From: Solimonas flava DSM 18980
Lineage (GTDB): Bacteria > Pseudomonadota > Gammaproteobacteria > Nevskiales > Nevskiaceae
DNA: 64,000 bases
NCBI RefSeq assembly: GCF_000426685.1
Contig: NZ_AUFV01000008.1
Span: 194,530 to 258,529, forward strand
Direction of reading: 5' to 3'
Shown here: in pieces, positions 1-64,000 of the stretch
Numbering within the stretch: the first letter of the stretch is position 1
Layout: the number at the start of each line of letters is the position of its first letter
The notes under the pieces: generated by a model
Told to the model about the DNA's origin: nothing
Database searches by the model: none
What the model saw: the letters and a program-made list of their open reading frames with translations, nothing else
Made by a program: the position numbers and the translations under genes

Positions 1-973
1 GCTCGCGCAGCGCGCCGTACAGGCGGTCGAGCTTCTTGCGCGCCTCGGCGACGACCTCGTCGTTCCAGTCGAGCGGCTGGCGATAGTGGGCGGTCAGCAG
101 CACGAGGCGGATCACCTCGCCCGGCATCGACTTCAGCAGCTCGTGCACCAGCAGCACGTTGCCGACCGACTTCGACATCTTCTGGCTGTCGATGTTGAGA
201 AAACCGTTGTGCAGCCAGTAGCGCGCGAAGGTCTTGCCGCCGTGCGCGCAGGTCGACTGCGCGATCTCGTTCTCGTGATGCGGAAAGATCAGGTCGTGAC
301 CGCCGCCGTGAATGTCGATGGTCTCGCCGAGCAGCGCCTCGGCCATCGCCGAGCACTCGATGTGCCAGCCGGGCCGGCCGCGGCCCCAGGGCGAATCCCA
401 GCCCGGCTGGTCGGCCGCCGACGGCTTCCACAGCACGAAGTCGCCGGCGTGCTTCTTGTACGGCGCGACCTCGATGCGGGCGCCGGCCATCAGCGACTGC
501 TCGTCGCGCTTCGACAGCGCGCCGTATGCCGGGAAGCTCAGCGTATGGAACAGCACGTGGCCGTCGGCGACGTAGGCGTGGCCGCTGGCGATCAGGCGCG
601 AGATCATGTCGATGATCTGCGGCAGGTGCTCGGTGACGCGCGGCGTGAAATCGGGCGGCAGCGCGCCGAGCGCGGCCATGTCGTCGTGATAGATCGCCGC
701 GTAGCGGTCGGTGATGACGCGGATGTCGACGCCTTCCTTCTTGGCGGCGGCGTTGATCTTGTCGTCGATGTCGGTGATGTTGCGGACGTAGACGACCTTC
801 GGATAGCGGCGGCGCAGCACCCGCGCCAGCACGTCGAAGACCACGACCGGACGCGCGTTGCCGATATGCGCGTAGCTGTAGACCGTCGGCCCGCAGACGT
901 ACATCGTGATCCGGCTCGGATCGAGCGGGACGAATTCTTCCTTGCGGCCGGAAAGCGTGTTGTGGAGCTGCAT
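1..973 (-). CDS. cysS: Cysteinyl-tRNA synthetase, N-terminal 324 residues (cut by window edge)
   Basis: Class I aminoacyl-tRNA synthetase that charges tRNA-Cys with cysteine in the cytoplasm. The visible part starts [14 protein letters not shown]. It holds the zinc cysteine and HIGH-like signature (C27GPTVY then H36IGN), the zinc-site stretch [10 protein letters not shown], and K265MSKS, the ATP-binding loop, in the right order for CysRS. The full enzyme is usually about 460 residues, so roughly the last third lies beyond base 1. The ATG at 971-973 is the only sensible start because the family begins exactly there. The gene is read leftward and no partner is visible in this window. A short membrane peptide gene lies upstream on the same strand. 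Identification is secure. Confidence 0.97.
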
Positions 974-1036
974 GGGCACGGGCTGGCGAAAAACCCGCGC
1001 AGGATACCCGCAGCGCCGGCGGAAGTCAGGCGCCGG

Positions 1037-1162
1037 TCAGCGCAGCACCGACAGCAGCAGCATGCCGCTGAACAGGCCGGCGGTGAATCCCCAGAAGCAC
1101 CAGACATAGCGCCGCTTGAAACGCTCGCGCCCGATCTCGGCATCGAAATACTTCAAACCCAT
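1037..1162 (-). CDS. Small single-pass membrane protein, 41 aa, function unknown
   Basis: A 41-codon frame beginning MGLKYFDAEIGRERFKRRY and ending in a hydrophobic segment of about 20 residues (VWCFWGFTAGLFSGMLLLSV). The layout is a charged, positive N-terminal half and one C-terminal membrane helix. A good Shine-Dalgarno run AGAGGA lies eight bases before the ATG, which supports translation. It sits 64 bases upstream of cysS on the same strand and may share its transcript. I do not recognise the family. No catalytic residues can be assigned, so function is left open. A chance frame is possible, but the ribosome site and clean amphipathic-to-hydrophobic layout argue for a real gene. Confidence 0.55.
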   Translation of the reverse strand: MGLKYFDAEIGRERFKRRYVWCFWGFTAGLFSGMLLLSVLR

Positions 1163-1299
1163 CGGCGAAATCCTCTGATGTGACGGCTCGCAGAGAGCAC
1201 ATCATCGTGCAAGAAGCATGCAGTTCGATGACGCGCATGCTTCGCCTCGCGGCACCTTAGGCGAACCGCGATCGAGCGGGTAAGCCCCAGTTCTGGGGA

Positions 1300-2397
1300 T
1301 CAGCGCGCGGTGCGGGCGGCCTCGCCGGACGACGATGGCGCCGCGCTCGCCGCCAGACGCGCCAGTTCAGCGCGACGTGCACCTTTATCGAGCCGCGACA
1401 AGCGCTCCGCGGCGGCATAGAAACGCGACCAGTCGCCGCCGTTTTCGACGAACAGCGCGGCGAACGCCGGCAGGTCGGCATCGTAGAGGCCGAACGGCAG
1501 CAGCCGCGCATTGTTGAGCGGCGCGGTCTCGAAGAAACCGTCGTAGTCGCCATGGCCCTGCCAGGCGCCGTCGCGCAGCGCGCGGTACTGCGCGCGCAGC
1601 TCGTCGAACACCGCCTGCTTGCGCGTACGCATCACCGCTGCGTCGAGCGGCTCGCGATACAAGGCCGCGAGCCGCTCGCGGGCCGCCAGCACCAGCGCGG
1701 TGAACTGCTCGCGCCGCTGCCGGCGCGGTGCCAGCTCGGCGCCGCCGAGCTGCGGGTTCAGCGCCAGGTACTCGCGCAGTCCCTGCTCGCCGACGAATTC
1801 GGCGAACGACTCGTTGAAGCGGGTGTCGTGCTTGACGTACAGCTTCTGGTGCGCGAGCTCGTGGAACAGCGTCGCGATCAGCGTCGCGTCGTCCCAGCGC
1901 AGCATCGAACTGAGCAGCGGATCATCGAACCAGCCGAGCGTCGAGTACGCCGGCACGCCGCCGACGTAGACGTCGTCGCCGCGCTCGCGCAGGCGCGCCG
2001 CCGCGGCGCGCGCATCGGCCTCGGCGTAAAAGCCCTGGTAGCCGACGCAACCGGCGATCGGAAAACAGTGCTCGAGCGCGTCGACCGAGAACTCGCGCGT
2101 CGCGAACACGTTCCAGACCACGTACGGACGGTGCAGCGCGACATAGCTGCGATAGCTGCCGTTGTCCGGCAGGCCGAGCGCACCGACCGCCCAGCTGCGC
2201 GCGTCGCGCACCGTCTGCAGGCGCGCCTTGAGACGCGGATCGACGTCGGGATCGTCGAGCAGCCGGGCGATCGGCTGGCGGGCGCGCAGCAGCGCGATCT
2301 GTCCGGACACGGCCTGCGCGTAATAGCCGATCGTGCTGCAGGCGCCGAGCAGCAGGCTGCCGCACAGGGTCAGGATTACCAGCGGCAGGCGGCGCAT
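1300..2397 (-). CDS. Zinc aminopeptidase-like lipoprotein (PF10023-type)
   Basis: 365 residues. A signal peptide with lipobox LLLGAC (Cys20) predicts an envelope lipoprotein. H179ELAHQ is the HExxH zinc site, and FNESFAEFVGEQG about 14 residues later supplies the downstream Glu, the arrangement of the proteobacterial 'putative aminopeptidase' family (COG4324). Residues before the zinc site include the family-like stretch YVGGVPAYSTLGWFDDP. The ATG at 2397 is preferred to the TTG one codon earlier. The C-terminus is Ala/Ser-rich and looks dispensable. The gene is divergent from the serine hydrolase lipoprotein gene across a 75-base gap, so both may serve envelope peptide or ester turnover. The substrate is unknown. 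Confidence 0.85.
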   Translation of the reverse strand: MRRLPLVILTLCGSLLLGACSTIGYYAQAVSGQIALLRARQPIARLLDDPDVDPRLKARLQTVRDARSWAVGALGLPDNGSYRSYVALHRPYVVWNVFATREFSVDALEHCFPIAGCVGYQGFYAEADARAAAARLRERGDDVYVGGVPAYSTLGWFDDPLLSSMLRWDDATLIATLFHELAHQKLYVKHDTRFNESFAEFVGEQGLREYLALNPQLGGAELAPRRQRREQFTALVLAARERLAALYREPLDAAVMRTRKQAVFDELRAQYRALRDGAWQGHGDYDGFFETAPLNNARLLPFGLYDADLPAFAALFVENGGDWSRFYAAAERLSRLDKGARRAELARLAASAAPSSSGEAARTAR

Positions 2398-2472
2398 CAA
2401 CGTTCCGTATTGCGTTATCGTGACAGCACAAGGACATCAGAGGCACACGATAGTGCCATGGGGAGAATCGTC

Positions 2473-4311
2473 ATGAAGCGCCATCCGTGCGCGCGAGTCC
2501 TGCTCGCGCTCGTCACCGTCGCTGCGCTCGCCGCCTGCGGCAGCAGTTCGTCGACCGGCGCCGGCGCGCCGCGCGTACCGGTCACCGAGAGCCGCGACGG
2601 CACGATCTACCGTCAGGAAATCCCGGTCGCCAGGACCGGCGACACCATCGTCGTGCAGGTCTTCGAGCCGACGCATCTGGAGAAGGGCAAGCGCTATCCG
2701 CTCGTGCTGCAGGGCCACGGCTACGGCGGCTCGCGCGAGACCGAGGCGCCGGACGGCAGCTTCATCCGGCGCCTGATCGACGCCGGCTATTACGTGATCT
2801 CGATCGACCAGCGCGGCTTCGGCCAGTCGACCGGCACGGTGCGCGTGATGTCGCCGGACTACGAGGGCCAGGATCTGATCGCCGTGCTCGACTGGGCCGA
2901 GAACCTGCCCGGCCTCGCCCGCCGCGACAACGGCAAGATGCGGGTCGGCGCCTACGGCAGTTCGTACGGCGGCATGTACCAGCTGCTGCTGTACGCCGCC
3001 GATCCCGAACACCGCCTGCGCGTGCTGGCGCCGGACATCACGCCGCACGACCTTACCTACTCGCTCGACCCGAACGACGTCGTCAAGTCCGGCTGGGGCC
3101 TGGCGCTGGTCGCCGGCGGCGAAGCCTCGGTGACGCAGATCCTCGACCCGGCGAATCCGCTCGGCACCGTGCAGTCGCTGCTGCAGCAGGTCGCCGAAGG
3201 CGGCACGCGCGAGGACGCCGCAATCGTCGAGATCCTCGCCACCGCCGGCGTCACCAACCACTTCAGCGAAGCCGGCACTCACTTCATGAAGTACCACAGC
3301 CTCGCGTACTTCTGCGAAGGCCAGCCGGCCGGCGCGCAGAACTTCCTCCTGGCGACACCCGACCCGCTCGAAGTCGCACCCGAGCGGCCGCCGGCCGCCG
3401 ACGTGCTGCTGACGCAGGGTTTTCGCGACACGCTGTTCAACTTCAACGACGGCCTGCACAACTACGAATGCCTGAAGGCGCTCGGCGGCGACGTGCGCCT
3501 GCTGACGCACCAGACCGGCCACATCCTGCCGCTGTCGCTCGGCACCGCCGGACTCGAGAATCCGCTCGATCCGTTCTACGCGGCGCTGACGCTGCCCGGC
3601 TTCCAGGACGCCGGTGGCACGCGCAGTTGCGGCTCGCTGGACCTCGACGACGTGCAGTTCGCCTGGTTCGAGGACAAGCTGCAGCAGCGCGCTTCGGTCG
3701 ACGCGGTGCTGAGCACCGGCAGGAACGTCTGCCTGAGCCTGGCCGAAGGCGATGCGGTCGAGACGCGCGAGGTGCCGCGCGGCGGGACGCGCTTCGCGAT
3801 CGACGGCAGCACGCCGCAGCTCAACAGCCTGCTCGGCGTCGCCGGTTCGCTGCTCGGCAACGGCCTGCGCGACAGCGTGCTGCTCGCCAACCAGACGCTG
3901 TACACGGTACCGGCCGGCGGCGCGGTGCTGGCCGGCGTGCCGCTGCTGCAGCTCGATCTCGAAGGCCTGTCCGGCCTCGAACAGCAGAATTGCGCGACGA
4001 CGCTGGTGCAGCTCGGCTGCGACCCGATCCTGTTCCTGGCGATCGGTCACCGTCCGCCCGGTCAGGAACGCTGGGACATCATCGACGACCAGATCACCCC
4101 GGTACGCGGCTTCGGCAGTCACGAGCTGGAAATGAACGGCATCGCCGAACGCCTCGGCGAAGGCGACGAGCTCGCGCTGCTGATCTACGCCTTCCACGCG
4201 CAGTTCCCGATCACCTGGTCGCGCGACCTGCTGGTGCCGGCGCTCAAACTCAGCGGCAGCGTCGAGCTGCCGCTGCTCGGTCCGGCGACGATCGTGCACG
4301 ACGGCGTCTGA
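2473..4311 (+). CDS. Secreted alpha/beta hydrolase lipoprotein (S15 X-Pro peptidase-like N-terminal fold)
   Basis: 612 residues starting MKRHPCARVLLAL with a lipobox ending at Cys22, so anchored in the envelope. An alpha/beta hydrolase core follows: HGYGG oxyanion region, IDQRGFGQS, then G162SSYGG with nucleophile Ser164, and plausible acid Asp319 (FRDTLFN) and His350 (TGHILP). The core resembles the S15/CocE hydrolases. The C-terminal 200 residues look like a separate beta-rich domain with several cysteines (for example QQNCATTLVQLGC). The start is set by GGGAGA six bases upstream; the open frame continues upstream to 1552 but lies antisense to the neighbouring gene. Peptidase versus esterase activity cannot be decided from sequence. 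Confidence 0.85.
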   Translation: MKRHPCARVLLALVTVAALAACGSSSSTGAGAPRVPVTESRDGTIYRQEIPVARTGDTIVVQVFEPTHLEKGKRYPLVLQGHGYGGSRETEAPDGSFIRRLIDAGYYVISIDQRGFGQSTGTVRVMSPDYEGQDLIAVLDWAENLPGLARRDNGKMRVGAYGSSYGGMYQLLLYAADPEHRLRVLAPDITPHDLTYSLDPNDVVKSGWGLALVAGGEASVTQILDPANPLGTVQSLLQQVAEGGTREDAAIVEILATAGVTNHFSEAGTHFMKYHSLAYFCEGQPAGAQNFLLATPDPLEVAPERPPAADVLLTQGFRDTLFNFNDGLHNYECLKALGGDVRLLTHQTGHILPLSLGTAGLENPLDPFYAALTLPGFQDAGGTRSCGSLDLDDVQFAWFEDKLQQRASVDAVLSTGRNVCLSLAEGDAVETREVPRGGTRFAIDGSTPQLNSLLGVAGSLLGNGLRDSVLLANQTLYTVPAGGAVLAGVPLLQLDLEGLSGLEQQNCATTLVQLGCDPILFLAIGHRPPGQERWDIIDDQITPVRGFGSHELEMNGIAERLGEGDELALLIYAFHAQFPITWSRDLLVPALKLSGSVELPLLGPATIVHDGV

Positions 4312-4390
4312 CGGCGCTGACAGGCGGCGCGGCGGCGTGGAGGCGGCCGTCGCGCCGCCGTATGATGGCGGCCCCGTGCCGCCCCCGCCC

Positions 4391-5410
4391 ATGAACGCTC
4401 CCACGCCTGCCGTCAGCCGCGCCGATCTGGTCGCCTGGGCCCTGAGCGCCGTCGCGCTCGGCCTGATCCTCGAACTGCATCTGCTGCCCTCGCTGCTCGC
4501 CGGCCTGCTGGTCTTCGAACTGGTCGACGTCCTGACGCCGCGCCTGGCGCTGCGCGCGCTCGGCCGCGACGGCCCGCGGCTGCTGGCGGTGACGCTGATC
4601 GCGACGATCGTCATCGCCGTGCTCGCGTCGGCCGGCGTCGGCATCGTCGCCTTCCTGCGCAACAGCGACGAAAGCCTGCCGCTGCTGATGCGCAAGATGG
4701 CGCAGATCATCGAGGACGCGCGCACGCGCCTGCCGGCGGACCTGCTCGCCTACGTGCCGGCGGACGCCGAAACGCTGCGCCAGAAGCTCGTCGACTGGCT
4801 GCGCTCGCACGCCGGCTCGCTGCAGCTCGCCGGGCGTGATCTCGGCCGCTCGCTGGTGCACATCCTGATGGGCATGATCATCGGCGCGCTGCTGTCGCTG
4901 CAGAAGGCCGCGCAGCACGGCGAACGCCGGCCGCTGAGCGAGCGCATCGCCGAGCACGCCGAACGCCTCGCCGCCGTGTTCCGCCGCGTGGTCTTCGCGC
5001 AGTTCTGGATCTCGGCGATCAACACCTTCTTCACCTGGCTCTACCTCGGCGTCGCGCTGCCGGCCTTCGGCATCGACCTGCCGCTGACCAAGACGCTGCT
5101 GGCGATCACCTTCATCGCCGGCCTGCTGCCGATCCTCGGCAATCTGATCTCCAACACGGCGATCATCATCGTCAGCCTCAGCCAGGGCCTGCCGGTCGCC
5201 GCCGCTTCGCTGGCCTATCTCGTCGTCATCCACAAGCTCGAATACTTCCTCAACGCGCGCATCATCGGCTCCAACATCAAGGCGCGCGCCTGGGAGCTGC
5301 TGGTGGCGATGCTGGTGATGGAAGCGGCGTTCGGCATTCCCGGCCTGATCGCCGCGCCGATCTTCTACGCGTACTTCAAGGAAGAGCTGCGCAGCCGGCA
5401 GCTGGTCTGA
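4391..5410 (+). CDS. AI-2E family transporter (permease, PF01594-like)
   Basis: 339 residues with about seven to eight hydrophobic segments: an N-terminal pair, a soluble middle portion, then a hydrophobic C-terminal half. It contains the family's conserved segments LLPILGNLISNTAIIIVSL and LEYFLNARIIGSNIKARAWELL, typical of the AI-2E exporter/permease superfamily. Members include exporters of autoinducer-2 and Na+/H+ antiporters, so substrate cannot be assigned. The ATG at 4391 is chosen because the upstream 18 codons are Pro-rich and overlap a TATGAT promoter-like box at 4361-4366. No Shine-Dalgarno is obvious. It ends five bases before the convergent stop of the MBL-fold gene. Confidence 0.85.
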   Translation: MNAPTPAVSRADLVAWALSAVALGLILELHLLPSLLAGLLVFELVDVLTPRLALRALGRDGPRLLAVTLIATIVIAVLASAGVGIVAFLRNSDESLPLLMRKMAQIIEDARTRLPADLLAYVPADAETLRQKLVDWLRSHAGSLQLAGRDLGRSLVHILMGMIIGALLSLQKAAQHGERRPLSERIAEHAERLAAVFRRVVFAQFWISAINTFFTWLYLGVALPAFGIDLPLTKTLLAITFIAGLLPILGNLISNTAIIIVSLSQGLPVAAASLAYLVVIHKLEYFLNARIIGSNIKARAWELLVAMLVMEAAFGIPGLIAAPIFYAYFKEELRSRQLV

Positions 5411-5414
5411 ACGC

Positions 5415-6386
5415 TCAGGCGCGCGGCGTCGCCTGCTGGTCGAGCCAGACACCGAGACCCTGCGCGTTGAGCTCGAGGTCGCTGTCGAGGATCGCGCCGA
5501 TCGCGTCGTCGGCGAGCGTGCAGCCGTGCGCGCGCAGCGCGGCGATCGCATCGCCGGTGAGCGCGCGCCGCAATTGCGCGTGGCGGTCCTGCACGCCGGC
5601 CAGTCCGGTCGCGATCCGCTCGTAGCGGGCGATGCCGTCGCCGAGCTCGCGCGCCAGCCGCGGCACCTCGCCGACGCGGCCATAGTGCGTCAGGTACATC
5701 CACTGCGGGGCGTATGACAGCAGGCGCGCGAGCGTCTGCCGCCAGGCTTCGGGTTCGAACTGCACCGGCGTCGTCGTCGGCATGATGAACGGCCCGGCCG
5801 CGGTATCGAACTCGCGATACGACAGCCCGAAGCTGTCGCCGGTGAAGAAGCCGCGGCTGGCGGCGTCCCAGACGCAGAAGTGATGGCGCGCATGGCCCGG
5901 CGAGTCGACGAACTCCAGCTCGCCGTCGCCGAACGGCAGGCGCAGGCCGTCGTCGGCGACGATCACGCGCGCTTCCGGCACCGGCGCGATCTCGCCGTAC
6001 ATGCGCTGTACCGCATCCGCACCGTAGACCGCCGAAGCGCCGGCGATCAGCTTGGCCGGGTCGATCAGGTGCCGCGCGCCGCGCGGATGCGCGACCAGCT
6101 TCGCGTTCGGCAGCGCCCGCATCAGCAGCCCGGCGCCGCCGGCGTGATCGAGGTGCACGTGGGTCGGAATCACGTAGTGCACGCGCTCGCGGGCCAGCCC
6201 GCGCGCCTCGAGCAGTGCCAGCAGCGCCGGCACGCCGGGTGAAGTGCCGGCCTCGACGAAGGCGAGATCGTCGCCGCGTTCGATCAGGTAACAGCAGGCC
6301 ATCTGCGGGCGGACCTGCTGGGTGTCGATGCACAGAATGCCGGCGTCGAGCGCGACGCAGGGCGCGGGGGAGATCAGGCTGTCCAT
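5415..6386 (-). CDS. MBL-fold metallo-hydrolase
   Basis: 323 residues. The metallo-beta-lactamase motif THVHLDHAGG gives the HxHxDH metal site. Later ligands are visible as DSPGHARHHF, TGDSFG and THYGR. The sequence resembles uncharacterised hydrolases of the glyoxalase II-like superfamily that act on thioesters or similar substrates. It lacks the C-terminal domain typical of GloB, having instead an alpha-helical tail of about 90 residues. No signal peptide, so cytoplasmic. The ATG at 6386 lies seven bases after a TAGGCT -10-like box and has no Shine-Dalgarno, so the mRNA may be leaderless. A GTG eight codons upstream is the alternative. The specific substrate is unknown. Confidence 0.85.
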   Translation of the reverse strand: MDSLISPAPCVALDAGILCIDTQQVRPQMACCYLIERGDDLAFVEAGTSPGVPALLALLEARGLARERVHYVIPTHVHLDHAGGAGLLMRALPNAKLVAHPRGARHLIDPAKLIAGASAVYGADAVQRMYGEIAPVPEARVIVADDGLRLPFGDGELEFVDSPGHARHHFCVWDAASRGFFTGDSFGLSYREFDTAAGPFIMPTTTPVQFEPEAWRQTLARLLSYAPQWMYLTHYGRVGEVPRLARELGDGIARYERIATGLAGVQDRHAQLRRALTGDAIAALRAHGCTLADDAIGAILDSDLELNAQGLGVWLDQQATPRA

Positions 6387-6393
6387 GCCGGCA

Positions 6394-6399
6394 AGCCTA
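6394..6399 (-). promoter_or_regulatory. -10-like box TAGGCT directly before MBL hydrolase start
   Basis: TAGGCT on the minus strand ends seven bases before the ATG at 6386. With normal spacing the transcript would begin at or next to the start codon. No clear -35 was seen. One of several such sites in the window; predicted by inspection only. Confidence 0.3.
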
Positions 6400-6418
6400 G
6401 CAGACGGCACGGCGCCGC

Positions 6419-7330
6419 TCAGGCGGCCTTGCTGTCGGCGGCGCGGCGCAGCAGCTCGACCAGTTCCTCACGGCGGTAGATGCCGAGCTTGCGGTAGATG
6501 CGCGAGGCGTGGTTGGCGACCGTGCTGATCGCGATCTCGTACTCGCGCGCGACGCTCTTGAAGGTCTTGCCGAGCGCCAGCGCGCGGGCGATCTCCTGTT
6601 CGCGCGGCGACAGCACATCGAGCGGATGCGGCCGGCGCGCGTTGAGCAGGAACAGCCTGCCCTCCGGCTTGACGCGGAAATGCAGGCTGCCGATCTGGAA
6701 CGGACCCGGCTCGTCGAGCCGCTCCGGCGGCAGCGCGAACGGCAGCGCCGTGAAATGCAGGTCGCCGAACTCGAGCGCGACCAGTTCACGGAAGCGGTCG
6801 CTGATCGCGTAGATCGCGCCGCCGGCATCGATCAGCGCCGCCGAGCCGCGCGAGCTGCGGCCCATCGCCATCAGCCACTCGTCGCGGCGCACGAACTGCT
6901 GCAGGCCGAGCGAAGCGGCCTGCACCAGGTGGCCGGCGGCGCGGCGCAGCGATTCGTGCGGCGGCGTCTCGGGTCCCGGCAGCAGCACCAGCACGCTGTG
7001 CAGCGACGAGCCGCGATGGCCGATCTTCAGCGCCAGCGCCTGCCGCGGCCGGCCGCCGGCATCGACGCCGAGCTGCAGCTCGCGCTGGCCCTGCGGAAAG
7101 CGCAATCCGGCCAGCGTCGCGGCGTCCAGCGCCAGCCCGGCCGGCCAGCGCGCGAACTCGCCGTCGGCGCCGTCGCGCGCACGGATCGTCCAGGCCCCGC
7201 CGTCGGCGCCGGCCCATTCGCAGAAGCGCTGCAAGGCCTCGGCCTGGAAGTGCTGCCAGTCCCGTTCGAAGGCCGCGCTGTAGACGGCTTCGATGAGGCG
7301 GTCGAGATCGCGGTGGGCGGGACCATCCAT
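6419..7330 (-). CDS. LuxR-family transcriptional regulator
   Basis: 303 residues. The C-terminal 65 residues form a LuxR/FixJ helix-turn-helix: LSPREQEIARALALGKT, then AISTVANHASRIYRKLGI, matching the DNA-recognition helix and the KLG signature. The first 220 residues show no receiver aspartate motif and resemble the GAF/PAS-like sensor regions of stand-alone LuxR regulators; the ligand is unknown. The start ATG at 7330 follows a TAGAAT promoter box at 7366-7371. The gene is downstream of the CDF transporter on the same strand with a 53-base gap and its own likely promoter. Targets cannot be told from the sequence. Confidence 0.85.
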   Translation of the reverse strand: MDGPAHRDLDRLIEAVYSAAFERDWQHFQAEALQRFCEWAGADGGAWTIRARDGADGEFARWPAGLALDAATLAGLRFPQGQRELQLGVDAGGRPRQALALKIGHRGSSLHSVLVLLPGPETPPHESLRRAAGHLVQAASLGLQQFVRRDEWLMAMGRSSRGSAALIDAGGAIYAISDRFRELVALEFGDLHFTALPFALPPERLDEPGPFQIGSLHFRVKPEGRLFLLNARRPHPLDVLSPREQEIARALALGKTFKSVAREYEIAISTVANHASRIYRKLGIYRREELVELLRRAADSKAA

Positions 7331-7365
7331 GGGTCGCGGTTCTGCTCGCTGGCTGTTCCGGTCCG

Positions 7366-7371
7366 ATTCTA
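7366..7371 (-). promoter_or_regulatory. -10 box TAGAAT for LuxR-type regulator gene
   Basis: TAGAAT on the minus strand in the 53-base gap between the CDF transporter stop and the regulator start, giving a leader of roughly 28 bases. No convincing -35 hexamer was found upstream. Confidence 0.35.
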
Positions 7372-7383
7372 GACCGCCCGCCC

Positions 7384-8307
7384 TCATCCGCGCCGCTCCG
7401 CGCTCCGCTCGAGCTGCTCGTCGTCGTGCGCGGCCGGGTCCTCGACCGGTTCCAGATGGGTCAGCACCGACAGCGGCCCGAGGCGCTCGGCGATCTCGTG
7501 CTCGATGCCCTCGACCAGGTCGTGGCCGCGCTGCACGCTCCAGGCGCCGGGCACCAGCACGTGCAGCGTCAGGAAGCGGCGGCTGCCGGCGGTGCGCGTG
7601 CGGATCGCGTGGAAGTCGATGCCCTGCTTCCGATAAGCCTCCAGCACCGTGTCGAGCGCGGCGCGCTCGTCGGCCGGCCAGGCGTGATCCATCAGGCCGC
7701 GGCCGGCGACGCCGAGCAGGTGATAGCCGGTCCACAGCAGGTAGCCCGCCACCGCGATCGCGACCAGCGCGTCGAGCACCAGCCAGCCGGTCAGCGCGAC
7801 CAGGGCCACGGCGACGACGATGCCGGCGGTAGTCCAGACGTCGCTCATCAGGTGGCGGCCGTCGGCGATCAGCGCCGGCGAGCGGTGCCGGCGGCCGACC
7901 TGCAGCAGCAGGCGCGCAACGACCAGATTCACGACCGCGGCCAGCACGCTGATCGCCAGGCCGATGCCCGGCTGTTCCAGCGGCTGCGGATGCAGCAGGC
8001 GCGGCAGCGCCGCGTAGCAGATGCCGAGCGCGGCGATGAAAATCAGCGCGCCCTCGAAGCCGCTCGAGAAGTACTCGGCCTTGCCGTGCCCGTAGGCGTG
8101 CTCGTCGTCCGGCGGCATCGCCGCCCAGCGCAGCGACGCGAACGCGGCAAGCCCGGCGCCGAGATTGACCAGCGATTCGAGCGCATCGGACAGCAGGCCG
8201 ACCGAACCGCTGTAGTGCCAGGCGACGAACTTGAGCAGCATCGTCAGCCCCGCCGCGGCAACCGACAGCAGCGCGTAGCGGGCCGGCGCGCCGAGTCCGC
8301 CGAGCAT
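7384..8307 (-). CDS. Cation diffusion facilitator (CDF) metal transporter
   Basis: 307 residues, about six membrane helices followed by a cytoplasmic C-terminal domain. Helix 2 carries SVGLLSDALESL and helix 5 carries DGRHLMSDVWTT, the paired metal-binding Asp/His positions of CDF exporters. The signature HAYGHGKAEYFSS follows helix 2. Family members export Zn2+, Fe2+, Co2+, Cd2+ or Mn2+ in exchange for protons; specificity cannot be read reliably here. The start overlaps the stop of the upstream CheW-like gene as TGATG, indicating translational coupling to the end of the Chp operon, an unexpected partner for a metal exporter. Confidence 0.9.
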   Translation of the reverse strand: MLGGLGAPARYALLSVAAAGLTMLLKFVAWHYSGSVGLLSDALESLVNLGAGLAAFASLRWAAMPPDDEHAYGHGKAEYFSSGFEGALIFIAALGICYAALPRLLHPQPLEQPGIGLAISVLAAVVNLVVARLLLQVGRRHRSPALIADGRHLMSDVWTTAGIVVAVALVALTGWLVLDALVAIAVAGYLLWTGYHLLGVAGRGLMDHAWPADERAALDTVLEAYRKQGIDFHAIRTRTAGSRRFLTLHVLVPGAWSVQRGHDLVEGIEHEIAERLGPLSVLTHLEPVEDPAAHDDEQLERSAERRG

Positions 8308-8801
8308 CACACTCCCGCCGTCGTCAGCGCCCGCGCGATCTCCGCTTCGAGCATATCGAGATCGGGAATCAGCGCCTCCTGGTTGGCGACGCGGGTGCGC
8401 GCCAGCAGCAGTTCGGGGCGGTCGCGCTCGCGCAGCGGCAGCGGCTGCAGCGCCGCGCGGTTCAGCGTGACCAGATGCGGATAGGCCTGGGTGATCAGCG
8501 CGAACTGACCGGACGGCAGGTGGCGGCCGTTCGAGTTCAGGACGACGACGCGCTCGCGGCGCGGATCGGACGCCGCTTCACCGCGGTTGAGCGGTTCGAA
8601 GCGCAGCACCGGCAACCGCCGGCCGTTCCATTCGAGCAGGCCCGGCAGCCATGGCGGCAGCCGCGGGTCCGGCTGCACGGCGTCGCGGGCAACGACCTCG
8701 GCGACCGCGAGGTTCGGCAGCAGCAGCGTGTCGCCGGCCAGCGCGATCAGCACCGCGTAGAGCTGCTGGCGGGTCGCCGGCGTAGGGGTATCGACCGTCA
8801 T
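8307..8801 (-). CDS. chpC: CheW-like chemosensory adaptor, ChpC position
   Basis: 164 residues forming a single CheW-like domain (YAVLIALAGDTLLLPNLAVAEVV at the start, LPGLLEWNGRRLPVLRFE in the centre, VVVLNSNG later). Such adaptors couple MCP receptors to the CheA-type kinase. It directly follows chpA with an ATGA overlap (8798-8801), the place held by chpC in the Pseudomonas pil-chp cluster, which is the reason for the symbol. No methylesterase (chpB) gene lies between them. ChpC may connect extra receptors to ChpA. The CheW assignment is firm; the chpC name rests on position. Confidence 0.75.
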   Translation of the reverse strand: MTVDTPTPATRQQLYAVLIALAGDTLLLPNLAVAEVVARDAVQPDPRLPPWLPGLLEWNGRRLPVLRFEPLNRGEAASDPRRERVVVLNSNGRHLPSGQFALITQAYPHLVTLNRAALQPLPLRERDRPELLLARTRVANQEALIPDLDMLEAEIARALTTAGV

Positions 8802-11800
8802 GCCTGGCTCAGGACCCCGCGCAGTTCGTGCAGCAGCTGATCTTCCTGGTAGGGCTTGATCAGGTAGCGGTTGACGCCGAGCGCGCGGGCGCGCTCGCGG
8901 TGTTTCTCGCCGGAGCGTGAGGTGATCATGATGATCGGCGTCGTCTCGATGCGCGCCGTGTTGCGCACGTAGGCGGCGACTTCGAAGCCGTCGGCGCGCG
9001 GCATCTCGATGTCGAGCAGGATCGCCGCCGGCGTCTCGCTCTGCAGCTGCGCCATCGCGTCGAGACCGTCCTTGGCGGTGACCACCGCATAGCCCTGACG
9101 CGTCAGCAGGCGCTCGGTGACGCGGCGGATCGTCAGCGAGTCGTCGACGACCATGACCAGGCCGCGCGTCGTCACCGCCTCGGCGCTCGGCGCCGGGCCG
9201 GCGGCGGCCATGCGCAGCGCCCGGCGCGCGGCATGCTGCGCGAGTTCGGCGACGTCGAGGATCAGCACCGCGCGGCCGTCGGCGAGGATCGTCGCGCCGC
9301 TGACGCCGGGCACGCTGCTGATCTGCGCGCCGACCGCCTTGGACACGATCTCGCGGTTGCCGAGCAGCGCATCGACGACCACCGCGTAGCGGCGATCGCC
9401 GGCGCCGATGCCTTCCGGCAGACGTACGAGGATCGCGTGCGAGGTCTTGCCGTCGGCGCCCGACGCTTCGCGCGGGCTGCCGAGAAAGCCGCCGAGATGG
9501 CGCACGCGGTAGTCGGCGCCGCCGTAGGCGAACAACGGGCCGTTGTCGGCGTAGTACGCCGGCAGTTCGTCGCGGGCGATGCGCACGATGCCCTCGATGC
9601 TCGACAGCGGGATCGCATAGGCTTCGCCGCCGACCTCGACCAGCAGCGCCTGCGACAGCGCCAGATTCAGCGGCAGACGCACCAGGAAGCGCGCGCCGCG
9701 GCCGATCTCGGAAGAAAGCTCCAGCGTGCCGCCGAGCTGCTTGACCTCGGCGGCGACCACGTCCATGCCGACGCCGCGCCCGGCGTCCTGGGTCAACGAA
9801 CGCGCCGTCGAGAAGCCGGGCATGAAGATGAACTGCGCCGCCTGCTCGTCGGCAACCTGCGCGTCGGCCGGCATCAGGCCACGCTTGATCGCGGTGGCGC
9901 GGATCGCGCCGTAGTCGAGTCCGGCGCCGTCGTCGCGTACTTCGACGTAGAGCTGCGTGCCTTCGCGCCAGAGGTTGATCTGGATCTGGCCGGCCGGCGC
10001 CTTGCCGCGCGCGGCGCGCACATCCGGAGCCTCGATGCCGTGCACGACGGCGTTGCGCAGCAGGTGTTCGAGCGGCGCCGTCATGCGCTCCAGCACATTG
10101 CGGTCGAGTTCGGCGTCGGCGCCGGAGAAGACGATGTCGGCGCGCTTGCCGTTCTCCAGCGCGGTCTGCTGGACGACGCGCTGCAGGCGCGCGGCCTGGC
10201 GCGAGAACGGCACCATCAGCGTGCGCATCAGGCCCTGCTGGACCTCGGTGTTGACGCGGCCCTGCTGCTGCAGCAGCGTCACCGCGCCGGTCGCATAGGT
10301 GTCCATCGAGCCGTGCACGGCGGCGAGGTCGCCGGCCGATTCGGCCAGCGCGCGCGACAGCTCCTGCATGCGCGTGTAGCGGTCCATCTCGAGCGGATCG
10401 AACTCGCCGGCGTAGCGGTCGGGATGCTCGGACTGCGTCAGGCCGCGCGCAGTGATCTGCGCATCGGTCTCGGCATCGAGCTGGCGCAGCTGCTCGCGGA
10501 CGCGCGCGATGGTCTGCGCCATTTCCGCGAGCTGCGCCTGGATGCCGCTGTTGTGCTCTTCGAGGCGCGAGCGGTAGATCGAGATCTCGCCGGCGTCGTT
10601 GAGCATGCGGTCGAGCGCATCGACCGGCACGCGCGCGGTCTCGCGCTTGAGCGCGATCTCGCGCTCGCTGCCCTCGTCCGGTCGCCAGAACAGCTCCGGG
10701 TCCCAGAGGCCGCTCGGCGTGGCGGCGGACACCAGTGCCGGCGCCGCTGCCTTGTCGGCGTGCAGCAGGCCGCGGAAGTCGCGGCGCTCCAGCTGATCGC
10801 TCATCCGGCGCAGCGCGGCGACCGCCTCGCCGACCGGCGCCAGCGCCTCGGCCTGCACCGAGCCCGAGGCCTCGAGCGCGACCAGGCGCGTCTCGAGTTC
10901 GTGCGCGGCGTCGCCCATCGCGAACAGGCCGGCCATGCGCGCGCCGCCCTTGAGCGTGTGCAGCGCGCGCTGCATGTCCTGCGCCGGGCCGCTCTGCGCC
11001 GGCGCGACGCGCCAGCGCGCGTAGGCGCGCTCGAGCTGTTCGAGCAGCTCGACGGCCTCGCCGCCGAAGATCTCGACCAGATCGGCGTCGACCGCCGGCG
11101 CCGTCTCGTCGTAGCGCGGCGCTTCGTCGGCCGGCGGCGCCGTTTCGTCGTAGCGCGGCGCTTCGTCGGCCGGCGGCGCGAACACACTCGCCGGCGTCGC
11201 CGGGAACGGCGCCGGCATCGGCGCCGCCGGCGCCAGCGGCGGCGCCAGCGTCGGCACCTCGGGCGCCGGCCCCTCGCCGGCCGCCACTGCCGCTGCCGGC
11301 GCTGCCGCTGCCGGCACTTCGGCGTCCGCGATCTCGGCCGGCGGCACTGCGGGCGCGGACGCGGCGGAAGTCGACGGCGCGACTGCCGGCACCGCAGCGG
11401 TGGTGACGTCCTCAAGCTCGACGAGCAGCGGCTGCAGATCCGGCAGGCGGCCGCGCTTGAGATCGTCGACCGCGTAGCGCAAGCCGTCACCGGCCAGCTG
11501 CAGGCGCGCGGTGACGGCGCCGAGATCGGCGCCGGCGCGATCGACCAGCGTCTCCAGCCGATGCGCGACTTCGCCGACCGCCGCGACGCCGGCGACGCGC
11601 GCGCTGCCCTTGAGCGTATGCAGCAGGCGGCGCAGCTCGTCGAGCGCATCGGTATCGCGCGGATTGCGTTCCAGCGCCGCACCGGCGGCGTCATAGCCTT
11701 CGAGCAGCTCTTCGGCCTCGGCGATGAAGATGTGCAGCAGTTCGGGATCGAGGCCGAGGTCGGCGACGGCGTACAGCGCCGGCGGCACCGGCGCCGGTGC

Positions 11801-14800
11801 CGGCAGCAGCGCCGCGGGCTCGGGCTCGTCTTCGGCGACCGGCGGGATCTCGATCGCCTCGGCCTCCACCTCGTCGGCGGCCTCGGCCGTGGCGGCGCCG
11901 ACCGGCGCCGCTTCGGCCGCAGCGGGCGTTTCCGGCACGACGGCGTAGCGCAGCGACTCGACCACCTCCGGCACCAGCGACGCGGCCGGTGCCTCGGCCG
12001 CGGCGGCGGCGGCGGCGGCCGCGGCGGCCGCCGGGACGGGCTCGGCGGCCGGCACCGCAGCCGACACTGCGGCCGGCGCCGGTGCGTCCCAGGCCATCGC
12101 CTCGATGCGGGCGACGAACTCGGCGCCGTCGCCGTGCAGGCGGCCGTCGCGATAGGCATCGAGCTGCTGGTAGATGCCCTCGCAGAAATCGCGCAGCGCG
12201 GCGAACGCGCCGGCCGAGGGCAGGACATCGCCGGCCAGCGCCTCGTCGATGCGCTTCTGCAGCGCGCGCGCGACGTTGCCGATCGCCGGGCATTGCGCCA
12301 TCAGCGCGGCGCCGGTCAGCGTATGCAGAACGACTTTCAGTTCCTGGCGCGCGGCGCGGTCGTCCGGCGCCTGCGCCCAGGCGTCGATGAGGCCTTCGGC
12401 CTTCTGCACGAGATCGAAAGCTTCGCCCGAGAAGATCTCGGCGAGCTGGCGCGCCTCGTCGTCCTCGTGCAGGCGGTCGACGCTGCCCTGCAGCGACTCG
12501 ACCTGTTCGATCCACAGCCGTGCGTCCTGCTGCTGCACGGCCTTGCTGCCGACCTGTTCGCTCCACTTGAGCAGCGTCTCGGTCGCCGCTTCGAGCAGGC
12601 TCAGGCCGGCGTCGTCGAGCGCCTGGCCGTCGCCGATCACGCGTTCGAGCCAGTGCTCGAGCGCACCGGACAGCTCGCTGATCGCCGGCGCGTCGATCAC
12701 GCGCGCCGCGCCGCGCAAGGTGTGGAACGCGCGCACCGCGAGCTCGTCGACCGGATAGCGGCTGCGGGCGTGATCGAACTGCGCGAGCCAGTCGCGCACC
12801 TCGCCGAGCTTGTCGAGCGCGTCCTCGCGGAAGATCGCCGCCATGTCCGGTTCGCCGGCGGCGTCCGGATCGCGGCCTTCGGCGTACTCGCGCGCGCGCG
12901 CCGCGAGCGCCTCGGCGGCGCCGTCCGGATCGCGGCCGGCGCGGAAGTCTTCGATCAGCGCCGGCAGCAACGCGACCGCGTCGCCGATCAGCTTGACCGC
13001 ACCGGTCGAGGTCGGCACCGAGCCGTCGAGGCAGCGGTTCAGCAGGCTTTCGATCGCCCACGCGAACTCGCCGAGCGCGAGCGCGCCGACCGTGCGGCCG
13101 CTGCCCTTCAGCGTGTGGAAGCAGCGGCGGATCGTGGTCAGGCGCTCGCGGTCGCGCGGGTCGCGCATCCACAGCGGCAGGTTGTCGCGCAGCGCGGCGA
13201 GCACCTCGCCGGCTTCTTCGAGGAAGACTTCGCGGATCTCGTCGTCGAAGCCGTCCGGCGTCGGCGCGGGCACCGCGGCAGGCGGCGGCACCCCGGCGAA
13301 CGCCTCCGGCGCCGCCGCTTCGGGTTCGACCGGCACCGCGCCGGGCGGCGCCGCCTCGTCGGCCGGCGCGACGGTCGGCCGCGCGACGGCCGCCTCGATC
13401 GCGGCGACGAAGGATTCGATCTGCGCCGGCAGTACCTCGGTCAGCGGCGAATCGTCGCGCTCGGCCTCGATGTAGTACTCGAGCGCGGCGATCGTGTCGG
13501 CGAAACGCTCGGGCAGGCCCTGGCCGTCGCGCAGGCGCACGAACTCGGGACTGGCGACGAAGCGGCGCAGACGGCGCACCGCCTCGGCGACGCGCGTGCG
13601 GCGCAGGATCTCGAGTCCGGCGCCGACCTCGTCGATCAGCAGCACGGCGTCCGGCAGCTCGTTGGTCGCGCCGGACTTCAGGAAGCCGTCGACCGCCTGC
13701 TTGACGCGCGCGAGATTGACCAGCGACTCGCGGTACAGCGCCTGCATGCCTTCGGCGTAATCGCGCGGCGTCGGCGTGTCGAGGGTCAGCTCGTCGCGGC
13801 CCTCGGCCGGACGCAGCTGGCGGAACAGCGCGTCTTCGAGCGAGTTCTCGACGCGCAGGATCGATTCGGCGAGCGCCAGCCACTGCGCCAGCCCGGCCTC
13901 GGCGCCGAGCGCTTCGAGCGACTGCGCCTGATTGGCGACCGTCTGCTGCAGCACGCGCAGGCCCAGCGCGCCGAGCACGTCGGCGATGCGGCGCAGGCTC
14001 TGCCGGGTCCCGGTGAAGCCGTCGCCGCTGCCGCCACCGGCGCGCACCACGAGGTCGATGTGATCCTTGACGCGCGTGAAGTCGGCGCGGATCTCGTCCG
14101 AGACCTTGGCCAGCAGCGAGGTGCTCGGGCCGTGGATGCGGCGGCGGCGGACGTCGAGCTCGGCCGGATCCGGCAGATAGGCGTGGAGCTGGAAATGCTG
14201 GCGCAACGCCTGCACGCGCGCGCCGCGGCCGCGCGAGCGGCCGATGAAGAACAGCAGTTGCAGCGACAGCTCGTAGGCGCCGGCCGCGGCGGCGTCCTCG
14301 CCGGCCTCGGCGATCAGCTTCATCTGCTGGCCGACGCGCCCGAACAGCCGCTTCAGGTCCAGCGAGTTGTCGAGGCTGCGGCCGAGCAGCGCCTCGATCG
14401 CTGCGGCGGCGCTGCGCCACAGCTGATGGGTCTCGATGCGGGCCGCGTGCTGCGCCAGCTGCTCGGCGATCTTGCCGATGCGGGCGCCGGCGGTCTGCGC
14501 GTCCGGAGCATTGCGGATCCAGGCCAGCAGCGACGCCTGGAACGCCGCGAGGTAGCGCTGCGCCTGCTGCTGCAGCGCGCCCGGCGCGCGCTCACCTTCC
14601 GGCAGCGGCAGCCTAAGATCGAGCGCCTGCAGCTGGCCGGTGAAGACTTCGATCTCGGTCAGCACCGGCTGGCCGCGCGCCAGGCGCAGCTCGTTGATCG
14701 CCGGCTGCAGCACCAGCGCGCAGTCGGCCATGTCCTCGGACAGCGCCTGCAGGTAGTCGGCGAGCTGCACGGTGCCGCCGAGCAGCGCGCTGTAGAGCAC

Positions 14801-15067
14801 TTCGGTATCGCGCACGCCACCGCGCAGCAGATCGTGCAGACCCGCGGTCATCTCGCCGGCGAGCTGCGCGGCGCCGATGCAGCGGATCATCGCCGCCGTG
14901 CCGCGCACCTGGTGCAGCTCGACGTAGGCCTGCTGCAGCGGCAGCGGATCGTCCGGATTCTCGACGTGCTGCTCGATCAGCGAGCGGGCGCGCGCCACGC
15001 TCTGGTCGAGCTCGCCGCGCACCCAGTGCAGGCCGCTGAACGCGGCGGGCTTGAGACGTGCGTTCAT
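8798..15067 (-). CDS. chpA: ChpA-type hybrid chemosensory kinase of the type IV pilus system
   Basis: 2089 residues. Histidine phosphotransfer motifs of the form HTLKGS occur at His651, His782, His915, His1150 and His1370, with a weaker one (LHQVRGTAAM) at His52. Between them run Ala/Pro-rich linkers. The dimerisation region is around 1480-1600 and the HATPase near 1660-1800 (LLRNAVVHGIE, then GRGVGMDVV). A CheW domain precedes a C-terminal receiver (VMVVDDSLTIRR, phospho-acceptor Asp2019 in LLDIEMPRADG). This is the ChpA layout that controls twitching and surface sensing through PilG and PilH. The ATG at 15067 overlaps the pilI stop (ATGA), so upstream frame extension is rejected. Confidence 0.95.
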   Translation of the reverse strand: MNARLKPAAFSGLHWVRGELDQSVARARSLIEQHVENPDDPLPLQQAYVELHQVRGTAAMIRCIGAAQLAGEMTAGLHDLLRGGVRDTEVLYSALLGGTVQLADYLQALSEDMADCALVLQPAINELRLARGQPVLTEIEVFTGQLQALDLRLPLPEGERAPGALQQQAQRYLAAFQASLLAWIRNAPDAQTAGARIGKIAEQLAQHAARIETHQLWRSAAAAIEALLGRSLDNSLDLKRLFGRVGQQMKLIAEAGEDAAAAGAYELSLQLLFFIGRSRGRGARVQALRQHFQLHAYLPDPAELDVRRRRIHGPSTSLLAKVSDEIRADFTRVKDHIDLVVRAGGGSGDGFTGTRQSLRRIADVLGALGLRVLQQTVANQAQSLEALGAEAGLAQWLALAESILRVENSLEDALFRQLRPAEGRDELTLDTPTPRDYAEGMQALYRESLVNLARVKQAVDGFLKSGATNELPDAVLLIDEVGAGLEILRRTRVAEAVRRLRRFVASPEFVRLRDGQGLPERFADTIAALEYYIEAERDDSPLTEVLPAQIESFVAAIEAAVARPTVAPADEAAPPGAVPVEPEAAAPEAFAGVPPPAAVPAPTPDGFDDEIREVFLEEAGEVLAALRDNLPLWMRDPRDRERLTTIRRCFHTLKGSGRTVGALALGEFAWAIESLLNRCLDGSVPTSTGAVKLIGDAVALLPALIEDFRAGRDPDGAAEALAARAREYAEGRDPDAAGEPDMAAIFREDALDKLGEVRDWLAQFDHARSRYPVDELAVRAFHTLRGAARVIDAPAISELSGALEHWLERVIGDGQALDDAGLSLLEAATETLLKWSEQVGSKAVQQQDARLWIEQVESLQGSVDRLHEDDEARQLAEIFSGEAFDLVQKAEGLIDAWAQAPDDRAARQELKVVLHTLTGAALMAQCPAIGNVARALQKRIDEALAGDVLPSAGAFAALRDFCEGIYQQLDAYRDGRLHGDGAEFVARIEAMAWDAPAPAAVSAAVPAAEPVPAAAAAAAAAAAAEAPAASLVPEVVESLRYAVVPETPAAAEAAPVGAATAEAADEVEAEAIEIPPVAEDEPEPAALLPAPAPVPPALYAVADLGLDPELLHIFIAEAEELLEGYDAAGAALERNPRDTDALDELRRLLHTLKGSARVAGVAAVGEVAHRLETLVDRAGADLGAVTARLQLAGDGLRYAVDDLKRGRLPDLQPLLVELEDVTTAAVPAVAPSTSAASAPAVPPAEIADAEVPAAAAPAAAVAAGEGPAPEVPTLAPPLAPAAPMPAPFPATPASVFAPPADEAPRYDETAPPADEAPRYDETAPAVDADLVEIFGGEAVELLEQLERAYARWRVAPAQSGPAQDMQRALHTLKGGARMAGLFAMGDAAHELETRLVALEASGSVQAEALAPVGEAVAALRRMSDQLERRDFRGLLHADKAAAPALVSAATPSGLWDPELFWRPDEGSEREIALKRETARVPVDALDRMLNDAGEISIYRSRLEEHNSGIQAQLAEMAQTIARVREQLRQLDAETDAQITARGLTQSEHPDRYAGEFDPLEMDRYTRMQELSRALAESAGDLAAVHGSMDTYATGAVTLLQQQGRVNTEVQQGLMRTLMVPFSRQAARLQRVVQQTALENGKRADIVFSGADAELDRNVLERMTAPLEHLLRNAVVHGIEAPDVRAARGKAPAGQIQINLWREGTQLYVEVRDDGAGLDYGAIRATAIKRGLMPADAQVADEQAAQFIFMPGFSTARSLTQDAGRGVGMDVVAAEVKQLGGTLELSSEIGRGARFLVRLPLNLALSQALLVEVGGEAYAIPLSSIEGIVRIARDELPAYYADNGPLFAYGGADYRVRHLGGFLGSPREASGADGKTSHAILVRLPEGIGAGDRRYAVVVDALLGNREIVSKAVGAQISSVPGVSGATILADGRAVLILDVAELAQHAARRALRMAAAGPAPSAEAVTTRGLVMVVDDSLTIRRVTERLLTRQGYAVVTAKDGLDAMAQLQSETPAAILLDIEMPRADGFEVAAYVRNTARIETTPIIMITSRSGEKHRERARALGVNRYLIKPYQEDQLLHELRGVLSQA
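11100..11177 (-). repeat. 39-bp tandem repeat (two copies) inside chpA linker
   Basis: Two direct copies of a 39-base unit (11100-11138 and 11139-11177) differ at one base. They encode the duplicated 13-residue linker PPADEAPRYDETA, just before the fifth Hpt domain of ChpA. The repeat keeps frame and likely reflects slippage in a flexible linker. Confidence 0.9.
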
Positions 15068-15612
15068 GCGGCGGCCGCCCGGAAGCTTTCGCTCTGCGCG
15101 AGGCGGTGCAGGCTCATCGCGTACCACGGATGGCCTTCGCGGACGAACGCGCCGAGCAGGTACGGCGTGAACGGTGCGGCGTCGGCTTTCATCTCGTTGC
15201 GCTGCTCGGCGGCGGTGAACTGCCGGTAGCCGGCGATCTCGTCGACCAGCAGGCCGGCCGGCAGACGCTTGGAGTTGAGCACCAGCACGCGCTGGCCGCG
15301 CTGCGCCTCGCCGGCCGGCAGGCCGAAGAAGCGCGGCAGGTCGACGATCGCCAGCAGCTCGCCGCGCACGTTGGCGAGGCCGGACAGCCAGGGCTGCGCA
15401 TTCGGCACGCGCGTCGCGCGCGGCGGCGCGATCACTTCGCGCACGTCCTCGCGCGGCGCCACGAACCAGCGCGAGCCGATGCGAAAGCCGAGACCGGTCC
15501 AGCTCTGCGCCTGTCCGCCGCCGGCATCGAGGCGCGCCGCCTGCAGCCGCGCCTCGAGCTCTTCGAGGATGGCGAAGGGATCATCGCGCAAGGCCCGCAG
15601 GTCGGTGCTCAT
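15064..15612 (-). CDS. pilI: CheW-like adaptor PilI
   Basis: 182 residues. After a helical lead (LRALRDDPFAILEELEARL) comes a CheW domain with GLGFRIGSRWFVAPREDVREVI, WLSGLANVRGELLAIVDLP and VLVLNSKRLPAGLLVDEI. PilI links the receptor PilJ to the kinase ChpA in the twitching-motility pathway. Position between pilG and chpA and the start (MSTDLRALRDDPF) match the Pseudomonas pilI type. The stop shares ATGA with the chpA start. The gene begins 18 bases after the pilG stop, so pilG-pilI-chpA-chpC form one operon. Confidence 0.88.
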   Translation of the reverse strand: MSTDLRALRDDPFAILEELEARLQAARLDAGGGQAQSWTGLGFRIGSRWFVAPREDVREVIAPPRATRVPNAQPWLSGLANVRGELLAIVDLPRFFGLPAGEAQRGQRVLVLNSKRLPAGLLVDEIAGYRQFTAAEQRNEMKADAAPFTPYLLGAFVREGHPWYAMSLHRLAQSESFRAAAA

Positions 15613-15629
15613 GGCGAAGGGCGGGCGCG

Positions 15630-16016
15630 TCAGCGGCGCACGTGGGCGCGCACCGCGCCCAGCAGTTCGTCGCGCGTGAACGGCTTGGTCAGATACTCGT
15701 CGGAGCCGACGATGCGGCCGCGGGCGCGGTCGAACAGGCCGTCCTTGGAGCTGAGCATGATGACCGGCGTGCCGCGGAACTGCGGATTGTTCTTGATCAG
15801 CGCGCAGGCCTGGTAGCCGTCGAGGCGCGGCATCATGATGTCGATGAAGATGATGTCCGGCTGGTGATCGGCGATCTTCGACAGTGCCTCGAACCCGTCC
15901 TGCGCCGTGACCACCTGATAGCCCTCCCGCGCAAGCAGGGTCTCGGCCGTGCGGCGGATGGTCTGACTGTCGTCGATGACCATGACCCGGGCCGTGGCAT
16001 TTGCCTCTGTGGACAC
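15630..16016 (-). CDS. pilG: Twitching-motility response regulator PilG
   Basis: 128 residues, a stand-alone receiver domain: VMVIDDSQTIRRTAETLL, phospho-acceptor Asp59 in FIDIMMPRLDGYQACALIKNN, MLSSKDGLFD and the Lys of YLTKPFTRDELL. The match to Pseudomonas PilG is close, notably the SSKDGLFD and GRIVGS stretches that separate PilG from PilH. Phosphorylated by ChpA, PilG promotes pilus extension and cAMP signalling. I chose the GTG at 16016, with a purine-rich AGGGGGAAGGGA just upstream, over an ATG 17 codons earlier; the extra residues are Lys/Arg-rich and not family-like. First gene of the minus-strand chemosensory operon, divergent from gshA. Confidence 0.88.
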   Translation of the reverse strand: MSTEANATARVMVIDDSQTIRRTAETLLAREGYQVVTAQDGFEALSKIADHQPDIIFIDIMMPRLDGYQACALIKNNPQFRGTPVIMLSSKDGLFDRARGRIVGSDEYLTKPFTRDELLGAVRAHVRR

Positions 16017-16133
16017 TCCCTTCCCCCTCAAGCGCTTGCGCTGCGATGTTGCGGCGGTTTTTAGCATAGTCCCTGCGAGGCTGCCTATCGGACCCCGCGA
16101 GCGTCGGGTTCGGGCCGCCGAACGCGCTTGCGT

Positions 16134-16139
16134 TACTAT
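16134..16139 (+). promoter_or_regulatory. -10-like box TACTAT eight bases before gshA ATG
   Basis: TACTAT ends eight bases before the gshA start at 16148. The interval has no Shine-Dalgarno, so transcription from this box would give a leaderless or nearly leaderless mRNA. No strong -35 was seen. It lies in the 131-base divergent region shared with pilG. Confidence 0.35.
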
Positions 16140-16147
16140 CCGTTCCC

Positions 16148-17482
16148 ATGAACACCGACCCGAATCCGCACCCGGTGCCGCGCCTGCTGACGGCGCAGAC
16201 CGGCCCGCTGCTCAAGCTCGAATCGACGCTGCTGGCGCGCGCCGCCGACATCGAAGCCTGGTTCCGCCAGCAATGGCAGAAGACCCCGCCGCCGTTCTAC
16301 AGCTCGGTCGACCTGCGCAACGCCGGCTTCAAGCTGGCGCCGGTCGACACCAACCTGTTCCCCGGCGGCTTCAACAATCTCAATCCGGCGTTCGAGACGC
16401 TATGCGTGCAGGCCCTGCAGGCGGCGATGCAGCGCGTCTGCCCGAACGCCTCCGGCGTGCTGCTGGTGCCGGAGAACCACACGCGCAACAAGTTCTATCT
16501 GGAAAACGTCGCGACCCTGTACGGTCTGATCAAGAAGGCCGGTTTCCACGTGCGCATCGGCTCGCTGCTGCCGGAGCTGCGCGAGCCGCTGGAGCTGACG
16601 CTGGAGATCTCCGGCCGCAAGCTGCTGCTCGAACCGCTGCAGCGCACGGACGACCGCGTGCACGTCGGTGATTTCTATCCGTGCACGGTGCTGCTCAACA
16701 ACGATCTGTCGGCCGGCGTGCCGGAGATCCTGCAGGGCATCGACCAGGACGTGGTGCCGCCGCCGGACCTCGGCTGGCACCTGCGCCAGAAGTCGAACCA
16801 CTTCGGCTTCTACCGCGAAGTCGCGCGCGAGTTCGCGGCCGTCGCCGATATCGATCCGTGGCTGGTCGATCCGCTGTTCCGCAACTGCGGGCAGATCAAC
16901 TTCATGAAGCAGGAAGGCATCGACTGCCTGGAAGCGAACGTCGGCCTGCTGCTCGAGGACATTCGCGCCAAGTACGCCGAATACGACATCCGCGACGAGC
17001 CCTTCGTCATCGTCAAATCCGACGCCGGCACCTACGGCATGGGCGTGATGACCGCCAAGAGCGTCGAGGACGTGCGCAACATGAACCGCAAGGCGCGCAC
17101 CCACATGGCCAGCGCCAAGGAAGGCCGCGAGGTCACCGGCGCGATCATCCAGGAAGGCGTCTACACCTTCGAGAAGATGGGCGCCGACGAGGCGACCGCC
17201 GAGCCGGTCGTCTACATGATCGACCGCTTCGTGGTCGGCGGCTTCTACCGCCTGAACTCGCAGCGCGGCAACCAGGAGAACCTCAACGCGCCGGGCATGC
17301 GCTTCGAACCGCTGGCGTTCGACGAGCCCTGCTGCGCGCCGGACCACAGCTGCGGTCCGGACGAGCGCCCCAACCGCTTCTACGCCTACGGCGTCGTCGC
17401 CCGCCTCGCGGCGCTGGCGGCGGCGCGCGAGATCGCCGCGGTCAGCGCGATCCGCGCCGAAAGCAGCGCCGCGGCGGCCTGA
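16148..17482 (+). CDS. gshA: Glutamate-cysteine ligase, proteobacterial GshA type (PF08886)
   Basis: 444 residues, length typical of the PF08886 family, distinct from the E. coli GshA fold. It joins glutamate and cysteine with ATP, the first step of glutathione synthesis. Family-like stretches include YSSVDLRNAGFKLAPVDTNLFPGGFNNL, VPENHTRN, FVIVKSDAGTYGMGVMT (a probable ATP-grasp-like loop) and EPVVYMIDRFVVGGFYR. The gene is followed by a secreted unknown protein and gshB on the same strand. It starts eight bases after a TACTAT box with no ribosome site. The final residues are Ala-rich and not conserved. Confidence 0.92.
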   Translation: MNTDPNPHPVPRLLTAQTGPLLKLESTLLARAADIEAWFRQQWQKTPPPFYSSVDLRNAGFKLAPVDTNLFPGGFNNLNPAFETLCVQALQAAMQRVCPNASGVLLVPENHTRNKFYLENVATLYGLIKKAGFHVRIGSLLPELREPLELTLEISGRKLLLEPLQRTDDRVHVGDFYPCTVLLNNDLSAGVPEILQGIDQDVVPPPDLGWHLRQKSNHFGFYREVAREFAAVADIDPWLVDPLFRNCGQINFMKQEGIDCLEANVGLLLEDIRAKYAEYDIRDEPFVIVKSDAGTYGMGVMTAKSVEDVRNMNRKARTHMASAKEGREVTGAIIQEGVYTFEKMGADEATAEPVVYMIDRFVVGGFYRLNSQRGNQENLNAPGMRFEPLAFDEPCCAPDHSCGPDERPNRFYAYGVVARLAALAAAREIAAVSAIRAESSAAAA

Positions 17483-17487
17483 AACGC

Positions 17488-17522
17488 CGGGTGCCGGGCC
17501 GCGCCGGCGGCCTTGGCACCCG
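17488..17522 (+). repeat. GC-rich hairpin after gshA
   Basis: Perfect 8-bp outer arms CGGGTGCC (17488-17495) and GGCACCCG (17515-17522), with a further GGCC/GGCC pairing inside. No T tract follows, so it is either a weak terminator or an mRNA-stabilising hairpin between gshA and the next gene. Confidence 0.45.
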
Positions 17523-17560
17523 AATTGCTGGCCGATCGGGGTCCAGGAAAGGAGTCCTCG

Positions 17561-18328
17561 ATGAAGCCAGGGATCATGGCCGTGGTCGCGTGTGCCTGCG
17601 CGACCTTCACCGCATCCGCCGTCGCCGCCGATTGCCGGCTCGCCGACACGGTGCCGCTGCGCATGTACGTCACCAAGCCCGACGATCTGTTCCTGCCGCT
17701 GGCGGAACCGCTCGCCGTGCCGAGCTACCGCCTCGGCGAAGCGCTGACCGTCAAGGCCGGCGACATCGTGCTGAGCCGCAAGGTGGCGATGGTCGGCAAG
17801 CTCGCGCGTTTCGATGCCGACGTCGCCTACCGTTCGCACATGCCGTTCTCGACCGACTACACGCTCAAGGGCGGCGTCGACTACCCGCTGCTCGCGATCA
17901 GCACGACGACGCAGCTGCACGCGATCGCACTCAAGGTCTCGAACGGCAACGACGACTACGTGTTCGTCGACGGCAACGGCGCGCTCTGCGAGAAGCCGAT
18001 GGTCTACGAGCACTGGCACGAATACCTGACGTATCGCGCCGGCCGCTACAAAGCCGAGCCGGAGCTCGCCGCGCACCTGCTCAGCACCGAGCCCGCTGCG
18101 GTCGAGGCCGGCGCCGACGGCGACACGATCCTCGTCGACCACATCGACGCGGCGGCCGTGGACTTCAGCCTGCGCCGCACCGTCCACGGCAAGATGGGCG
18201 AGGCGCAGAAGTTCTCGTTCGACATCCACAGCAAGGAAGTCGCGCTCGGCGGCTATACGCTGCGCCTCGACGCGGCGACGCCGGACAGCCTGACGCTCGC
18301 GGTGGTCGGCGAACCGGCGCTGCCGTAG
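17561..18328 (+). CDS. Secreted protein of unknown function between gshA and gshB
   Basis: 255 residues. A clear Sec signal peptide (MKPGIMAVVACACATFTAS, cleavage probably after AVAA) predicts export. The start is set by AAAGGAG seven bases upstream. The mature chain has two cysteines (ADCRLAD at its N-terminus and GALCEKPM midway) that could form a disulfide, and a beta-rich pattern without membrane segments. I recognise no domain. The gene sits between gshA and gshB with gaps of 78 and 53 bases, each holding a GC-rich hairpin, so it may be separately expressed. Nothing shows a direct role in glutathione metabolism. Confidence 0.75.
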   Translation: MKPGIMAVVACACATFTASAVAADCRLADTVPLRMYVTKPDDLFLPLAEPLAVPSYRLGEALTVKAGDIVLSRKVAMVGKLARFDADVAYRSHMPFSTDYTLKGGVDYPLLAISTTTQLHAIALKVSNGNDDYVFVDGNGALCEKPMVYEHWHEYLTYRAGRYKAEPELAAHLLSTEPAAVEAGADGDTILVDHIDAAAVDFSLRRTVHGKMGEAQKFSFDIHSKEVALGGYTLRLDAATPDSLTLAVVGEPALP

Positions 18329-18334
18329 CGCGCG

Positions 18335-18361
18335 CGGCGGCGCCCTACCCGGGCGCCGCCG
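18335..18361 (+). terminator. Strong 11-bp hairpin after the secreted protein gene, no T tract
   Basis: Perfect 11-bp arms CGGCGGCGCCC (18335-18345) and GGGCGCCGCCG (18351-18361) with a 5-base loop, seven bases after the stop codon. The missing U run makes intrinsic termination uncertain. It lies just before the gshB promoter-like box. Confidence 0.4.
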
Positions 18362-18368
18362 ATGCCGC

Positions 18369-18374
18369 TACGCT
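18369..18374 (+). promoter_or_regulatory. -10-like box TACGCT seven bases before gshB ATG
   Basis: TACGCT ends seven bases before the gshB ATG at 18382 with only GCGCGGC between, so no Shine-Dalgarno. Together with the hairpin upstream this suggests gshB has its own leaderless transcript. Confidence 0.3.
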
Positions 18375-18381
18375 GCGCGGC

Positions 18382-19341
18382 ATGAAAAGCTCCGCACCGA
18401 AGACGCTCGGGGTCGTCATGGACCCGATCGCGACGATCAAACCGTACAAGGACACCACGCTGGCGCTGATGCTGGCGGCGCAGAAGCGCGGCTGGACGCT
18501 GCGCTATCTGGAAATGAACGATCTCTGGCTGCGCGACGGGCACGCCTGGGGTCACGCCCGTCCGCTGACCGTGTTCGACGACAAGAAGCACTGGTTCGAA
18601 CTCGGCGAGCCGGACACCGTCGCGCTCGGCGATCTCGACGCGATCCTGATGCGCAAGGACCCGCCGTTCGATCTCGAATACATCACCGCAACGTACATCC
18701 TCGAACGCGCGGAGGCCGCCGGCGCGCTGGTCGTCAACCGGCCGGCGAGCCTGCGCGACTGCAACGAGAAGATGTTCACCGCCTGGTTCCCGGAGCTGAC
18801 GCCGCCGACGCTGTTCTCGCGCAGCGAGGCGACGCTGCGCGCGTTCCACGCCGAACATCGCGACGTCATCTACAAGCCGGTCGACGGCATGGGCGGCATG
18901 GGCATCTTTCACGTCGACCCGTCCGGCCGCAATCTCGGCGCCGTGATCGAGGAGCTGACGCGCCACGGCACGCGCACCATCGTCGCGCAGAAGTACCTGC
19001 CGGCGATCAAGGACGGCGACAAGCGCGTGCTGGTCGTCGACGGCGAGCCGGTCCCGTACTGCCTGGCGCGCGTACCGCAGGCCGGCGAGACGCGCGGCAA
19101 TCTCGCCGCCGGCGGACGCGGCGAACCGCGGCCGCTGAGCGCCCGCGACCGCCAGATCGCCGAAGCGGTCGGCCCCGAACTCCAGCGCCGCGGCCTGCTG
19201 TTCGTCGGCCTCGACGTGATCGGCGAGCATCTCACCGAGATCAACGTCACCAGCCCGACCTGCGCGCGCGAAATCGACGCCGCCTACGGCACCGACATCG
19301 GCGGCCTGCTGATCGACGCCATCGAACGGCGCCTCGCCTAG
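18382..19341 (+). CDS. gshB: Glutathione synthetase
   Basis: 319 residues, the usual GshB length. ATP-grasp enzyme that adds glycine to gamma-glutamylcysteine. Visible motifs: VVMDPIATIKPYKDT at the N-terminus, MRKDPPFDLEY, VIYKPVDGMGGMGIF (ATP-binding lysine and Gly-rich loop), YLPAIKDGDKRVLVVDG, and the C-terminal metal/substrate motif EINVTSPTCAREID. No signal peptide, so cytoplasmic. Order gshB-yqgE-ruvX-pyrB is conserved in many gammaproteobacteria. Identification is secure. Confidence 0.97.
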   Translation: MKSSAPKTLGVVMDPIATIKPYKDTTLALMLAAQKRGWTLRYLEMNDLWLRDGHAWGHARPLTVFDDKKHWFELGEPDTVALGDLDAILMRKDPPFDLEYITATYILERAEAAGALVVNRPASLRDCNEKMFTAWFPELTPPTLFSRSEATLRAFHAEHRDVIYKPVDGMGGMGIFHVDPSGRNLGAVIEELTRHGTRTIVAQKYLPAIKDGDKRVLVVDGEPVPYCLARVPQAGETRGNLAAGGRGEPRPLSARDRQIAEAVGPELQRRGLLFVGLDVIGEHLTEINVTSPTCAREIDAAYGTDIGGLLIDAIERRLA

Positions 19342-19455
19342 CATCGCGCGCACGGCGGAGCGCCGCGCCGCGACCGTTCGGCGGCCCGGCGCTTGCCGAT
19401 GCCGGACCCGGTCCTGATACTGGACCGGACCCCTAGCCTCGCAGTCTCGAATGCC

Positions 19456-20016
19456 ATGAGCGACGAAGACTTCCTGAAGCATCAGTTCCTGGTGGCGATG
19501 CCCAGCCTTGAGGATGAGAACTTCGTGCAAACCGTGTCGCTGCTCTGCGAGCACAACGACAGCGGCGCGATCGGCCTGGTCATCAACCGGCCGACCGACC
19601 TGAAGCTCGGCGACATGATGGAGCAGATGGGCCTGGAGCACGGCGCGCTCGGCGACGAGGCGATCGTCTTCTGGGGCGGCCCGGTGCAGCCCGAGCGCGG
19701 CTTCGTCGTGCACCGCCAGCCGGGCGGCTGGGAATCCAGCCTCGAAGTCGGACAGGACCTTTACATCACCACCTCGCGCGACATCCTGCGCGCGATCGGC
19801 CAGGGCGAAGGCCCGCGCGACTACCTCGTGGTGCTCGGCTACGCCGGCTGGGGCGCCGGCCAGCTCGAAAGCGAGATCCTGCACAACTCCTGGCTCAACA
19901 CGCCGGTCGACGAGCAGATCCTATTCCGGACGCCGGCGCGCGATCGCTGGCAGGCCGCGACCCGCCTGCTCGGCGTCGACGTCACCCAGCTCGCCGGCGA
20001 CGCCGGCCACGCCTGA
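19456..20016 (+). CDS. yqgE: YqgE/AlgH family protein
   Basis: 186 residues, standard for the DUF179/AlgH family. Landmarks: FLVAMPSLEDENFVQTVSLLCEHN near the start, GAIGLVINRPTD, FWGGPVQPERGFVVH and YAGWGAGQLESEI. The biochemical role is not established; in Pseudomonas the homologue was named AlgH as a regulator of alginate genes, and the gene is nearly always next to ruvX, as here. The start is MSDEDFLKHQF; an upstream in-frame ATG adds 21 non-conserved residues. No ribosome site is clear. Confidence 0.92.
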   Translation: MSDEDFLKHQFLVAMPSLEDENFVQTVSLLCEHNDSGAIGLVINRPTDLKLGDMMEQMGLEHGALGDEAIVFWGGPVQPERGFVVHRQPGGWESSLEVGQDLYITTSRDILRAIGQGEGPRDYLVVLGYAGWGAGQLESEILHNSWLNTPVDEQILFRTPARDRWQAATRLLGVDVTQLAGDAGHA

Positions 20017-20212
20017 GGCGGCGGCGCCGGACGGCACAGCGCCCCGCGCCGAGGCCGCGCGACGCAAGGCGGCAGCGCACGGCGGACAGCCATCGCCGCC
20101 GACGGCCGTGCGCAGGCCGTTCGCGCCGTCCTCGAACGCCGCACGGGCGCTGCGCCGCCGGCCGGCGTTTGCTACGGTTGCCGGCCCGATCCCCGTCCGC
20201 GTACGCACCGCC

Positions 20213-20626
20213 ATGCCCACCTACCTCGGCTTCGACCACGGCGAGAAACGCGTCGGCGTCGCGCTCGGCGACGATCTGACCGGCAGCGCGCGGCCGCTGC
20301 CGGCGCTCGCCGACGGCGACTGGGCCGGCATCGAGCGCCTGATCCGCGAGTGGCGGCCGGCGGCGCTGATCGTCGGCCTGCCGCTGAACGAGGACGGCGC
20401 CGAGCAGCGCGCCACGGCTGCGGCGCGCCGCTTCGCCGCCCAGCTCGCGCAGCGCTACGGCCTGCCGGTGCACCCGGTCGACGAGCGCTACTCGTCGCGC
20501 GCCGCCGACGACGCGCTGCGCGAGGCGCGCGCCAGCGGCCGCATGGTGCGGCGCGTGCGCAAGGGCGATCGCGACGCCCAGGCGGCGCGCGTGATCCTTG
20601 AACAATGGCTCGCCGAGCACGCATAA
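20213..20626 (+). CDS. ruvX: Holliday junction resolvase-like RuvX/YqgF
   Basis: 137 residues with the RNase H-like fold motifs of YqgF: GFDHGEKRVGVALGD at the N-terminus, IVGLPLNEDG, the acidic VDERYSS motif (Glu of the active site) and a final Asp in DRDAQAARVILEQWL. The family acts in pre-16S rRNA 5'-end processing in E. coli and was also proposed as a junction resolvase. Length is family-typical. It follows yqgE after a 196-base gap with no gene seen. It precedes pyrB; the pyrR gene that lies between them in Pseudomonas is absent. Confidence 0.92.
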   Translation: MPTYLGFDHGEKRVGVALGDDLTGSARPLPALADGDWAGIERLIREWRPAALIVGLPLNEDGAEQRATAAARRFAAQLAQRYGLPVHPVDERYSSRAADDALREARASGRMVRRVRKGDRDAQAARVILEQWLAEHA

Positions 20627-20676
20627 GGCGCCCGCTGCGGAAAGTCCCGCGCTTTCAAAGCACGCGCGCGCTGGGC

Positions 20677-20682
20677 GACAAT
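20677..20682 (+). promoter_or_regulatory. -10-like box GACAAT before pyrB
   Basis: GACAAT ends 11 bases before the pyrB ATG at 20694, and TTTCAA 18 bases upstream could serve as a weak -35. No Shine-Dalgarno lies between. No attenuator hairpin with a T tract was seen in the 67-base gap. Confidence 0.3.
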
Positions 20683-20693
20683 AGCCGCCCAGA

Positions 20694-21725
20694 ATGAAGA
20701 CCACCGAACCGAACCCCGGCCTCCAGCTCGACGCGCGCGGGCGGCTGTGCCATCTGCTGACGCTCGATGGCCTGCCGCGCGAGCTGCTGATCGACATCCT
20801 CGACGAGGCCGAGGCGCACGACAAAGTGCTGCGCGGCCAGGACAAGAAGCAGGGCACGCTGTCCGGACGCACCATCGTCAACCTGTTCTTCGAGCCGAGC
20901 ACGCGCACGCGCACCACATTCGAGCTCGCCGCCAAGCGCCTGTCGGCCGACGTGCTGAACCTGCAGGTCTCGGCCTCGTCGACGTCGAAGGGTGAAACCC
21001 TGTTCGACACGCTCAAGACGCTCGAAGCGATGCAGGCCGACATGTTCGTGGTCCGCCACGAAGCCTCGGGCGCCGCGCACTTCTTCGCCGAGCACGCCGC
21101 GCCGGGCGTGGCGATCCTCAACGCCGGCGACGGCCGCCACGCGCACCCGACGCAGGGCCTGCTCGACCTGTTCACGATCCGCCGCTACAAGGGCGGTGGC
21201 GTCGGCGGACCGTCGAACGACTGCTTCAAAAAGCTGACGGTGGCGATCGTCGGCGACGTCCTGCACTCGCGCGTCGCGCGCTCCGACATCCACGGCCTGC
21301 GCATCCTCGGCACCAAGGAAATCCGCGTGGTCGCGCCGCCGACGCTGGTGCCGGCCGGCATCGAGGCGATGGGCGTCAAGGTCTTTCACGAGCTCGAAAG
21401 CGGCCTCGACGGCGCCGACGTGGTGATCCTGCTGCGCCTGCAGAAGGAACGCATGATGGGCGCCTTCCTGCCGTCGCTCGCCGAGTTCCACCGCGACTTC
21501 GGCCTGACCCGCGCGCGGCTCGCCAAACTCAAACCCGAGGCCATCGTCATGCATCCGGGTCCGATCAACCGCGGCGTCGAGATCGAGGGCGACGTCGCCT
21601 ACGGTCCGCGCTCGCTGATCCTCAACCAGGTCAGCCACGGCATCGCCGTGCGCATGGCGGTGATGTCGATGATTCTTGGCGCACCGGCCCCGGCCGAGGC
21701 GCGTTCGCCGCGGAGCCGCCGATGA
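20694..21725 (+). CDS. pyrB: Aspartate carbamoyltransferase catalytic chain
   Basis: 343 residues. Condenses carbamoyl phosphate with aspartate in pyrimidine synthesis. The carbamoyl-phosphate site [13 protein letters not shown], the SKGETLFDT loop, [12 protein letters not shown] and the aspartate-site [10 protein letters not shown] are all present and intact. The slightly long N-terminus and close coupling to a dihydroorotase-like gene (ATGA overlap at 21722-21725) are the hallmarks of the class A ATCase of Pseudomonas and relatives, a PyrB-PyrC' dodecamer. No pyrI regulatory chain is present. The last dozen residues are Ala/Arg-rich and unconserved. Confidence 0.97.
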
Positions 21726-23059
21726 AACCGCAGTCTCCGGACTGGTCGCCGGCCCGCGCCGTGAAGCCGGACAGCCCGACGCCGCGCTCGCTGCTGATCC
21801 GCGGCGCGCGCGTGCTCGATCCCCGCAGCGGCTTCGACGGCATCGGCCAGGTCGGCATCCGCGACGGCCTGATCGTCGCCTGCGAACCGTCGCTGCCGGA
21901 CGAGACCTACGACGAAACGATCGACGCCGACGGCCTGTGGCTGATGCCGGGCGTGGTCGACCTCTGCGCGCGTTTCCGTGAGCCGGGGCAGACACACAAG
22001 GCCAGCTTCGCCAGCGAAGTGCCGGCCGCGCAGGCCAGCGGCATCACCACCGTGCTGCTGCCGCCCGACTGCCAGCCGGTGATCGACTCGCCGGCGATGC
22101 TGCTGCGCGTGCAGCGCATCGCCGCGCAGGCCGGCGGTCTCGACGTGCGCGTGCTCGGCGCGCTGACCAAGGGCCTCGGCGGCGAAGCGCTGGCCGAACT
22201 CTCGTCGCTGAAAAACGCCGGCGCCAGCGGCGCCAGTCAGGCGCTGCAGCCGATCCGCGATTCACTGGTCGCGCGCCGCGCCCTGGAATACGCGCACGGC
22301 CTCGGCGTCACCGTGCACGTGTTCGCGCAGAACGCCGCGCTCGCCGCCGGCGGCTGCGCGCACGAAGGCGCGATCGCCACCCGCCTCGGCCTGCCGCCGA
22401 TTCCGGCCGCCGCCGAGGTATCCGGCATCCGCTTCTGGATCACGCTGGTCGAGGACACCGGCGCGCGCGTGCACTTCTGCCGTTTGTCGACCGCACGCGG
22501 CGCCGAGCTGGTGGCGCTCGCGCAGCAGCGCGGCCTGCCGGTCAGCGCCGACGTCGCCGCGCACCAGCTGTTCCTGACCGACGCCGACATCGACGGCTTC
22601 AACGCGCTGTGCCATGTGCAGCCGCCGCTGCGCGGCGCGGCCGACCGCGAGGCGCTGCGCGAGGCGGTCGCCAGCGGCGTGATCGGCGCGGTCTGCTCCG
22701 ACCACCAGCCGCACGAAGCCGACGCCAAGATCAATCCGTTCCCGCTGACCGAGCCTGGCATCTCGGCGCTCGAAACGCTGCTGCCGCTGACGCTGGCGCT
22801 GGTGCACGAAGGCCGGCTGTCGCCGCTGGCGATGGCCGAGCGCCTGAGCCTGGGCCCGGCACGCATCGCCGGACTCGACGCCGGCCGCCTCGACGCCGGC
22901 CAGCCGGCCGACCTCGTGCTGCTCGATCCGGACGCGGAATGGACGCTGCACACCGAGCGCATGCTCAGCGCCGGACGCAACACGCCGTTCGATGGGTGCG
23001 CGCTGCGCGGACGGGTCGTTCGTACCGTTTATCGGGGTCGGACGGTGTTCGCGGGATAG
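21722..23059 (+). CDS. pyrX: Dihydroorotase-like ATCase partner PyrC' (probably catalytically inactive)
   Basis: 445 residues with the amidohydrolase barrel of class I dihydroorotase. The first metal-binding motif, normally Asp-x-His-x-His-Leu-Arg, reads [12 protein letters not shown] here, so both histidines are gone. Later family landmarks such as [13 protein letters not shown] and [10 protein letters not shown] remain. The homologous inactive subunit in Pseudomonas holds the PyrB catalytic chains in the holoenzyme. The overlap with pyrB fits equimolar synthesis. The cell therefore needs a separate active dihydroorotase, which is not in this window. The symbol pyrX is a convention used for such subunits. 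Confidence 0.9.
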
Positions 23060-23089
23060 CGGCATTCCGCGCCGGCGCGGCACGCGGTA

Positions 23090-23095
23090 TATAGT
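23090..23095 (+). promoter_or_regulatory. -10 box TATAGT for pilH-pilJ
   Basis: TATAGT in the 72-base gap after pyrC', about 36 bases before the pilH ATG. TTCCGC with a 19-base spacer is the best but poor -35, so an activator may be needed. It would separate pilH-pilJ transcription from the pyr genes. Confidence 0.4.
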
Positions 23096-23131
23096 GAAGA
23101 TCGACGCCCGCGGGGGGCGCAGGGAGAATAT

Positions 23132-23497
23132 ATGGCTCGAGTCATGATCGTGGACGATTCACCCACGGACGTGCAGAACCTCAAGAGCGTCTTGCTGAAG
23201 GCCGGGCATCAGGTCATCGAGGCGACATCGGGTCAGGACGCGCTGGAGCGCGTCAAGAGCGAGAAGCCCGACGTCGTCATCATGGACGTCGTCATGCCGG
23301 GCGTGAACGGCTTCCAGGCGACGCGCACGCTGTCGAAGGATCCGGGCACCGCGCACATCCCGGTCATCGTCGTCAGCAGCAAGAACCAGGAAACCGACCG
23401 CGTCTGGGCGCTACGCCAGGGCGCGCGCGAATATCTGGTCAAGCCGGTCAAGGAAAGCGACCTGCTCGCCAAGATCAAAACCGTCCTCGGCGCCTGA
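23132..23497 (+). CDS. pilH: Twitching-motility response regulator PilH
   Basis: 121 residues, a single receiver domain: VMIVDDSPTDVQNLKSVL, phospho-acceptor Asp52 in IMDVVMPGVNGFQATR, VVSSKNQETDRVWALRQGA and the Lys of YLVKPVKE. The QETDRVW...RQGA segment is the PilH rather than PilG signature. In Pseudomonas PilH opposes PilG, favouring pilus retraction or draining phosphate from ChpA. GGGAG lies six bases before the ATG. It is followed 29 bases later by pilJ. It is unusual in being far from pilG, which is encoded about 7 kb away on the other strand. Confidence 0.9.
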   Translation: MARVMIVDDSPTDVQNLKSVLLKAGHQVIEATSGQDALERVKSEKPDVVIMDVVMPGVNGFQATRTLSKDPGTAHIPVIVVSSKNQETDRVWALRQGAREYLVKPVKESDLLAKIKTVLGA

Positions 23498-23526
23498 CGC
23501 GCCGGGCACCCTAGCTGGGAGAACTC

Positions 23527-25545
23527 ATGGCGGAATCGTCCGCATCGCGGCCTGCGCTCGGCAATCGCCGTGAAACGGTGCTGTTCGCCAGCGCCGTCGT
23601 CCTGATCACGGTCGCCCTGATCGGCTTCTTCCTGTCGCAGCGCACCAAGGATCGCGAACAGACCTGGGTCGAGCTGGCGCACTCGCTGTCGACCAACATC
23701 GGCGACATCAGCAAGGTCGGCGAGGAAACTGCCAGCGGTGGCCGCCCCGACTTCCTGCTGCTGGCGGCGCACGTCGAGGACATCGACGCCACCATGCAAT
23801 CGCTGAGCGGCGGCAACGACGACGCCGGCATCGCGCCGGCGCCCGGCGCGGTCGCCGGCGAGCTGGCGGCGACGACCAACGCCTGGAAAGCGATGAAGCA
23901 GGCCACGCAGACGATCCTGCAGGCCGAAGCCCCGTACAAGAAGACGGCGGCGGCGACGGCGACGATCGTCGAGGCGATCCATCCGAGCGACCCGAACGCC
24001 AAGGGTCTCTCCGAACTCTACGAGCAGGCCATGCAGCGCCTGGCGCGCGGCAATCCCGACGCGCTCGCCCGCGCCGCGCAGCAGGTCGTACGCCTGGAGC
24101 GCATCGCCACGGTGGCGCGGCGCGTGCTCGACCGCGGCCGCGACGCGCAGGTCAGTGCCGACGCCCTCAACGCCGAGCTGACGGCCTTCAATGCCGACAA
24201 CGAAGTGCTGGTCGCCGACGGCAGCGCCGGCTTCGCCGCGCGCACCGCACAGGATCAGCTCGGCAAGCTGCGTCAGGCCGCGGCGGCGATCAGCGAATCG
24301 GCGCCGGCGCTGGCGCAGATGCAGGCCGCCGCCGCCGAGCTCAAGGCCAAGGCCGCCAACGTCATCTCGACGGCCTCCGAACTCGAACAGCGCCTGATCG
24401 ACACGCGCACCCGCCAGGTCGTGCTGCCGGTCGTCGTCTATGTCTCCGGCGCGCTGGCGATCCTGGCGCTGATCGCCTTCGGCGTGCTCAACGTGCTGAA
24501 CACGCGCAGCCGCCTGCAGCGCGCCGAGGAACGCGACGGCAAGCAGCAGCAGGCGATCCTGTCGCTGCTCGACGAAATCACCAACCTCGCCGACGGCGAT
24601 CTGACGGTCGACGTCACCGTCACCGAGGACTTCACCGGCGCGATCGCCGACTCGATCAACTACACCGTCCAGAACATGCGTAACCTGGTCGGCACGATCA
24701 CCTCGGCGTCCGAGAACGTCGCCACCGCCGCCACCGGCACGCAGGAGACGGCGCTGAAGATGAGCGAGGCCTCCGAGCGTCAGGCGCGCGAGATCAACGC
24801 CGTGACCAACACCATCGCCGCGACCTCGCAGTCGCTGCAGCAGATGGCGGGTCAGGCCGAGAAGCTCGCCCAGCAGGCGCAGCAGTCGGTGCAGATCGCC
24901 CACGACGGCGCCGGTACCGTGAACCGCACGATCCTCGGCATGAGCGCGCTGCGCGAGCAGATCCAGGACACCTCCAAGCGCATCAAGCGCCTCGGCGAGT
25001 CCTCGCAGGAAATCGGCAACATCATCGAATTCATCAACGACATCGCCGAGCAGACCAACACCCTCGCCCTCAACGCCTCGATCCAGGCGGCGATGGCCGG
25101 CGAGGCCGGCCGCGGCTTTGCGGTGGTCGCCGACGAAGTCCAGAAGCTCGCCGAACGCGCCGCCAGCGCCACGCGCCAGATCGAAACCCTGGTCAAGACC
25201 ATTCAGGCCGACACCCAGGAAGCGATCACCTCGATGGAGCGCTCGACGCAGAACGTGGTCGGCGGCGCCAAGAGCGCCGAGGAAGCCGGCCAGGCGCTGA
25301 CCAAGGTCGAAAGCTCCTCGCAGGACCTGTCCAAGCTCATCACCGAGATTGCCAATTCGGCGCGCAGCCAGTCGGCATCGGCGACGCGCATCGCCGGCAC
25401 CATGCAGGTGATCCGCGACATCGCCGTACAGACCTCCGGCTCCGCCAGCCAGACCGCGCGCGCGGTCGGCGAGCTGACCGACATGTCGGAAAAGCTGCGC
25501 GAATCGGTCGCCGGCTTCAAGCTGCCCGAGCAAGGCTACGTTTAG
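23527..25545 (+). CDS. pilJ: Methyl-accepting chemoreceptor PilJ
   Basis: 672 residues. Membrane helices at about 17-37 and 299-322 flank a helical periplasmic region of about 260 residues. A HAMP-like segment follows, then the MCP signalling domain with its conserved tip around residue 500 ([39 protein letters not shown]). PilJ is the receptor of the Pil-Chp system and senses pilin or surface contact, passing the signal through PilI to ChpA. A GGGAGA ribosome site precedes the ATG. A strong terminator follows at 25565, ending the pilH-pilJ unit. Confidence 0.92.
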
Positions 25546-25564
25546 TCGCAGCATGCACGCCCCG

Positions 25565-25591
25565 AACCCGGCCGCCGCGCCGGGTTTTTTT
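25565..25591 (+). terminator. Rho-independent terminator of pilH-pilJ
   Basis: Arms AACCCGGC (25565-25572) and GCCGGGTT (25579-25586) pair perfectly around a 6-base loop, and seven T residues follow at 25585-25591. It lies 20 bases after the pilJ stop. Confidence 0.92.
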
Positions 25592-25766
25592 GTTCTCGCG
25601 GCCACTGCGCGACAGGCGTCACTTTGCTAGAAAGCGCTGCCACAGTGCTGCGGTTGCGCCGGTATAGGGCGTCCCCTACCATTTGCCGCCTTTGCCGCGC
25701 CGTCCGCGACGCGGCGCCGGTCATCGCACCGGTATTTGCGGTTTTTCCGTCATCTGAGGATTTTGC

Positions 25767-27419
25767 ATGAGCTTTCAGGCCGATCTCGAAAAGCTTCTCG
25801 GGCTAAAGGACGTCACGTACAAGTACGAATTGTCGAAGGCCGAGCTTTTCCACGAGGCGATCGCCAACGACCGCGGCCGCGTCCGCCGCGACGGCCCGAG
25901 CGACGAGCAGAAGGCCTATTCGACCGTGCTGGGCGTCAACGGCCCGCTGGTCTACTACACCGATCCGGACTGCACGGGCCGCCGCACCAAGGACACCTAC
26001 GCGGTGCAGTGGCCGGAAGTCGAAGGCGAGATCTGGTTCAAGGCCGACCTCAATCCGTACGACCCGCAGAAGTACGAGGGCCTGCTGCAGCGCGTCGTCG
26101 CGCATGTGAACGCGAAGAAGTCGACGCTGTACGTCAAGGACGTGTTCATGGGGTCCGATCCGGACTTCGCGGTGCCGTACCGCTTCGTCGGCGAGTACGC
26201 GACGCACGCGATGTTCGCGCACAACATGTTCCCGAAGAACCTCAAGGGCGTGAAGGACGTCGAGGCGCGCCGCTGGACCATGCTCAACGTGCCGAGCTTC
26301 ATGTGCGTGCCCGAGCGTGACGGCTGCCGCGCCGAAGCGGCGGTGGTCATCGACACCAAGAACCGCATCTGTCTCGTCGCCGGCCGCGCCGACTACTGCG
26401 GCGTCGTCAAGAAGACCATCTTCACCGTCGGCAACTACCTGCTGCCGACGCAGGGCCGCCTGTCGATGCATTGCTCGGCCAACGTCGGCGCCAAGGGCGA
26501 CGCCGCGATCCTGTTCGGCCTGTCCGGTACCGGCAAGACCACGCTGTCGGCCGACGCCTCGCGCCGCCTGATCGGCGACGACGAGACGATCTGGTCGGAC
26601 AACGGCCTGTGCAACCTCGAGGACGGCTGCTACGCCAAGCTGATCAACCTCGACAAGGACGCCGAGCCGGTCATCGCCCAGGCGCTGTCGAAGCCGGGCA
26701 CGATCATCGAGAACGTGCCGCCGCTGCCGGGCAAGCGCATGGAAGAGTGCCATCCGGACGTGCTCGACCTGTTCGACGATTCGATCGCCGAGAACACCCG
26801 CTTCTCGTACCCGCTCGAAGCGAACCCGAACGTCATGCCGAACGGCCAGGGTCCGCATCCGCAGACCATCGTGCTGCTGACCGCCGACGCCTTCGGCGTG
26901 CTGCCGCCGATCTCGATCCTCGACTCGAAGGACGTCATGTACCACTTCGTGTCGGGCTTCACCGCGCGCGTCGCCGGCACCGAAGTCGGCATCACCGAGC
27001 CGACGCCGACGTTCTCGGCCTGCTTCGGCGGTCCGTTCATGGCGCACAAGCCGAACGTCTACGCCAGGCTGCTCGCCGACAAGATGGAACACCACAAGGC
27101 GCGCTGCATCCTGCTCAACACCGGCTGGAGCGGCGGTTCGTACGGCGTCGGCAAGCGCATGTCGCTGAAGGTCACGCGGGCGCTGCTCAACGCCGCGCTC
27201 AACGGCGAGCTCGACAACGTCGAGACCGAGGAGCAGCCGATCCTCAAGCTGAAGATGCCGAAGTCCTGCCCGGGCGTCGACAGCACGATCCTGAACCCGC
27301 GCAACACCTGGGCCGACCAGGACGCCTACGACGCGACCGCGATCAAGCTGCGCGACATGTTCCGCGACAACTTCAAGAAGAAGGGCTTCGCCGCGTTCGG
27401 CATCGAAGAGCGCATCTAG
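25767..27419 (+). CDS. pckA: Phosphoenolpyruvate carboxykinase (ATP)
   Basis: 550 residues, a little longer than the common 510-540. Converts oxaloacetate and ATP to phosphoenolpyruvate for gluconeogenesis. The kinase-1a/P-loop GLSGTGKTTLS, the kinase-2 motif LIGDDETIW, the metal-site region SMHCSANVG and GWSGGSYGVGKRM are present. The set of motifs is that of the ATP-using family, not the GTP family. GAGGA lies nine bases upstream of the ATG. The 221-base gap before it holds the pilJ terminator and presumably the pckA promoter, which I could not place. The first 40 residues (QADLEKLLGLKDVTYKYELS) extend the common N-terminus slightly. Confidence 0.96.
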   Translation: MSFQADLEKLLGLKDVTYKYELSKAELFHEAIANDRGRVRRDGPSDEQKAYSTVLGVNGPLVYYTDPDCTGRRTKDTYAVQWPEVEGEIWFKADLNPYDPQKYEGLLQRVVAHVNAKKSTLYVKDVFMGSDPDFAVPYRFVGEYATHAMFAHNMFPKNLKGVKDVEARRWTMLNVPSFMCVPERDGCRAEAAVVIDTKNRICLVAGRADYCGVVKKTIFTVGNYLLPTQGRLSMHCSANVGAKGDAAILFGLSGTGKTTLSADASRRLIGDDETIWSDNGLCNLEDGCYAKLINLDKDAEPVIAQALSKPGTIIENVPPLPGKRMEECHPDVLDLFDDSIAENTRFSYPLEANPNVMPNGQGPHPQTIVLLTADAFGVLPPISILDSKDVMYHFVSGFTARVAGTEVGITEPTPTFSACFGGPFMAHKPNVYARLLADKMEHHKARCILLNTGWSGGSYGVGKRMSLKVTRALLNAALNGELDNVETEEQPILKLKMPKSCPGVDSTILNPRNTWADQDAYDATAIKLRDMFRDNFKKKGFAAFGIEERI

Positions 27420-27440
27420 CCTTTTCGCAGCAGCACCCTG

Positions 27441-27474
27441 GGGCGGCGGCCGGCGACGGTCGCCGCCCTTTTTT
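27441..27474 (+). terminator. Rho-independent terminator of pckA
   Basis: GGGCGGCG (27441-27448) pairs with CGCCGCCC (27461-27468), extended by three inner pairs, then six T residues. It starts 21 bases after the pckA stop and touches the convergent histidine kinase stop codon. Confidence 0.9.
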
Positions 27475-28850
27475 CATGCCGGCTCGACCGTCTCGACCGG
27501 CGTCGCGGCAAGGGGCAGCCGCGCCGGCAGCACGACGACCAGCGTCGCGCCGCCCGCCTCCGAGTCGCCGACCACGGCGCTGCCGCCGAGCCGCTCGGCG
27601 ATACGGCGCACGATGTAGAGCCCGAGGCCGGTGCCGGACCCTTCCTCGCCAAGCCGCACGAAGCGCTCGAACACGCGTACGCGCTGCGCCTCCGGGATGC
27701 CGCAGCCGTCGTCGGCGACCAGCAGCTGCAGGAAGCCGTCGCGCTCGCGCGCCTCGATCTTCACGCGCGTCGCGCCGCGCGCATGGCGGATTACGTTTTC
27801 GAGCAGATTGCGCAGGATCAGGTGCACCGCCTCGGGAAAGCGGGCGACGGCCTCGGGCGCAACCTCGCAGGCGATCTCGATCGGCCGCGCTTCGATCTGC
27901 GGCGCCAGATCGCGCCGCACCAGTTCGACGACTGCCGACAGCGACAGCGGCGCGCTCGGCGGCAGCGCCGCCGGCCAGGCCGAGAGGCGCGCGATCATCA
28001 GCAGTTCCTCGACCAGGCGCGCGCAGGCGGCGCTGGCCGAGACGATGCGCTGCAGCACCAGCGCCACCTCGGCGCGGGTCTCGCGGCGCAGCAGCGCCTG
28101 GGCATCGACGCGAATCGCCGACAACGGCGTGCGCAGCTCGTGCGCGGCGCTGTCGTTGAAGCGGCGCTCGTCGTCGAGCGCGGTCGCCAGACGCTGCAGC
28201 AGCACGTTGAAGGCGCCGGCCAGCGGCCGTACCTCCTCGGGCAGGCGCTCCGGCGCCAGCGGATCGAAATCGTCGGGATCGCGCCGGGCGATGCGGTCGG
28301 CCTCGCCGGCGACCTCGCGCATCGCGCGGCCGACGACCAGGCTGATGCCGGCGGCCAGCAGCGGAAACACCACGGCCGCCGGCAGCAGCAGCCACAGCGC
28401 CAGCGTGCGCGCGCCCTGCTGGTGGTTCCAGGCCGGCGCCGCGACCAGCACGCGACTGCCGTCGGCATCGGCGGCCGCGGCGTAGACGCGCAGCACGCGG
28501 TGGCCGTCGAAGCGGTTGCTGTAGCCCTGGCGCAAGGCCGCCAGCGGTTCCGGCGCCAGTCCGGCCGAACGCGCCAGCAGGCGGCCGTCCGCCGTCCAGA
28601 TCTGGAACATCAGTTCGTCCGGGCGCTCGGGCAGGCGCAGCGGCCCGCTGCCGCGCCGCTCGTCGATCAGCGCCGCGCACAGCGCCAGATCCTCGTCGAG
28701 ATCGGCGCGGCCGGCGTGGATCACGACGCCCAGGCCCAGCGCGGTGAACAGCGCCCAGAGCACGGCGATGACGATCAGGATGTCGCGCCGCAGCCGGCGG
28801 CGGATCGACAGCGGTGCCCGCCGGGAACCGATCGGCAGCGCCTCAGGCAT
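27474..28850 (-). CDS. Sensor histidine kinase, QseC/PmrB-like
   Basis: 458 residues. Two membrane helices (about 25-45 and 147-172) flank a periplasmic sensor of roughly 100 residues; a HAMP segment follows. The phospho-acceptor His237 lies in AAHELRTPLSAIR. The ATP-binding domain has the N box NLLENVIRHA, G1 DDGCGIP and G2 GSGTGLGLYIV. The first half resembles QseC/PmrB-type kinases. It overlaps the upstream response regulator gene by 8 bases, so the pair is co-translated. By analogy the stimulus could be metal or redox state, but the sensor domain gives no proof. Confidence 0.9.
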   Translation of the reverse strand: MPEALPIGSRRAPLSIRRRLRRDILIVIAVLWALFTALGLGVVIHAGRADLDEDLALCAALIDERRGSGPLRLPERPDELMFQIWTADGRLLARSAGLAPEPLAALRQGYSNRFDGHRVLRVYAAAADADGSRVLVAAPAWNHQQGARTLALWLLLPAAVVFPLLAAGISLVVGRAMREVAGEADRIARRDPDDFDPLAPERLPEEVRPLAGAFNVLLQRLATALDDERRFNDSAAHELRTPLSAIRVDAQALLRRETRAEVALVLQRIVSASAACARLVEELLMIARLSAWPAALPPSAPLSLSAVVELVRRDLAPQIEARPIEIACEVAPEAVARFPEAVHLILRNLLENVIRHARGATRVKIEARERDGFLQLLVADDGCGIPEAQRVRVFERFVRLGEEGSGTGLGLYIVRRIAERLGGSAVVGDSEAGGATLVVVLPARLPLAATPVETVEPA

Positions 28851-29514
28851 CGGCGTCGATCGTGTAGCCGAGGCCGCGCACCGTGCGTACTAGGCCGCTG
28901 CCGAGCCGGCGCCGCAGGTGGTGGATGTGGACCTCGACGGCGTTGCTCTCGACTTCCTCCCCGGCCGGATACAGCGCGTCCTCGAGCTGGCGCCGCGTCA
29001 GCACGCGGCCGCGGCAGCGGATCAGCTCGACCAGCAGCGTGTAGGCGCGCGGCGGCAGCTCGATCGAGGCATCGCCGCGCCATACGCGCCGCGCGACCGG
29101 ATCGATGCGCAGATCGCCGTGCCGCAGCTCGGCACCGCCGCGCTCGCAGCTGCGCCGCGCCGCGGCGCGCATGCGCGCCAGCAGCTCGTCGAGATCGAAG
29201 GGCTTGACCAGGTAGTCGTCGGCGCCGCGGTCGAGACCGAGCACGCGGTCGCGCACCGTGTCGCGCGCGGTGATGACGACGATGCCGGTCAGCGGATCGC
29301 GCTCGCGCAGGCGCGGAATCAGGTCCAGGCCCTCGCCGTCCGGCAGCTGGCGGTCGACCAGGACGATGCCGTACTGCGTGGTATCGGCGGCGAGCCGGGC
29401 GGCGGCCAGCCCGCGATGCCAGTCGACGACGTAGCCCTCCTGACGGAGAGCGGCGAGCAGCGACGAGCCCAGCAAGGGATCGTCTTCGACGAGCAGGACG
29501 CGCATGCCGGGCAT
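28843..29514 (-). CDS. OmpR-family response regulator, QseB/PmrA-like
   Basis: 223 residues. Receiver domain with LVEDD, phospho-acceptor Asp54 (VLVDRQLPDGEGLDLIP), VITARD and KPFDLDELLARM. A C-terminal winged helix follows, ending VEVHIHHLRRRLGSG and VRTVRGLGYTID as in PmrA, QseB and TctD. Partner of the adjacent kinase. Just 16 bases upstream of its start is a perfect CTTAAG-N5-CTTAAG direct repeat, the site type bound by PmrA/QseB regulators, so autoregulation and control of the divergent cytochrome operon are likely. An ATG three codons in is an alternative start. Confidence 0.92.
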   Translation of the reverse strand: MPGMRVLLVEDDPLLGSSLLAALRQEGYVVDWHRGLAAARLAADTTQYGIVLVDRQLPDGEGLDLIPRLRERDPLTGIVVITARDTVRDRVLGLDRGADDYLVKPFDLDELLARMRAAARRSCERGGAELRHGDLRIDPVARRVWRGDASIELPPRAYTLLVELIRCRGRVLTRRQLEDALYPAGEEVESNAVEVHIHHLRRRLGSGLVRTVRGLGYTIDADA

Positions 29515-29529
29515 TATGGCGCGGGCGGA

Positions 29530-29546
29530 CTTAAGCAGTTCTTAAG
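29530..29546. promoter_or_regulatory. PmrA/QseB-type operator, CTTAAG-N5-CTTAAG
   Basis: A perfect direct repeat of two CTTAAG half sites (29530-29535 and 29541-29546) separated by CAGTT, in the 64-base gap between the response regulator gene and the cytochrome b561 gene. The spacing of 11 bases centre to centre fits an OmpR-family dimer binding in tandem and matches the published PmrA box pattern YTTAAK-N5-YTTAAK. The nearest half sites are 16 bases from the regulator start and 33 from the b561 start, so it could control both directions. Confidence 0.75.
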
Positions 29547-29578
29547 ATCGCCGCCCTACGGTTGCCGCACTCTCCCTC

Positions 29579-30124
29579 GTGAGCGCTCGCGTGCCGTCCC
29601 GACATCCTCGCCCCCTGATCTGGCTCCACTGGCTGACCCTGCTGCTGGTGCTCGCCGCCGTGGTCGTCGCCCTGAGCCGCGAGTGGATCGACAGCCGCGA
29701 TCTGCGCGCGCTGCTGCTCGACGCGCATCGGCAGATCGGCCTCGTGGTGTTCGGGCTGACGCTGGTCCGGCTGTTCTGGCGCGGCCGCGGCGAGCACGCG
29801 TTCGCAACCGATGCCGACGGCGTCCACCGCTGGCTGGTGCGCGGCTCGCACGCCTCGTTCTATCTGCTGCTCGCCACGCTGCCGGTGCTCGGCCTGCTCG
29901 CCTCGCAGGCGCGCGGCCAGGCCGTGCACCTGCTCGGCCTGCCGCTGCCGACGCTGCTGGCGCGCAACCGCGATCTCGCCGAGCAGATCACCGAAATCCA
30001 CGAGTGGAGCGCCTGGAGCCTGCTGGCGCTCGCCGCCGGCCACGCCGCCGCCGCGCTCTGGCACCACTACATCCGCGGCGACGACACCCTGCGTCGCATG
30101 CTGCCGTCGCTGCGAATCCGCTGA
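29579..30124 (+). CDS. Cytochrome b561 family membrane protein
   Basis: 181 residues with four membrane helices and conserved histidines in HWLTLLLVLAAV, LLDAHRQIG, RGSHASFYLLL and TEIHEWSAW, the pattern of the dihaem b-type YodB/CybB family (PF01292). Such proteins pass electrons between the quinone pool and periplasmic or membrane partners. The GTG at 29579 gives the first family-like residues; another GTG four codons later is possible. It is first in an operon with a haem-bearing porin and a cytochrome c, and lies opposite a two-component system with a shared operator, which together suggest an inducible electron-transfer route. Confidence 0.88.
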   Translation: MSARVPSRHPRPLIWLHWLTLLLVLAAVVVALSREWIDSRDLRALLLDAHRQIGLVVFGLTLVRLFWRGRGEHAFATDADGVHRWLVRGSHASFYLLLATLPVLGLLASQARGQAVHLLGLPLPTLLARNRDLAEQITEIHEWSAWSLLALAAGHAAAALWHHYIRGDDTLRRMLPSLRIR

Positions 30125-30146
30125 ACGACCCCACAGGAGAGTCCGC

Positions 30147-31481
30147 ATGTCGCTGTCCGCTGTTCGCGCTTCCACGCTGCTCCGAGGCCTGCTCGCCGGC
30201 CTCGGTCTGCTGCTCGCCGGCCAGGCCCAGGCCCTGCCTGCCTATGCCCGCCAGACCGGCCAGGATTGCGGCGCCTGTCACGTCGGCGCCTTCGGTCCGC
30301 AGCTGACGCCGTACGGCCAGCGCTTCAAGCTGGGCGGCTACAGCGACGGCGACGCCCGTACTGTGCCGCTGTCGGCGATGTTCGTCGGCACCTTCACGCA
30401 CACCCAGCAGAACCTCGACGAGGCGCCGGCCCGGCATTACGACAGCAACGACAACTTCGCCGCGCAGGAAGCCTCGGTGTTCCTCGCCGGCCGCCTCGCC
30501 GACCACCTCGGCAGCTTCACGCAGGTCACGTACTCGGGCATCGACCGCAAGTGGGCCTGGGACAATCTCGACATCCGCTACGCGCGCGACCTCACCGCCT
30601 ACGGCAAGGATCTGACCGTCGGCGTGTCGCTGAACAACAATCCGGGCATTACCGATCCCTGGAACACACTGCCGGCCTGGGGCTTCCCGTACGTCGGCTC
30701 CGAACTCGCGCCGGAAGCGCCGGCCGCGCCGCTGCTCGCCGGCGGCCTCGAAACGCAGGTGCTCGGCCTCAATGCCTACGCCCTGCTCGACCAGCGCTGG
30801 TACGCCGAACTCGGCGCCTACCGCTCGCCCGGCCACTCGCTGCTCGACAGCCTCGGCGTGCCCAAGGACGATCTGGTGCGCACCGCCGGCCTGACTCCAT
30901 ACCTGCGCCTGGCCTACACGCGCGATCTGCATCGCCAGAACTACTCGGTCGGCCTGGTCGGCATGAGCTCCGACATCTCGCAGCCCGGCACCTCGGCGCA
31001 CGACCGCTACGACGACATCGGCATCGACGGCTCGTACCAGTTCCTCGGCACGCGCCGCGACATCTTCACCGTCAACGGCCTCGCCGTGCGCGAGAAGCAG
31101 ACGCTGTCGGCCAGCCTCGACACCGGCGACGCCGGCAAGAAGAGCCAGAACCTGACGAGCTACAGCCTCAACGCCTCGTACTACCGCGACCAGACCTACG
31201 GCGCGACGCTCGGCTACTTCGCCACCGACGGCAGCCGCGACACGACGCTGTACGGCGACAGCGCCGCCGGCCGCCCGAACACGCGCGGCGAGATCCTGCA
31301 GCTCGACTACACGCCGCTCGGCAAGGAGAACTCGTGGCTGGCGCCGAACCTCAACCTGCGCCTCGGCCTGCAGTACACGCTGTACAACCGCTATGACGGC
31401 AAGAGCAGCAATTACGACGGTGCCGGCCGCAGCGCGTCCGACAACAACACCCTGATGGCCTTCCTGTGGATGAGCTTCTGA
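30147..31481 (+). CDS. Outer-membrane beta-barrel with N-terminal c-type haem site (Cyc2-like cytochrome-porin)
   Basis: 444 residues. Signal peptide ends near Ala29 (GQAQA). Immediately after comes YARQTGQDC41GAC44H45VGAFGPQ, a single CxxCH haem-binding motif, then LTPYGQRFKLGGY. The remaining 380 residues alternate polar and hydrophobic residues in strand-like stretches (YAELGAYRS, YSLNASYYRD, LRLGLQYTLYNRY) and end in Phe (LMAFLWMSF), the signature of an outer-membrane barrel. The layout of one haem plus a barrel, and the ARQTG..C..CH..P.L..(Y/F)G..FK..GY pattern, recall Cyc2 iron oxidases; true function is untested. CAGGAGA precedes the ATG. Its stop overlaps the start of a soluble cytochrome c gene (TGATG). 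Confidence 0.8.
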   Translation: MSLSAVRASTLLRGLLAGLGLLLAGQAQALPAYARQTGQDCGACHVGAFGPQLTPYGQRFKLGGYSDGDARTVPLSAMFVGTFTHTQQNLDEAPARHYDSNDNFAAQEASVFLAGRLADHLGSFTQVTYSGIDRKWAWDNLDIRYARDLTAYGKDLTVGVSLNNNPGITDPWNTLPAWGFPYVGSELAPEAPAAPLLAGGLETQVLGLNAYALLDQRWYAELGAYRSPGHSLLDSLGVPKDDLVRTAGLTPYLRLAYTRDLHRQNYSVGLVGMSSDISQPGTSAHDRYDDIGIDGSYQFLGTRRDIFTVNGLAVREKQTLSASLDTGDAGKKSQNLTSYSLNASYYRDQTYGATLGYFATDGSRDTTLYGDSAAGRPNTRGEILQLDYTPLGKENSWLAPNLNLRLGLQYTLYNRYDGKSSNYDGAGRSASDNNTLMAFLWMSF

Positions 31482-31855
31482 TGCGTACCACCGGTTTCCT
31501 CGCCGCGGCGATCCTGCTCGCCGCGGCGGGCAGCGGCCCGGCCCGCGCCGACGTCAATCGCGGCGCCGATCTCTACGACGAGAACTGCGCCGATTGCCAC
31601 AGCCTCGCCAAGCCGCTGAAGAACAAGAAGGGCCCGGGTCTGGTCGGCGTCGTCGGCCGCACCGCGGCCAGCGTGCCGGACTTCAACTACTCGGACGCGC
31701 TGCGCGCCGCGAAGCTGGCCTGGACGCCGGATCAGCTCGACGCCTACCTGCGCGCGCCGAAGACGCTCGTGCCCGGCGGCAAGATGAAGTTCGACGGCAT
31801 GGACAAGGCCGACGAGCGTCGCGACCTGATCGAGTTCCTCGCCACACAACGCTGA
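31481..31855 (+). CDS. Soluble periplasmic class I cytochrome c
   Basis: 124 residues. Signal peptide to about Ala23, then a class I cytochrome c with C36ADC39H40 haem attachment and axial Met102 in GGKMKF. The tail LIEFLATQR is the usual last helix. The region FNYSDALRAAKLAWTPDQLDAYL is typical of mitochondrial-type cytochrome c550. It overlaps the preceding porin-cytochrome gene and is third in the b561-porin-c operon. A natural role is carrying electrons between the outer-membrane haem protein and membrane partners. An ATG five codons upstream is possible but lies inside the porin coding end. Confidence 0.92.
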   Translation: MRTTGFLAAAILLAAAGSGPARADVNRGADLYDENCADCHSLAKPLKNKKGPGLVGVVGRTAASVPDFNYSDALRAAKLAWTPDQLDAYLRAPKTLVPGGKMKFDGMDKADERRDLIEFLATQR

Positions 31856-31868
31856 AAAAAAACCGTAT

Positions 31869-31900
31869 CGTCCCCGCCCGCCAGCGCACGGGCGGGGACG
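31869..31900. terminator. Perfect 12-bp inverted repeat after the cytochrome operon
   Basis: CGTCCCCGCCCG (31869-31880) and CGGGCGGGGACG (31889-31900) are exact complements around an 8-base loop. There is no T tract downstream on the plus strand. Eight A residues at 31855-31862 would form a spaced U run on the minus strand. Probably a transcript 3' hairpin. Confidence 0.5.
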
Positions 31901-31907
31901 CTTGCGG

Positions 31908-31913
31908 TATCGT
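31908..31913 (+). promoter_or_regulatory. -10-like box TATCGT nine bases before FAH-family gene
   Basis: TATCGT ends nine bases before the ATG at 31923, with TGGCGGGCC between. That GGCGG run is a poor ribosome site, so a leaderless or very short leader is likely. No clear -35 because the hairpin occupies the space. Confidence 0.3.
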
Positions 31914-31922
31914 TGGCGGGCC

Positions 31923-32552
31923 ATGAATCCCGTCAATCGCATCTTCTGCATCGGCAAAAACTACGCTGAGCACATCACCGAGCTCGCCCATCTCGGCCAC
32001 GCGCCGGATGGCGAGTGCGTGATCTTCATGAAGCCGGTTTCGGCGCTGGTCGAGGAAGGTACGCCGATCACGCTGCCGAAGGGCCACGGCGCGATCCACC
32101 ACGAGGCCGAACTGGTCGTGCAGCTGACCGGCGGCGGCCGCGACATCCCGCTCGCCGAAGCCCTCGACTGCGTCGCCGGCATCACGCTCGGCCTCGACCT
32201 GACGCTGCGTGATCTGCAGACCGAGCTGAAGAACAAGGGCAAGCCCTGGGAGCTGGCCAAGGCCTTCGACGGCGCGGCGCCGCTCGGCGACGTGCAGCCG
32301 TACCTGAACCAGGATCTGCAGAAGCTCGAATTCACCTGCCACGTCAACGGTAAGCTGCGCCAGCACGGCAAGACCGCGGAAATGCTCTACCCGGTCGCGC
32401 AGCAGATTCACATCCTCTCGCAGACCTGGGCGCTCGAACCGGGCGACCTGATCTACACCGGCACACCCAAGGGCGTCGGACCGCTCGAAGCGGGTGACGA
32501 GATCGTGCTCGAGAGCCGCGGCATCGGCCGCTTCGCCTGGAGATGCGTCTGA
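31923..32552 (+). CDS. Fumarylacetoacetate hydrolase-family protein
   Basis: 209 residues, the compact FAH fold (YcgM/FAHD1 type). Metal ligands are visible in HHEAELVVQ (the E-x-E pair) and GLDLTLRDLQ (Asp). FCIGKNYAEHITEL and YTGTPKGVGPLEAGD are the other signatures. Members cleave carbon-carbon bonds in acylpyruvates, or decarboxylate oxaloacetate as human FAHD1 does. The neighbouring pckA makes oxaloacetate relevant, but the link is speculative. Cytoplasmic, no signal peptide. Its stop TGA shares bases with the DUF502 start (TGATG). Confidence 0.9.
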   Translation: MNPVNRIFCIGKNYAEHITELAHLGHAPDGECVIFMKPVSALVEEGTPITLPKGHGAIHHEAELVVQLTGGGRDIPLAEALDCVAGITLGLDLTLRDLQTELKNKGKPWELAKAFDGAAPLGDVQPYLNQDLQKLEFTCHVNGKLRQHGKTAEMLYPVAQQIHILSQTWALEPGDLIYTGTPKGVGPLEAGDEIVLESRGIGRFAWRCV

Positions 32553-33226
32553 TGGATCCGTCGCCGCTGATTTCCGGCGCGGCCCGCATGACCGCGCGCA
32601 AGGCCGTCTCGATCTTCCTGACCGGCCTGTTCGCGATCCTGCCGATCCTGGTCACGATCAGCCTCGTGATGTGGCTGATCGGCGCCGCCGAATCGGTGTT
32701 CGGCGGCGTGCTCAGCGTGCTGCTGCCGGGCGGCCTGTACCAGCGCGGCATGGGCCTGGTGATCGCCATCGGCCTGATCTTCTTCGTCGGTCTGGCGATG
32801 CAGGGCATCGTCTCCAAGCAGGTGCTGGTCTGGGTCGACCAGCAGCTGAACCGCATTCCGCTGATCAAGACCATCTACGGCGCGGTGCGCGATCTCACCG
32901 ATCTGGTTTCGAACAAAGGCGGCCAGAAGCTCGGCAAGGTCGTCATGCTGCAGTGGCCGGGCCAGCCGATCCGCCTCGTCGGCTTCGTCACGCTCGAAGA
33001 TCTGAGCCGCTTCGAGATCGCCGCCGAAGAGGATTGCGTGGCCGTCTACATGCCGATGAGCTACCAGATCGGCGGCTACACCGTGTTCATTGCGCGCAAG
33101 TACCTCACGCCGCTCGACATGAGCCTCGAGGACGCGATGCGCTTCGTCATCACCGCCGGCGTCTCGCGCTCCGACAACGGCCTGCGCGGCGCGGCGCCGC
33201 CGCCGCCGAACACGCCGCCGCTCTGA
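32552..33226 (+). CDS. DUF502 family inner-membrane protein
   Basis: 224 residues with two membrane helices near the N-terminus (VSIFLTGLFAILPILVTISLVMWLI and GLVIAIGLIFFVGLAMQG) followed by a cytoplasmic beta-rich domain containing IPLIKTIYGAVRDLTDLV, PGQPIRLVGFVT and VYMPMSYQIGGYTVFI, standard for DUF502. The Pro-rich tail is unconserved. The biochemical role is not known. Start ATG at 32552 is coupled to the upstream stop; a start three codons earlier or an ATG 12 codons later are alternatives. Confidence 0.85.
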   Translation: MDPSPLISGAARMTARKAVSIFLTGLFAILPILVTISLVMWLIGAAESVFGGVLSVLLPGGLYQRGMGLVIAIGLIFFVGLAMQGIVSKQVLVWVDQQLNRIPLIKTIYGAVRDLTDLVSNKGGQKLGKVVMLQWPGQPIRLVGFVTLEDLSRFEIAAEEDCVAVYMPMSYQIGGYTVFIARKYLTPLDMSLEDAMRFVITAGVSRSDNGLRGAAPPPPNTPPL

Positions 33227-33248
33227 ACCGGCCGTCGCCCCGCACCGC

Positions 33249-34490
33249 ATGAGCCGCGCCTACCGGCTGGGGCTGCTCGCGGCGCTGTATGTCGCGCAGG
33301 GCCTGCCCTACGGTTTCTTCACGCAGGCGCTGCCGGTGCTGATGCGCGAGATGGGCTATTCGCTGGTCCGCATCGGCGCAACCAGCCTGCTGTTCCTGCC
33401 GTGGGCGCTGAAATTCCTGTGGGCGCCGTACGTCGATCACTACGGCACGCGCCGGCAGTGGCTGCTGCCGCTGCAACTCGCCGCCGCCGCCGGCGCGGCG
33501 CTGCTCGCCGTGCTGGAGATTTCGACCTCGCTGCGCTGGGTGTTCGCCGCGCTGGCGCTCTTCAACCTGATCGCGGCGACCCAGGACATCGCCACCGACG
33601 GCCTCGCCGTCAACCTGCTCGGACCGCGCGAGCGCGGTCTCGGCAACGGCATCCAGGTCGGCGGCTACCGGCTCGGCATGATCGTCGGCGGCGGGCTGCT
33701 GCTGTGGATCTATGCGGTCGCCGGCTGGCGGCCGATGTTCGTGGCGATGGCGGCGCTGCTGCTGCTGACCGCGTTGCCGGTGCTGCGCCTGCGCGAGCCG
33801 CGGCGCGCCGCGGCCTCGCCGGCGCCGCAGGCGCTGGCGCTCGCCGGCGGCTGGTGGGCGCGCCTGCGCCGCCCCGGCGTGCTGCCGTTCCTGGCGCTGA
33901 TCTCGTTCTACAAGTTCGGCGACTCGATGGGCGCCGCGCTGGTCGGTCCGTTCATGAAGGACAGCGGCTTCGGCCTGGCGCAGATCGCGCTGATCAAGGG
34001 CACGCTGGCCTCGCTCAGCGCCTTGGCCGGCGCCGCGCTCGGCGGCTGGCTGGCGTTCCGCTGGGGCCGGCGCCGCGCGCTGCTGGCCGGCGGCCTGGCG
34101 CAGACGCTGAGCCTGGCGATGTACGCATTCGCCGCGCTGGCCGTCGGCGGCGCCGGCTTCGGCTACGCGCTGACCGTCGCCGCCTGCGTCGCCGAGCATG
34201 TGCTCGGCGGCATCGCCACCGTCGCCCTGTTCACGCTGATGATGGACGCCGCCGAGCCCGAGCACGCCGGCACCGACTACAGCCTGCTCGCCTGCACCGT
34301 CGCCGTCGCCCAGGGCCTCGCGTCGATGAGCGCCGGCGTCGTCGCCGAAGTCGGCGGCTATCCGCTGATGTTCGGCGCCAGCGTCGCGCTGTCCGCCGCC
34401 GGCTGCATCGCCCTGGTCCGCGCGCTCGACCGCGGCGCCGGCCCGGCCCGGCTCGCACCGGTCTGGCCGCGGCGCCCGCCGTCGGGCTAG
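33249..34490 (+). CDS. AmpG-like major facilitator transporter
   Basis: 413 residues with about 12 membrane helices. Features typical of the AmpG/PAT-related MFS group are YVAQGLPYGFFTQALPVLMRE in helix 1, LKFLWAPYVDHYGTRRQWLLP in the loop after helix 2, and the AATQDIATDGLAVNLL segment of helix 4. AmpG carries cell-wall muropeptides, and relatives carry acetyl-CoA or unknown solutes. The sequence also resembles general AmpG-like permeases that are not muropeptide carriers, so substrate is uncertain. It follows DUF502 after 22 bases and ends in a short inverted repeat shared with the convergent DUF389 gene. Confidence 0.8.
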   Translation: MSRAYRLGLLAALYVAQGLPYGFFTQALPVLMREMGYSLVRIGATSLLFLPWALKFLWAPYVDHYGTRRQWLLPLQLAAAAGAALLAVLEISTSLRWVFAALALFNLIAATQDIATDGLAVNLLGPRERGLGNGIQVGGYRLGMIVGGGLLLWIYAVAGWRPMFVAMAALLLLTALPVLRLREPRRAAASPAPQALALAGGWWARLRRPGVLPFLALISFYKFGDSMGAALVGPFMKDSGFGLAQIALIKGTLASLSALAGAALGGWLAFRWGRRRALLAGGLAQTLSLAMYAFAALAVGGAGFGYALTVAACVAEHVLGGIATVALFTLMMDAAEPEHAGTDYSLLACTVAVAQGLASMSAGVVAEVGGYPLMFGASVALSAAGCIALVRALDRGAGPARLAPVWPRRPPSG

Positions 34491-34543
34491 GGCCTGTCAA
34501 CGCTAATAGCGTCGCTGTGGCCGAGTCCCTTCAGCAGGCCCTA
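34488..34543. repeat. 56-bp inverted-repeat element between convergent genes
   Basis: TAGGGCCTG (34488-34496) and CAGGCCCTA (34535-34543) are exact complements. An inner ACGCTA-A-TAGCGT palindrome (34500-34512) sits near the left arm. The arms hold the stop codons of both flanking convergent genes. No T tracts. It could be a bidirectional 3' hairpin or a small relic of an insertion-sequence end. Confidence 0.6.
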
Positions 34544-36547
34544 ACGCACGACGCGCAGGCTCAGTTCGAGCTGTACCGGACGCCCGAGGCGGCGTTCGAG
34601 CACAGCCTTCAGCGCGTCGATCTCGGCCGAGCTCAGCATGTCGGGTGCCGACGCGGTCGCGCGCACGATCGCGCGCTCGCCGTCGAGGCTCACCTGGATT
34701 TCGCCGAGCGCGATCTGCCGCGAACCGACTTCGAGCGCGGCGCTCTGCAGCTGTCGCTCCAGCTGCCAGACCTCGACGATGCGGTGGAACGACACGTACA
34801 GCGGCAAAGCCATCGCCAGCAGCGCGGCGGCGAGGATGCGCAGGCCGCGTGCGGCGGTCTGGATCGGCGCATAACCGAGCACCAGGAAAGTGAGCGCCGC
34901 GGTCGAGGCGATGCCGACCAGGTTGGTGAGGAACAGCAGCAGCGCGCCACCGACGATGCGGGCCTCGCCCCAGCCGAAACCGATGCCGGCGACCGCCAGC
35001 GGCGGCACCAGCGCCACCGCGATCGCCACGCCGGGCAGGGTCTTCATCACGCCTTCGCGAGCATAGGCATAGGCCGCCGCCCAGCCCGACACGACGGCGA
35101 CGCCGAGATCGAGCAGCGTCGGATGCAGGCGCGCCTCGATCTCCGGCGTGACGCGTCGCAGCGGCGTCAGCAGCGCCAGCAACGCGGCGGCGCCGAAGGC
35201 CAGCGCCACCCCGATCGCGATCGTGCGCAGCGAGGCCTGCAGCAGGCGCGTGTCGCGGCGCAGGATCCCCATCGCCAGCGAGATGATCGGCGACATCAGC
35301 GGCGCCAGCACCATCGCGCCGATGATGACCGCCGGGCTGTTCAGGACCAGGCCGAAACCGGCCAGCAAGGTCGCCGCGAGCATCAGCGCCAGATAGTCCG
35401 GCGTCACGCGCGCGCTGTCGCGCAGCAGGCGAAAGAGGTCCTTGAAGTCGTCCTCGAGCGCATGCGTGAACAGCGGCAGGCGCGAGCTGATCGAGGCCAG
35501 TCGCGCCTCGTTCTCAGGCAGCGTCTGCAGACGCAGCGTGTCGCGTTCGTCGGTGCAGGCCGGGTTGGCCTCGGCGTAGGCCGGTCCGGCCTTGATCGCC
35601 AGCGCCGCCGGCTCGACCTCGAAGCGGATCTGCGTCGCGCTGCGGCGGCGCCCGTCGACGCGGTAGGCCAGCGCCGGCTCGCTCTCGACCAGCAGCTTGC
35701 GCGTCTTCACGAACGAGAATGCGCGCGGCAGCTTGTCGCCGCCGAACATGCCGCGGCCGAGGGCCGCGAGGTACGCGACCACCGAGGCCGGCGCCAGCAG
35801 CAGCGCCGACAGGCGGCCGTCGCGCGCGGAAAGCCGATCGCCGGCGAGCTGGCCGCTGAGGCGCTCGGCGTCGTTCTCGAACACGACGATGCCGGTGATC
35901 GCGGTGCGGCGCGGCTGGTCCTCGTCGCCGATCCGCAGTTGCACGCGCGTCGGCCGGATCGCGAACAGGCGCTGCGTCGCCTTCCAGTAGACGCCGAGCG
36001 CGGCCCGCGCCCGCGCCCACAGCGTCGGCTGCGCGCGCACGAAGACGCGGCCACGATTGTCGAGGAAAGGCACGTCGCCGATCGTCACCGCACTGAGCAC
36101 CGGCTCGCCGTTGCAGCGGGTCAGATCGACCGGCACGTCGTCGCCGTCGAAGGCCAGCGCCAGCTGCGCGTCCGGGGCCTTCGGCAGACCGAACAGGCGC
36201 GGCAGCATCGACGTCGCGGCGGCGAGCAGGCCCAGGCTGGCTTTTTGCGCGACGGCCAGTTCGAACAGCGCCGCGAGACGCTCGTCGGGCACCGCCAGCA
36301 CCCAGTGCGCGCGCCCTTCGGCGGCAGCCGGCTCCCGCAGCAGGGCCTGTACCTCGATTTCGTGCAGCGCGAGTCCGCGCTCGGCGGCGAAGCGGCGCGC
36401 AGCGCTCACCGACGACGGCTCGCCCTCGTGCACGAGCAGCACGGCGGCCGGCGCCGAAGCGCCGGGAACAGCGGGTTCGGGAACGGTGGTTTCGGAAGCG
36501 GCGGTTTCGGGAATGGCAGCTTCGGCTGCGGCGGGCTTGGCGTCCAT
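34541..36547 (-). CDS. DUF389 membrane protein with lipid-kinase-like N-terminal region
   Basis: 668 residues. The first 35 residues are Ala/Glu/Pro repeats. Residues about 35-330 resemble the diacylglycerol-kinase fold's C-terminal part (RGRVFVRAQ, then VESEPALAYRVDGRRRSATQIRFEVEPAALAI). The second half has about six membrane helices with the DUF389 signatures SPAVIIGAMVLAPLMSPIISLAMG and PGVAIAVALVPPLAVAGIGFG. I see no Gly-rich nucleotide loop of an active lipid kinase, so catalysis is doubtful. Function of DUF389 (TIGR00341) proteins is unknown. It is convergent with the AmpG-like gene. Confidence 0.8.
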   Translation of the reverse strand: MDAKPAAAEAAIPETAASETTVPEPAVPGASAPAAVLLVHEGEPSSVSAARRFAAERGLALHEIEVQALLREPAAAEGRAHWVLAVPDERLAALFELAVAQKASLGLLAAATSMLPRLFGLPKAPDAQLALAFDGDDVPVDLTRCNGEPVLSAVTIGDVPFLDNRGRVFVRAQPTLWARARAALGVYWKATQRLFAIRPTRVQLRIGDEDQPRRTAITGIVVFENDAERLSGQLAGDRLSARDGRLSALLLAPASVVAYLAALGRGMFGGDKLPRAFSFVKTRKLLVESEPALAYRVDGRRRSATQIRFEVEPAALAIKAGPAYAEANPACTDERDTLRLQTLPENEARLASISSRLPLFTHALEDDFKDLFRLLRDSARVTPDYLALMLAATLLAGFGLVLNSPAVIIGAMVLAPLMSPIISLAMGILRRDTRLLQASLRTIAIGVALAFGAAALLALLTPLRRVTPEIEARLHPTLLDLGVAVVSGWAAAYAYAREGVMKTLPGVAIAVALVPPLAVAGIGFGWGEARIVGGALLLFLTNLVGIASTAALTFLVLGYAPIQTAARGLRILAAALLAMALPLYVSFHRIVEVWQLERQLQSAALEVGSRQIALGEIQVSLDGERAIVRATASAPDMLSSAEIDALKAVLERRLGRPVQLELSLRVVR

Positions 36548-36614
36548 GCGCCGAGATTACGGCGCGCGCGCGTCGCGCGCGAACCGGGGCCGCCCCCCGG
36601 CAAGCCCGGCGTGG

Positions 36615-38015
36615 CTAGCGCGACTTGACCCGCGCCATCAGCCGGCGCTTTTTCTTGATCTGCCGGCCGGTGAGCTGGTTCTTTTTGTCCTTGAACGGAT
36701 TGTCGCCGGTCTTGAAGCTGAGCAGCAGCGGCACGCCCTTGAGCTTCAGGGCCTCGCGGAAGCGGTTGGCGAGATAGCGCTTGTAGCTCTCCGGCAGCTT
36801 CTCGGTCTGGTTGCCGTGAATGACGATCTTCGGCGGATTGCGGCCGCCCTGATGCGCGTAGCGCAGCTTGATGCGGCGCCCGAGCACCGCCGGCGGCTGG
36901 TGCGCCTCGACCGCGGCTTCGAGCACGCGATTGAGTTCCGGCGTCGAAAACTCGCGCGTGGTCGCCTCGTAGGCGGCCTGCACGTCCTCCATCAGCTCGC
37001 CGAGGCCCGAGCCGTGCCGGGCGGCGATGAAATGGACCGGCGCGTAGTCGAGGAACGGCAGCTTCAGCGACACCTGGTAGCGCACCTGCTCGCGCTCGCC
37101 GGGCGCCAGACCGTCCCACTTGTTGACGGCCAGCACCATCGCCCGGCCGCGCTGCGCGATCAGACCCATCAGCTTGGCGTCCTGCTCGCCGATGTCATTC
37201 TGGGCGTCGACGACGGCGATGACGACATGCGCGCGCTCGATTGCGTCGAGCGTTTTGACGATCGAGAACTTCTCGACCGCCTCCCAGACGCGCGCCTTGC
37301 GGCGGATGCCGGCGGTGTCGATCAGCGTGTACGGATGGCCGTCGTATTCGAACGGCACGGCGATGGCGTCGCGCGTCGTGCCGGGAAAGTCGGCGGCGAG
37401 CATGCGCTCCTCGCCGAGCAGGCGGTTGACCAGCGTCGACTTGCCGACGTTCGGCCGGCCGACGACCGCCACGCGCACGGTGCCGTCGTCGCGCGGCGGC
37501 TCCGGCGCGATCGCCGGCAGTTTTTCCAGCACGTGCCGCAGCAGCACATTGACGCCCTGGCCGTGCTCGGCCGAGATCGTCATCGGCTCGCCGAAGCCGA
37601 GCGCGTAGAAATCGCCCGCCGATTGCGCGTGCGGCCGCCCTTCGCTCTTGTTGACGACCAGCGTCAGCGGCTTGCCGAGCTTGCGCAGATGGCGCGCGAT
37701 CGATTCGTCGGCGCCGGTGCGGCCCTGCTGCACGTCGACCAGGAACAGCACGTGATCGGCCTCTTCGAGCGCCAGGCGCGCCTGGTCCTCGGCGAGCGCG
37801 GCAAGCGGATCGGCCGACTCCGGCATCAGGCCGCCGGTGTCGACGACGACGAAGGCGCGGTTCTCGAACTCGCCGGTGCCGTACTGGCGATCGCGCGTCA
37901 GGCCCGGCAGGTCGGCGACGAGCGCGTCGCGCGTGCCGGTCAGACGGTTGAACAGCGTGGACTTGCCGACGTTGGGTCGGCCGACCAGCACCAGCGTGGG
38001 CAGTTTGTCGTTCAT
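36615..38015 (-). CDS. der: Ribosome-assembly GTPase Der (EngA)
   Basis: 466 residues, two GTPase domains in tandem and a KH-like C-terminal domain, the Der layout. G1 loops GRPNVGKST occur twice; DTGGLMPE and DTAGIRRK are the G3 motifs; NKSEG and NKWDG are the G4 motifs. The C-terminus (RRIKLRYAHQGGRNPPKIVIHGNQ) and the basic tail RQIKKKRRLMARVKSR are typical. Der helps mature the 50S subunit. A GACAAT box 11 bases before the ATG may give der its own promoter downstream of the bamB terminator. The G4 of domain 1 reads NKSEG where NKxD is usual. Confidence 0.96.
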   Translation of the reverse strand: MNDKLPTLVLVGRPNVGKSTLFNRLTGTRDALVADLPGLTRDRQYGTGEFENRAFVVVDTGGLMPESADPLAALAEDQARLALEEADHVLFLVDVQQGRTGADESIARHLRKLGKPLTLVVNKSEGRPHAQSAGDFYALGFGEPMTISAEHGQGVNVLLRHVLEKLPAIAPEPPRDDGTVRVAVVGRPNVGKSTLVNRLLGEERMLAADFPGTTRDAIAVPFEYDGHPYTLIDTAGIRRKARVWEAVEKFSIVKTLDAIERAHVVIAVVDAQNDIGEQDAKLMGLIAQRGRAMVLAVNKWDGLAPGEREQVRYQVSLKLPFLDYAPVHFIAARHGSGLGELMEDVQAAYEATTREFSTPELNRVLEAAVEAHQPPAVLGRRIKLRYAHQGGRNPPKIVIHGNQTEKLPESYKRYLANRFREALKLKGVPLLLSFKTGDNPFKDKKNQLTGRQIKKKRRLMARVKSR

Positions 38016-38026
38016 GGCGTGGGTCG

Positions 38027-38032
38027 ATTGTC
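38027..38032 (-). promoter_or_regulatory. -10-like box GACAAT before der
   Basis: GACAAT on the minus strand ends 11 bases before the der ATG, the same box and spacing as at pyrB. No Shine-Dalgarno lies between. It sits just after the bamB hairpin. Confidence 0.3.
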
Positions 38033-38049
38033 GGTGAAGCGCTGCGAAC

Positions 38050-38085
38050 AAGAAAGGCGGGCAGCGCCGGATGGCACTGCCCGCC
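38050..38085 (-). terminator. Probable terminator after bamB
   Basis: On the minus strand GGCGGGCAG (38085-38077) pairs with CTGCCCGCC (38064-38056), with further inner pairs including one wobble, then TTTCTTGTT follows. It lies 15 bases after the bamB stop. The T tract is interrupted, so strength is uncertain. Confidence 0.65.
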
Positions 38086-38100
38086 TTGCGTCGCGGCGCG

Positions 38101-39258
38101 TCAGCGGATGCGGATGGCGGTAATGTCGCCCTCGGCGTTGAGCACGTACAGCAGGTCCTCGCCGGCCACCGGCGCGACGCGGATCGGGTCGCTGCCGGCG
38201 CGGATGCGCGCGACGAGGTGGCCGTCCTTGGGATCGAACCAGTGCAGATAGCCCTTGTAGTCGCCGGCCACGACCCAGCCCTTGAACACGGCCGGCGCCG
38301 ACAGCTGGCGGTACTTGAGGTCTTCGTTCTTCCACAGCGCCGCGCCGGTCGCCGGATCGAGGCCCCAGACGGTGCCGGCCTCGTCGGTGACGACGACTGC
38401 CGACTCGGTGCGCGCCATGCCGCTGTAGCTCTTCACCGAACGCCGCCACAGGATCTGGCCGGTGTCGTCGTCGAGGCAGGCGACTTCGCCGCCGAAGCTC
38501 GCCGCATACAGTTCGCCGCCGTCGGACAGCAGCGGCGCGTCGATATCGGTGATGCGTTCGAGCTCGTTGCGGCCGGTCGGCGCGGTGACGACCTGCTCCC
38601 ACAGCACCTGGCCGTCGGACGTCCGCAGCGCCAGCACGCGACCGTTGTCGAGGCCGACGTAGACACGGCCGCCGAGCACGGCCGGCGGCGACAGGCCGCG
38701 CAGCGTCAGGTTCGGCACCGTGCGGTCGACGACCCAATGCTCGGCACCGGACTGCGCGTCGAGACCGTAGATCTTGCCGTCGCCGGTGCGCATGAAGACG
38801 CGGCTGCCGTCGCTGGCCGGCGGCGACAGCGCCTCGCTCGACAGGCGGCTCGACCACAGCGCGGCGCCGTCGGCGCGCTTCACGGCGACGATCTCGCCAT
38901 CCATCGTGCCGGCCAGCACGGCATCACCGTTGACGGTCGGCCCCGAGATCACGCGCTTCTTCGTGAGCGCGCGCCAGATGTGGTGGCCGGTCTTCGGATC
39001 GAAGGCGTAGATGCGGCCCTTGACGTCGGCCGCGAACAGCGCGTCCGGCTCCAGTGCCAGCGTCAGCTCGCTGTAGAACTTGCCGCCGCCGTTACCGGCG
39101 GACGCCGTCCAGGCCTTGCCGAGCTGGACTTCCGGCTTGTCGATGTCCTTGAGCTCGGCCGGCTTGCGAACGTTCTTGTTCGAACAGGCCGCGGCCGCGA
39201 GGGTCGCGCCGATCAGCAGCGCGACGGCGAGCGGACGGCGCCGCAGGGCCGCCGTCAC
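38101..39258 (-). CDS. bamB: Outer-membrane assembly lipoprotein BamB
   Basis: 385 residues. Lipobox AAAAC with Cys25 predicts an outer-membrane lipoprotein facing the periplasm. The rest is an eight-bladed beta-propeller with repeating PQQ-like blade motifs (GRIYAFDPKTGHHIW, GKIYGLDAQSGAEHW, GRVLALRTSDGQVLW, GEVACLDDDTGQILW). BamB helps BamA insert outer-membrane barrels. The GTG start overlaps the yfgM stop (GTGA). The order hisS-yfgM-bamB-der is conserved in gammaproteobacteria. Confidence 0.96.
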   Translation of the reverse strand: MTAALRRRPLAVALLIGATLAAAACSNKNVRKPAELKDIDKPEVQLGKAWTASAGNGGGKFYSELTLALEPDALFAADVKGRIYAFDPKTGHHIWRALTKKRVISGPTVNGDAVLAGTMDGEIVAVKRADGAALWSSRLSSEALSPPASDGSRVFMRTGDGKIYGLDAQSGAEHWVVDRTVPNLTLRGLSPPAVLGGRVYVGLDNGRVLALRTSDGQVLWEQVVTAPTGRNELERITDIDAPLLSDGGELYAASFGGEVACLDDDTGQILWRRSVKSYSGMARTESAVVVTDEAGTVWGLDPATGAALWKNEDLKYRQLSAPAVFKGWVVAGDYKGYLHWFDPKDGHLVARIRAGSDPIRVAPVAGEDLLYVLNAEGDITAIRIR

Positions 39259-39893
39259 GACTGCACCGTGTCGGCAAGATCGTCGAGCTTGCGCTGCAGC
39301 AGCTGCCGGCTCGGCTGGTCTTCCGGCGTCGCCGCGTAGGCCTTCTCATAAGCACCGCGCGCCGCGCCACGATCGCCCTGCGCGAGCTTGATGTCGCCGC
39401 GCAGTTCGTCGAACAGCGGCGCGAACGCGCCGGACTCGCCGTCGAGCGTCTTCAGCGCCTCGTCGAGCTTGCCCTGCTGCCACTGCACGCGCGCGGCGCG
39501 CAGCTGCGCGACCTGGCGCAGGCCCTCGTCCTTGGCGTGCTCGCGCACCCACAGCAGGCGCGCGGCCGCATCGTCGAGCGTTTCGGTCCTGACCGCCTCG
39601 GCCGCCATGCGCAGCTGCGCGCCGGCCGCGTACGGGGTGCCGGCGTAGTCGGCGACGAGCTTGTCGGCGAGCGTCTTGGCGGCGTCGGACTTGCCGTCGC
39701 TCAGCGCCTGCTTGAGATCCTCGTACATCTGCGAGGCATCGGCGGCGCGCTGCTGCTGGTGCTTCTGCCAGCCTTCCCAGCCGAAGATCGCGCCCAGGCC
39801 GATCACCAGGCCGGCGGCGAGCGCCTTCCAGTTCTCCTTCCACCAGGTCTTGAGCTGTTCGGCCTGCGCTTCGTCGTCGTAATGCGTCGCCAC
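39255..39893 (-). CDS. yfgM: YfgM family ancillary SecYEG/TPR protein
   Basis: 212 residues. A membrane anchor (ALAAGLVIGLGAIFGW) at about 24-40 precedes a TPR-like periplasmic domain (RLLWVREHAKDEGLRQVAQLRAARVQW and so on). YfgM in E. coli binds the translocon partner PpiD and periplasmic chaperones. The N-terminus MATHYDDEAQAEQLKTWWKENWK is highly family-like. Starts at a GTG and is located 6 bases after hisS in the order of transcription, overlapping bamB at its end. Confidence 0.9.
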   Translation of the reverse strand: MATHYDDEAQAEQLKTWWKENWKALAAGLVIGLGAIFGWEGWQKHQQQRAADASQMYEDLKQALSDGKSDAAKTLADKLVADYAGTPYAAGAQLRMAAEAVRTETLDDAAARLLWVREHAKDEGLRQVAQLRAARVQWQQGKLDEALKTLDGESGAFAPLFDELRGDIKLAQGDRGAARGAYEKAYAATPEDQPSRQLLQRKLDDLADTVQS

Positions 39894-39899
39894 GGATGG

Positions 39900-41195
39900 T
39901 TATCTCGGTTCAGATTGCTTCAGAAGACCGGCGAGACGGCTCACCAGTTCCGGCCATGCCACAAATTCGGGCGCCGCGGGGGCGTCACCGGCGCGCAGCG
40001 ATTTTACTTGAACGGTCTGCGCCTCGACCTCGGACTCGCCGAGGATCAGCGCCAGCGCCGCCCCGCTGCGGTCGGCGCGCTTGAGCTGCGCCGCCAGCTT
40101 GCCGCCGCCGGCGTGCAGCACCAGGCGCAAGCCCGGCAGCGCATCGCGCAGCGGCTCGGCAAGGCGCCGGGCCGCGCGCTGCGCCGGCTCGCCGAGCCAG
40201 CAGAAGTAGACGTGCGCATCGCCGCTCGCGGTCGGCACGCCCAGCGCCTTCTGCAGCAGCAGCAACCGCTCGACGCCGCAGGCCCAGCCGACCGCCGGCG
40301 TCGGCGTGCCGCCGAGCTGCTCGACGAGGCCGTCGTAGCGGCCGCCGGCGAGCACCGTGCCCTGCGCGCCGAGCTGGGTCGTGGTCCATTCGAACACGGT
40401 GCTCGTGTAGTAGTCGAGACCGCGCACGAGGCGGCTGTTGACCGTGCAGGCGATGCCGAGGTCGGCGAGCCCCAGCTGCACCGCGTCGAAATGCGCGCGC
40501 GCCGCGTCGTCGAAGCAATCGACGATCGCCGGCGCGCCGCGCAGGATTTCCTGGGTCTGCGGCGACTTCGAATCGAGCACCCGCAGCGGGTTGCTGTGCA
40601 GGCGGCGCTTCGAGTCCGCATCGAGGGCGTCCTCGTGCCGCTGCAGGAACTCGATCAGCGCAGCGCGATAGCGGGCACGGACCTCGGCGCTGCCGAGCGA
40701 ATTCAGCTCCAGCGTCAAGCCGCTCAGGCCGAGCTGGCGCAGCAGGCGCGACGAGACCGCGATCGCCTCGACGTCGGCGTCGGCCGTGGCGATGCCGTAG
40801 CACTCCAGGCCGAGCTGATGGAACTGCCGGTAGCGACCGGCCTGCGGACGCTCGTGGCGGAACATCGGGCCGGCGTACCACAGGCGCTGCTGCTGGTTGT
40901 GCAGCAGGCCGTGCTCGAGGCCGGCGCGCACGCAGGAGGCGGTGCCCTCGGGGCGCAGCGTCAGGCTGTCGCCCTCGCGGTCCTCGAAGGTGAACATCTC
41001 CTTCTCGACGATATCGGTGACTTCGCCGATCGAGCGCTTGAACAGAGCGGTGTGTTCGAGCAGCGGCAGGCGGATCTCGCCATAGCCGTAGCTCGCGAAC
41101 ACCTCGGCGGCGACGCGATGCAGCTGCTGCCAGGCCGCGGCATCCGCGGGCAAAACGTCATTGAATCCGCGAACGGACTGGAAAAGATTGGCCAT
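39900..41195 (-). CDS. hisS: Histidyl-tRNA synthetase
   Basis: 431 residues, normal length. Class II synthetase with motif 1 near [18 protein letters not shown], motif 2 in [20 protein letters not shown], the histidine-specific [15 protein letters not shown] and [13 protein letters not shown], and motif 3 [13 protein letters not shown]. The C-terminal anticodon-binding domain follows. Charges tRNA-His. Only four bases separate it from ispG, so both are on one transcript. Confidence 0.97.
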
Positions 41196-41199
41196 GTGC

Positions 41200-42342
41200 T
41201 TAGGGTTGCGCCGTCTCGGCGCCGGATTCCGCGCGGGCGGCGGCGGCCTTCTCGGCTTGGCGCGCGGCGATCTTCTCGCGCACGAGCTTTTCGAGCACGT
41301 CGACCAGCTCGGCGTTGTGCGCCTTGTGCTGGATCCTGCCGTCGACGTAGATGGAATTCGGGTAGCCGCCGGCGACGCCGATCGCCGCCTCGCGCGCCTC
41401 GCCGGGGCCGTTGACGACGCAGCCGATCACGGCGACGTCGAGCGGCTCGTCGATCTCGTCGAAGCGCGCTTCGAGTTCCTGCACGGCCTTGATGACGTCG
41501 AAGTTCTGCCGCGAGCAGGACGGGCACGCCACCAGATTGATGCCCCTGGAACGAAGGTGCAGCGACTTCAGGATGTCCCAGCCGACCTTCACTTCCTCGA
41601 CCGGATCGGCGGCGAGCGAGACGCGGATGGTGTCGCCGATGCCGTCAGCGAGCAGCATGCCCAGGCCGATCGCGCTCTTCACCGCGCCGGCGCGCTGACC
41701 GCCGGCTTCGGTGATGCCGAGGTGCAGCGGCTGGTCGATCAGCGTCGCCAGCTTGCGGTAGGCGAATACAGTCAGGAAGATCTCGCTGGCCTTCAGCGAG
41801 ACCTTGAAGTCCTCGAAGTTGTGGCGCTTCAAAATCTCGATGTGGCGCAGCGCCGACTCGACCAGCGCGTCGGCATTCGGCTCGCCGTACTTTTCCTGCA
41901 GTTCGGCTTCGAGGCTGCCAGCGTTGACGCCGATACGGATCGGGATGCCGTGGTGCTTGGCGCAGGCGACGACTTCCGACACCTTCTTGTCGGAGCCGAT
42001 GTTGCCCGGATTGATGCGCAGGCAGTCGGCGCCGGCCTCGGCGGCGGCGAGGCCGCACTTGTAATTGAAGTGGATGTCGGCAACCAGCGGCACGTAGCCG
42101 ACTTCCTTCTTGATCTTGCCGAAGGCCTCGGCGGCGGCCAGCGTCGGCACCGAGACGCGCACGATATCGGCACCGGCCTTCACCGCCGCGCGGATCTGCG
42201 CGACGGTCGCGGCGACGTCCTCGGTGTCGGTGTTGGTCATGGTCTGCACGGACACCGGTGCACCGCCGCCGACCGCGACGCGGCCGACGCGGATCTGCCG
42301 CGATACGCGGCGCGCGATCTGGTGGTGGCTCGTCATCGCCAT
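41200..42342 (-). CDS. ispG: 4-hydroxy-3-methylbut-2-en-1-yl diphosphate synthase
   Basis: 380 residues, typical of bacterial IspG (GcpE). Reduces the cyclic diphosphate intermediate of the MEP isoprenoid pathway using a [4Fe-4S] cluster. Cluster ligands are the cysteines of [11 protein letters not shown] and the [11 protein letters not shown] motif with its Cys and Glu. The barrel region has RINPGNIG and [15 protein letters not shown] eight bases before the ATG at 42342 sets the start; a second ATG lies two codons later. It depends on Fe-S supply from the adjacent Isc genes. Confidence 0.96.
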
Positions 42343-42361
42343 CGCGGCTACCTCGAACGAT

Positions 42362-43339
42362 TCAGGGCGACGGCAGCGGCAGCGTGACGCGCGCCGTCGC
42401 GTTGTCGCGGGTATAGGGCTTGAGGTCGACCGGCTTGCCGAGATATTCGACGCTGACCACCGGCGCGGCACCGATGAACAGCTCGTACGGCGGCTTGCCG
42501 CTGAGCTGGCGCCGTTCGCCGGCGGCGACCAGGCCGTTGAGCAGCGAGCGGCCGTCGGCATCGTTGACGCGGATCCACGACTGGCCGCTGAAGCTCAGCA
42601 GCAGCGGTGCGGCCGCCGCCGGTGCGGCAGCCGGATTTGCGGCAGCCGGCGCCGGAGCTGCCGGCGCGGCACCGGCGCCTGCGCCAGGCGCGGTGGCTTC
42701 CGGCGCCGGTGCGACGGGTTCGGCCGCCGGCGCCGACGGCGCGACGGTATCGCCGGCGGATGCCGGCACGCCCTCGCCTGCCGGCCCGGACACCACCGGC
42801 GCCGTCACCGACTCGGCCGGCACCGGCACCGGGGCCCCGGCCGGCGCGCTGTCGGACGAACTCGGCATGTGGAAGACCGTCGGCACCGGCGTGGTCGCGC
42901 CGCGTACCCACCACAGGAATGCGCAGACCACGATCGCGACGATCACCGCCAGCGTGCCCATCGCCACCGGCAGCCGGCTGCTCGAACCGAGCTCGGTGCC
43001 GGAAGCCAGGCGCAGCTTGGTCGGCGGCTGCGGCGCCTTCTGCGTGACGCGCGCCGCGTAGGCGTCAATCAGCTTCTGCTCGTTGAGGTTCAGCACCTTC
43101 GCGCACTTGCGGTAGTAGCCGCGCACGTAGACCGGCTCGAGCAGCGCGCCGAAATCGTCACGCTCCAGCGCCTCGACCGTCGCGCGCGCCAGCTTGGTGT
43201 GCGCGGCGAGGTCGTCGACCGACAGGCGCACCGCCTGACGCGCCTCGCGGATCATCGTGCCGGGGCTCTGGCCGAGGCTGGCCGCTGCAGGTTCGGGGGC
43301 GGCTACGGCGGAAGTGTGTTCGGTCGTTTCTGTATTCAT
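42362..43339 (-). CDS. rodZ: RodZ-like cytoskeletal/helix-turn-helix membrane protein
   Basis: 325 residues. A cytoplasmic HTH_25 domain at about 25-95 ([30 protein letters not shown], then [15 protein letters not shown]), one membrane helix at about 125-145, a long Ala/Pro-rich periplasmic linker, and a C-terminal DUF4115 domain ([24 protein letters not shown]). RodZ ties MreB to the rod-shape machinery. The ATG overlaps the pilF stop (ATGA). The linker is rich in GAPAAP repeats and probably variable. Confidence 0.92.
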
Positions 43340-44076
43340 GGCTGCCAATCGGCGAACGTGGCGGCTTCTTGGGATTCGGGGAATTCCTGGACGATGCGGC
43401 GCGCGTAATCGCGCGCAGCGTCGCGATCGCCCAGCGCCATCTCGGTGCGCGCGGCGATGCTGAGCAGTTCGGGCGTGGCGCGCGACTTGAGATCGTAGCG
43501 CTGCAGGAAGGCGCGCGTGCGCAGAAAATCCTGGCGCGCGAAGCTGAGGATCGCCATCTGCGCCAGCGCGTCGCGATCGTCCGGTTTCAGACGCAGGGCC
43601 TCGCGGAAGTCGCGCTCGGCCTGATCGGGGTCGGTCTTCCGGACGCAGATGCCGGCATTGGTCCAGGCCTGCTCGGGCGCCGAGAAGTGCGGATCCCTGA
43701 CCACGTCCATGAAGTAGCGGCGCGCCTCGTCGGGCTTGCCGCGTTCGCAGAGGAAGACCCCGAAATTGTTCTTCACCGTCGGATCGCTGCCGTCGAGCGC
43801 CAGCGCCGCGCGAAACTCGCGCTCGGCAGCCTCGCGATCGCCGCGGGTCTGGTAGATCACCGCGAGCGCCGAATGCGCCGGCGCATAGTCGCTGTCCTGA
43901 TCGACAGCCTTGAGCAGCTTCTCCAGCGCCAGATCGTACTGGCCCTGGCGCGCGTAATTGACCCCGAGCTGGGTGTTGAGCTGCGCGGCATTGCGCCGCT
44001 CGGCCCGCTCAGCCGACGTCGCGCAGGCCGCGACCAGCAGCAGAGCCGACAGCGCGAGCGCCAGCGCCTTGTTCAT
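43336..44076 (-). CDS. pilF: Type IV pilus biogenesis lipoprotein PilF (PilW)
   Basis: 246 residues. Lipobox with Cys18 (LLLVAAC), then about six TPR repeats: NTQLGVNYARQGQYDLALEKLLKA, HSALAVIYQTRGDREAAEREF, KNNFGVFLCERGKPDEARRYF. PilF is the outer-membrane pilotin that assembles PilQ secretin. This ties the locus to the type IV pilus chemosensory genes elsewhere in the window. The gene sits between rodZ and rlmN as in Pseudomonas and relatives. The 189-base gap upstream carries a diverged copy of the rlmN tail. Confidence 0.93.
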   Translation of the reverse strand: MNKALALALSALLLVAACATSAERAERRNAAQLNTQLGVNYARQGQYDLALEKLLKAVDQDSDYAPAHSALAVIYQTRGDREAAEREFRAALALDGSDPTVKNNFGVFLCERGKPDEARRYFMDVVRDPHFSAPEQAWTNAGICVRKTDPDQAERDFREALRLKPDDRDALAQMAILSFARQDFLRTRAFLQRYDLKSRATPELLSIAARTEMALGDRDAARDYARRIVQEFPESQEAATFADWQP

Positions 44077-44111
44077 CGCGTCGCAACCCGCACGCGGGCA
44101 GGACCCGTGGC

Positions 44112-44193
44112 GCGGCTCATTGCATCACCGCCGCAATGCCACGCAGGCAATTCTCCTGCTTCGACTGCACCTTGCCGACCCGCTGTCCGCAGG
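44112..44193 (-). pseudogene. Diverged second copy of the rlmN 3' end
   Basis: The 82 bases at 44112-44193 align without gaps to the last part of rlmN at 44261-44342, with 72 identities. Read in the same frame they give CGQRVGKVQSKQENCLRGIA, including an in-frame TGA at the matching place. The gap between the copies is 67 bases. It lacks any upstream rlmN sequence, so it is a relic. It lies in the 189-base interval between rlmN and pilF. Confidence 0.85.
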
Positions 44194-44265
44194 AAGACGC
44201 GAGCGCCCGAGCAGGGGCCCCGCGCAGCGGGGATGCGACCAGCGAGCGGCTTGGCGGCCTGCGGC

Positions 44266-45390
44266 TCATTGCACCGTCACCGGAATGCCGCGCAGGCGGT
44301 TCTTCTGCTTCGACTGCACCTTGCCGACCAGCTGTCCGCAGGCCGCGTCGATGTCGTCACCGCGCGTCTTGCGCGTCGTCGCAAAGACCTTGCGATCGCG
44401 CAGGATCTTGGCGAACGCGGCGATCGCTTCCGGCTTGCTGCGCCGGTACGGCGCGCCCGGAAACGGGTTGAACGGAATCAGGTTGACCTTCGCCGACAGG
44501 CCGCCGAGCAGCTTGGCAAGCTCGCGCGCATGCTCCGGCTTGTCGTTGATGCCGTCGAGCATCACGTATTCGTAGACGATGTGCGTCTTGCGGTCCTTGC
44601 CGGCCGTGTAGCGGCGGCAGGCGGCGAGCAGCTCGGCGATCGGGTACTTGCGGTTGATCGGCACCAGCTCGTTGCGCAGCGCATCGTTCGGCGCGTGCAG
44701 CGAGACGGCGAGCGCGGTATCGACATCCTCGCGCAGGCGGTCCATGAACGGCACCAGGCCCGAGGTCGACACCGTGACGCGGCGCTTCGACAGGCCGAAG
44801 CCGAAATCGTCGAGCAGGATGCGGATCGCCGCCAGCACCGCGCCGTAATTGGCGAGCGGTTCGCCCATGCCCATGAAGACGATGTTCGAGATCACGCGCT
44901 CGTTCTGGAAATCGCCGCCGAGCGTACGGGCGGCGAACCAGACCTGGGCGATGATCTCCGCCGTCGTCATGTTGCGGTTGAGGCCCTGCTGCGCGGTCGA
45001 GCAGAACGAACAGTCCATCGCGCAACCGACCTGCGAGGAGATGCAGAGCGTGGCCCGGTTCTCCTCGGGGATATAAACCGTCTCGATGGCATTGCCGCCG
45101 TCGAGGCGCAGCACCCACTTGCGGGTGCCGTCCGCCGAGACCTGCTCGGTGACGAGCTCCGGCGTGCGGATCACGAAGTGCTGCGCAAGCTTGACGCGCA
45201 GCTCCTTCGAGATGTTGCTCATTTCGTCGAACGAATCCTTACCGCGCCGATAGATCCACTGCATGATCTGGTCGGCGCGGTACGGCTTCTCGCCCATCTC
45301 CGCGAAGCGCGCGCGCAGCTGCTCCCGGTCCAGCCCGAACAGATTGATCGGGGCGGCGGCGGTCGCGAGGCTGGCGGCGCTGGCGGACAT
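44266..45390 (-). CDS. rlmN: Dual-specificity RNA methyltransferase RlmN
   Basis: 374 residues, normal for RlmN. Radical-SAM enzyme that adds C2 methyl groups to A2503 of 23S rRNA and A37 of some tRNAs. The [4Fe-4S] site is CAMDCSFC in SSQVGCAMDCSFCSTAQQG. GMGEPLANY and a C-terminal Cys (DDIDAACGQLVG) for the methyl transfer cycle are present. It lies 15 bases downstream of ndk. Its last 27 codons are duplicated about 150 bases downstream. Confidence 0.97.
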   Translation of the reverse strand: MSASAASLATAAAPINLFGLDREQLRARFAEMGEKPYRADQIMQWIYRRGKDSFDEMSNISKELRVKLAQHFVIRTPELVTEQVSADGTRKWVLRLDGGNAIETVYIPEENRATLCISSQVGCAMDCSFCSTAQQGLNRNMTTAEIIAQVWFAARTLGGDFQNERVISNIVFMGMGEPLANYGAVLAAIRILLDDFGFGLSKRRVTVSTSGLVPFMDRLREDVDTALAVSLHAPNDALRNELVPINRKYPIAELLAACRRYTAGKDRKTHIVYEYVMLDGINDKPEHARELAKLLGGLSAKVNLIPFNPFPGAPYRRSKPEAIAAFAKILRDRKVFATTRKTRGDDIDAACGQLVGKVQSKQKNRLRGIPVTVQ

Positions 45391-45405
45391 CGGCGTGTTG
45401 CGCCC

Positions 45406-45837
45406 TTAGCGGGTGCGCGGGCAGATCTCGGTGGCGCGGAAGAAATAGGCGATTTCGTTCTGCGCATTCTCGAGGCTGTCCGAGCCGTGGCAGGCGTTCT
45501 CGTCGATCGAGTCGGCGAAATCGGCGCGAATCGTGCCGGGGGCGGCCTTCTTCGGGTCGGTGGCGCCCATGATGTCGCGGTGCTTGGCCACCGCGTCCTC
45601 GCCCTCGAGCACCGACACCACGACCGGGCCGCTGATCATGAACTTGACCAGGTCGCCGAAGAACGGGCGCGCCTTGTGCACGGCGTAGAAGCCTTCGGCC
45701 TCGGCCTGCGTCAGGTGCACCATGCGCGTGGCGACGATCTTCAGGCCGGCGTTCTCGAAGCGCTCGAAAATCTTGCCGATCACGTTCTTGGACACGGCAT
45801 CCGGCTTGAGGATCGAGAGGGTACGTTCAACCGACAC
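45406..45837 (-). CDS. ndk: Nucleoside diphosphate kinase
   Basis: 143 residues, the standard size. Keeps NTP pools balanced by phosphate transfer through an active-site His ([12 protein letters not shown]). Also [13 protein letters not shown] at the start and the [11 protein letters not shown] loop. GTG start with AAGGAG seven bases upstream. First gene of a long operon with rlmN, pilF, rodZ, ispG, hisS, yfgM and bamB; a consensus-like promoter lies at 45917-45946. Confidence 0.97.
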
Positions 45838-45916
45838 GGTGAAACTCCTTGAAAACTGAAGGGGAAATAGCGAAAGGGCCGCGAATGGCCCAGTACGTTT
45901 ACTGAGAAATCAAGGA

Positions 45917-45946
45917 ATTATAGCCGCCGCTGCTGCGGCGCGGCAA
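45917..45946 (-). promoter_or_regulatory. Sigma-70 promoter of the ndk-rlmN operon
   Basis: On the minus strand TTGCCG (45946-45941) and a perfect TATAAT (45922-45917) are separated by 18 bases. The leader before the ndk GTG is about 70 bases and has two small palindromes, CAGTAAACGTACTG and GGGCC-N6-GGCCC. This is the best consensus promoter in the window. Confidence 0.75.
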
Positions 45947-45976
45947 TGAATCCTGCGGCTTGCGCCGCGCTGGCCG

Positions 45977-46300
45977 TCAGACGGCGAAGCTCTCGCCGCA
46001 ACCGCACTGCGCCTTGACGTTGGGATTGAGGAACTTGAACGACTCGTTCAGCCCCTGCTTCTGGAAATCCAGCGTCATGCCTTCGAGCATCGGCAGGTGA
46101 TCGGGTTTCACGACCAGCTTCGAGCCATGCTGCTCGAACACCAGGTCGTCGGCGCCGATCTCGTCCGCGTAGTCCATCGTGTAGGCGTAGCCGGAGCAGC
46201 CGGATTTGCGCACGCCGACGCGCAGGCCGAGCCCGCCGCCGCGCTTGTCGATCTGCTGCTGGATGCGCCGGGCGGCGCTTTCGGTCAACTGGATGCTCAT
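45977..46300 (-). CDS. iscA: Iron-sulfur cluster assembly A-type carrier IscA
   Basis: 107 residues with the three A-type ligands: Cys35 (KSGCSGYAY) and Cys99, Cys101 (QCGCGESF). It carries iron or Fe-S clusters from the scaffold to target enzymes. ATG overlaps the stop of the IscU-like gene (ATGA), so it is the last gene of the desulfurase-scaffold-carrier set. No hscBA or fdx follows; the next gene is ndk with its own promoter. Confidence 0.92.
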   Translation of the reverse strand: MSIQLTESAARRIQQQIDKRGGGLGLRVGVRKSGCSGYAYTMDYADEIGADDLVFEQHGSKLVVKPDHLPMLEGMTLDFQKQGLNESFKFLNPNVKAQCGCGESFAV

Positions 46301-46689
46301 GCCTGTTCGCTCATCTGCTGCTGCAGGGCGCGGAGGACATCCTCACCCATGAGGGCACAATGGGCCTTGTCCTCGGCGATTTCAAGGGCGTCACGGATCG
46401 CCGCGGCATCGATCGCCGCCAGATGCGTCAGCGGCTGCCCTTCGAGCTGTTCGGCGAGCCACTCGCCGACCGCGATCGCGGTCGGACAGCCGTAGGCCTG
46501 GAAACGCACCTGCGCCACGATCGCCCCGTTCAGCCCGAGCTGCAAGCGCAGGACCGAATGCGCCGCCGGACTGCCGGCCTGCGCTTCGAGCAGGCGCCCG
46601 CCGGCCGGCAGACGGCCGCCGTGCCGCGGCGCGCGAAAGCGCGCCCAGATCGGCTCACGATAGGCATAGACATTCTCTTGCGGGTTCAT
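46297..46689 (-). CDS. Divergent IscU-like scaffold lacking one ligand cysteine
   Basis: 130 residues with NifU/IscU N-terminal fold. Aligned by eye to IscU, LQLGLNGAIVAQVRFQAYGC68PTAIA and KAHC111ALMGEDVL match the second and third cluster cysteines. The first motif, usually GAPACGD, reads GSPAAHS, so that Cys and the following Asp are replaced by Ala and Ser. A His occupies the adjacent position (His44). The N-terminus (VYAYREPIWARFRAPRHGG) also differs from IscU. It overlaps the upstream desulfurase gene and iscA by ATGA. It may bind a cluster in an altered way or serve as a sulfur relay. Confidence 0.8.
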   Translation of the reverse strand: MNPQENVYAYREPIWARFRAPRHGGRLPAGGRLLEAQAGSPAAHSVLRLQLGLNGAIVAQVRFQAYGCPTAIAVGEWLAEQLEGQPLTHLAAIDAAAIRDALEIAEDKAHCALMGEDVLRALQQQMSEQA

Positions 46690-47864
46690 GCTTCGCTCCA
46701 CAGCGGTGACAGCTCGCGCAGGAAGCGCACCGCCTCGACGATCTGCGCGGCCGCGCGGTCGATCTGCGCTTCGGTGCTGTAGCGGCCGAGCGACAGGCGC
46801 AGCGAGGAACCGGCGAGTTCGTCGTCGCGGCCGAGCGCGCGCAATACGTACGAAGGCTCGCGCGTCGCCGACGAGCAGGCCGAGCCGCTCGATACCATCA
46901 GCTCCGGCAGCATGGCGCGCAGCGATTCGCCCTCGGCGCCGGCGAAACTGACGTTGAGGATGCCCGGCGCGCGCGCCTCGACCGGCCCGTTCAGATAGAT
47001 CTTCGGCAGCACCTGCAGCGCCTGCCACAGGCGCTCGCGCAGGCCGCGCAGGCGCCGCGCCTCGTCGCCGAGGCCGGCCGCCGCCAGCACGCAGGCCTCG
47101 CCGAGACCGACGATCTGGTGCGTCGCCAGCGTGCCGGAGCGCATGCCTTGCTCGTGGCCGCCGCCATGGATCTGCGGCGCCAGGCGCGCACGCGGCCGCT
47201 TGCGCACGAACAGCGCGCCGATGCCCTTCGGGCCGTAAAGTTTGTGCGCCGACAGCGACAGGAGGTCGATCGGCACCTGCGCCAGATCGATCGGCAGCTT
47301 GCCGGCCGCCTGCACGGCGTCGACGTGGAACAGGATGCCGCGCTCGCGCAGCTGCGGCGCCAGCGCCTCGACCGGATTGATCGCGCCGGTTTCGTTGTTG
47401 ACCCACATCAGCGAGACCATCGCCGTGTCGGGCTGCAAGGCCGCCAGCACCTGCTCGACGGCGACGACGCCATCGGCCTGCGGCGTCAGGTAGCTGACGC
47501 GCACGCCCTGGGTTTCCAGGTAGCGGCAGGTGTCGAGCACCGCCTTGTGTTCGACGCGGCTGGTGACGACGTGCGCGCCCTTCAGGCCGCGGAACTCCAG
47601 CGCGCCCTTGATCGCCAGGTTGTTCGATTCGGTCGCACCGGAGGTCCAGACGATTTCGTCGGCACCGGCACCGAGCAGCGCCGCCACTTGCGCGCGCGCG
47701 CGCTCGACGGCGACGCGCGCCTTGCGGCCGAGCGCGTGGTCGGACGCGGGATTGCCGAAGTGCGAGTCGGCGTCGAGCCACGGCAGCATGGCGTCGCGCA
47801 CACGCGGATCGAGCGGGGTCGTCGCCGCATAGTCGAGATAGATCATCGCATCGTGTTCTGTCAC
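46686..47864 (-). CDS. iscS: Cysteine desulfurase, IscS type
   Basis: 392 residues. PLP enzyme that takes sulfur from cysteine for Fe-S clusters and thio-tRNA. PLP lysine in SLSAHKLYGPKG; catalytic Cys in SSGSACSSATREPSYVLRALG, the loop form of true IscS. YLDYAATTPLDPRV and HVVTSRVEHKAVL are family-like. GTG start overlaps the stop of the preceding desulfurase gene (GTGA). An ATG six codons later is possible. Directly followed by the IscU-like scaffold gene. Confidence 0.93.
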   Translation of the reverse strand: MTEHDAMIYLDYAATTPLDPRVRDAMLPWLDADSHFGNPASDHALGRKARVAVERARAQVAALLGAGADEIVWTSGATESNNLAIKGALEFRGLKGAHVVTSRVEHKAVLDTCRYLETQGVRVSYLTPQADGVVAVEQVLAALQPDTAMVSLMWVNNETGAINPVEALAPQLRERGILFHVDAVQAAGKLPIDLAQVPIDLLSLSAHKLYGPKGIGALFVRKRPRARLAPQIHGGGHEQGMRSGTLATHQIVGLGEACVLAAAGLGDEARRLRGLRERLWQALQVLPKIYLNGPVEARAPGILNVSFAGAEGESLRAMLPELMVSSGSACSSATREPSYVLRALGRDDELAGSSLRLSLGRYSTEAQIDRAAAQIVEAVRFLRELSPLWSEA

Positions 47865-49006
47865 CGCACGCTCACTCGCGGCGTCGCGGCCGAAGCAAAC
47901 CCGCTCAGCACCGCCAGGAAGCGGTCGACTTCGTCCGCCGTGTTGTCCTTGCCGAGGCTGACGCGGACCGCGCCCTTGGCCAGTTCACGCTCGATGCCCA
48001 TGCCGAGCAGCACGTGGCTCGGCTCGCCGCGGCCCGACGCGCAGGCCGAGCCGCTCGACACCGCGAAACCGTGGCGGTCGAGCTGCATCAGCAGCGCCTC
48101 GCCCTCGTAGCCGGCGAGCGCGAACTGCACGGTGTTCGGCAAGCGCTCGACGCCCTCGCCGAAGAGGTGCACGCCGGGCAGGCGATGCAGGCCCGACTCG
48201 AGGCGCTCGCGCAGACCGCGCAGATGGGCAGTGCGCGTTTCGAGCTCGGCCGCGGCCAGCTCCGCGGCAGCGCCGAAGCCGACGATCGCGGCGACGTTCT
48301 CGGTGCCGCCGCGCAGACTGCGCTCCTGCCAGCCACCGTGATGCAGCGGCGACAACTCGACTTCGGGCCGCAGCACCAGTGCGCCGATGCCCTTCGGGCC
48401 GTAGAGCTTGTGGCTCGACAGGCTCATCAAATCCGCCTGCAGCGCGACGAAATCGACCGGAATCTTGCCCGCCGCCTGCACCGCATCGACGTGCAGCCAG
48501 GCGCCGGCCGCATGCACGAGCGCCGCCGCGCGCGGGATGTCCTGCAGGACGCCGGTTTCATTGTTGGCGCGCATCAGCGACACCAGCCGCAGCGGCGCTT
48601 CGGCGAGCTGCCGTTCGAAGTCCGGCCAGTCGATCAGCCCATCCTCGCCCATCGCCACCACCCCGACCGGCCAGCCGCGCGCGCGCAGCGCTTCGGCGGT
48701 CTCCAGCACCGCCGGATGCTCGGTCGCGCCGTAAAGCAGGCGCGCGCCGGGAAAGGCCTCGGCGACGCCCTTGAGCGCCAGATTGTTCGCCTCGGTACCG
48801 CCGGAGGTCCAGACGATCTCGCGCGGCTGGCAGTTCACCAGCGCGGCCACCTGCTCGCGGGCGCGCTCGATCGCGTCACGCGCGGCGCGGCCGTAGCGGT
48901 GCAGCGACGACGCGTTGCCGTAGGGACCCGCCAGGTACGGCAGCATCGCCTCGAGCACGCGCGAATCGAGACGCGTGGTTGCGTTGTGGTCGAGGTAGAC
49001 GGGCAT
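47861..49006 (-). CDS. Cysteine desulfurase, second copy (NifS/IscS family)
   Basis: 381 residues. PLP lysine in SLSSHKLYGPKG; catalytic Cys in SSGSACASGRGEPSHVLLGMG. N-terminal YLDHNATTRLDSRV. It is clearly diverged from the adjacent iscS, with a more NifS-like loop. Two desulfurase genes in series, joined by a GTGA overlap, are unusual and could specialise for different acceptors. The gene follows galE after 17 bases in the direction of transcription, so it may share the cysE-galE transcript. Confidence 0.9.
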   Translation of the reverse strand: MPVYLDHNATTRLDSRVLEAMLPYLAGPYGNASSLHRYGRAARDAIERAREQVAALVNCQPREIVWTSGGTEANNLALKGVAEAFPGARLLYGATEHPAVLETAEALRARGWPVGVVAMGEDGLIDWPDFERQLAEAPLRLVSLMRANNETGVLQDIPRAAALVHAAGAWLHVDAVQAAGKIPVDFVALQADLMSLSSHKLYGPKGIGALVLRPEVELSPLHHGGWQERSLRGGTENVAAIVGFGAAAELAAAELETRTAHLRGLRERLESGLHRLPGVHLFGEGVERLPNTVQFALAGYEGEALLMQLDRHGFAVSSGSACASGRGEPSHVLLGMGIERELAKGAVRVSLGKDNTADEVDRFLAVLSGFASAATPRVSVR

Positions 49007-49023
49007 GCGCTTACCGCATCCGG

Positions 49024-49998
49024 TCAGTAGGCCGGCTGCTGGTGCCAGGCCCAGGCATCGGCGACGATCTGGCGGATATCGGCGCGGCTCGGCTGCCAGC
49101 CGAGCACTTTGCGTGCCTTGTCGCTGCTGGCCACGAGCATCGCCGGATCACCGGCACGGCGCGGGCCGTGCGGAACGTCGAGCGAACGACCGACCACGTC
49201 CTCGGCGGCGCGCAGCACCTCGAGCACCGTGTAGCCATCGCCGTTACCGAGGTTGAAGCGATGAAAGCCCGGCTGCGCGCGGCTGTATTCGAGCGCCAGC
49301 AGGTGCGCATCGGCGAGATCGCAGACGTGAACGTAATCGCGCACGCAGGTGCCGTCGCGCGTCGCGTAATCGGTCCCGAAGACTTTCACGTCGAGCGCCT
49401 CGCCGGCGGCACGCCGCAACAGCCTCGGGATCAGATGCGTCTCCGGCTCGTGCTTCTCGCCGATCAGCCGCGAATCGCAGGCGCCCGCGGCGTTGAAATA
49501 GCGCAGCGCCGTTGCCCGCAAGCCATAGGCGCGAGCGGCGTCGTCGAGCATCAGTTCGACAGCCAGCTTCGAGTTGCCGTAGGGATTGATCGGCCGGCAC
49601 GGGTGCTGCTCATCGATCAGCTCGGTCTCCGGCTCGCCGAAAACAGCAGCCGTCGAAGAGAACACGAACTGCGACACGCCGTTGTCGTGCATCGCCTGCA
49701 GCAAGGCCAGCGTCGCACCGACGTTGTTAGCGTAGTAGCGGTAGGGATGGGTCATCGACTCGCCGACCAGCGAACTGGCTGCAAAGTGCATGACGACCTC
49801 GATCCGGTGCTGGCGTAGCGTCTGCGCCACCGCCTCCCCGTCGCCAAGCGAAGCCTCGACCAGCTCACCCCATTGCACCGCGCTGCGGTGCCCGGTCGAG
49901 AGATTGTCGAGAACGACCACGTGGTGGCCGGCTTCGGCCAGCCGCTTGCACATGTGCGAGCCGATGTAGCCGGCGCCGCCCACTACGAGCACATTCAT
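49024..49998 (-). CDS. galE: UDP-glucose 4-epimerase
   Basis: 324 residues, short-chain dehydrogenase-like. NAD-binding GGAGYIGSHMCKRL, the FSSTAAVFG serine region, NPYGNSKL with the YxxxK-type Tyr and Lys, and the GDGYTVLEVL loop identify GalE. Interconverts UDP-glucose and UDP-galactose. GTAGGAG precedes the ATG. It lies between cysE and the desulfurase genes, a place where sugar metabolism has no obvious reason to be, and may feed the polysaccharide locus about 5 kb away. Confidence 0.92.
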   Translation of the reverse strand: MNVLVVGGAGYIGSHMCKRLAEAGHHVVVLDNLSTGHRSAVQWGELVEASLGDGEAVAQTLRQHRIEVVMHFAASSLVGESMTHPYRYYANNVGATLALLQAMHDNGVSQFVFSSTAAVFGEPETELIDEQHPCRPINPYGNSKLAVELMLDDAARAYGLRATALRYFNAAGACDSRLIGEKHEPETHLIPRLLRRAAGEALDVKVFGTDYATRDGTCVRDYVHVCDLADAHLLALEYSRAQPGFHRFNLGNGDGYTVLEVLRAAEDVVGRSLDVPHGPRRAGDPAMLVASSDKARKVLGWQPSRADIRQIVADAWAWHQQPAY

Positions 49999-50005
49999 TG
50001 AACTC

Positions 50006-50803
50006 CTACCCCTGATTGCGATGACGGTTGCCGGCGAGCGAGTCCAGCGCCGGCGCAGTCTCGACGCAAAAATCAGGCAACTCCAGCTTGGACAGCTGCA
50101 GCTCCGGCATGCGCGAATCTACCTCATGCAGCAAGCGGCAGACCTTGACGAGCTGCTCGTCGAGCTGCTGGATGTGATCGAACATCGTCGACATCGCATT
50201 GGCCACCGGATCCGGCATGTCCTTCGAAAGCCCGTAGGCATCGAAGCCCATCTTCTTGGCGATCGCCGCGACCGCCGCCGACGGCTCGGCCGCCTCGCGC
50301 ACGACGCGCGCCGGGATGCCGACGACGGTGGCGCCCGGCGGCACTTCCCGGACCACGACCGAATTCGATCCGACGCGGGCGCCCTCGCCCACGGTGAACG
50401 GGCCGAGGATCTTCGCGCCGGCGCCGACGACGACACGGTTCGCCAGCGTCGGATGCCGCTTGCCCTTGTTCCAGCTGGTGCCGCCGAGCGTGACGCCGTG
50501 GTACATCGTGACGTCGTCGCCGATCTCCGCGGTCTCGCCGATCACCACGCCCATGCCGTGGTCGATGAAGAAGCGCCGGCCGATGCGCGCGCCGGGATGA
50601 ATCTCGATGCCGGTGAACCAGCGCGCGAGGTTCGAGTTGACGCGTGCCAGCCACTGGAGGCCATGCGTCCACAGCCAGTGGCTGAGCCGGTGCGCCCAGA
50701 TCGCGTGCAGGCCGGGGTAGCAGGTCAGCACCTCCCAGGTGTTGCGGGCGGCGGGATCGCGGTCGAAAACGCTGGCGATGTCTTCTTGGATGCGAGCGAA
50801 CAT
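50006..50803 (-). CDS. cysE: Serine O-acetyltransferase
   Basis: 265 residues. First step of cysteine synthesis, making O-acetylserine. Left-handed beta-helix with hexapeptide repeats in [34 protein letters not shown] and the active-site HGVTLGG. The C-terminal 80 residues after GIPARVV are longer than in short CysE forms and helical. Cysteine supply is the substrate of the neighbouring desulfurases, so co-location is sensible. A TAGAAT box at 50841-50846 is a likely promoter. Confidence 0.95.
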
Positions 50804-50838
50804 GGCAGTGGCAAATCAGGGCTGGCTTGCGCCGGGCA

Positions 50839-51672
50839 TCATTCTAGACCAATCCGGTCCTGTTTCGATTCGTCGTCGTCGCCATGCAGCGTCGCCGCCT
50901 CGCCGGGGATCGGCATCCGCCGCCGCTTCGGCTTTTCGATCGACGTCAGGATGCCGCGCAGGATGTTGAGCTCGTTGCGGTCGGGCGAGGCGCGGTTGAA
51001 GAGCTGGCGCAGGCGCCGCATCAGCAGGCGCGGATTGGCCGGATCGAGAAAGCCGGTCGACATCAGCACACGCTCGAAGTGCCCGTAGAACAGCTCCATT
51101 TCCTCGGTCGACGGCGGCGCATACCAGTCGAGCCCGCGCTTGCCGGAGACCGCCGGAATCTCGCTCAGCGCAGCGCGGCGCAGTTCGTAAGCCAGCACCT
51201 GCACCGCCTGGGACAGATTCAGCGAGCTGTAGCCGGGGTTGGCCGAGATCATCGTCACCGCGTGGCAGGAATCGAGTTCCTCGTTGGTCAGGCCGGTGCG
51301 CTCGCAGCCGAAGACAATCGCCACCTTCGCGCCCGCCGCCGTCGCCACCGCGCGTGCCGCCGCGTCCCAGGGCCGCATCGGTTCGTCGCCGAGGTGCCGC
51401 GGCCGCGCTGAACTGGCGACGACCCAGGCACAGTCGGCGACCGCCTCCGGCAGGCTGCCGACCACCCGCGCCGCCTCGACGACGCCCTCGGCGTGCGCCG
51501 CCGTCATGCGCGCCTGCGGGTGCGGAAAGCGCGACGGATTGACGAGGACCAGATCGCGCAGGCCCATGGTCAGCATGGCGCGCGCGGTCGAGCCGATGTT
51601 GCCCGGGTGCTGGGTATTGACCAGGACGATGCGGATGTTGTCGAGCGGCGAATCGGAGGATGCGGAAGTCAT
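50839..51672 (-). CDS. trmJ: tRNA 2'-O-methyltransferase TrmJ
   Basis: 277 residues. SPOUT (SpoU) methyltransferase: VLVNTQHPGNIGSTARAM near the start, IVFGCERTGLTNEEL and ANPGYSSLNLSQAVQVLAYEL with the knot motif. TrmJ modifies ribose at position 32 of several tRNAs. The C-terminal extension (ELNILRGILTSIEKPKR) is family-like. Start ATG lies seven bases after a TAGAAT box. Gene is divergent from suhB, the usual gammaproteobacterial arrangement. Confidence 0.95.
   Translation of the reverse strand: MTSASSDSPLDNIRIVLVNTQHPGNIGSTARAMLTMGLRDLVLVNPSRFPHPQARMTAAHAEGVVEAARVVGSLPEAVADCAWVVASSARPRHLGDEPMRPWDAAARAVATAAGAKVAIVFGCERTGLTNEELDSCHAVTMISANPGYSSLNLSQAVQVLAYELRRAALSEIPAVSGKRGLDWYAPPSTEEMELFYGHFERVLMSTGFLDPANPRLLMRRLRQLFNRASPDRNELNILRGILTSIEKPKRRRMPIPGEAATLHGDDDESKQDRIGLE
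50841..50846 (-). promoter_or_regulatory. -10 box TAGAAT for cysE
   Basis: TAGAAT on the minus strand overlaps the trmJ stop codon and lies 37 bases before the cysE ATG. No convincing -35. It may give cysE its own transcript. Confidence 0.35.
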
Positions 51673-51678
51673 GCGTGA

Positions 51679-51685
51679 TATTCTA
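51679..51685. promoter_or_regulatory. Overlapping divergent -10 boxes of trmJ and suhB
   Basis: TATTCT on the plus strand (51679-51684) and TAGAAT on the minus strand (51685-51680) cover the same bases. The minus box is seven bases from the trmJ ATG, the plus box is 38 bases from the suhB ATG. One RNA polymerase site would exclude the other. Confidence 0.4.
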
Positions 51686-51722
51686 CGCGGCCTCCCTCTG
51701 CTCCTTTTCAGCCCGGCCCGCC

Positions 51723-52490
51723 ATGCACCCGCTGGTCAATATCGCCGTTTCGGCCGCCCGTTCGGCCGGCAATTTCATCATGCGCAGCTACGAGCGCCGC
51801 GATCAGCTGCTGGTCGAGCGCAAGAGCCGCAACGACTTCGTCACCCAGGTCGACCGCAGCGCCGAGCAGGAGATCATCCGGATCATCCGCAAGGCCTATC
51901 CGCAGCACGCGATCCTGGCCGAGGAGAGCGGGGAAAGCGGCGAGAACGAGGTGACCTGGATCATCGATCCGCTCGACGGCACCACCAACTTCCTGCATGG
52001 CATTCCGCATTTCGCGGTGTCGATCGGCGTCAAGGTCCGCGACAAGCTCGAGCACGGCGTGATCTACGCGCCCTGCACCCAGGACCTGTACTGCGCCAGC
52101 CGCGGCAGCGGCGCGACGCTCAACAACCGCCGCATCCGCGTCAGCGGTTGCAAGGACATCAGCCAGGCGCTGATCGGCACCGGCATCCCGCTGCGCGAGG
52201 AATACCTCGACCGTTATCTGCCGCAGCTGCGCAGCGTGGCGGCCGAGACCGCCGGCCTGCGCCGCGCCGGCTCGGCGGCGCTGGACCTCGCCTACGTCGC
52301 CGCCGGCCGCCTCGAAGGCTTCTGGGAGTTCAATCTCAAGCCTTGGGACATCGCGGCCGGCGTGGTCATGGTGCAGGAGGCCGGCGGCATCGTGCGGCCG
52401 CTGGGCGGTAGCGCCGACGTGCTCGCCGACGGCCATGTGCTCGCCACCACCCTGAAGCTCGGCGACGAGCTGACGCGCCTGCTGAGCTGA
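51723..52490 (+). CDS. suhB: Inositol-1-monophosphatase SuhB
   Basis: 255 residues. Mg-dependent phosphatase fold: the metal-site residues of DPLDGTTNFLHG, LAEESGE, and PWDIAAGVVMVQEAGG. It dephosphorylates inositol phosphates and in enteric bacteria also binds NusA-containing antitermination complexes on rRNA operons. The N-terminus MHPLVNIAVSAARSAGNFIM is family-standard. No ribosome site is evident. Divergent from trmJ with overlapping -10 boxes. Confidence 0.95.
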   Translation: MHPLVNIAVSAARSAGNFIMRSYERRDQLLVERKSRNDFVTQVDRSAEQEIIRIIRKAYPQHAILAEESGESGENEVTWIIDPLDGTTNFLHGIPHFAVSIGVKVRDKLEHGVIYAPCTQDLYCASRGSGATLNNRRIRVSGCKDISQALIGTGIPLREEYLDRYLPQLRSVAAETAGLRRAGSAALDLAYVAAGRLEGFWEFNLKPWDIAAGVVMVQEAGGIVRPLGGSADVLADGHVLATTLKLGDELTRLLS

Positions 52491-52588
52491 GGCCAGCGCA
52501 CGGCCCTGCTGCGTCTGGCCGCGCCGCCGCGCGCGCCCGGATCCGTCTCCCGAGCCCTTCCGATCTCAGTCGCCACCCGTCATTCGCC

Positions 52589-53227
52589 ATGCTCAGCCGC
52601 CTGATGCCTCGCGAGGGCAAGTTTTTCGAGCTCTTCAATCAGCACGCGCAGCTGGTCGTGCAAGGCGCCGAGCACTTGCTGAAGCTGCTGCAGGCGCTCG
52701 ACGCGCAGCCGGATACGGCACGCACGCTCGCTGCCGAAATCGACGCCATCGAGGACCGCGCCGACAAGGTCACGCACCAGACCATCGCGCTGCTGCATTC
52801 AACCTTCATCACGCCACTGGACCGCGACGAGATTCACCAGCTGATCGCGCGGCTTGACGATGTGATCGACGTGATCCAGGGCTGCGCGCAGATGATCGAG
52901 ACCTACGATCTGCGCACGGCCACGCCGGAGGCCGTGCGCTTCGCCCAGATCATCCACACGTGCACGGACAAGGTGGCGCAAGCGGTCGGCCTGCTCGCCG
53001 ACATGGACAACGCGCCGCGCATCATGGCCGCGATTCGCGAGATCGGCTCGCTCGAAGGCCAGGCCGACGATCTGCTGCGGCAGTCGCTCTCGAAGATCTT
53101 CCGCGAGGAGCCGGACGTGCGCCAGCTGATCAAGCTCAAGGAGTTCTACGAGATGCTGGAGCTGGTCACCGACCATTGCGACGACGTCGGCAACCACCTC
53201 GAAGCGATCGTGCTCGAAAACTCCTGA
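52589..53227 (+). CDS. DUF47/PhoU-like Pit accessory protein
   Basis: 212 residues, all-helical PhoU-like fold of the DUF47 family: IEDRADKVTHQTIALLHSTFITPLDRDEIHQLIARLDDVID is its signature. It binds metal and phosphate and often controls the phosphate transporter encoded next to it, here pit 10 bases downstream. Cytoplasmic. The start ATG has weak ribosome-site sequence. Confidence 0.92.
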   Translation: MLSRLMPREGKFFELFNQHAQLVVQGAEHLLKLLQALDAQPDTARTLAAEIDAIEDRADKVTHQTIALLHSTFITPLDRDEIHQLIARLDDVIDVIQGCAQMIETYDLRTATPEAVRFAQIIHTCTDKVAQAVGLLADMDNAPRIMAAIREIGSLEGQADDLLRQSLSKIFREEPDVRQLIKLKEFYEMLELVTDHCDDVGNHLEAIVLENS

Positions 53228-53237
53228 GGGCGCCGCC

Positions 53238-54269
<1,032 letters not shown>

Positions 54270-54561
54270 GGATCTGGCTTCGCGCCAACCGCCGCGCTGC
54301 GATCCTGGAGACTGGGCGGAGAAGCAGCAGGCAATCTGCCCTCGACGCTACCTAAGCTGCTGCGCAGCATGTGCGCCAGTTCCGCGGACGCACCCTGACA
54401 AATGCTGTCTCAAGCACGACAGGCACCGCGACTCAGCAGGGCGATCCCCTGTTCGCGGTTTATCTTTCAAACGCAGAACCGTTCACATTCTCGCCAGCGG
54501 CTTAGCGCTGTGTGATGCCCGCATCGGCTAACCTATCGGCAGACTTAACTTCGCAGCCCCA
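54270..54561. other. Gap with no gene, change to lower GC
   Basis: 292 bases between pit and manB without a credible coding frame. It marks the change from very high GC to the less GC-rich polysaccharide locus. TTAACTT about ten bases before the manB ATG may be a -10 region. Nothing else could be supported. Confidence 0.4.
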
Positions 54562-55929
54562 ATGCCTTCCCTCAGCTGCTTCAAGGCCTACGACATCCGT
54601 GGCCGTGTACCGGACGAATTGAACGAAGATATCGCCTACCGCCTCGGGCTCGCGTTCGCGCAGCGTTTCCAGCCCAGGCGCGTGGCACTCGGCCGCGATA
54701 TTCGCCATTCCAGCGCTTCGCTGCTCAATGCACTGGCACACGGTCTGGCTGAGCGCGGGGCCGAGGTCCTCGACCTCGGTCTTTGCGGCACGGAGGAAAT
54801 CTACTGGGCCGCGCAACAGCCGGGGATCGACGGCGGCATCGAAGTCACTGCCAGCCACAACCCGATCGACTACAACGGCATGAAGCTCGTGCTTGGCGGC
54901 GCGATTCCGGTCTCAGGAGATTCCGGTCTGCACGACCTGCGCGATATGACCGCAGCGTCCACCGCCAAGGCCCCGGCCGGCCCGGCACCCATGCGTCCCG
55001 CCAGCTTCCGCGACAACCTGGTGCATTTCCTCCGCCACTACGCTCCCGCGCCGGACAGAAAGCGGCTGAAGATCGTCGTCAACCCCGGAAACGGCGCGGC
55101 CGGCCCGCTCATCGACGCCCTGGAACCTCACTTGCCGTTCGAACTGATCAAGATCCATTTCGAACCGGACGGCAGCTTCCCCAACGGCATTCCCAATCCG
55201 CTGCTTCCGGAGAACCGCGGCGCCACCGCCGAGGCGGTGCAGCGGCATGGCGCCGACTTCGGGGTGGCTTGGGACGGCGACTTCGACCGCTGCTTCCTGT
55301 TCGACGAAAACGGCGGCTTCATCGAAGGCTATTACATCGTCGGCCTGCTGGCCGAAGCACTGCTGCGCGAGCATCCGGGCCAGAAGATCGTCCATGACCC
55401 GCGCCTGACGTGGAACACGATGGACGTCGTCGGCAAGGCCGGCGGCGTTGCCGTGCAATCAAAGACCGGCCACGCCTTCATCAAGGAACGCATGCGCCGC
55501 GAAGACGCCGTCTATGGCGGCGAGATGAGCGCGCATCACTACTTCCGCGATTTCGCCTATTGCGACAGCGGCATGCTGCCGTGGATCCTGACCGCCAAGC
55601 TCATCACCGCAACCGGCAATCCACTGTCCGCGCTCGTCGGCGAGCGCATGCGCCTGTACCCGGCCAGCGGCGAGATCAACCGCGTGGTGCCGGATGTCAA
55701 AGCCGTGATCGCCGCCATCCGCAGCCAGTACGAAACCGGCGGCGAGATCGATACCACTGACGGCCTCAGCATCGAATACCCGGATTGGCGCTTCAACCTG
55801 CGCGGCTCCAATACCGAGCCCGTGCTGCGCCTCAATGTCGAATCCCGGCACAGTGTTGGCTTAATGGAGCAGCGGACCGCAGAACTGCTGACTGCAATCG
55901 AGACCCTCGGCGGAACCGCGCACGCATGA
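54562..55929 (+). CDS. manB: Phosphomannomutase/phosphoglucomutase
   Basis: 455 residues, alpha-D-phosphohexomutase. Active-site Ser in TASHNPIDYNG, metal site DGDFDR, sugar-binding GEMSAHHYF and the phosphate loop RGSNTEPVLRLN. Converts mannose-6-phosphate to mannose-1-phosphate, and likely glucose phosphates too as in AlgC. First gene of the GDP-mannose set, followed by manC after 108 bases. The symbol reflects context; algC or cpsG would be synonyms. Confidence 0.93.
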   Translation: MPSLSCFKAYDIRGRVPDELNEDIAYRLGLAFAQRFQPRRVALGRDIRHSSASLLNALAHGLAERGAEVLDLGLCGTEEIYWAAQQPGIDGGIEVTASHNPIDYNGMKLVLGGAIPVSGDSGLHDLRDMTAASTAKAPAGPAPMRPASFRDNLVHFLRHYAPAPDRKRLKIVVNPGNGAAGPLIDALEPHLPFELIKIHFEPDGSFPNGIPNPLLPENRGATAEAVQRHGADFGVAWDGDFDRCFLFDENGGFIEGYYIVGLLAEALLREHPGQKIVHDPRLTWNTMDVVGKAGGVAVQSKTGHAFIKERMRREDAVYGGEMSAHHYFRDFAYCDSGMLPWILTAKLITATGNPLSALVGERMRLYPASGEINRVVPDVKAVIAAIRSQYETGGEIDTTDGLSIEYPDWRFNLRGSNTEPVLRLNVESRHSVGLMEQRTAELLTAIETLGGTAHA

Positions 55930-56037
55930 AAGAACAGCGCGACATAGCCAGGGACAGCGTCGCATCTACGTAAATCATCAGATTGAGACGCTCGCACCAC
56001 GAGCACGAGCGGAAGAAAATTCGAGGCACTTTGTTAA

Positions 56038-57471
56038 ATGAACATAATGAACACTACTGCCCGGATCCTGCCCGTCCTGCTGGCCGGTGGTTCCGGTACA
56101 CGACTGTGGCCACAATCACGCGAGCAGTATCCGAAGCAGTTTCTGAACCTGATCGACGATAAGTCGCTTTTGCAGAACACCGCCCTTCGTGCCGCCCGCA
56201 TCCCAGGCGCACTACCGCCGCTCGTCATCTGCGGGGACCAACACCGCTTCATCGCAGCTGAGCAACTGCGGCAAATCGGCATCAAGGACGCCACGATCAT
56301 CCTCGAACCGGTCGGCCGCAACACCGCTCCAGCCGCCGCTATCGCCGCGCAGTTTGCCAAGGAAAAGTACGGCGAAGACACGCTAGTCTTCCTGATGGCT
56401 GCCGACCACGCTGTACGCGATGTCGATGCCTTCGCGAAGAGCGTCGGCATCGCATCGAACGCAGCCTCCCTGGGACGCATCGTCGCGTTCGGGATCGTGC
56501 CGACACGTGCCGAGACAGGCTACGGCTATCTGCGGCGCGGGGATGCACTGGGCGATGGCGCGCATCAGGTCGCCCAGTTCGTCGAAAAACCTGATCTTGA
56601 GACTGCCCAGAGGTTCCTCGCCGAAGACTGCTACTTGTGGAATGGTGGCCTGTTTCTGTTCCGCGCCGATACCTTCCTGAAGGAACTCGCGCAGTTCGAG
56701 CCGGGAATTGCCGAAAACGCTGCACTTGCCTACACGCAAGGCCGGCACGACCTCGACTTCGTACGTCTGAACGCGGAGAGCTTCCACAATTGCCGGAGCG
56801 ACTCGATTGACTACGCGGTGATGGAAAAGACATCGCGCGCCGCCCTGGTTCCGCTCGACGCAGGCTGGGACGACGTTGGAAGCTGGGAATATCTCGCCAC
56901 GCTTCCACCGACTGACGGCTGCGGAAACGTCACGCGCGGCGATGTGCTATTGGAAGACGCGCAGAACAACCTCGTTAGCGCACATTCGCGGCTGGTCAGC
57001 CTCGTTGGCGTCAAAGACCACGTGGTCGTCGAGACAGCCGATGCCGTCCTCATCGCGCCACGTGACCGTACGCAGGACGTCAAGAAAATCGTCCAGAGAC
57101 TCAAGGAAGCCGGCCGTGATGAAGCACAAAGCCATCCGCGCGTCTATCGGCCTTGGGGCTGGTATGAAACCATCGCTCTTGCCGGCCGCTTTCAGGTGAA
57201 GCGCATCATGGTAAACCCGGGCGCCAAGCTCTCCCTGCAAATGCATCATCACCGCGCCGAGCACTGGATCGTGGTCTCCGGCACCGCGCAGGTTACATGC
57301 AATGACAAGGTGTTCCTCCTCGGCGAGGACCAGTCCACCTATATCCCGCTCGGCAACAAGCATCGGCTCGACAACCCCGGAAAGATTCCTCTTGAAATTA
57401 TCGAGGTGCAGACCGGAAGCTACGTGGGCGAAGATGACATCGTGCGGTTCGAAGACATTTACGGCCGATGA
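56038..57471 (+). CDS. manC: Mannose-1-phosphate guanylyltransferase/mannose-6-phosphate isomerase
   Basis: 477 residues. Bifunctional ManC/AlgA type: N-terminal nucleotidyltransferase with LLAGGSGTRLWPQSREQYPKQF and FVEKPDLETAQ, then a cupin isomerase domain with the metal site QMHHHRAEHWIVVSGTAQV. Makes GDP-mannose from fructose-6-phosphate-derived mannose phosphate. Base composition is less GC-rich than upstream. Start is uncertain: a second ATG lies three codons later and the ribosome site is weak. Confidence 0.95.
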   Translation: MNIMNTTARILPVLLAGGSGTRLWPQSREQYPKQFLNLIDDKSLLQNTALRAARIPGALPPLVICGDQHRFIAAEQLRQIGIKDATIILEPVGRNTAPAAAIAAQFAKEKYGEDTLVFLMAADHAVRDVDAFAKSVGIASNAASLGRIVAFGIVPTRAETGYGYLRRGDALGDGAHQVAQFVEKPDLETAQRFLAEDCYLWNGGLFLFRADTFLKELAQFEPGIAENAALAYTQGRHDLDFVRLNAESFHNCRSDSIDYAVMEKTSRAALVPLDAGWDDVGSWEYLATLPPTDGCGNVTRGDVLLEDAQNNLVSAHSRLVSLVGVKDHVVVETADAVLIAPRDRTQDVKKIVQRLKEAGRDEAQSHPRVYRPWGWYETIALAGRFQVKRIMVNPGAKLSLQMHHHRAEHWIVVSGTAQVTCNDKVFLLGEDQSTYIPLGNKHRLDNPGKIPLEIIEVQTGSYVGEDDIVRFEDIYGR

Positions 57472-57947
57472 GCCTGCACACTTCGGGGCGCCCCCTTCTC
57501 CCGCGCACAGAGTGGTTGAAGATCGTTGAGCACACGCCGCTCGTCTCAATCGATCTCATCGTTCAAGACGCCGAAGATCGTGTTCTGCTCGGTTACCGCA
57601 ACAATGAACCAGCGCGCGGCACGTGGTTCGTCCCCGGCGGCGTGATTCGCAAGGACGAATCCCTGGACGAAGCATTTCAGAGGATCGCGAAAACCGAGCT
57701 TGACTTGCCGCTGCTACGAGGGAAAGCGCATTTCGTTGGTGTCTTCGAGCACATGTACCCGAGCAATTTTGCAGAGGTCGCTGGGATCACGACGCACTAC
57801 ATCGTGCTGTCGTATGCCATGCACGTATCGACACTGCCCCTTCAGCCAGCCGACACGCAGCACCGCGCATGGATAGGGCTCAAACCAGCGGAATTATTGG
57901 CTCATCCGCTAGTCCATGAGAATACAAAGGCCTATTTTCGCCACTAG
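57468..57947 (+). CDS. gmm: GDP-mannose mannosyl hydrolase (Nudix)
   Basis: 159 residues. Nudix-like: WFVPGGVIRKDESLDEAFQRIAKTELDL matches the Gmm variant, in which the usual Nudix Glu-rich box is modified. It hydrolyses GDP-mannose to GDP and mannose and may tune sugar-nucleotide supply. ATGA overlap with manC. Gmm genes typically sit in colanic-acid and GDP-fucose clusters. Length is family-standard. Confidence 0.92.
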   Translation: MSLHTSGRPLLPRTEWLKIVEHTPLVSIDLIVQDAEDRVLLGYRNNEPARGTWFVPGGVIRKDESLDEAFQRIAKTELDLPLLRGKAHFVGVFEHMYPSNFAEVAGITTHYIVLSYAMHVSTLPLQPADTQHRAWIGLKPAELLAHPLVHENTKAYFRH

Positions 57948-57957
57948 AAACTGCCGA

Positions 57958-58899
57958 TCAACGACGAAATCCATCCTGGTTCTCAATGAACCAGCGATAG
58001 GTCTCTTTCACACCTTCCCTTAGCCCAATCCTGGCGCTCCAGCCGAGTGCTGTCAGGCGGCTCACATCCATCAGTTTGCGCGGCGTTCCGTCGGGTTTTC
58101 TCAAGTCCTGAGTAATGACACCCTCAAAGCCAACCACCTCGCGGATCAATTCCGCCAGTTCGCGAATTGTGACGTCGTCACCGACTCCGACATTCACGAA
58201 ATCCTCGCCAGAATAGTTATCCATCAGGAACACGAGGGCATCACCAAGATCATCCACGTGCAGAAACTCACGACGCGGCGCGCCCGTGCCCCACATTACC
58301 ACCTCGCGATCGCCACGCGCTTTCGCCTCGTGGAATTTACGGATGAGCGCTGGCATTACATGTGAATTTTCCAGATGAAAGTTATCGCCAGGCCCATAAA
58401 GATTAGTCGGCATCGCGGAAATCGCGTCGAAGCCATACTGCCTGCGATACGCTTGGCACATCTTAATGCCGGCGATCTTTGCTATCGCGTACCACTCGTT
58501 GGTCGGCTCCAGCGGGCCGCTCAACAGACAACTTTCCGGCATGGGCTGCGGCGCGTGTTTGGGATATATGCATGACGAGCCCAGGAACAGCAGCTTCTTC
58601 GCGCCGTGCTTCCAGGCCGAATGGATGACGTTGGTCTGAATGGCCAGGTTGTCACGAATAAATTCCGCCGGATACGCATTGTTGGCATGGATGCCACCGA
58701 CCTTGGCCGCAGCTAAAAAAACGTATTCCGGCTTTTCCGCAGCAAAGAACGCGTCCACGCTGTTCTGGTCAACCAGATCCAGATCAGCATGGGTCTTTGT
58801 CAACAAATTGGAGTACCCGAGCTGCCTGAGGCGCCGAAGAACGGAACCTCCGGCCAGCCCACGGTGGCCCGCCACATAAATCTTTGCATCACGCTGCAT
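57958..58899 (-). CDS. fcl: GDP-L-fucose synthase
   Basis: 313 residues. Short-chain dehydrogenase-like epimerase/reductase: [20 protein letters not shown] motif, [26 protein letters not shown] with the Tyr and Lys of YxxxK. Converts GDP-4-keto-6-deoxymannose to GDP-L-fucose. The ATG at 58899 follows GGGGA at a good distance; an ATG two codons earlier and a TTG are alternatives. It is convergent with gmm (10-base gap) and downstream of gmd on the minus strand. Confidence 0.95.
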
Positions 58900-59049
58900 C
58901 TGCATCCCCGACAAGAATCTCAGCCTCTCGCAATATCAGACCGCTGGATGCAAACGCCGCTGCACTCCGCAAGCCTGCTACATCCAAAGACGTGTGCGAC
59001 CGAGATATTCACGCCATTTCTTTCGGCGTCGGCACCGCCTTCAGCCGCT

Positions 59050-60162
59050 TCACTCGTGATAATCGAATGCCTTGTACCCCGCTTGCTTCACCATGTGGTC
59101 GCGCTTGGCGCTAGCAAGGTCTTCGCGAACCATCTCGCTCACCAGTTCGGCAAAGCTGGTCCTGGGCACCCAGCCAAGTCTTTCACGTGCCTTGGTTGGA
59201 TCACCCAGCAAAGTCTCCACTTCTGCAGGGCGGAAGTAGCGCGGATCCACAGCCACAATGCGCTGGCCTATCTTCACTTTGAGTTCGCTGTCAGAAACGG
59301 ACGAGACGAACCCTACTTCGTTCTCGCCCTTGCCCTTCCACTCGATGGCAATGCCCAGCTCGGCGGCCGCAGCATCCACGAACTGGCGCACAGAGTACTG
59401 CACGCCCGTCGCGATAACGAAATCTTCCGGCTGCTCCTGTTGCAGCATCAGCCATTGCATTTCCACGTAGTCCTTTGCATGCCCCCAGTCGCGCAGCGAA
59501 TCGAGATTGCCGAGATACAGGCAGTCCTGCAAACCCAGCGCGATTCGAGCAATGGCACGCGTGATCTTGCGTGTAACGAAGGTTTCACCGCGAAGTGGGG
59601 ATTCATGGTTAAACAAAATGCCATTGCAGGCATAGATGCCATACGACTCGCGGTAGTTAATCGTTATCCAGTAAGCGTAAAGTTTGGCGACTGCATAAGG
59701 CGAGCGCGGATAAAACGGCGTGGTTTCCTTCTGCGGAATTTCCTGTACCAAACCGTACAGCTCCGATGTCGAGGCCTGGTAGAAGCGCGTCTTCTTTTCC
59801 AGCCCCGTAATCCGGATTGCCTCCAGCAGGCGCAGTGCGCCGAGCGCATCAGTGTCTGCCGTGTACTCAGGGCTCTCAAACGAAACCGCTACGTGAGACT
59901 GCGCGCCGAGGTTGTACACTTCGTCTGGCTGAATCTCCTGAACCAGCCGAATCAGATTGGTTGAGTCCGTCAGATCGCCATAGTGCAGGACAAAGCGTCG
60001 ACCTTGCTCATGCGGATCCTGATAAAGATGATCCACACGGTCCGTATTAAACAACGAGGCTCGACGCTTGATGCCGTGCACCTCGTAGCCTTTGGACAGG
60101 AGCAACTCTGACAGATACGCGCCATCCTGACCGGTGACGCCAGTGATCAATGCTCGCTTCAC
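59050..60162 (-). CDS. gmd: GDP-mannose 4,6-dehydratase
   Basis: 370 residues. [19 protein letters not shown] site, the STSELYG threonine/serine region, [10 protein letters not shown] with YxxxK, and [15 protein letters not shown] near the end. Makes GDP-4-keto-6-deoxymannose, the substrate of Fcl. The GTG at 60162 is preferred: AAAGGGA stands seven bases upstream and [14 protein letters not shown] is the family N-terminus. The 150-base gap to fcl has no gene. Confidence 0.95.
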
Positions 60163-60209
60163 AGCAATCCCTTTCGGCAAAAATTTCTAGGTAGATTCAA
60201 GCAGCAGCA

Positions 60210-61043
60210 CTAGCCGAGCTGATGCTCGGCAGCCGCCTCCAGCTCACGAGTTTTCAGGACGATGAAATACTCATAAATGGATTGCAGCACTGCATAGGTT
60301 AGACCAGCACGGCCGTCGAGAAAGCCGCGCTTGCCCACGTAAAGAAGCAAAAACTTCACCACAGGCCGGAACGGAAGCCGGTAGAAGAGCTCCTTCTGGT
60401 GGTAGCGCTTCTCGTGAAAGTCCTTCGATGTGAGCGCCTTCAATATGCTGAAGCGATCGCCCCTCAGGCGATTCTCCACGATCTGCTTCGCTTCCAGCGT
60501 GCTGTATGCATTGTGCCTGGCCAGCCAGTGGTCCATACCTTTGCTAAAAGGAAAATGGTCCAGATAGCCGCCTGCCTCACCAACTGGGCCGTCCGTGATC
60601 GAAACAGGATTGACCAGCCGCTCATAGCGGATACGCTCCGGGCGGAACAAGCGCATGTAAAAAGGGGAAGTCTGCACGTGCTTGAGCCAACGCCCCAGGA
60701 AGAAGTCACGCCGCTGGACGCGGAACGCGACCTTGTCACCTGGGGCTGCCGCCAGCGCGCGCACCGTCGCAGCGAGCTCCGGCGTCATGCGTTCATCTGC
60801 ATCGATATAAAACACCCACGAATGCTTGAACTGTATGTTCTGCAAACCCCAATTCTGATGCGCCGCCCAATTGTCGAAAGCGCGCTGGGTCACGCGCGCG
60901 CCATGCTCACGCGCTATTTCCACGGTGCGATCCGTGCTGAGCGAGTCATAGACGTGAATGTCGTCGCTCCACCCCACGCTCGCCAAGCATCCCGGTAAGT
61001 CCTGTTGCTCGTTCTTTGTTAAAACGAGAATTGAAACCGACAT
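60210..61043 (-). CDS. Family 2 glycosyltransferase (WaaE/KdtX-like)
   Basis: 277 residues. GT-A fold with ILVLTKNEQQDLPGCLASV at the start and the metal-binding DxD in FYIDADERMT. The C-terminal half (FFLGRWLKH, FHEKRYHQKELFYRLPFRPVVKFL and GFLDGRAGLTYAVLQSIYEY) matches the WaaE/LgtF-type lipid sugar transferases. It adds a sugar to a membrane-linked acceptor, possibly LPS core or repeat unit. Donor sugar is unknown. Located 47 bases upstream of gmd on the same strand. Confidence 0.9.
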   Translation of the reverse strand: MSVSILVLTKNEQQDLPGCLASVGWSDDIHVYDSLSTDRTVEIAREHGARVTQRAFDNWAAHQNWGLQNIQFKHSWVFYIDADERMTPELAATVRALAAAPGDKVAFRVQRRDFFLGRWLKHVQTSPFYMRLFRPERIRYERLVNPVSITDGPVGEAGGYLDHFPFSKGMDHWLARHNAYSTLEAKQIVENRLRGDRFSILKALTSKDFHEKRYHQKELFYRLPFRPVVKFLLLYVGKRGFLDGRAGLTYAVLQSIYEYFIVLKTRELEAAAEHQLG

Positions 61044-61100
61044 TCCGCTCTCCCGCTCATGCAGCGCAGCGCAGCGCCGCTCGCCGTCACCGCGTTGATC

Positions 61101-62063
61101 TCATACGCCCTGTGCAGTAATACCCGCAATTTCACACGCACGGCCGAAGCCAAGCGCTCGCGACACGTCCATGTCTTGAAACGCTGCCGTGTTGTTCATC
61201 ACATTTTTCGACTGAAACATGGAGCAGAGAATCACTGCATCCGGCGCGGCTGCTGCCGCTGCCTGAAGCGCCAGAATCGGCAGACGCTGCTCGAGTGCTG
61301 TCCCCCTGAGCCCTTCGCCATCCGCCCAAGCGATGACTGACGCAGGTAGGTGCCCACTCGGATCGCGTAAACGCCCGATCATCGAAATTGGACTATGCAG
61401 AATACGGCGCCCGGCAAAGCCGGCTGCGAGTGCCCGGCTTTCGAATGGGCACTGCATCACCGGAGGCACAGCACCCAACTGACGCGACACGGGGCCCACT
61501 TCCCGCGCGGCCGTCGCCACCCCCCAAGTTTTGATTTTGCCCTGCTGTTTCAGCCTGCAAAAAAAATCCAGCAACTCCGGGCTCAGCTCATCCGCAGCCG
61601 CGCACTCATGGACAAACAGGATGTCGATCACGTCCACACCCAGTTCCCGCAGCGACGTCTCCACACTGCGCTGCGCATCCGCCAAGCTGTAGTAACCCTT
61701 GGTCAGCATGGCCCCTGATGTCTTCTTTACCGCCCCCGCCAGTGCGGGCACAAGCTGGCGGGCAACGCGAACGGCCGGCTTCAGCAGCCTCGCCGCCTGA
61801 CCCAGTTGAGCGGGCTGTATGCCGAACTTAGTCGCAATGGTGACTTGGCTGCGCTTGTCGGCGACGAAACGACCCAGCACCCTCTCCGCCTCGCCGAAGC
61901 CATAAGCACGGGCGACATCGAAGTGCGTGACGCCACGCTCGAATGCCATGGCCATCGCGTCGAGCGCCTGGCGCTTGCCGATGCGGCCCATGACCGGTGC
62001 GCAGCCAAAGGCAAGCTTGGACAGGCTCAGCTCCAACTCGGGCCACTCAATCCTTGGGATCAC
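61101..62063 (-). CDS. Aldo/keto reductase
   Basis: 320 residues. The AKR tetrad is visible: Asp and Tyr in FDVARAYGFGEAE, Lys in IATKFG and His in ILFVHEC. The C-terminal NADPH loop segment ALGFGRACE is weaker than usual. It probably reduces a sugar or aldehyde with NADPH. GTG start overlaps the stop of the GMC oxidoreductase gene (GTGA), so the two are co-translated and may act in sequence. Confidence 0.88.
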   Translation of the reverse strand: MIPRIEWPELELSLSKLAFGCAPVMGRIGKRQALDAMAMAFERGVTHFDVARAYGFGEAERVLGRFVADKRSQVTIATKFGIQPAQLGQAARLLKPAVRVARQLVPALAGAVKKTSGAMLTKGYYSLADAQRSVETSLRELGVDVIDILFVHECAAADELSPELLDFFCRLKQQGKIKTWGVATAAREVGPVSRQLGAVPPVMQCPFESRALAAGFAGRRILHSPISMIGRLRDPSGHLPASVIAWADGEGLRGTALEQRLPILALQAAAAAAPDAVILCSMFQSKNVMNNTAAFQDMDVSRALGFGRACEIAGITAQGV

Positions 62064-63739
62064 AGGACCTCCGTTCCCAAACGAGCCCGCAAGTGCTCGG
62101 AAAGACGTACCGCCAATGCCACGACAGCCAGCGTAGGGTTCGCTTGTCCTGATGTGGGGAAGACCGAACTGCTGAGCACGTAAAGGTTATCCACGCCGTG
62201 AACCTTGCAGTTTTCATCCACGACGCCATCCTCAGCACGACGCGACATGCGGGTCGTACCAATCTGATGAAAGCCATCCTTCGCTTGCCGGTCTATAGAG
62301 GCCAGCAAATCATGCTCGGAGTACAGTAACTCACCGATGCCTTGCCGACGCAGTTGCGCATCCAAAAGTCGGTGGGTTTCGATCACACTGGCCGCATCGG
62401 CGTGGCTGTATCGAAAGCGAATATCGAGGCGCCGCATGCCCAGCTCATCGCGAGCATCGCTCAGGCACACATAGCTGTTCTCTTCAGGCGCCTGCTCGCC
62501 ATGATAGTGCAGCGCGTAACGGTTGCCCCGACTCGGCAGAAAGAAGCCCGGCACACGCCGATACGCGAAGTAACGACGATAGATGAAGGGAACAATGAAA
62601 GCCACGGTCGCCGGCAGATCCACAAGAATATTGGCCATGTGTCGCCACCAGGGTGAGCGTACGGAGTGCTCAACCGCCGCACGCCGTATGGCCTCCGGCG
62701 CCAGATAACGAGACAGCACCGGCATCGACAAAGCCATATATGCCATCGAAAGAATGCCGTTGTGATGAGCCGCATCCGGCAGCGGCGGATTGTCCAACCA
62801 AAGCGCGCAGTTCAGCAGATTGCTCTGGCGTTGGATCTCCGGCGACACCACAAACCGGCGCCGACAGTACACACCTTCGCTGTCGCGCTCAAAGCCATAG
62901 ATTGTCTGACGCGGTGGTGTGGAAAACCGCACCTCCGCAATCTTCCCGGAGATGTGCCCCATGTAATAGCGGCCCAGCTTGCCGCTGTGATTGCCAAGCC
63001 CCCCTCGCTCACTATCGCAGTTCATCAGCAGGCGCGTGGACTCAAGGCCACCCGCCGCGATAATGAATCGTCTCGCGCGAACCACCAACTCGGCTCCATC
63101 CAGCGAGCGCGCACGGATCGCGATCACGCGCTGCGGCTCGTCGGCCAGATCCAGACCCACACAAGTCAATCCCAGATAGACCCGTAGCCGCTCGGACGAG
63201 CGGACCTCCTGCTCGTACACCGCGCCGAAGTTGGTTGGCAGGGACCAACGCTCAAGGCTGGAGGCGGTAACGTCCTCGTCCATAAATCCCGGCACGATCG
63301 GCGGCGCCCCGGACGCAAAGGCATCAGCCACATTAAACGAGGCCTGCCCGCAGAGGGCATACTCGCAAGCCTTTGGATAGTAGGCAGCAAGTGTTTCGTA
63401 GCTCAGAGGCCAGCTTGCTCCGCCGCGAGCCGGCCTGCTCTCGAAATCCACCTCATCAAGCGGCACGCATCGCCCGCCCCAGATAGTGGACGCCCCACCC
63501 CAATGCCGCCGAGTGGCGATATCCATGGACGCATGCCGATGCTCTTCCAGTGCGCCAGCGTCGCTCAGTGACTGAACGCGCGGATCAACAGTCAGCCCTC
63601 CGCTCTCCACCAACACCACATCGCGCCCGGCACGCGCAAGATCTAGCGCAACGGTGATGCCCGCAGGACCCGCGCCTACCACGCAGACCTCGCAGTCCAC
63701 TGATTGCTGAGGTCCCAATGCACTTAGCTCGATCAGCAT
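62060..63739 (-). CDS. GMC-type FAD-dependent oxidoreductase
   Basis: 559 residues. FAD Rossmann motif VVGAGPAGITVALDLARAG with VVLVESGG, and the C-terminal FAD/substrate region HQIGTTRMSRRAEDGVVDENCKV followed by VFPTSGQANPTLAVVALA. This is the glucose-methanol-choline fold. It likely oxidises an alcohol group, plausibly on a sugar. It lacks a signal peptide. Co-translated with the aldo/keto reductase. Finding this pair inside a polysaccharide gene cluster is unusual. Confidence 0.88.
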   Translation of the reverse strand: MLIELSALGPQQSVDCEVCVVGAGPAGITVALDLARAGRDVVLVESGGLTVDPRVQSLSDAGALEEHRHASMDIATRRHWGGASTIWGGRCVPLDEVDFESRPARGGASWPLSYETLAAYYPKACEYALCGQASFNVADAFASGAPPIVPGFMDEDVTASSLERWSLPTNFGAVYEQEVRSSERLRVYLGLTCVGLDLADEPQRVIAIRARSLDGAELVVRARRFIIAAGGLESTRLLMNCDSERGGLGNHSGKLGRYYMGHISGKIAEVRFSTPPRQTIYGFERDSEGVYCRRRFVVSPEIQRQSNLLNCALWLDNPPLPDAAHHNGILSMAYMALSMPVLSRYLAPEAIRRAAVEHSVRSPWWRHMANILVDLPATVAFIVPFIYRRYFAYRRVPGFFLPSRGNRYALHYHGEQAPEENSYVCLSDARDELGMRRLDIRFRYSHADAASVIETHRLLDAQLRRQGIGELLYSEHDLLASIDRQAKDGFHQIGTTRMSRRAEDGVVDENCKVHGVDNLYVLSSSVFPTSGQANPTLAVVALAVRLSEHLRARLGTEVL

Positions 63740-63748
63740 GGCGACGAG

Positions 63749-64000
63749 TTAAAGAGCATGTCGAGCGACCAGATCGTCCACGAAGCGTTCAAGCGACATG
63801 GATTGTTCGAAGCAAGCGCGCGCCCGGATGCGAATCTGAGGGTCACGATAACCGCCATTCTTCCAAACTCGAAGAACATCCGTCACGGCGGACACGCTGT
63901 TTTCGCAAACATAGCCCGCGCTGGCTGCAGCGATGGCCGGCGCGGTATTGACATTGGCGGACACTGCCACCGGAGTGCCGTAGGACAAAGTTTCGGCCAC
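63749..64000 (-). CDS. Glycosyltransferase family 1, C-terminal fragment (cut by window edge)
   Basis: The last 83 or so codons of a gene running past base 64000. AETLSYGTPVAVSANVNTA is the sugar-nucleotide motif (E-x-L-x-x-G-x-P-V) of GT-B fold GT1/GT4 enzymes. Its donor and length are unknown. It lies nine bases upstream of the GMC oxidoreductase gene on the same strand, so the polysaccharide operon continues to the right. Confidence 0.8.
   Translation of the reverse strand: MAETLSYGTPVAVSANVNTAPAIAAASAGYVCENSVSAVTDVLRVWKNGGYRDPQIRIRARACFEQSMSLERFVDDLVARHAL

Follow-up and report, generated by a model that had tools for sequence, protein, structure and literature searches.

A Solimonas flava cassette with its own two-component system and a Cyc2-like fused cytochrome-porin: a possible outer-membrane electron-uptake conduit

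Solimonas flava DSM 18980 carries a compact cassette in which a divergent sensor-regulator pair stands opposite an operon for a cytochrome b561, an outer-membrane barrel with one haem-binding motif, and a soluble cytochrome c. Judged by sequence, the barrel is by ancestry a Cyc2-like fused cytochrome-porin, and we lean, with a little more than even confidence, towards reading this apparently portable module as a two-component-controlled outer-membrane electron-uptake conduit that ends in cytochrome c oxidases.

Cassette layout and ancestry of the barrel

The window, meaning the whole stretch of 64,000 nucleotides that was analysed, holds the cassette in the order kinase, response regulator (both on the − strand), regulator box, b561, barrel and cytochrome c (all three on the + strand). 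Its features are as follows, in window positions.

27420..31922, no strand: whole cassette, between a PEPCK gene (PF01293, ends at 27419) and an FAA-hydrolase-family gene (PF01557, ATG at 31923)
27474..28850, − strand: sensor histidine kinase, QseC-like (Pfam HATPase_c 2.5e-24, HisKA 1.3e-11), with a weak 2CSK_N-like periplasmic part, HAMP, HisKA and HATPase; HAMP and 2CSK_N score below the Pfam cut-offs
28843..29514, − strand: OmpR-family response regulator, PmrA/QseB-like (PF00072, PF00486)
29530..29546, no strand: regulator box CTTAAG-N5-CTTAAG, CTTAAGCAGTTCTTAAG, an exact repeat
29557..29562, + strand: putative −10 element TACGGT, placed by eye, 10 bases past the second half-site
29579..30124, + strand: cytochrome b561 of the CybB (superoxide-oxidase) type, GTG start (PF01292, E 8.7e-28)
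30147..31481, + strand: Cyc2-like fused cytochrome-porin, 444 aa (homology, model, CXXCH)
30267..30281, + strand: haem-binding motif CGACH (CXXCH), barrel residues 41-45 (sequence)
31481..31855, + strand: periplasmic class I mono-haem cytochrome c (PF00034, E 6.1e-8)
31869..31900, + strand: 12-bp perfect hairpin 3' of the operon, placed by eye, a possible terminator without a T-run

A sequence-only reading of this DNA had described a repeat between a regulator gene and a tightly packed operon of b561, a barrel with one CxxCH and a cytochrome c, and this description holds. The box is flanked by the start of the regulator gene (29514, − strand) and the GTG of b561 (29579), the b561-barrel gap is 22 bases (30125-30146), and the barrel and cytochrome c genes overlap in TGATG; Pfam supports the b561 and the cytochrome c, and the barrel contains CGACH.

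The barrel begins with a signal peptide (residues 1-29, cleavage site placed by eye) followed by a mono-haem region, the mature protein starting LPAYARQTGQDCGACHVGAFGPQLTPYGQRFKLGGY. No Pfam family matches it at E<=1, its sole NCBIfam match lies far below the cut-off (E 0.11, 11.3 bits against 60), and a PDB sequence search with the barrel or its profile returned nothing meaningful. A 16-strand barrel with an N-terminal haem region had been anticipated from the letters, and the AlphaFold model (pLDDT 90.6) indeed has 16 strands and a helical, CXXCH-bearing N-terminus; the modelled fold is the general 16-strand porin fold. PMC8406198 characterises Cyc2 by a signal peptide, one CXXCH, AXPXFAR[Q/K][T/Y] upstream of it, PXL four residues downstream and a porin of 16 strands, and screens for a length of at least 365 residues. 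The S. flava barrel has a single N-terminal CXXCH (CGACH) and clears that length, and it departs from the strict motif at two points: it reads ALPAYARQT, with Y33 instead of F, and its PQL follows the CXXCH by five residues, not four. We therefore file it as a variant branch and not as Cyc2 proper. The motif discriminates poorly, since L113, a Cyc2 that we identified as belonging to a rus-type operon by its motif and gene neighbours, misses it too (PAFARQL). The strict form PXFAR[QK][TY] is kept in 36 of 69 homologues, the nearest relative L003 included; at the F position these have F 51, Y 16 and M 2, and at the R position R 58, K 4, A 3, Q 2, M 1 and V 1.

In 46 full-length homologues 22 columns are invariant, and half of them (11) fall within residues 29-61: A29, P31, R35, Q36, C41, C44, H45, L53, G57, F60 and K61. 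The invariance of P31, R35 and the CXXCH is partly by construction because the motif filter demanded them when rows were picked, although A29, Q36, L53, G57, F60 and K61 are invariant outside its demands. The CXXCH also occurs in ten relatives picked up without the motif filter, barrels that lack R35 or the A before it and that are absent from the 46-row alignment.

Kinship to Cyc2 is also seen in a profile alignment and in a full-length match. A profile of the 12-member clade aligned by hhalign to 11 Cluster-1-like Cyc2s over 274 columns (99.1%, E 8e-19), where Cluster-1-like (Zetaproteobacteria-like and others) is a label that we assigned from motif and kinship. The barrel also matches L113 over its full length (31% identity, E 2e-62). 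On the same strand about 7 kb downstream of L113 lies a rusticyanin match (137 bits, below the cut-off of 146.7), with CoxA-like and CtaA-like reading frames in between (by eye), a neighbourhood that, as far as sequence goes, is a rus-type operon as in PMC10654088. Another genome, G264, has three rusticyanin matches, and no Cyc2-like ORF was found around two of the three. In a tree of 69 rows the S. flava barrel falls among 60 rows with L113, and nine Cluster-1-like rows stand apart (100/100). A first tree dropped ten rows, mostly near-duplicates (L002, L075, L076, L106, L063, L066, L068, L069, L074, L123); a second dropped also L161, L160, L132, L065, L131 and L045 and added the ten filter-missed barrels. 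Together, the haem region, the profile match to the Cluster-1-like set and the full-length match to L113 bear out the earlier suggestion that a barrel with a haem recalls the Cyc2 iron oxidases.

The regulator box and the sensor-regulator pair

PmrA boxes consist of two CTTAAT/CTTAAG-like half-sites 5 bp apart (PMC3973317), a form that positions 29530-29546 fit exactly. At 0-1 mismatch the box occurs at one place in the 4,460,203-base S. flava genome, whereas a reversed control pattern occurs at 2; within the 64-kb window a box at <=2 mismatches is unremarkable, at least one appearing in 21 of 100 shuffles. Its form and its single occurrence at <=1 mismatch support the identification as a PmrA-type box. 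S. variicoloris (L002) and Sinimarinibacterium (L003 and L075, which are the same place) have the box without a mismatch, and in Sinimarinibacterium all 17 of 17 bases are identical while the flanking bases differ. S. aquatica reads GATAAG-N5-CCTAAG at this place (three mismatches, by eye), and no box within two mismatches was found there, nor in L119 or L080-L083 despite the two-component system beside them. A CGAAAG-N5-CGTAAG repeat precedes the L080-L083 operons (by eye); it is suggestive at most, as a chance hexamer repeat of this kind in about 100 bases is by our estimate not rare. A wider regulon was considered and rejected: the genome holds one further YTTAAK-N5-YTTAAK site (C1:361309).

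CTTAAG reads the same on either strand, which leaves the box without an orientation, and the two divergent promoters may share it. Ten to 11 bases past the second half-site stand TACGGT in S. flava, TAGCGT in L002, TAGATT in L003 and TAGCGT in L004 (by eye), hexamers that occupy the place where a −10 element would presumably lie.

The regulator had been called QseB-like. It is of the OmpR type and matches the NCBIfam QseB model at 193.3 bits, so far in line with that name; this score is below the curated cut-off of 345, and PmrA scores higher (203.6 bits, itself below a cut-off of 330). Its identity to the homologues in L003 and L004 is 66% and 64%. The kinase scores higher as QseC (150 bits, cut-off 475) than as PmrB (133 bits, also below cut-off). 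An ExxE in the periplasmic part is a metal-sensing motif of the PmrB type. The periplasmic region of the S. flava kinase is poorly conserved among homologues, with one DLDE from residue 50 that aligns to DIDQ in L003. DxxE in this part has been linked to PmrB/PreB-type metal sensing (PMC2653508). Because the kinase is closer to QseC than to PmrB and its periplasmic part is poorly conserved, the PmrAB-type metal sensing that had been proposed for the pair is unsupported. A precedent for a regulator of the PmrA/QseB class acting on a b561 comes from Salmonella, where STM1253, a b561 gene already known to be under PmrA regulation, is activated by PreA, the orthologue of QseB (PMC2653508).

Distribution, linkage and mobility

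At E<=1e-5 the barrel has a match in 14 of the family's 58 genomes, in 48 of 369 at class level and in 70 of 398 in a draw from the phylum, many of the weaker matches spanning just the haem-bearing N-terminus. The barrel is single-copy in the S. flava genome and shares 98% identity with that of S. variicoloris DSM 15731, 67% with Sinimarinibacterium sp. CAU 1509 and 63% with S. aquatica. The linkage of the genes had been noted at this one locus, and we found that it recurs elsewhere, with the same five genes in two orders. Among 62 loci, not all of them independent (L002 nearly duplicates S. flava, L113 overlaps L153, and L080-L082 are almost identical), profile searches placed a homologous cytochrome c on the barrel's strand, <=1 kb downstream, in 22, one of which (L129) rests on the second of two barrel hits, a b561 on the same strand <=1 kb from the barrel in 11, and a divergent regulator and kinase beside it in 9. 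All 12 tree rows of the S. flava clade have the cytochrome c beside the barrel. The order b561-barrel-cytochrome c is shared by S. flava, L002-L004, L077, L092 and L119, with no two-component system near L077 and L092; in L080-L083 the order is barrel-cytochrome c-b561, again with a divergent two-component system. That the same parts occur in reshuffled order argues for a joint function.

Within the genus, 4 of 11 genomes carry the barrel. In five of the seven genomes without it (L183-L186, L188) PEPCK directly adjoins the FAA-hydrolase gene, and the other two (L182, L187) have different inserts between them. The module of Sinimarinibacterium L075 occupies the same PEPCK/FAA-hydrolase place as in S. 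flava. In S. aquatica (L076, L189) the module and the FAA-hydrolase gene are on separate contigs, and no PEPCK gene was found beside the latter in the 11 kb fetched. Since the PEPCK/FAA-hydrolase site is empty in five sister genomes, the operon seems to be gained and lost along with its sensor and regulator, and from these gene neighbourhoods the five-gene unit seems to be a horizontally portable cassette.

Direction of electron flow, role and comparison with known systems

The genes, the haem motif, the model and homology of the barrel, the conserved box, the linkage and the cassette status were computed; haem loading, partner order, direction, substrate and signal we infer from them as follows. 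The N-terminal haem would receive single electrons from a small reductant, with Fe2+ as the best candidate, located either outside the barrel or inside it; Fe(II) as the substrate is a choice that we hold with somewhat less than even confidence. The class I cytochrome c would take the barrel's electrons in the periplasm and pass them to a cbb3 or aa3 oxidase, and the inner-membrane b561 would link ubiquinone with the periplasm, trading electrons there with cytochrome c or with superoxide from Fe(II) and O2. Through the single PmrA-type box, which coincides with the expected −35 position of the b561 promoter, the divergent pair of sensor and regulator would switch on the operon and probably itself too.

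In the PDB the cytochrome c finds its best matches among class I cytochromes c, mitochondrial/c2 type (E 1e-21), its score against the NCBIfam c-550 CycA model being 76 bits (cut-off 240), and the genome encodes both a cbb3 (CcoN 743 bits) and an aa3 oxidase (CtaD 686 bits). The b561 matches E. coli CybB (5oc0, E 4.3e-16) and keeps H13, H45 and H137, which we take to be haem ligands, as well as H151, H87, H158, D164 and R63. RuBisCO was not found in the S. flava genome. Lithoautotrophic iron oxidation by the Calvin cycle is thus unlikely, and the cell would benefit through extra energy or through protection. A search of the open-licence PMC literature returned no report of iron oxidation by Solimonas, the two being co-mentioned in a methanotroph paper (judged by its title). 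Also counting against the uptake reading are the two departures from the Cyc2 motif, the weak conservation of the kinase's periplasmic part and the lack of a box within two mismatches in S. aquatica, L119 and L080-L083. It is possible, though we think it doubtful, that electron uptake is here an optional, portable, signal-gated accessory trait of heterotrophs that uses host oxidases, with the b561 recovering the superoxide formed from Fe(II) and O2.

Electrons might instead be exported, from ubiquinol through b561 and cytochrome c to the barrel haem and on to extracellular Fe(III) chelates, Mn oxides or quinones, which we judge unlikely. Class I cytochromes c are usual donors to cytochrome c oxidases, a point against this direction, and no b561 was found <=3.5 kb from the barrel in 51 of the 62 loci, some of which stop at contig ends. 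Export would nonetheless explain why a b561, unneeded for an oxidase-only route, shares the operon and keeps the quinone-site residues H87, H151, H158 and D164. Published potentials are also downhill in the outward direction: those of the b561 haems are −8/+100 mV, measured with quinone in the E. coli enzyme, that of ubiquinone is +90 mV (PMC11869295) and that of Cyc2 PV-1 is +208 mV (PMC8406198). By these values flow from barrel to quinone through b561 is not downhill and b561 is a poor acceptor for barrel electrons, which keeps export alive; on the other side, Fe(II) oxidation has been found for all three Cyc2 representatives that were characterised (PMC8406198).

Envelope protection, in which the barrel haem would oxidise stray surface Fe(II), the b561 would act as a superoxide oxidase and the two-component system would answer redox stress, appears quite improbable. 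At the superoxide site of CybB, R30, R35, R38 and R108 are kept in the S. flava b561 and K134 is T, a closer likeness than in the two paralogues aligned from the same genome, where R30 is M (the genome has four paralogues, L166 and L169 being left out of this comparison). Among the nine operon b561s, S. flava included, R30 is present in seven and R38 is R or K in all nine, but R35, R108 and K134 vary from one of these to another, and L092 has A in place of H13, so that superoxide oxidation counts as a lead and not as a result. The absence of RuBisCO would suit a protective role, as would published reports that b561 genes linked to a secreted partner counter lipid peroxidation (PMC9113575) and that PmrAB is needed for polymyxin resistance (PMC2653508). 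A dedicated conduit with its own cytochrome c probably exceeds what detoxification needs. A structural or vestigial haem, in a barrel that works as a plain substrate porin of a respiratory operon, might be suggested by the general porin fold and the poor reach of one haem across a membrane, but is very improbable given that half of the invariant columns lie in residues 29-61, six of them outside the filter's demands, and that cytochrome c is linked in 22 of 62 loci.

Taken as an uptake conduit, the module can be set against known systems. With Cyc2 of Mariprofundus PV-1 and Acidithiobacillus ferrooxidans (PMC8406198, PMC7029218) the barrel shares the signal peptide (by eye), the 16-strand model and A-x-P-x-[FY]-A-R-Q-T around a single N-terminal CXXCH; it differs by the Y, the PXL spacing of 5 and a branch separate from the Cluster-1-like set, and its operon adds a b561 and a private PmrA/QseB-like two-component system in a host without RuBisCO. 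The Acidithiobacillus rus operon (PMC10654088, PMC5506826) likewise combines Cyc2 with cytochrome c, but has an aa3 oxidase and rusticyanin and a global two-component regulator, RegB/RegA, that binds Fe(II)-oxidation genes (PMC5506826), where S. flava has b561 and a local regulator. Enterobacterial QseBC/PreAB and PmrAB (PMC2653508, PMC3973317) share the OmpR-type regulator and the tandem half-sites with a 5-bp spacer, whereas the S. flava pair scores below the equivalog cut-offs, has its box once in the genome and would target an outer-membrane cytochrome conduit. CybB (5oc0; PMC11869295) has in common the His, quinone-site and four of five cationic superoxide-site residues; K134 as T and an operon with a cytochrome-porin and a cytochrome c set the S. 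flava protein apart.

Cyc2 homologues are on record in organisms not known for iron oxidation (PMC7029218, PMC8406198), and genetic tests of them have been called for and have proven hard in iron oxidisers (PMC8406198). We found no Cyc2-like/b561 operon of this kind described in the excerpts of open-licence PMC literature, nor work there joining cyc2 with Solimonas or a cytochrome-porin with b561. One barrel copy, a private regulator with one box and sister species without the cassette make clean knock-out, induction and transfer experiments possible, so a heterotroph of the S. flava type could show whether widespread Cyc2-like proteins serve energy gain, export or protection. A member of the Gallionellaceae in culture KS (PMC5566968), which has MtoAB, small cytochromes c and a b561-dihaem c fusion hypothesised to be quinone-active, resembles S. 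flava in combining an outer-membrane conduit, a small periplasmic cytochrome c and a b561-type inner-membrane partner; its conduit is the multihaem MtoA/MtoB and its b561 is fused to a dihaem c, whereas S. flava has a fused mono-haem barrel.

The interval between the PEPCK and FAA-hydrolase genes, and a second PmrA-like box

In two sister genomes without the cassette, the corresponding interval was delimited as follows.

L182:1975-4560, PEPCK to FAA-hydrolase interval, first sister genome
L187:1487-9157, PEPCK to FAA-hydrolase interval, second sister genome

One of these intervals encodes a protein of 594 aa that combines a guanylate/adenylate cyclase domain with a Trans_reg_C domain, and the other holds an insert that includes an NADHdh-family (hydrogenase-like) subunit. 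Because both carry other inserts, the interval appears to be a site that varies across the genus.

Within the window's own genome, a second, degenerate PmrA-like box precedes the gene of a protein that, by eye, looks secreted.

L136:1501-1517 (G000 C1:361309-361325), second PmrA-like box, CTTAATACGAATTTAAG

The arginine of the Cyc2 motif

Of the 69 homologues compared, 11 (L079, L080-L083, L118, L120, L122, L126, L147 and L148) lack the Cyc2-motif arginine and carry K, Q, A, M or V there; all 11 fall within or close to the GPQL-type branch. This replacement may be relevant to the haem environment.

One such gene lies on an Acidithiobacillus ferrooxidans plasmid, reads FAAQTG instead of FARQTG, and has a c-type cytochrome downstream.

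L147:4890-6257, Cyc2-like gene, plasmid CP084173.1

Copy number and nearby regulators

Some genomes carry two or three distinct Cyc2-like genes.

L097, L100 and L105, Cyc2-like genes of genome G385
L112, two copies, Cyc2-like genes of genome G213

At four other loci (L115, L116, L128 and L129), response regulator and kinase genes were found ≤3.5 kb from the Cyc2-like gene, in arrangements unlike that of the window.
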